Origin: Bacteroidales bacterium
GTDB lineage: Bacteria > Bacteroidota > Bacteroidia > Bacteroidales > VadinHA17
Direction of reading: 5' to 3'
Assembly (NCBI GenBank): GCA_025455535.1
Contig: JALOMM010000014.1
Coordinates: 1 to 16,669, forward strand
Length of the DNA: 16,669 nt
The notes beneath the pieces were generated by a model. The model did no database searches. It saw nothing but the letters and a program-made list of their open reading frames with translations, and was not told the origin of the DNA. Numbering within the stretch: position 1 is the stretch's first letter; each line of letters begins with the position of its first letter. Below are positions 1 to 16,669 of the stretch, piece by piece. The translations under genes were made by a program, and so were the position numbers.

Positions 1-1
1 T

Positions 2-577
2 GTTGATGAAATTACTGCTGACATAGTTCATTTTGTGGATGGACGATTCAGTGCCGGAGAATCGTTTGTTATGGCTGGGTACTCTCTCGGTGCAACTGTC
101 ATTGCCGAAGCGTTTGTCAGGCTGAAGCATAAACCGGAGCGGATAATACTTATTGAACCGAATGCAACTTTTAAATTCCCGGGATGGCTCGCTGTACTTG
201 CCAGGTTTTCAGGGATCATCTATACTCCATTGAAACCGTTTCTTAAGTGGTACATGAGAAGATTCAGGATAAACATTAAGGAAGACCATGAGATGTACCT
301 CATTAACTGCCGTATACTTGATGCAGCGGAACCTGTCCGGCTGGGTCGTACCGTCAGGGCGTTAAGGCCTTATATCATGGGTGAATGCCTGCAGGAAATC
401 ACAATCCCGTCAATGGTCGTAGTCGCCTCAAAGGATATGTTTCACAGTCACGGTGAAGGGTCTTACATTTCTGAAAGAATAATTAACTGCACCAGGCTTG
501 ATATGAGTGACAATAAGCAGACCCACAGTGCTGAGATGGGAAGGGTGATAAGTGAATTTATCCTATCGGAAGCTTAG
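2..577 (+). CDS. alpha/beta-hydrolase fold protein, 5'-truncated
   Basis: This is the C-terminal 191 residues of a gene that begins before the window; the reading frame is open from base 2. The nucleophile elbow G-Y-S-L-G is visible, with the Ser codon at 83-85. A likely catalytic Asp follows a hydrophobic strand (VVVASKD, codon 434-436), and a likely catalytic His lies near the end (THSAEM, codon 524-526). The triad order Ser, Asp, His is that of the alpha/beta-hydrolase superfamily. The stretch between elbow and Asp is rich in aromatic and basic residues and probably forms a cap over the active site. The substrate cannot be told: esterase, lipase and thioesterase are all possible. Its stop codon lies only 4 bases from the stop of the convergent antiporter gene, leaving no room for a terminator between them. 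Confidence 0.75.
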   Translation, partial: VDEITADIVHFVDGRFSAGESFVMAGYSLGATVIAEAFVRLKHKPERIILIEPNATFKFPGWLAVLARFSGIIYTPLKPFLKWYMRRFRINIKEDHEMYLINCRILDAAEPVRLGRTVRALRPYIMGECLQEITIPSMVVVASKDMFHSHGEGSYISERIINCTRLDMSDNKQTHSAEMGRVISEFILSEA

Positions 578-581
578 TATG

Positions 582-2609
582 TCAGGAGGAGAGCCCGGGA
601 TAAATGATCAGGTATCCGTTCACCCCGGTAATCCGGAGTGCCTTCTTCATAAGTGTGCCATAAGCCTGTTCATACGAGACACTGCCTCTCTGAGGTGAAA
701 CGATGACAAGGAGATCATCCGGCTTTATCTGCAGGTTTATATCCTGAATTTCCTTTTCATCAGGGAAAGAGTAGAAATTATGAGATATGTGGCTCCTGAC
801 TTTATGGATAATGTCTTCGATTGACCTGTATGTAGTTCCGAAGGAATAGCTGTTCAGAGGGATAGAGGTGCTTTCAGATATTCTGATAACTTTATCGATA
901 ATACTCATGAATCTTGGTTCCTTCTCAACATTCCTTGGCAGAATAAGAAGAACTCTCTTGCAGAGGTTAATAGGAGATACTGCATTATAGACAAAAATAT
1001 TCTGTTCTGAGTCGTTGGTTAAATTTTCCAGCGGGCGGCCGAACAGAAAGTCTGCCAGGCTTGATTTTCCTTGTGTGCCGATGAGAATGTCTGTTGCCCC
1101 CTTCTCCCTTGCCACCCTTTTTATCCCGGATACAACATTATTGTCAATTGTTGCCAGGGTTTCAAGTTTCCTGCCAGCCGCAATTGCCCGCGTCCCAGCC
1201 TTTTCGAGCGTCGATCTTGCCAGCGCGAGCTTTTTTGCAGCATCCTCATCATCATCAACAACGCAAAGTCCGTAAAGCGGATTATTATGATTTTTCTTTT
1301 TGAGTGTCAGGGCCAGATCAACCAGCCTCTCCATGTTCTGAGGGTTAGACAGCGAGATAATAATGGTTTCCCTGGTTAGATCGTTTTTTACAGAGCTATC
1401 ATGAGTTCCGCCAAGGGCTATGTTGCGTGCTGCTGATTCGGTAATTAATGAAGAGACAAGGCATGTTACCAGTATCAGGATGATTGTGCCGTTAATTACA
1501 TTCTCATCAATTATTCCGATGCGGTAACCGACCATTATTACGGCAAGTATGGCTGCGGCATGAGAGCTTGTCAGTCCGAAGAGAAGCCGTCGCTGATAGG
1601 TTGAGAACTTAAAAATCCGTGAAGTTATTTCAGAGGCAGCCCATTTACCGGCAAGGGCTACTGTTGTCAGTACTGCAGCTACAATCAAAGGTACAGGACC
1701 TGCAAATATGACCCTGAAATCGACAATCATGCCGACACTTATCAGAAAAAATGGAATGAAGAGGGCATTCCCGGTAAAATCAATCCTGTTCCGCAGAATT
1801 GAAGCAGCAGGGATAATCCGGTTAAGGATAAAACCTGCGGCAAAGGCGCCTATTATCGGCTCCAGGCCTGCTATCCTGGCCAGCAATGCACAGATAAAAA
1901 CAATAAAGGCCACAAAAATGAACTGTGAATAGTTATCATCCTCGAGACGCCTGAAGGCCCACCGCGAGACGACCGGGATTACATAAACCATAAACAGCAG
2001 AAAAAGGATAAATGATATTATTAACGTAATGTAAAGATCAACACTGCTTCCGCCTGTTGCTGTTCCGGCAATTGCGGCAAGAACAAAAAGAACCAGAGTA
2101 TCGGTAATGACTGTTCCTCCGGTGGCCACTGCCACAACTTCATTCCTTGCAATGCCAAGCCTTGTGACAATAGGATAAGACACCATGGTGTGCGTGGCGA
2201 ACATATTGGATATCATCAGGCTTGTGATGAGATTGTAATTAAGAAGATAATAACACACTGGAAGGCCGATGCCGAAGGGTACGATGTAAGTCAGTATACC
2301 GAATACTATGCTTTTGTTCCGGGTCCGGCTAAACTGCTGCTGGTCAAGATCAAGCCCTGCAATGAACATCAGAAAAAGCATCCCGATGGTTGAGAAGAGG
2401 TCAACTGCAAGACTCTTCTCGATAATGTTAAGGCCATTCGGGCCAATGATAATGCCTGAAATTATCAGTCCTATAATTCCGGGGATCCTGAATTTCCGCA
2501 GGAAGACCGGGGCTGCCAGGATTATGCCCAGAATCAGCACAAAAACGATCACCGGATCATTTACCGGTAATTTTATCAGGTCTCCTATATGCTCCCCGAA
2601 CAGGTTCAA
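582..2609 (-). CDS. CPA2-family cation:proton antiporter with C-terminal USP-like domains
   Basis: A 675-residue inner-membrane protein. Residues about 18-395 form a run of hydrophobic helices typical of the monovalent cation:proton antiporter-2 (KefB/NapA-like) family. Visible family landmarks are RIPGIIGLI (41-49), FIAGLDLD (82-89), the unwound-helix region GGTVITD with the likely ion-binding Asp170, and FFLISVGMIVD (287-297). Residues about 414-545 resemble a universal stress protein domain in the cytoplasm, ending with a GTQGKSS loop. A second, more diverged copy may follow (about 549-672). KefB-type RCK/TrkA-N regulation is absent, so the USP-like region probably takes the regulatory place. 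The start is TTG at 2609: an in-frame TAA stop immediately precedes it, and the next in-frame ATG lies deep inside the membrane domain. The ion (Na+ or K+) cannot be decided. Confidence 0.88.
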   Translation of the reverse strand: MNLFGEHIGDLIKLPVNDPVIVFVLILGIILAAPVFLRKFRIPGIIGLIISGIIIGPNGLNIIEKSLAVDLFSTIGMLFLMFIAGLDLDQQQFSRTRNKSIVFGILTYIVPFGIGLPVCYYLLNYNLITSLMISNMFATHTMVSYPIVTRLGIARNEVVAVATGGTVITDTLVLFVLAAIAGTATGGSSVDLYITLIISFILFLLFMVYVIPVVSRWAFRRLEDDNYSQFIFVAFIVFICALLARIAGLEPIIGAFAAGFILNRIIPAASILRNRIDFTGNALFIPFFLISVGMIVDFRVIFAGPVPLIVAAVLTTVALAGKWAASEITSRIFKFSTYQRRLLFGLTSSHAAAILAVIMVGYRIGIIDENVINGTIILILVTCLVSSLITESAARNIALGGTHDSSVKNDLTRETIIISLSNPQNMERLVDLALTLKKKNHNNPLYGLCVVDDDEDAAKKLALARSTLEKAGTRAIAAGRKLETLATIDNNVVSGIKRVAREKGATDILIGTQGKSSLADFLFGRPLENLTNDSEQNIFVYNAVSPINLCKRVLLILPRNVEKEPRFMSIIDKVIRISESTSIPLNSYSFGTTYRSIEDIIHKVRSHISHNFYSFPDEKEIQDINLQIKPDDLLVIVSPQRGSVSYEQAYGTLMKKALRITGVNGYLIIYPGLSS

Positions 2610-2645
2610 TTAACAAACCGATTTTTATTTCGTGATGCAATTTAG

Positions 2646-2680
2646 AAAAAAAGAAAGAGACCATTTTAAAGGTCTCTTTC
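2646..2680 (-). terminator. intrinsic terminator after the M16 peptidase gene
   Basis: A perfect 10-base-pair inverted repeat, GAAAGAGACC / GGTCTCTTTC, occupies 2653-2662 and 2671-2680 around an 8-base loop. On the minus strand the stem is followed directly by a run of seven T (2652-2646). This is the classic Rho-independent arrangement, 11 bases past the M16 stop codon. It separates the peptidase gene from the antiporter gene on the same strand. Confidence 0.9.
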
Positions 2681-2691
2681 ATGATCAGGCT

Positions 2692-5496
2692 CTATTTCTC
2701 TTCAGGTAGAAAGACCAGCTCCATAAGGTCCGCTTTGGCCAGATATTTTTTTACCAGTTTCTGAATGGTTTTTTCAGTCATGCCGTCGAGGATTTCATTG
2801 TAGTTAACGGCGGCATTGTTGTCTATGCCTGTCAGATAGTAACTGCGTATGGTGTTTGCCCAGTAGCTGTTATGCAGCAGAGCCTCCTCCCTCGTTTTCA
2901 GCAAATTACTGACTGTTTTATCCAGGTTCTCCTTAGAAGGACCGTTTTTGGCAATACTCTCCAGTTCCCTGTAAATAATAGACTTGAGCTCATCAGCTCT
3001 CTGCGGGTCACATTCGAATGCAACCATGAGAACAGACTTCGCAACAGGCCTCAGCTGTGACGACGCATTGACGCTTACCCCATAGGTGCCGCCCTCTGCC
3101 TCGCGCACTTTCTCGGTGTAAACGAGATCAAGGATACCTTTCAGGACATCCATCGCGATGTAATTCTTTGGTACATATTTCGACTCGGCCGAATAGCTGA
3201 TCACTACTGTTGCCTTGGGCACTGCCATAGGTATCGGTATTTCCTTCCTGACGGTACCCTCAGGCTGTCTGACGCCAAGGTCTTTCCACGTCTCAGAGAG
3301 ATTCTTCGAGGGGAGCGACCCTATATATCTTGAGGCCATCTCACGGGCAACTGACTCTTCAATGTTGCCGGTGATGAAGAAAGTAAATGCCGAGGCGTCA
3401 TCAAAGGCTGTCTCATAGATATAATTAACGTCTTCAAACCTTATCTTCTTCATTGATTCAGGTGTCGCAACAAAGGTACGGGGATGATAACCTGTCATGT
3501 TAAGGCTGAGGCTGTCACCCATCATCTTTCTGGGATCCTTCTGCTGTGCTGCAATCATTGCTGAGAAGCGCCCCAGGAGGGCATCAAAGGCCTCCCTGTT
3601 GTAGTTCGGCCGGGCAAACCTGAGATAGAGAAGCTGCATCAATGTCTCAAAGTCCTTCGGCGTGGAGGAGCCGGAGACAGTCTGCATGACTTCCTGAACT
3701 CCAAGTGTGACGGAAGCTTTTTTCCCGGCCAGCATTTTTGTCAGGGTAGGGTTGTCAAACTCTCCTGCCCCGTACGCCGATATTATCTGCTGGAAGAGGC
3801 TAAGTGAGGGTACGAGTGAGTCTGCATATACCGAAGCGCCACCGTACGCAAAGCCTGATACCGAGACATTGTCTTTCTCGAAATCAGCATGCCTGAAAAT
3901 TACTTTGGCTCCGTTTGAGAGAGTCCACTCCGTTGCTCCGAACTGTGCAACAGGCATTGTTTTAATGACCTCAGCCCCGGCAAGGGGCTCATTTATCAGG
4001 TCAAGACCTCCTGCAATATCTTCATACGGAGCTATTTCTGCTTCACTTACTTTCTTCACGATGGCAAGTGCCTCAGGTTCAGAGAGATGAGATTTGCCTT
4101 CCGGGCCCTCGACGATGATGAAGCTGTTATCTTCAACAACAAGCCCCTTCAGCCTGGCAGAGACCTCTTCCTTTGAGATCTGGGGAAGTATTTGCTTGTA
4201 ATAATCATACCGGACATCAAGCGACGGTACAGGCTCACCGGTGAGGAAATAATCGCTGATCTGTGCAGCCCATGAATCATTGCTGATCTTGTCTCTCTGT
4301 CTGTACATACTCTCGAAGTTTGCCAGCATTGTCGACTTTGCTCTTTCAAGCTCGCCCTGTGTGAATCCATAACGGCGTGCCCGTTCTAGCTCGGTAAGGG
4401 CCGCTTCAAAGGCCTTTCCCTCCTCATTTTCGCGGGCTGTGGCCGAGAGGGAAAGTGCACTGTAGTTTCTGGGTATAAAAGAGCTGTAACTGAGGCCACC
4501 CGAAACGAACGGAGGCGTACCTTTCTGAAGGATCTCGCTGAACCTAGTTCGCATCATGCTGTTCATCAATGAGATGACAAATCCGTCACGCATATACTCC
4601 GTATCCCTGGGTCTGTTATCACGCAGGCTGTCGATGATCATCAGGCTGACTGATGTCTCGGGAGCTTCGGGGTCGGTCACGAGCAGGTATTTTGTGCCCG
4701 ATTTCGGGATAAGGAGGCTTTCGGGTCTTGGTTTCGGATTTTCAACAGCCGGTATCGTTGAAAAGATCTTCCTGATGCTTGCTTCAACGGCATCGACGTC
4801 GATATCTCCCACGACAGCGATGGCCTGAAGATCTGTGCGATACCAATCGTGGTAAAATGCCCGCAAAGTATCAGGGTGGAAGTTCCTCAGGACGGCTGTA
4901 TCTCCGATTATACTTCTGTCAGCATATTTTGATCCTTCAAGGACGACGGGCAGAATTTCAAACATCATTCTCCGGGATGCGTTTCGTCCGCTCCGCCACT
5001 CTTCTATAATAACACCGCGTTCATTGTTTATTTCCTCATCGGCAAGCGTGAGATAATCAGACCAGTCGGCAAGAATCATGAGGCATGTGTCTGTCAGTCC
5101 CGGCTTATCAACAGGCACGTCACTGATATTGTAGACTGTCTCATCAAAGCTTGTATAAGCATTGATATTTCTTCCGAAGGCAACGCCGTGCTTTTGCAGC
5201 TTACTGAGAATATCCTTTCCGGGGAACCTCTTCGTTCCGTTAAAGGCCATGTGTTCAAGGAAATGGGCAAGTCCGTTCTGGCTGTCGGTCTCGAGTATTG
5301 AGCCGACGTTCTGGATGATATAATAACTTGCCCTGCCGGCAGGCTCGGTGTTATGCCTGATGTAGTAGGTCAGGCCGTTATCCAGTTTTCCGATACGGTA
5401 TGCCGGGTCTACAGGCACAGGGTCTCCGGGTGCTGACACGGCAAAAGTGGCAATACCCAATACAATGAAAATAGAAAAAAGAAGCGTTCTTTTCAT
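2692..5496 (-). CDS. periplasmic M16-family zinc metallopeptidase (PqqL/pitrilysin-like)
   Basis: A 934-residue, full-length two-half M16 peptidase. Residues 1-21 are a signal peptide (basic start, long hydrophobic core, cleavage after VSA), so the enzyme should act in the periplasm. The inverted zinc motif HFLEH is at 78-82, giving His78 and His82 as ligands and Glu81 as catalytic base. The third ligand is likely Glu159 in NNER, 77 residues after His82 as in pitrilysin. The C-terminal half (from about 510) repeats the fold without the HxxEH motif, as usual for the inactive half that closes over the substrate. It probably degrades peptides or small proteins entering the periplasm; the natural substrate is unknown. 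It has its own candidate promoter and a strong terminator, so it is probably transcribed alone. Confidence 0.93.
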   Translation of the reverse strand: MKRTLLFSIFIVLGIATFAVSAPGDPVPVDPAYRIGKLDNGLTYYIRHNTEPAGRASYYIIQNVGSILETDSQNGLAHFLEHMAFNGTKRFPGKDILSKLQKHGVAFGRNINAYTSFDETVYNISDVPVDKPGLTDTCLMILADWSDYLTLADEEINNERGVIIEEWRSGRNASRRMMFEILPVVLEGSKYADRSIIGDTAVLRNFHPDTLRAFYHDWYRTDLQAIAVVGDIDVDAVEASIRKIFSTIPAVENPKPRPESLLIPKSGTKYLLVTDPEAPETSVSLMIIDSLRDNRPRDTEYMRDGFVISLMNSMMRTRFSEILQKGTPPFVSGGLSYSSFIPRNYSALSLSATARENEEGKAFEAALTELERARRYGFTQGELERAKSTMLANFESMYRQRDKISNDSWAAQISDYFLTGEPVPSLDVRYDYYKQILPQISKEEVSARLKGLVVEDNSFIIVEGPEGKSHLSEPEALAIVKKVSEAEIAPYEDIAGGLDLINEPLAGAEVIKTMPVAQFGATEWTLSNGAKVIFRHADFEKDNVSVSGFAYGGASVYADSLVPSLSLFQQIISAYGAGEFDNPTLTKMLAGKKASVTLGVQEVMQTVSGSSTPKDFETLMQLLYLRFARPNYNREAFDALLGRFSAMIAAQQKDPRKMMGDSLSLNMTGYHPRTFVATPESMKKIRFEDVNYIYETAFDDASAFTFFITGNIEESVAREMASRYIGSLPSKNLSETWKDLGVRQPEGTVRKEIPIPMAVPKATVVISYSAESKYVPKNYIAMDVLKGILDLVYTEKVREAEGGTYGVSVNASSQLRPVAKSVLMVAFECDPQRADELKSIIYRELESIAKNGPSKENLDKTVSNLLKTREEALLHNSYWANTIRSYYLTGIDNNAAVNYNEILDGMTEKTIQKLVKKYLAKADLMELVFLPEEK

Positions 5497-5542
5497 AACA
5501 GCAGCGATTTAATTATGGACAAAAATTAAGATAACCAGACTC

Positions 5543-5571
5543 CAAAGGTATCAAAAACCGATCATGAACAA
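5543..5571 (-). promoter_or_regulatory. candidate Bacteroidota-type promoter of the M16 peptidase gene
   Basis: On the minus strand TACCTTTG (5550-5543) matches the TAnnTTTG -7 element exactly. A TTG (5571-5569) lies 18 bases upstream, at about the -33 distance. The ATG at 5496 is 46 bases downstream. It sits between the deoxynucleoside kinase stop and the peptidase start. Confidence 0.5.
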
Positions 5572-5597
5572 TGGTTTTCAATTTGATTGCAAGCTTT

Positions 5598-6212
5598 TCA
5601 GAAGAGGCCGTGCAGCTCAGCGTTGATCTTGTCAATCACCTCGCTGAGATGCTCCTTGTTTTCGGGGAAGTCGTAATAGTCGGCCTCAAGGATAAGAAGC
5701 CTGCCAAGTTTGTATGACTCTATCCAGGCCTCATAACGCTCGTTAAGTCTTTTAAGATAATCGAGACGTATTGAGCTTTCATACTCTCTTCCGCGCTTCT
5801 GGATCTGGTTTACGAGTGTAGGGACAGAGGCTCTGAGATAGAGCAGAAGGTCAGGCGGTTCGACTAGTGAACTCATCAGCTTGAAGAGTGTGAAATAGTT
5901 TTCGAAGTCACGCGTTGACATCAGCCCCATGGCATGCAGGTTGGGAGCGAATATATAGGCATCTTCGTAGATGGTGCGGTCCTGAACAATCGTATTCTTC
6001 GCCTTCTTTATTTCAAGGACCTGGCTGAAGCGGGAGTTCAGGAAGTATATCTGGAGGTTAAATGACCACCTCTGCATGTCTTCGTAGAAGTCATTAAGAT
6101 ATGGGTTCTCGTCAACATCCTCATAATGAGCCTGCCAGCCGTAGTGTTTAGAGAGCAGTCCGGCCAGGGTTGTCTTGCCTGATCCGATGTTGCCTGCTAT
6201 AGCTATGTGCAT
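5598..6212 (-). CDS. deoxynucleoside kinase (dNK/dGK family)
   Basis: A 204-residue soluble kinase that phosphorylates deoxynucleosides to monophosphates in the salvage pathway. The P-loop GNIGSGKT is at 7-14. EDVDEN at 31-36 carries the likely catalytic acid. The family's D/E-R-S motif appears as DRTIYED (78-84), and the basic lid that closes over ATP as RGREYE (140-145). The length is right for bacterial members of the dCK/dGK/TK2 family. Which deoxynucleoside is preferred (dA, dG, dC) cannot be read from the sequence. The gene lies 74 bases downstream of the GH3-family gene on the same strand and is probably the last gene of the recO operon. I see no clear terminator after it. Confidence 0.92.
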   Translation of the reverse strand: MHIAIAGNIGSGKTTLAGLLSKHYGWQAHYEDVDENPYLNDFYEDMQRWSFNLQIYFLNSRFSQVLEIKKAKNTIVQDRTIYEDAYIFAPNLHAMGLMSTRDFENYFTLFKLMSSLVEPPDLLLYLRASVPTLVNQIQKRGREYESSIRLDYLKRLNERYEAWIESYKLGRLLILEADYYDFPENKEHLSEVIDKINAELHGLF

Positions 6213-6286
6213 AAAAAGAGCTGTTTAAATCTGAGTTAAATATAGAAAAAAGGGAGGGAGAAGTGCCGGCTGTTGATAAAAAGATT

Positions 6287-7801
6287 TCACATTTCTGCAA
6301 TCTTCAAAACTCCTTCAATATACTCTCTGTCATTTGACAATCTGGGCATTTTGTTCTGACCTCCGAGTTTGTTTTTTTCCTTGAACCATTTATAGAATGT
6401 CCCCTGCGGAACAACTTTTACGATCGGTTTTGCAAGTGTGAGGTCCTTGTAACGCTTTGCCTCATAATCAGAGTTAACCGACTTCAGTGTAGCATCGAGT
6501 ATTTCGGTGAAGTGATCAAGGCTGTCAGGATTCTTGTCAAACTCGATGACCCACTCATGTGATCCTTTAGTGTCATTCCCCATGTACACAGGCCCGGCGG
6601 TATATTCGGCGATATGTGCATCGGTTGCCAGACAGGCTTTCTCGAGCGCTTTTTCGGCGTTATCAATGATGACCTCTTCGCCGAAGGCATTAATGAAGTG
6701 CCTTGTGCGTCCTGATATCTTTATTTTATGCGGGAATAGGCTGGTAAATACCACGGTGTCACCTATGACATATCTCCATAATCCGCCGTCTGTCGATATC
6801 ACCATCGCGTAGTTTACACCGGTTTCCACCTCACCGAGAGAAAGGGTGGCGGAGTCTTTATTTCCGGCCCTGTCGGCCGGTATAAATTCGTAATAGACTC
6901 CGTAATCAAGCATGAGCAGCATGGAACTGTCAGAGAGATCGTCCTGTATTGCGAAGAAGCCTTCAGAGGCATTGTATGTTTCCATGAAACGCATGTCAGG
7001 GTCAGGGAGCAGACGCCTGTACTGCTCCCTGTAAGGGGTAAAGCTTACGCCGCCGTGAAAAAAAACTTCCAGGTTAGGCCACACTTCGTGGAGATTTGTC
7101 TTTCCGGTCTCCCTGAGTATATGTCTGATCAGCACAAGATACCAGGAGGGCACTCCTGAGATGCTGGTAACATTGGTTCCAACAGTGGTTCTGGTGATCA
7201 TACGCATCTTCTCCTCAAAGTCCTCGATAAGGGCTATCCGGGCAGGGGGTGTGCGGATCAGGTCAGTATAGAAAGGAGCATTTTCAATCAGTACTGCCGA
7301 AAGGTCTCCATAGAATGAGCTGTTGCTGAAGTTATTGACCTGATGACTTCCTCCGAGAGTGAGTCCTTTTCCGAGGAAGATTCTCGTGGAGGGATTAATG
7401 GCAGTGTATAATGCGAGGCAGTCTTTTGCACCCCTGAAATGGGTATGCACCAGTGCCTCACCAGTCACCGGGATGAACTTGCTTTTTGTGCTGGTGGTGC
7501 CGGATGATTTCGCAAACCATTTTACCTCGCCGGGCCACAGAAGGTCTTTTTCGCCGGCCCTGAGCCTGTCAACATATGGAATCAGATCCTCATAATCCTG
7601 CAGCGGGACATTGTTGCGGTACTGTGCATGAGTCGATATGCCGGCATAACCATGTTCCTTACCCCAGACGGTATTACGGCTGTCATGCAGAAGACGCTTC
7701 AAAGTCTCCTGCTGGATCTCAACAGGATGATTCTTGAAAAGGTCAATCTGATGAAGCCTCTTTGTATTCAGCCATTTTATTACTGAGGAAATAACCGGCA
7801 T
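6287..7801 (-). CDS. GH3-family acyl-adenylating enzyme (GH3 auxin-responsive-promoter family)
   Basis: A 504-residue protein of the ANL (acyl-adenylating) superfamily, GH3 branch. In plants this branch joins amino acids to jasmonate, auxin or benzoates. Bacterial members are widespread but their substrates are not established. The ATP-binding motif SSGTTSTKSK is at 99-108, the TYNASEG adenylation motif at 275-281, and YVIGDTV with the conserved Asp at 344-350. A small C-terminal domain follows from about 380. I chose the ATG at 7801; a TTG at 7831 would add ten residues (MVIFGSKLKV) that do not look like the family's usual start. It follows recO closely and probably shares its transcript. 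It is full length with no visible lesion. Confidence 0.85.
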   Translation of the reverse strand: MPVISSVIKWLNTKRLHQIDLFKNHPVEIQQETLKRLLHDSRNTVWGKEHGYAGISTHAQYRNNVPLQDYEDLIPYVDRLRAGEKDLLWPGEVKWFAKSSGTTSTKSKFIPVTGEALVHTHFRGAKDCLALYTAINPSTRIFLGKGLTLGGSHQVNNFSNSSFYGDLSAVLIENAPFYTDLIRTPPARIALIEDFEEKMRMITRTTVGTNVTSISGVPSWYLVLIRHILRETGKTNLHEVWPNLEVFFHGGVSFTPYREQYRRLLPDPDMRFMETYNASEGFFAIQDDLSDSSMLLMLDYGVYYEFIPADRAGNKDSATLSLGEVETGVNYAMVISTDGGLWRYVIGDTVVFTSLFPHKIKISGRTRHFINAFGEEVIIDNAEKALEKACLATDAHIAEYTAGPVYMGNDTKGSHEWVIEFDKNPDSLDHFTEILDATLKSVNSDYEAKRYKDLTLAKPIVKVVPQGTFYKWFKEKNKLGGQNKMPRLSNDREYIEGVLKIAEM

Positions 7802-7818
7802 CACTTTCAATTTGCTAC

Positions 7819-7826
7819 CAAAGATA
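7819..7826 (-). promoter_or_regulatory. possible internal -7 element before the GH3-family gene
   Basis: On the minus strand TATCTTTG (7826-7819) matches TAnnTTTG, 17 bases before the ATG at 7801. No TTTG is seen at the expected -33 position and the site lies just after the recO stop, so it may be chance. Confidence 0.22.
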
Positions 7827-7844
7827 ACCAATAGACTTTGTGAT

Positions 7845-8567
7845 TCATCTGAATATCTCTTTCAATACCTGAAGAGACCTTATTTGTCTGATGCCGGGAA
7901 GGTGAAGCTGGTAATACCTTATTACCCGGTTCAGAAGCTCGGTACGTTCCTCTCCTGTCAGGTGAAGATCTGCAAGCTCGTCGGCCGTAATCATCAGCAG
8001 GCGGTTCAGAAGGCCGGCCAGGGCAGGTTCAAGGTAGTCGGGATGCGTTGGAGGATCCGGGGTGAACTGTCCGCTGATCATGTCAAAACAGAACCCGGCC
8101 TTCGGAGATGATGACGGACCGATGCCGGCATAGGCTGTCAGTGTTACGAGAAACCAGAGATGAAAATTGCTGATCCCGTCAGCCATTTCATCAAGCGATA
8201 TTACGGATGACTCGATGAACCCGTACAAAGCATGGTTGGCATCCTCTTCCCTGATGATATTGTTAAGCAGTTCACCCATGAAGAGGGCAATGGAGCTGCG
8301 CCGGATATCTCCCGGGATGTTTCTGGGGATATAGCTCAGGTTGAGCTCTTTGAGGTTATGTATCTCCCTGTTCTCATAATGGTAGAGCTCGATATTGAAG
8401 ATGTGCAGTGGCTGAAAGTAGGGGTATTTTGTACTTCCTTTCCTTGATGAGATACCTTTGACCATCACTGAGAGCCTTCCGTATTCACGGGTATAGAAGT
8501 GTGCAATCAGCGAGTTGTCTGAATACCTTAAATGATGAAGTAATATGGCTCTTGCCTTAACGATCAT
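7845..8567 (-). CDS. recO: DNA repair protein RecO
   Basis: A 240-residue RecO, which works with RecF and RecR to load RecA onto SSB-coated single-stranded DNA and anneals complementary strands. The N-terminal OB fold (about 1-80) starts with the characteristic pattern KARAILLHHLRYSDNSLI and includes GRLSVMVKGISSRKG. The helical C-terminal domain follows (IALFMGELLNNI, then a long alpha-helical stretch). The four-cysteine zinc site found in some RecO proteins is absent. The start at ATG 8567 gives a normal length. The gene is divergent from cyclase A across 103 bases and heads the likely recO-GH3-dNK operon. Confidence 0.9.
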   Translation of the reverse strand: MIVKARAILLHHLRYSDNSLIAHFYTREYGRLSVMVKGISSRKGSTKYPYFQPLHIFNIELYHYENREIHNLKELNLSYIPRNIPGDIRRSSIALFMGELLNNIIREEDANHALYGFIESSVISLDEMADGISNFHLWFLVTLTAYAGIGPSSSPKAGFCFDMISGQFTPDPPTHPDYLEPALAGLLNRLLMITADELADLHLTGEERTELLNRVIRYYQLHLPGIRQIRSLQVLKEIFR

Positions 8568-8585
8568 TGCCCGTCAGCTTCATGC

Positions 8586-8593
8586 CAAAAGTA
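8586..8593 (-). promoter_or_regulatory. candidate -7 element of recO
   Basis: On the minus strand TACTTTTG (8593-8586) matches TAnnTTTG, 18 bases before the recO ATG. A TTG about 22 bases upstream is slightly far for a -33 element, so only the -7 match is firm. Confidence 0.35.
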
Positions 8594-8635
8594 TTAAAGT
8601 TTTAAGGAGAGCGAGCAACGGATAAGGGACTGAAT

Positions 8636-8653
8636 TAAAAATATGTATTTTTA
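8636..8653. repeat. AT-only 8-bp inverted repeat upstream of cyclase A
   Basis: TAAAAATA (8636-8643) and TATTTTTA (8646-8653) are perfect reverse complements around a 2-base centre. The right arm matches seven of eight -7 promoter positions for the + strand, 17 bases before the cyclase A ATG. It could be promoter, operator or composition noise. Confidence 0.4.
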
Positions 8654-8670
8654 CTCATCAACTTTTACTT

Positions 8671-10065
8671 ATGAATCTGAGGTCAAAAGATCAGCTTCTC
8701 AAGCGTGTGGCCCGGCTTGCGCGGCAGAATACGGAACTAGAGGAGATGCTCAAAAAGCTCGAGCGGGAGAAAAATGAACTGCTTGATGCCAACGAGAGAT
8801 ATAAACTCCTGCTGGAAAAGCACAAGGTTTCTGCTGCCAGAACCGACGAGGAGGAGAAGTCTCTCAGATTCAATATGGTTACGGTTCTCTATGCAGATAT
8901 ACACGGGTTTTCGAAGCTCATGGAAGGGATGGACTCCGCCCAGCTGATGGATGAACTTGACGGGATCTTTTATGAATTCGATGCGATAGTCAGCAAGTAT
9001 CATATTGAAAAAATACGTACCATCGGTGACACATACATGTGCACCGGCGGGATACCGGCAAAGAACATCACAAATCCTGTGGATGTTGTGATGGCAGCCC
9101 TTGAGATGAGATATTACCTCGATAAATATGAGACCTCCAGAAGGGGCGATAAGAAAATATGGGAGCTTAAGATAGGTATTCATACCGGGCCGGTGACAGC
9201 CAGTGTTTCAGGAAAAAAGAAGATCTCATATGATGTCAAGGGTGAGACAGTCAACACGGCAAGCCGGATAGAAGCTGTTTCGGAAAAAGGTTCCATCCTG
9301 ATCTCAGTGATGACATATGAACTTGTCAAGGAGTTTTTCAGCTGCGAATACTTCGGGAAACTTCCGGTGAAATATACCGGTGATCTGCAGATGTACCAGG
9401 TTCAGGGCCTCCTTCCTGAATTATCGGCTGACGGAGAAGGCATGATACCTAATGAGGCATTCAGAACCAAGTTCGCCCTCATGCAGTTCACTGATATACA
9501 GGAGGTTATCCTTGACAAGCTTGAAAGAGAGTTGCCTGAACATCTTCATTACCATAATGTAAAACATACAGTCGATGTGGTTACCGAGGTTGAGCTTATA
9601 GGCTGGGCTGAAGGGTGCAGCGATGAAGATATATTGCTGCTTAAGACCGCAGGATTATTTCATGATGCCGGTCACACGATCGCATATGATGATCATGAAT
9701 TTCACAGTACAGTCCTGGCGCGTGAGTTGCTCCCCGGATATGGATACACCAAAGAACAGATTGAACGTATCTGCTCGATCATCATGTCAACAAAACTTCC
9801 GCCCAGGCCTGAGAATCTCCTGGAGGAGATAATATGCGATTCTGACCTTGATTATCTCGGGAGAAGTGATTTCATCCCGGTGTCCAATACACTGTTCGAG
9901 GAACTTAAAGCCCAGAACAAGATCACCAGGCTTAACGACTGGAATAAGCTACAGGTTAAATTTATCTCCGGACATCAGTATTTTACTGCCACTGCCAGGA
10001 GCCTCAGGGAGGTGAATAAACAGTTACAGATAGAGAGAATTCAGAGTCTCATTACGGAAGACTGA
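8671..10065 (+). CDS. class III nucleotide cyclase with C-terminal phosphodiesterase-like HD domain (cyclase A)
   Basis: A 464-residue cytoplasmic protein with no signal peptide or membrane segment. Residues 7-55 are a charged coiled coil, probably for dimerisation. Residues about 66-245 are a class III cyclase: metal Asp76 (YADIHGF) and Asp120 (TIGDTYM), base-contacting Asp188 (SYDVKGE), and transition-state Asn195 and Arg199 (TVNTASR). The usual adenine-recognising Lys just before TIGD is Arg116, so nucleotide choice is uncertain. Residues about 270-450 are an intact HD domain: YHNVKH (His295, His299), FHDAGH (His331, Asp332, His335) and Asp390/Asp392. This spacing recalls the signature of cyclic-nucleotide phosphodiesterases. 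The protein may therefore both make and break a cyclic nucleotide. It is a paralogue of cyclase B. It is divergent from recO, and its stop abuts that of porZ. Confidence 0.87.
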   Translation: MNLRSKDQLLKRVARLARQNTELEEMLKKLEREKNELLDANERYKLLLEKHKVSAARTDEEEKSLRFNMVTVLYADIHGFSKLMEGMDSAQLMDELDGIFYEFDAIVSKYHIEKIRTIGDTYMCTGGIPAKNITNPVDVVMAALEMRYYLDKYETSRRGDKKIWELKIGIHTGPVTASVSGKKKISYDVKGETVNTASRIEAVSEKGSILISVMTYELVKEFFSCEYFGKLPVKYTGDLQMYQVQGLLPELSADGEGMIPNEAFRTKFALMQFTDIQEVILDKLERELPEHLHYHNVKHTVDVVTEVELIGWAEGCSDEDILLLKTAGLFHDAGHTIAYDDHEFHSTVLARELLPGYGYTKEQIERICSIIMSTKLPPRPENLLEEIICDSDLDYLGRSDFIPVSNTLFEELKAQNKITRLNDWNKLQVKFISGHQYFTATARSLREVNKQLQIERIQSLITED

Positions 10066-12363
10066 TTACCTGATAATGAGCATTTTGGTCACCTCCGCAA
10101 TGCTTCCGTCCTCATTGCTGCAAAAGACCAGGTATACGCCGCTGGTCACTCTTGCTGAGCGATAGTTTCTGAGATCCCACGTAGCCTGGCCACCGCTTGA
10201 GGTAGTTTCCCACACCAGGTTACCGCTTATGTCTGTTATCTTGACCGTTGAATTCTCGATGAGGCCGGTAATGGTCACGACTCCCTCAAAATCTTCCCTG
10301 ACAGGATTGGGAAATACGTACATGCCTGAATAGTCGCTTTTGCCGGTTGTTGCATCTCCCCTGAATGAAACAATACCCTCGGATGTCCCAAACCAGACGT
10401 CCCCTGTTAACCCGTTGATGCTTGCCTTAACAATATTGTCAGAAAGCAGAGGGCTGTTTGAGGTATTGAAATGATAAAGTTGTTCCTTGCCATCTTTGGA
10501 AAGTAAATATGCTCCCGAGCTCAGTGTGCCGAACCATTTCCTGTCAGCCCCGTCAACGGCTATCGAGGTGACGGTCTCGGTCCCCAGCAGATAGTCTGCC
10601 AGGCCTGACCCGTCATTTCTGGGGATCTTTATCCTGGAAGCCTTAAGGTCAGAGGAGAATGCCTTTGAGGGGTTATAGTATACAGCCGGGCCCCTGTCGG
10701 TGCCAACCCAGATGTTTCCTTCAATGTCAGAAGCGATTGAAAACAGGTTGTTCATCACGTTACCCTCTGCATCCTCGACCTGCAGCCTTGTATAACGATC
10801 GTCGGAAATGTTCCCGGGTGTCCCGGCAGGGTCATAGATCAGCAATCCGTGTCCGCGGGGAAGCAAGACCCAGATGAAACCGTTTTCATCGATTGTCATA
10901 TCGCCTGCTACCGGAACATTCAGAGTGAGTGCTGCCGAAACCCATGTGCCTTCCTTGAGCAGAGCCTTGAGGATTCCCGGCACGCCGGACTGGGTCATCC
11001 ACAGGTTTCCTGATTCATCGAATGCGAGACCGCAGATACGTGAATAATTTTCGCCGGGAATAATGCTTGCAAGAGGGGAATTGTACTGGTTGAAATTATT
11101 TATCAGTGATCCGTCCTTAAACTCATATAAACCGTTTCCCCATGATGAAACAAAAACATGCTCATTGTCTAGCGGGTCAGCTACCACTCTCATTGCATCA
11201 CGGTCAGCTGGTTCGTACAGGATAATGCTGTTCCAGCTATTTCCTGAGTTTGTAAATAACTGAAATGGTCTGTAAACATTTCCCCAGGCGTTGTCAACGG
11301 TGCCTCCTGTAATAAGGCTGGTTTTGCCTGCAAAATGTATGTCTGCCACGTTATTTGTGTAGGGTCCTGGCAGGGTATAATTATTGTATTTACTGTAATC
11401 TGAAGTTGATATCAGTCCTGTGGACGAGTCTGCAATCCACATTTTACCTTTGTATGCAATTGATTTAACAGGGTTCACGGTAGCCCATCCGTAACTTGTT
11501 ATCTCCCTGACAACAGCGCCCGTCCCTGACAGCATTAAAACCGAAGAGGAGAGAGATACCGAAACCCCGTAATCTGTTGCATCTACCGATCTGACGCTGC
11601 CTGATGGTCTTTCAAGAATGAAGACTGCCGGTTGCCCGGGAACAACGCGAAACAGACTGTCGGTGCCGGCAGGGTTTGCCGGCTTATTGATGAACAGTGC
11701 CCCGCCGGAGGCTGCAATCTTATTATATTTTGAGCCGGGGGACTGCAGTCCTGCCAGCCTCTCCCAGTTTCCGAAGTAAGAAAGTCCGGTACGGTCACTT
11801 TGCGCTGAGAAGACCCCCTTAGCGGTGACTGCATAGATGCGGTCTCCGAGCAGGGACGTGCCATATACCTCGTTGGTTTCTCCGTCAGGGCCGGGCCTCC
11901 AGGTATCAGCCACATATCTTCCCGCGATATCAAGAACCACGATCCCGAAGCTCGCAGAGAGCAAGGCACGGCCTCCGTTGACAGTCACACCGTAAATCTC
12001 TTTAAGTCCGGGGATATATTTGTTCTTTATGTCCGGGATATTGGTGATGACACCTTTCCTGACCAGGTCAATACCTGTATTCCGATAAACAATGATCAGT
12101 GTCTGCTCCTGCTCACACCATCCAATGCCGCCAATCAGCGACTCATTCAGCCCTGACACCCTTGAGATCGAAGAAACACCGCCGGAGTTCAGATCAACGA
12201 CAAGAACCGAAGCTCCTGCAGATGAATATACCCTGTCACCTCCGCCTGTTACATAGTATGATGAGCTGTAAGAGAGGTGATCCTGCCATGATCCAATGCC
12301 TCCCTGTCCCCTGAGGAGCAGGGGTAAGAACAGGAGGAGTAAGCCGGACAGAAATCGCATCAT
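10066..12363 (-). CDS. porZ: type IX secretion system protein PorZ-like (beta-propeller, C-terminal sorting-type domain)
   Basis: A 765-residue exported protein; residues 1-19 are a signal peptide ending in LLLRGQ. The N-terminus GSWQDHLSYSSSYYV and GGIGWCEQEQTLIIVYR have the look of PorZ. The body shows repeated propeller-type strands (NIWVGTDRG, RKWFGTLSSG, DVWFGTSEG), consistent with the two beta-propellers known in PorZ. Residues about 681-765 form a type A sorting-like domain: it begins YVFPNPVRE, contains SGVYLVF and ends KMLIIR. In Porphyromonas gingivalis PorZ belongs to the surface attachment complex with PorU, PorV and PorQ and helps deliver anionic LPS to secreted cargo. The length is close to that protein. 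It starts 27 bases after rdgB, so both are probably co-transcribed. A generic propeller lipoprotein-like sensor is the alternative. Confidence 0.8.
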   Translation of the reverse strand: MMRFLSGLLLLFLPLLLRGQGGIGSWQDHLSYSSSYYVTGGGDRVYSSAGASVLVVDLNSGGVSSISRVSGLNESLIGGIGWCEQEQTLIIVYRNTGIDLVRKGVITNIPDIKNKYIPGLKEIYGVTVNGGRALLSASFGIVVLDIAGRYVADTWRPGPDGETNEVYGTSLLGDRIYAVTAKGVFSAQSDRTGLSYFGNWERLAGLQSPGSKYNKIAASGGALFINKPANPAGTDSLFRVVPGQPAVFILERPSGSVRSVDATDYGVSVSLSSSVLMLSGTGAVVREITSYGWATVNPVKSIAYKGKMWIADSSTGLISTSDYSKYNNYTLPGPYTNNVADIHFAGKTSLITGGTVDNAWGNVYRPFQLFTNSGNSWNSIILYEPADRDAMRVVADPLDNEHVFVSSWGNGLYEFKDGSLINNFNQYNSPLASIIPGENYSRICGLAFDESGNLWMTQSGVPGILKALLKEGTWVSAALTLNVPVAGDMTIDENGFIWVLLPRGHGLLIYDPAGTPGNISDDRYTRLQVEDAEGNVMNNLFSIASDIEGNIWVGTDRGPAVYYNPSKAFSSDLKASRIKIPRNDGSGLADYLLGTETVTSIAVDGADRKWFGTLSSGAYLLSKDGKEQLYHFNTSNSPLLSDNIVKASINGLTGDVWFGTSEGIVSFRGDATTGKSDYSGMYVFPNPVREDFEGVVTITGLIENSTVKITDISGNLVWETTSSGGQATWDLRNYRSARVTSGVYLVFCSNEDGSIAEVTKMLIIR

Positions 12364-12390
12364 CTTTTTAAAACATTGATTGTATGATAT

Positions 12391-12978
12391 TTATTGCGAC
12401 TGATGGTGGGTTGACAGAAAATTTAGCAGTTTTCTCGTTGCCCGGGCGCGGTGCGATATCCTGTTCTTCTCCGACAGCGGTATTTCAGCGAAGGTCTGTT
12501 CATAACCGTCAGCCAGAAATACCGGATCATATCCAAAGCCCTCCGTCCCTCTTCTGACATCAATTATTTCACCCTTAACGGTTCCCTCGAACAGGTACTC
12601 TTTTTTGTTGAATATCAGAGCAATAACTGTTCTGAATCTGGCTTTGCGGTTACTTTTGCCCGCGAGCAGCCCGAGCAGTTTGGTAATATTGGCATCCGGG
12701 TCCTTGTTCTCTCCAGCGAATCTTGCAGAATGGACTCCCGGAGCGCCGTTGAGCTCATCTACCTCGAGACCGGTGTCGTCGGCAAAGACGTTCATACCAG
12801 TCCTTTCAAAGACATACCTGGCCTTATGAAGGGCATTATCTTCAAGGGTTTCGCCATCCTCACGAATATCTTCAAAAATATCGACATCATTCAGGCCAAG
12901 GACTGTGTAGCTGTCATCAAGGAGAGAGGCTATCTCTCTGACCTTGTGCTTGTTGTTGGTGGCAAATATAAGTTTCAT
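12391..12978 (-). CDS. rdgB: RdgB/HAM1-family non-canonical purine NTP pyrophosphatase
   Basis: A 195-residue cytosolic house-cleaning enzyme that hydrolyses XTP, ITP and dITP to monophosphates, keeping deaminated purines out of DNA and RNA. Family motifs are in order: FATNNKHK at 5-12, GETLEDNALHKA at 42-53, ADDTGLEVDE at 66-75, GVHSARFAG at 81-89, GFGYDPVF at 147-154 and the C-terminal EKNRISHRARA. The length is normal. It is divergent from cyclase B across 115 bases and directly precedes the PorZ-like gene. Confidence 0.95.
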   Translation of the reverse strand: MKLIFATNNKHKVREIASLLDDSYTVLGLNDVDIFEDIREDGETLEDNALHKARYVFERTGMNVFADDTGLEVDELNGAPGVHSARFAGENKDPDANITKLLGLLAGKSNRKARFRTVIALIFNKKEYLFEGTVKGEIIDVRRGTEGFGYDPVFLADGYEQTFAEIPLSEKNRISHRARATRKLLNFLSTHHQSQ

Positions 12979-12998
12979 CTGTTAGCCGGGCTATTGGG

Positions 12999-13006
12999 CA
13001 AATTTA
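12999..13006 (-). promoter_or_regulatory. candidate -7 element of rdgB-porZ
   Basis: On the minus strand TAAATTTG (13006-12999), followed by C, matches the extended TAnnTTTGC form, about 20 bases before the rdgB ATG. No TTTG is evident at -33. Confidence 0.42.
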
Positions 13007-13059
13007 GTCAATCGATCTTCACCGGGCTACGGGTGCTTACAATTCAGTGAAATAAAAAC

Positions 13060-13067
13060 TACATTTG
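13060..13067 (+). promoter_or_regulatory. candidate -7 element of cyclase B
   Basis: TACATTTG matches TAnnTTTG exactly, 26 bases before the ATG at 13094. The -33 position holds no TTTG. It is divergent from the rdgB element with about 50 bases between them, so the two promoters could share regulation. Confidence 0.42.
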
Positions 13068-13093
13068 TATAGATCAGACTTTTAAAATCCCTC

Positions 13094-14845
13094 ATGAAGC
13101 TCAGGATACCAACCGGCATTTTGACACTGCTGTTTCTCTTTTTAACCGTTATTCTTTATGCAGAGGTTACGGCACAGACCGATCAGCCTGAAAGCAGGGA
13201 GCTGACAGGAGGCATTTCCGGAATATATCTCTATAAATCGCACGAGAAGATCGATACCACATTAAAAACACCGGTCATTCGACATCGTGAAGGAATTGTT
13301 TTCGAAATGATCACCGACGGAGGAATAGAGTACTCATTCTTCATGGAAGGGCCTGATGACAGCTGGACGGCATGGGCCGGCAGGAATTACAAGGAATACA
13401 CGAATCTGACACAGGTTGCCCTTATTCTTTACCCGCTGGCGTTGTTGTCTGTGATTCTAATGCTGAGACGCCGTACCCACCGGCTTTTCAGGGACAGGCA
13501 GAAGCGGCTTGAAGAGCTGATAGACGAGCGCACCGAGGAGCTTCAGCATGAGAAGGAGAAATCTGACAATCTGCTGGCAAACATGCTTCCCAAGGGGACA
13601 GCGGCAGAGATAATGTCAACAGGGAAAGCAGCCAAGACAAAGTACAATTTTGTCACTGTGCTGTTTTCAGACATCCAGGGATTTACCAGGATCGCTGAGG
13701 AGATGAATCCGGAGGCACTGATTGATGAGCTTGACCGCTTCTTCTTTCACTTCGATTCCGTGGCAGAAAAATACAGGATTGAGAAGATTAAAACCATCGG
13801 TGATGCTTACATGTGTGCAGGTGGCATTCCTGAAAGAAACAGAACCAATCCTGTTGAGGTGGTGCTTGCAGCGCTGGAGATGCAGAAATACATGGAGACA
13901 ATGAGGAATGACCCGGCTAATAATGCGGCCCGTTTCTGGGATATCAGGGTGGGCATTCACACCGGAACCGTCATTGCAGGTGTGGTGGGTCATAAGAAAA
14001 TAGCATATGACATCTGGGGCGATACCGTGAACATAGCCAGCAGGATGGAATCATCAGGCGAACCGGGTAAGATCAATATCTCGGGAACGACATACGAGTT
14101 TGTCAAGGAATATTTCACATGCCATTACCGCGGAAGGATGCCGGTGAAGTATAAGGGAGACCTTGACATGTATTTTGTGACGGGAATAAAACCTGAACTT
14201 ACTGATCCGGACGGCACTCCCAACAGGAAGTTTTTCACCAGGATTGAGATGATCCGCATATTGGATGTGGAAGAGCATGTGTTCACCAGCTATGCTGAAA
14301 ATGCCTCTCCTGATCTTTTCTTTCACAGCACTGATTATATACGCAATGTGTGCCTCAATGCCGATCTCCTGGCAAGGGCCGAGAATCTTGAGGATCGTGA
14401 CTATATCCATCTAAGGCTTGCATCGGTGTTTCTCTTCTTCGGGTATGTCTTTGATTATCATAATCCACATGCAGCAGCTAAAAAGAGGGCAGGAGAGATA
14501 CTTGCGGTATATGGCTTTGATCATTCAACATTTGAGGCGGTAGCCTCACTGATGAGCAATGCATTCTCACCTGAGCAGGACAATGCGGCAGGAAGGGTCC
14601 TGCATGATGCCGCCTTTGATTTTACCGGCAGGGTTGATTTTGTAAATATGGCCGACAGGCTCTTCAGGGAGGAGATGGCATACGGAAAGGTCGGTGACCT
14701 CAAAGACTGGTTCAGAGAGTTTATCAGGAGGGTGCAGGATAATCCCTTCCTGACTGAGACGGCCCGCAAGCTGGAGTCTGTAGCGAGGGAAACGCAAATA
14801 AAAGAAATTCAGCGGTTTGCAGACGAAAGAATCAACAATATCTGA
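13094..14845 (+). CDS. membrane-anchored class III adenylate cyclase with degenerate HD-like tail (cyclase B)
   Basis: A 583-residue protein. Residues 1-28 are a signal peptide or first membrane helix. The short periplasmic part (about 29-105) ends in MEGPDDSWTAWAGR and KEYTNL, which resembles a Y_Y_Y sensor domain lacking its last strands. A membrane helix spans about 107-124, followed by a coiled-coil transducer (about 132-175, LLANMLP). The cyclase domain (about 180-365) has every canonical residue: metal Asp193 and Asp237, adenine-binding Lys233 and Asp306 (AYDIWGD), and Asn313 and Arg317 (TVNIASR). ATP to cAMP is therefore likely. Residues about 385-575 align with the HD domain of cyclase A, but the metal ligands are replaced (Tyr415, Leu447, Phe448, Tyr451, Ala507), so this domain should be inactive. 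ilvE follows 58 bases later with its own promoter. Confidence 0.88.
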   Translation: MKLRIPTGILTLLFLFLTVILYAEVTAQTDQPESRELTGGISGIYLYKSHEKIDTTLKTPVIRHREGIVFEMITDGGIEYSFFMEGPDDSWTAWAGRNYKEYTNLTQVALILYPLALLSVILMLRRRTHRLFRDRQKRLEELIDERTEELQHEKEKSDNLLANMLPKGTAAEIMSTGKAAKTKYNFVTVLFSDIQGFTRIAEEMNPEALIDELDRFFFHFDSVAEKYRIEKIKTIGDAYMCAGGIPERNRTNPVEVVLAALEMQKYMETMRNDPANNAARFWDIRVGIHTGTVIAGVVGHKKIAYDIWGDTVNIASRMESSGEPGKINISGTTYEFVKEYFTCHYRGRMPVKYKGDLDMYFVTGIKPELTDPDGTPNRKFFTRIEMIRILDVEEHVFTSYAENASPDLFFHSTDYIRNVCLNADLLARAENLEDRDYIHLRLASVFLFFGYVFDYHNPHAAAKKRAGEILAVYGFDHSTFEAVASLMSNAFSPEQDNAAGRVLHDAAFDFTGRVDFVNMADRLFREEMAYGKVGDLKDWFREFIRRVQDNPFLTETARKLESVARETQIKEIQRFADERINNI

Positions 14846-14850
14846 AATCA

Positions 14851-14881
14851 TTTGGAACTTTATTTTAATAGTGTACTTTTG
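14851..14881 (+). promoter_or_regulatory. Bacteroidota-type promoter of ilvE
   Basis: TTTG at 14851-14854 and TACTTTTG at 14874-14881 are separated by exactly 19 bases, the form expected for the housekeeping promoter of this phylum. It lies between the cyclase B stop and the ilvE ATG, leaving a leader of roughly 15-20 bases. This is the best promoter match in the window. Confidence 0.65.
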
Positions 14882-14903
14882 AAAAATCCTAATATTTGAA
14901 TTC

Positions 14904-15926
14904 ATGGTTACACTGGATTGGAACAATCTGCCATTTGGCTATATAAAGGCTAATTACAATGTAAGATGCTATTTCAGGGACGGCAAATGGAGTGAGCCGG
15001 AGATATCTGACTCTGAGTTTATTAACATACATATCGCCGCTACCGGGCTGCACTACGGGCAGGAGGCATTTGAAGGGCTGAAGGCTTACAGGGGGCGCGA
15101 CGGAAAGATAAGGCTTTTCAGGTGGGAGGATAACGCAAAAAGGCTTCATTCTTCTGCCCTGGGAGTGAAGATGGAACCTGTCCCGGTTGATCTGTTCAGG
15201 GAGGCGATATTTACAGCGGTCAGGCTCAATGAGAAATTTGTTCCGCCATACGGATCAGGAGCTTCATTGTACATCAGGCCGTTGCTTTACGGCAGCGGAG
15301 CAGAGGTGGGGGTGAAGCCTTCCTCGGAATACACCTTCATCGTCTTTGTCACTCCGGTGGGGCCCTATTTCAAGGGGGGTGTAAAGCCGGTGAACATGCT
15401 GATGTGCCGTGACGTGGACCGTGCCGCTCCGCTTGGCACCGGAAATATAAAGGTGGGAGGCAACTATGCGGCCAGCCTGCGGGCCATTGTCAGAGCCCGT
15501 GACGAGGGATACGGCAATGCACTCTTCCTGGATGCAAGAGAGAAGAAATACATTGATGAGTGCGGCCCTGCAAACTTCTTCGCAATTAAGAACAATACCT
15601 ACATCACTCCAAAGTCGGACTCCATACTTCCCTCAATAACCAACAAGAGTCTTCTTGCGATTGCCGGGAAGATGGGTTTAAAAACTGAGATACGAAAGAT
15701 ACCTGTCGAGGAGCTTGCCGAGTTCGAGGAGACTGGCGCCTGCGGCACAGCTGCAGTGATAAGCCCCATTGCAAAGATAGTTGACACTGACACCGGGAAA
15801 ATCTACGAGTACTGCAAGGACGGCAAGCCGGGACCTGTTTCGATGAAGCTCTTCAACAAACTCATCGGGATACAGTATGGCGATGAGCCTGATGAATTCG
15901 GATGGGTGACAATAGTGGAGCTTTAG
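14904..15926 (+). CDS. ilvE: branched-chain amino acid aminotransferase (PLP fold type IV)
   Basis: A 340-residue cytosolic PLP enzyme that interconverts Leu, Ile and Val with their 2-oxo acids using glutamate/2-oxoglutarate. It is the last step of branched-chain synthesis and the first of breakdown. The N-terminal pattern LHYGQEAFEGLKAYRG (49-64) is typical of class IV transaminases. Lys183 in GTGNIKVGGNYA is the Schiff-base lysine. YIDECGPANFF carries the conserved Glu that contacts the PLP pyridine nitrogen, and GACGTAAVISP near the C-terminus binds the cofactor phosphate. The length matches bacterial BCATs, and the residues fit the BCAT branch better than D-amino-acid transaminase or aminodeoxychorismate lyase. 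ATG 14904 is the natural start and is preceded by a near-consensus promoter. No other ilv/leu gene is in the window. Confidence 0.94.
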   Translation: MVTLDWNNLPFGYIKANYNVRCYFRDGKWSEPEISDSEFINIHIAATGLHYGQEAFEGLKAYRGRDGKIRLFRWEDNAKRLHSSALGVKMEPVPVDLFREAIFTAVRLNEKFVPPYGSGASLYIRPLLYGSGAEVGVKPSSEYTFIVFVTPVGPYFKGGVKPVNMLMCRDVDRAAPLGTGNIKVGGNYAASLRAIVRARDEGYGNALFLDAREKKYIDECGPANFFAIKNNTYITPKSDSILPSITNKSLLAIAGKMGLKTEIRKIPVEELAEFEETGACGTAAVISPIAKIVDTDTGKIYEYCKDGKPGPVSMKLFNKLIGIQYGDEPDEFGWVTIVEL

Positions 15927-15977
15927 AGCATACCGTCATTCATATCAGCTTATTATCAGCCTATTGTGAAAAATATG

Positions 15978-16017
15978 ACGGCCGTTGTGAGGAAATGGCC
16001 GTTTGATTGTTATTTTT
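15978..16017 (+). terminator. possible terminator after ilvE
   Basis: ACGGCC (15978-15983) and GGCCGT (15997-16002) can form a 6-base-pair GC-rich stem with a 13-base loop. T-rich sequence follows, ending in TATTTTT (16011-16017). The stem is short and the T-run starts eight bases late. The same T-run doubles as the candidate ftsX -7 element. Confidence 0.35.
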
Positions 16018-16018
16018 G
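16011..16018 (+). promoter_or_regulatory. candidate -7 element of ftsX
   Basis: TATTTTTG matches TAnnTTTG exactly. The expected transcript start would fall about 10 bases before the GTG at 16035, which supports that start codon. No -33 TTTG is seen at the proper distance. Confidence 0.38.
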
Positions 16019-16034
16019 ACCCAAAGTTCAGGCA

Positions 16035-16669
16035 GTGACAAGGACAGAAGGAGGTATATCCAGGTACAGGTTGGGAAGTTCATACCTGACTCTTGTCGTA
16101 AGCGTATCGCTGGTGCTGTTTCTCCTGGGAATACTGGGGATGGTTCTGATAAATGCCCGTCAGCTTTCAGATTATTTCCGCGAGAGCCTTTCATTCACAA
16201 TCATGCTGAAGGAGGATGCCCGTGAGGCGGATATCAGGATGCTGCAGAAGGAGCTTGACGCCAAGCCGTATGTCAAGCAGACAGAGTACGTCTCAAAAGA
16301 TGAGGCCGCAGTCAAGCTGCAGGAAGAACTGGGGGAGGATTTCCTTGATTTCCTGGGATATAATCCGCTGATGCCGACAATCGACGTATATCTTCTGGCT
16401 GACTTCACCCACCCTGACAGCGTCATTAAAATCGAGAAACTGATAACGGAATATCCTGTCGTCGATGAAGTTTACTACCAGGAATCGATTCTTAACCTGA
16501 TAAACGAGAATGTGAGGAAAATAAGCGTCTTCCTGTTGACTATCAGTGCCTTGCTGTTTCTGATTGCTGTTACGATAATAAATAACACAATCCGTTTGTC
16601 AATATATTCGAAACGATTTCTCATTAACACGATGCAGCTTATCGGCGCAAACCGGTCGTTCATCCGAAA
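16035..16669 (+). CDS. ftsX: cell division protein FtsX, 3'-truncated
   Basis: The first 211 codons of FtsX, the membrane partner of the FtsE ATPase. The pair transmits cell-division signals to peptidoglycan hydrolases. The frame is open from 16020 after an in-frame TGA. GTG at 16035 is the only plausible start, because the first ATG (16140) lies inside the first membrane helix. Visible parts: a short basic cytoplasmic tail (RYRLGSSY), TM1 at about 18-39 (VVSVSLVLFLLGILG), the periplasmic FtsX extracellular domain from about 45 to 160 (SLSFTIMLKEDA, then YVSKDEAAVKLQEELGEDF, then NPLMPTIDVYL), and TM2 from about 165. The segment IRLSIYSKRF ... MQLIGA is the conserved cytoplasmic loop after TM2. 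The last two membrane helices lie beyond the window. Confidence 0.9.
   Translation, partial: MTRTEGGISRYRLGSSYLTLVVSVSLVLFLLGILGMVLINARQLSDYFRESLSFTIMLKEDAREADIRMLQKELDAKPYVKQTEYVSKDEAAVKLQEELGEDFLDFLGYNPLMPTIDVYLLADFTHPDSVIKIEKLITEYPVVDEVYYQESILNLINENVRKISVFLLTISALLFLIAVTIINNTIRLSIYSKRFLINTMQLIGANRSFIR

What the first reader, a model, noticed from the sequence alone, without database searches (positions are those of the whole stretch)
8671..14845. Two paralogous cyclase-HD proteins that have diverged in opposite ways
Both proteins have the same unusual order, class III cyclase then HD-type domain, and can be aligned to the last residues (ETQIKEIQRF in B, KQLQIERIQSL in A). Protein A keeps the full HD metal set but has a substituted base-recognition residue in the cyclase. 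Protein B keeps a perfect adenylate cyclase site but has lost the HD metal ligands. This suggests subfunctionalisation: B mainly makes a cyclic nucleotide and A mainly removes or tunes it. The pair flanks rdgB-porZ, and each member is divergent from a housekeeping gene (recO, rdgB). The residues are seen directly; the division of labour is inference.
Basis: partly seen in the sequence, partly recalled or inferred. Interest (0 to 1): 0.72.

Follow-up and report, generated by a model that had tools for sequence, protein, structure and literature searches.

The report
Split cAMP maker and breaker pair
Two related proteins in a Bacteroidales-type genome each carry a cAMP-making domain fused to a likely cAMP-breaking domain, and over evolution one has lost the breaking site while the other has remodelled or is losing the making site, so a once two-way enzyme seems to have been divided between two genes.

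Summary
A (8671-10065) and B (13094-14845) are paralogues, 38% identical over 463 residues: class III cyclase, then HD domain. Reciprocal erosion is clade-wide. Among 164 unique relatives on a tree, clade A keeps the HD metal set in 85/85 and the six canonical cyclase residues in 35/85; clade B keeps the cyclase set in 36/36 and the HD set in 0/36. A third group, mostly long sensor proteins, keeps both in most rows, so the ancestor was probably bifunctional and A and B are not immediate sisters. In a 295-genome sample of the order, B accompanies A in 18/20 genomes and the third group in 0/20.

New evidence ties the HD to the cyclase product: its N-terminal half resembles class I cyclic-nucleotide phosphodiesterases, and outside the order 5 of 17 unfused HD genes lie within 3 kb of a class III cyclase gene, 0.04 expected. 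B's dead HD is still under purifying selection.

Best reading: B is a membrane adenylate cyclase with a pseudo-phosphodiesterase; A a soluble cAMP phosphodiesterase with a remodelled cyclase domain. The fusion itself is already recorded; reciprocal decay is the new part. No activity was measured.

The parts
8671..10065 (+). Protein A, 464 aa: no sensor or membrane part seen; N-terminal helix (3-55 in the model), class III cyclase domain (66-245), HD domain (about 258-464)
   Evidence: AF2 mean pLDDT 88.6
8866..9405 (+). Cyclase domain of A; metal Asp D76 and D120 kept, R116 in place of the base-recognition Lys, K190 in place of the conserved Trp
   Evidence: clade counts
9442..10062 (+). HD domain of A with H295, H299, D302, H331, D332, H342, D392 and a class I phosphodiesterase-like YHN..H..DV stretch
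13094..14845 (+). Protein B, 583 aa: signal peptide-like start and one membrane helix (both by eye), partial Y_Y_Y sensor (by comparison with relatives), long helix, class III cyclase, degenerate HD domain
   Evidence: (AF2 mean pLDDT 80.4)
13637..14182 (+). Cyclase domain of B with all six canonical adenylate cyclase residues (D193, K233, D237, D306, N313, R317)
   Evidence: 36/36 in clade B
14228..14842 (+). Degenerate HD domain of B (Y415, L447, F448, A507 at the metal positions); fold predicted intact; dN/dS 0.095 against L003
10066..12363 (-). porZ, between A and B, end to end with A
   Evidence: PF21544
12391..12978 (-). rdgB (Ham1 family), divergent from B; also found upstream of 14 of 43 third-group genes
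7845..8567 (-). recO, divergent from A
14904..15926 (+). class IV aminotransferase (ilvE-like; name from general knowledge), 58 bp downstream of B, same strand

Best explanation
A and B descend from a cyclase-HD protein that both made and hydrolysed cAMP. After duplication the two activities were parted. B is a membrane-anchored adenylate cyclase that takes its input from the periplasmic Y_Y_Y (in longer relatives also propeller) sensor; its HD domain has lost the metal ligands and is kept as a pseudo-phosphodiesterase, probably to regulate or dimerise the cyclase. A is a soluble phosphodiesterase in which the cyclase domain has been remodelled (W->K in nearly the whole clade, often with the metal Asp or base Lys changed) and probably serves mainly as a nucleotide-sensing regulatory domain, as a degenerate GGDEF domain does for an EAL phosphodiesterase. 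SHOWN: homology, residue states, clade-wide pattern, synteny, co-occurrence, purifying selection on B's HD. INFERRED: the bifunctional ancestor, that the substrate of the HD is cAMP, that B's cyclase is active, and the regulatory roles of the eroded domains.
For: Clade counts: HD metal set A 85/85, B 0/36, third group 42/43; cyclase residues A 35/85 (one row truncated), B 36/36, third group 35/43. Best-scoring 120+120 proteins: A HD 120/120, B HD 0/120, B cyclase 120/120. Extended set, 197 of 203 rows scorable: A 120/120 HD intact, 46/120 cyclase canonical; B 34/34 HD broken with cyclase canonical. B genomes hold A in 18/20, third-group genomes in 20/44; B and the third group never together (0/20). 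The HD N-half profile has class I PDEs on top (TbPDEB1 6e-5, PDE9A 5e-4), aligned at YHN..H..DV and HD. Unfused HD genes lie within 3 kb of a class III cyclase in 5/17 when two found through a cyclase match are left out (7/19 with them); expected 0.04. dN/dS of B's HD 0.095.
Against: The whole-HD profile fits general HD hydrolases better than PDEs (2pq7 1e-7, YedJ 2.6e-5, BH2835 1.4e-4, TbPDEB1 7e-4), and an unrelated pentatricopeptide repeat protein scores 2.3e-5 there, so these values are soft; in the N-half search BH2835 (8.6e-5) ties with the PDEs. PDEase_I stays under Pfam's cut-off. HD genes exist in two genomes with no PF00211 match (G589, G591). The link between decay of A's cyclase and presence of a partner (canonical 20/40 without, 3/38 with; Fisher 5e-5) is not supported by phylogenetically independent pairs, which are too few. 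HD loss is only about two events on the tree. Two of 20 B genomes show no A. Window A keeps both metal Asp. No cAMP receptor was recognised in the 62%-complete genome.
Confidence: 0.6

Rival explanations
1. A is still bifunctional: it makes and breaks a cyclic nucleotide, and R116/K190 shift its base preference (for example to another NTP) rather than abolishing synthesis.
For: Window A keeps both metal Asp plus D188, N195, R199; its cyclase domain is about as constrained as its HD (dN/dS 0.056 vs 0.040 against L003, 0.094 vs 0.068 against L004); R116 is present in 96 of the 120 best-scoring relatives, as a selected change would be; half of the A proteins in genomes with no partner keep the canonical six residues (20/40).
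Against: The first metal Asp is neither D nor E in 18 of 84 clade-A rows, which a change of specificity does not need; the fewest changes of that state on the tree are 11, losses and regains not told apart.
Confidence: 0.3
2. A and B act as a cyclase heterodimer: class III sites form between two chains, so A's eroded chain pairs with B's intact one, as C1 and C2 do in animal cyclases (recalled), and A brings its phosphodiesterase to B.
For: Co-occurrence 18/20; B always canonical while A varies.
Against: Clade A changes residues of both half-sites (metal Asp and base Lys) rather than one set; A occurs without B or the third group in 38 of 102 genomes; no complex was modelled.
Confidence: 0.12
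3. The HD is not a cyclic-nucleotide phosphodiesterase but another HD phosphohydrolase (for example a nucleotidase), fused to the cyclase for other reasons.
For: Best whole-domain PDB sequence match is a general HD hydrolase (2pq7); HD genes in two genomes without any PF00211 match.
Against: The catalytic half matches class I PDEs at least as well as any general HD hydrolase; fusion and close linkage to class III cyclases.
Confidence: 0.25
4. B is decaying as a whole (pseudogene in progress); the HD changes are the first sign, and the 34-residue sensor gap another.
For: dN/dS of the HD is about ten times that of the cyclase domain (0.095 vs 0.010); window B's partial Y_Y_Y.
Against: Cyclase residues intact in 36/36 and 120/120; HD dN/dS well under 1; window B is one open frame; 28 of 35 clade-B relatives lie between rdgB and the aminotransferase gene.
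Confidence: 0.03

Closest known systems
CAPE, combined adenylyl cyclase with phosphodiesterase of basal land plants and charophytes (PMC5159850: outline with abstract, and Discussion read; PMC8115329: search listing only)
   Same: One chain with a class III adenylate cyclase and a class I phosphodiesterase; both activities shown for MpCAPE
   Different: Opposite domain order (PDE first), plants, both activities present; here the HD is class I-like only in its N-terminal half
GGDEF-EAL composite proteins of c-di-GMP signalling, for example Caulobacter CC3396 (PMC7288161, passages read)
   Same: Making and breaking domains in one chain with one degenerate; the degenerate GGDEF binds GTP and activates the EAL phosphodiesterase
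   Different: Other messenger and another phosphodiesterase fold; here the decay is split between two paralogous clades
Cyclase domain fused with, or cyclase-like gene beside, a PF01966 phosphohydrolase (PMC4886424, passages read; pair HSW_3800/HSW_3799, which I recall to be from Hymenobacter)
   Same: The same kinds of domain joined or adjacent
   Different: The listed protein is an uncharacterised cyclase-like one; no site analysis, phosphodiesterase reading or reciprocal decay in the passages read
Class I cyclic-nucleotide phosphodiesterases (TbPDEB1, PDE9A, PDE5)
   Same: YHN..H..DV and HD segments align
   Different: Match covers about 47 residues (TbPDEB1) of the N-terminal half; below Pfam's PF00233 cut-off
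Pycsar cyclases PycC (PADLOC)
   Same: Class III cyclase similarity (B matches PDLC00734 at 8.6e-19)
   Different: No effector among the window's neighbouring genes scanned; conserved housekeeping context

Membership tests
Class III nucleotide cyclase (adenylate type) | PF00211 domain with two metal Asp, base Lys/Asp, transition-state Asn/Arg | tested here: met
   B: all six, and 36/36 in its clade; A: PF00211 met but five of six residues (R116). Residue roles recalled.
Class III nucleotide cyclase (adenylate type) | cAMP synthesis in vitro | not testable with these tools
   no assay
HD superfamily phosphohydrolase | Metal ligands H...HD...D (protein A) | tested here: met
   H299, H331, D332, D392; PF01966 above cut-off; 85/85 of clade A
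HD superfamily phosphohydrolase | Metal ligands H...HD...D (protein B) | tested here: not met
   Y415, L447, F448, A507; 0/36 of clade B
Class I cyclic-nucleotide phosphodiesterase (PF00233) | Match above the family's cut-off | tested here: not met
   14.7 bits against 24.8
Class I cyclic-nucleotide phosphodiesterase (PF00233) | Same fold | tested here: inconclusive
CAPE-type bifunctional cyclase/phosphodiesterase | Both sites canonical in one chain | tested here: not met
   A has R116 (conservative, effect unknown), B lacks the HD set; 34 of 43 scorable third-group rows have both
Pycsar defence | Adjacent cyclic-nucleotide-gated effector | tested here: not met
   neighbours scanned are a deoxynucleoside kinase, GH3, recO, porZ, rdgB and an aminotransferase

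The most novel reading that the evidence does not exclude
Bacteroidales have a cAMP counterpart of the GGDEF-EAL system: composite cyclase-phosphodiesterase proteins in which the dead half is a regulatory sensor. A's remodelled cyclase domain binds ATP or cAMP and gates the attached phosphodiesterase; B's pseudo-phosphodiesterase senses cAMP and feeds back on the attached cyclase. The pair arose by splitting a bifunctional, propeller-coupled ancestor whose doubly intact descendants still stand beside the same neighbour genes in related families.
Probability: 0.3. Interest if true: 0.82.

Novelty: new variant of a known kind. Interest (0 to 1): 0.6.

Why it matters
It gives a natural series (doubly intact, cyclase-only, phosphodiesterase-leaning) for a two-way cAMP enzyme in a phylum whose cAMP signalling is, as far as I know, little studied; an early census reported no adenylate cyclases in the four Bacteroidetes genomes then available (PMC1183210, passage read). 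If the HD proves to be a cAMP phosphodiesterase, it adds a bacterial HD-type, class I-like enzyme tied to class III cyclases in several Bacteroidota groups, and offers pseudo-enzyme domains whose regulatory role can be tested directly.

Tried and rejected
Pycsar was considered because of PADLOC hits and rejected: generic class III similarity, no effector among the neighbours scanned, housekeeping context. Fold searches with the whole models showed cyclases only in the rows listed; they say nothing about the HD. The rule 'never both sites broken' held for the 161 scorable rows of 164 but failed in the extended set: L228 (G279) has both altered. The association between decay of A's cyclase and a partner gene is strong in raw counts but not in independent pairs (on average 1.3 pairs for, 0.1 against, 4.6 without difference, for any site change; 1.6 for, 1.7 against, 2.7 without, for the metal Asp), so it is not used as proof. 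Sign tests on HD loss against cyclase change were uninformative (2 pairs). A search for the cAMP receptor found three CRP/FNR-type proteins in the held part of the genome; none shows the cAMP-binding motif as I recall it. Promoter and terminator scans were at the level of shuffles; no Rfam family at gathering threshold in the window. My first linkage count (7 of 14) contained two loci found through a cyclase match (L054, G311) and left out five weaker HD hits; it was redone. Dropped rows: 7 frames with only one of the two domains and duplicates; 6 rows with gaps or X; 2 of the 104 genomes were not classified, G012 (cyclase and HD in two frames) and G274 (not fetched by oversight). Paper searches.
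Full report
1. THE OBSERVATION. The window is contig C155 of a genome of 1.73 Mb, 61.9% complete. I take it to be a member of the Bacteroidales because most of its nearest records bear that name; the genome itself is unnamed. A and B are the only two PF00211 matches in the held part. They align over 463 residues at 38% identity, through the HD region to near the ends. A has PF00211 and PF01966; B has PF00211 only, and its isolated HD region also gives no HD or phosphodiesterase hit. AlphaFold2 models (A mean pLDDT 88.6; B 80.4) list the same run of 12 helices in both HD regions, so B's domain is predicted to fold.

2. CLADE-WIDE PATTERN. Relatives came from genome contigs searched with A (54 loci) and from a sample of 295 genomes of the order searched with B and A. 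From the first fetches, 164 unique sequences with both regions (window included; 7 one-domain frames and duplicates dropped) were put on trees (FastTree; IQ-TREE quick, read). Clade A (85 rows, SH-aLRT 99): HD ligands H299, H331, D332 and D392 all present in 85/85; the six canonical cyclase residues in 35/85 (one row truncated). The first metal Asp is N in 12, E in 8, Y in 3, Q in 2, S in 1 of 84; the base Lys is changed in 15 of 84; the adenine Asp is E in 22 and N in 2 of 85. Clade B (36 rows, SH-aLRT 99): six cyclase residues in 36/36, HD set in 0/36; D392 is absent in all 34 rows with a letter there and is the only one of the four ligands changed in the mildest case (L117), so it may have been lost first. 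Third group (43 rows; 27 have frames of 1190 aa or more): HD 42/43, cyclase 35/43. A Trp beside the adenine Asp is Lys in 83/85 of clade A and Trp in 36/36 of B and 42/43 of the third group. In the 120 best-scoring proteins of each query, A has the HD set in 120/120 and Arg for Lys in 96; B has the cyclase set in 120/120 and the HD set in 0/120.

3. HISTORY. On a tree without the site columns, HD loss needs 2 changes and cyclase-site change 13. Neighbours within 1.5 kb: clade B has rdgB upstream and the aminotransferase (ilvE-like) gene downstream in 28 of 35 places, one of the two in the other 7; the third group has rdgB in 14 and the aminotransferase in 10 of 43, never both, neither in 19; clade A lies between recO and porZ in 25 of 89, before the aminotransferase in 13 (once between rdgB and it, L175), with none of these neighbours in 47. 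I infer that the rdgB/aminotransferase place is ancestral; this is suggestive, not proved. Six of seven long third-group proteins scanned have two-component-regulator propellers above the Pfam cut-off, all but L100; the long clade-B protein L093 has them too. Clade A has no frame over 518 aa.

4. CO-OCCURRENCE. 102 of the 104 genomes with a hit were classified, the window's included: A only 38, third group only 24, A with third group 20, A with B 18, B only 2 (G006, G228), B with third group 0. B goes with A in 18/20, the third group with A in 20/44 (Fisher 8e-4, not corrected for kinship). The search scored at most five candidates per genome, so absences are soft. A's cyclase residues are canonical in 20/40 A proteins without a partner, 0/20 with a third-group partner, 3/18 with B (Fisher 5e-5 raw), but independent pairs are too few to support this. 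In the extended set 197 of 203 rows could be scored; one (L228) has both sites altered.

5. WHAT THE HD DOES. A profile of 49 HD domains matches general HD hydrolases best in the PDB (2pq7 1e-7; YedJ 2.6e-5) and class I phosphodiesterases behind them (TbPDEB1 7e-4, PDE9A 3.5e-3); an unrelated pentatricopeptide repeat protein scores 2.3e-5, so such values are soft. A profile of the N-terminal 90 residues puts TbPDEB1 first (6e-5) with YHN..H..DV and HD in register, tied with the general HD protein BH2835 (8.6e-5), then the metal-dependent phosphohydrolase 4mcw (4.5e-4) and PDE9A (5e-4). PDEase_I appears below cut-off in A's HD, L056, L100 and L101. Outside the order the domain occurs unfused or in other fusions. 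Of 17 such genes not found through a cyclase match, 5 lie within 3 kb of a class III cyclase gene and 8 within 12 kb, with 0.04 and 0.15 expected from the number of cyclase genes in these genomes (Poisson 1e-9 and 5e-12; with L054 and G311 7 and 10 of 19). Several of these genomes are of one family or genus, so the cases are not fully independent. One genome has an apparent operon of two cyclases and the HD (L240). Two genomes with an HD gene have no PF00211 match. I take this as good, not final, evidence that the HD removes the cyclase product.

6. SELECTION. Against L003, dN/dS (NG86) in B is 0.010 for the cyclase, 0.095 for the HD and 0.20 for the N-terminal part; in A 0.056 for the cyclase and 0.040 for the HD. 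For B this is one usable pair; in the others dS is saturated or over 2. B's HD is relaxed but kept.

7. KNOWN WORK. Bifunctional AC-PDE chains are known in plants (CAPE, PMC5159850: abstract and Discussion read). A degenerate GGDEF that binds GTP to activate EAL is known (PMC7288161: passages read). Cyclase plus a PF01966 phosphohydrolase is a recorded architecture (PMC4886424: passages read). I found no account of reciprocal decay of such a pair in the listings; the library holds open-licence PMC papers only.

8. VERDICT. The division of labour is the best reading, with the corrections that A and B are separated by a mainly doubly intact group, that K->R is a local change, and that window A may still make a cyclic nucleotide.

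Noticed in passing
window 13094-14845 (B residues about 105-108): Window B lacks, in frame, 34 residues that its nearest relative P0121 (617 aa) has: the second half of the Y_Y_Y sensor before the membrane helix. Real deletion or assembly error is not decided.
   Followed up: partly
L227 (G012) 567-4445: Cyclase frame and HD frame lie back to back, separated by one stop codon: possibly a gene fission of a long cyclase-HD gene.
   Followed up: no
L236 4602-7241 and L237 2875-5463: The same HD domain is fused to TPR repeats behind an N-terminal segment that looks TIR-like by eye; in L236 it is convergent with, and about 20 bp from, a class III cyclase gene.
   Followed up: partly
L234 6647-8143: HD domain fused to a YitT membrane domain and DUF2179, divergent from a 7TMR-DISM cyclase gene.
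   Followed up: no
L053, L056, L230: Unfused HD genes in seemingly shared surroundings (frames compared by eye); the genomes of L053 and L056 have no PF00211 match, so this branch may have another substrate.
   Followed up: partly
L228 547-4269 (G279): A 1241-aa relative with both the cyclase and the HD sites altered, the only such row among the 197 scored.
   Followed up: no
clade B, position of A-H295: The His that would be the phosphodiesterase acid (role recalled) is kept in 36/36 clade-B rows although the metal ligands are lost.
   Followed up: no
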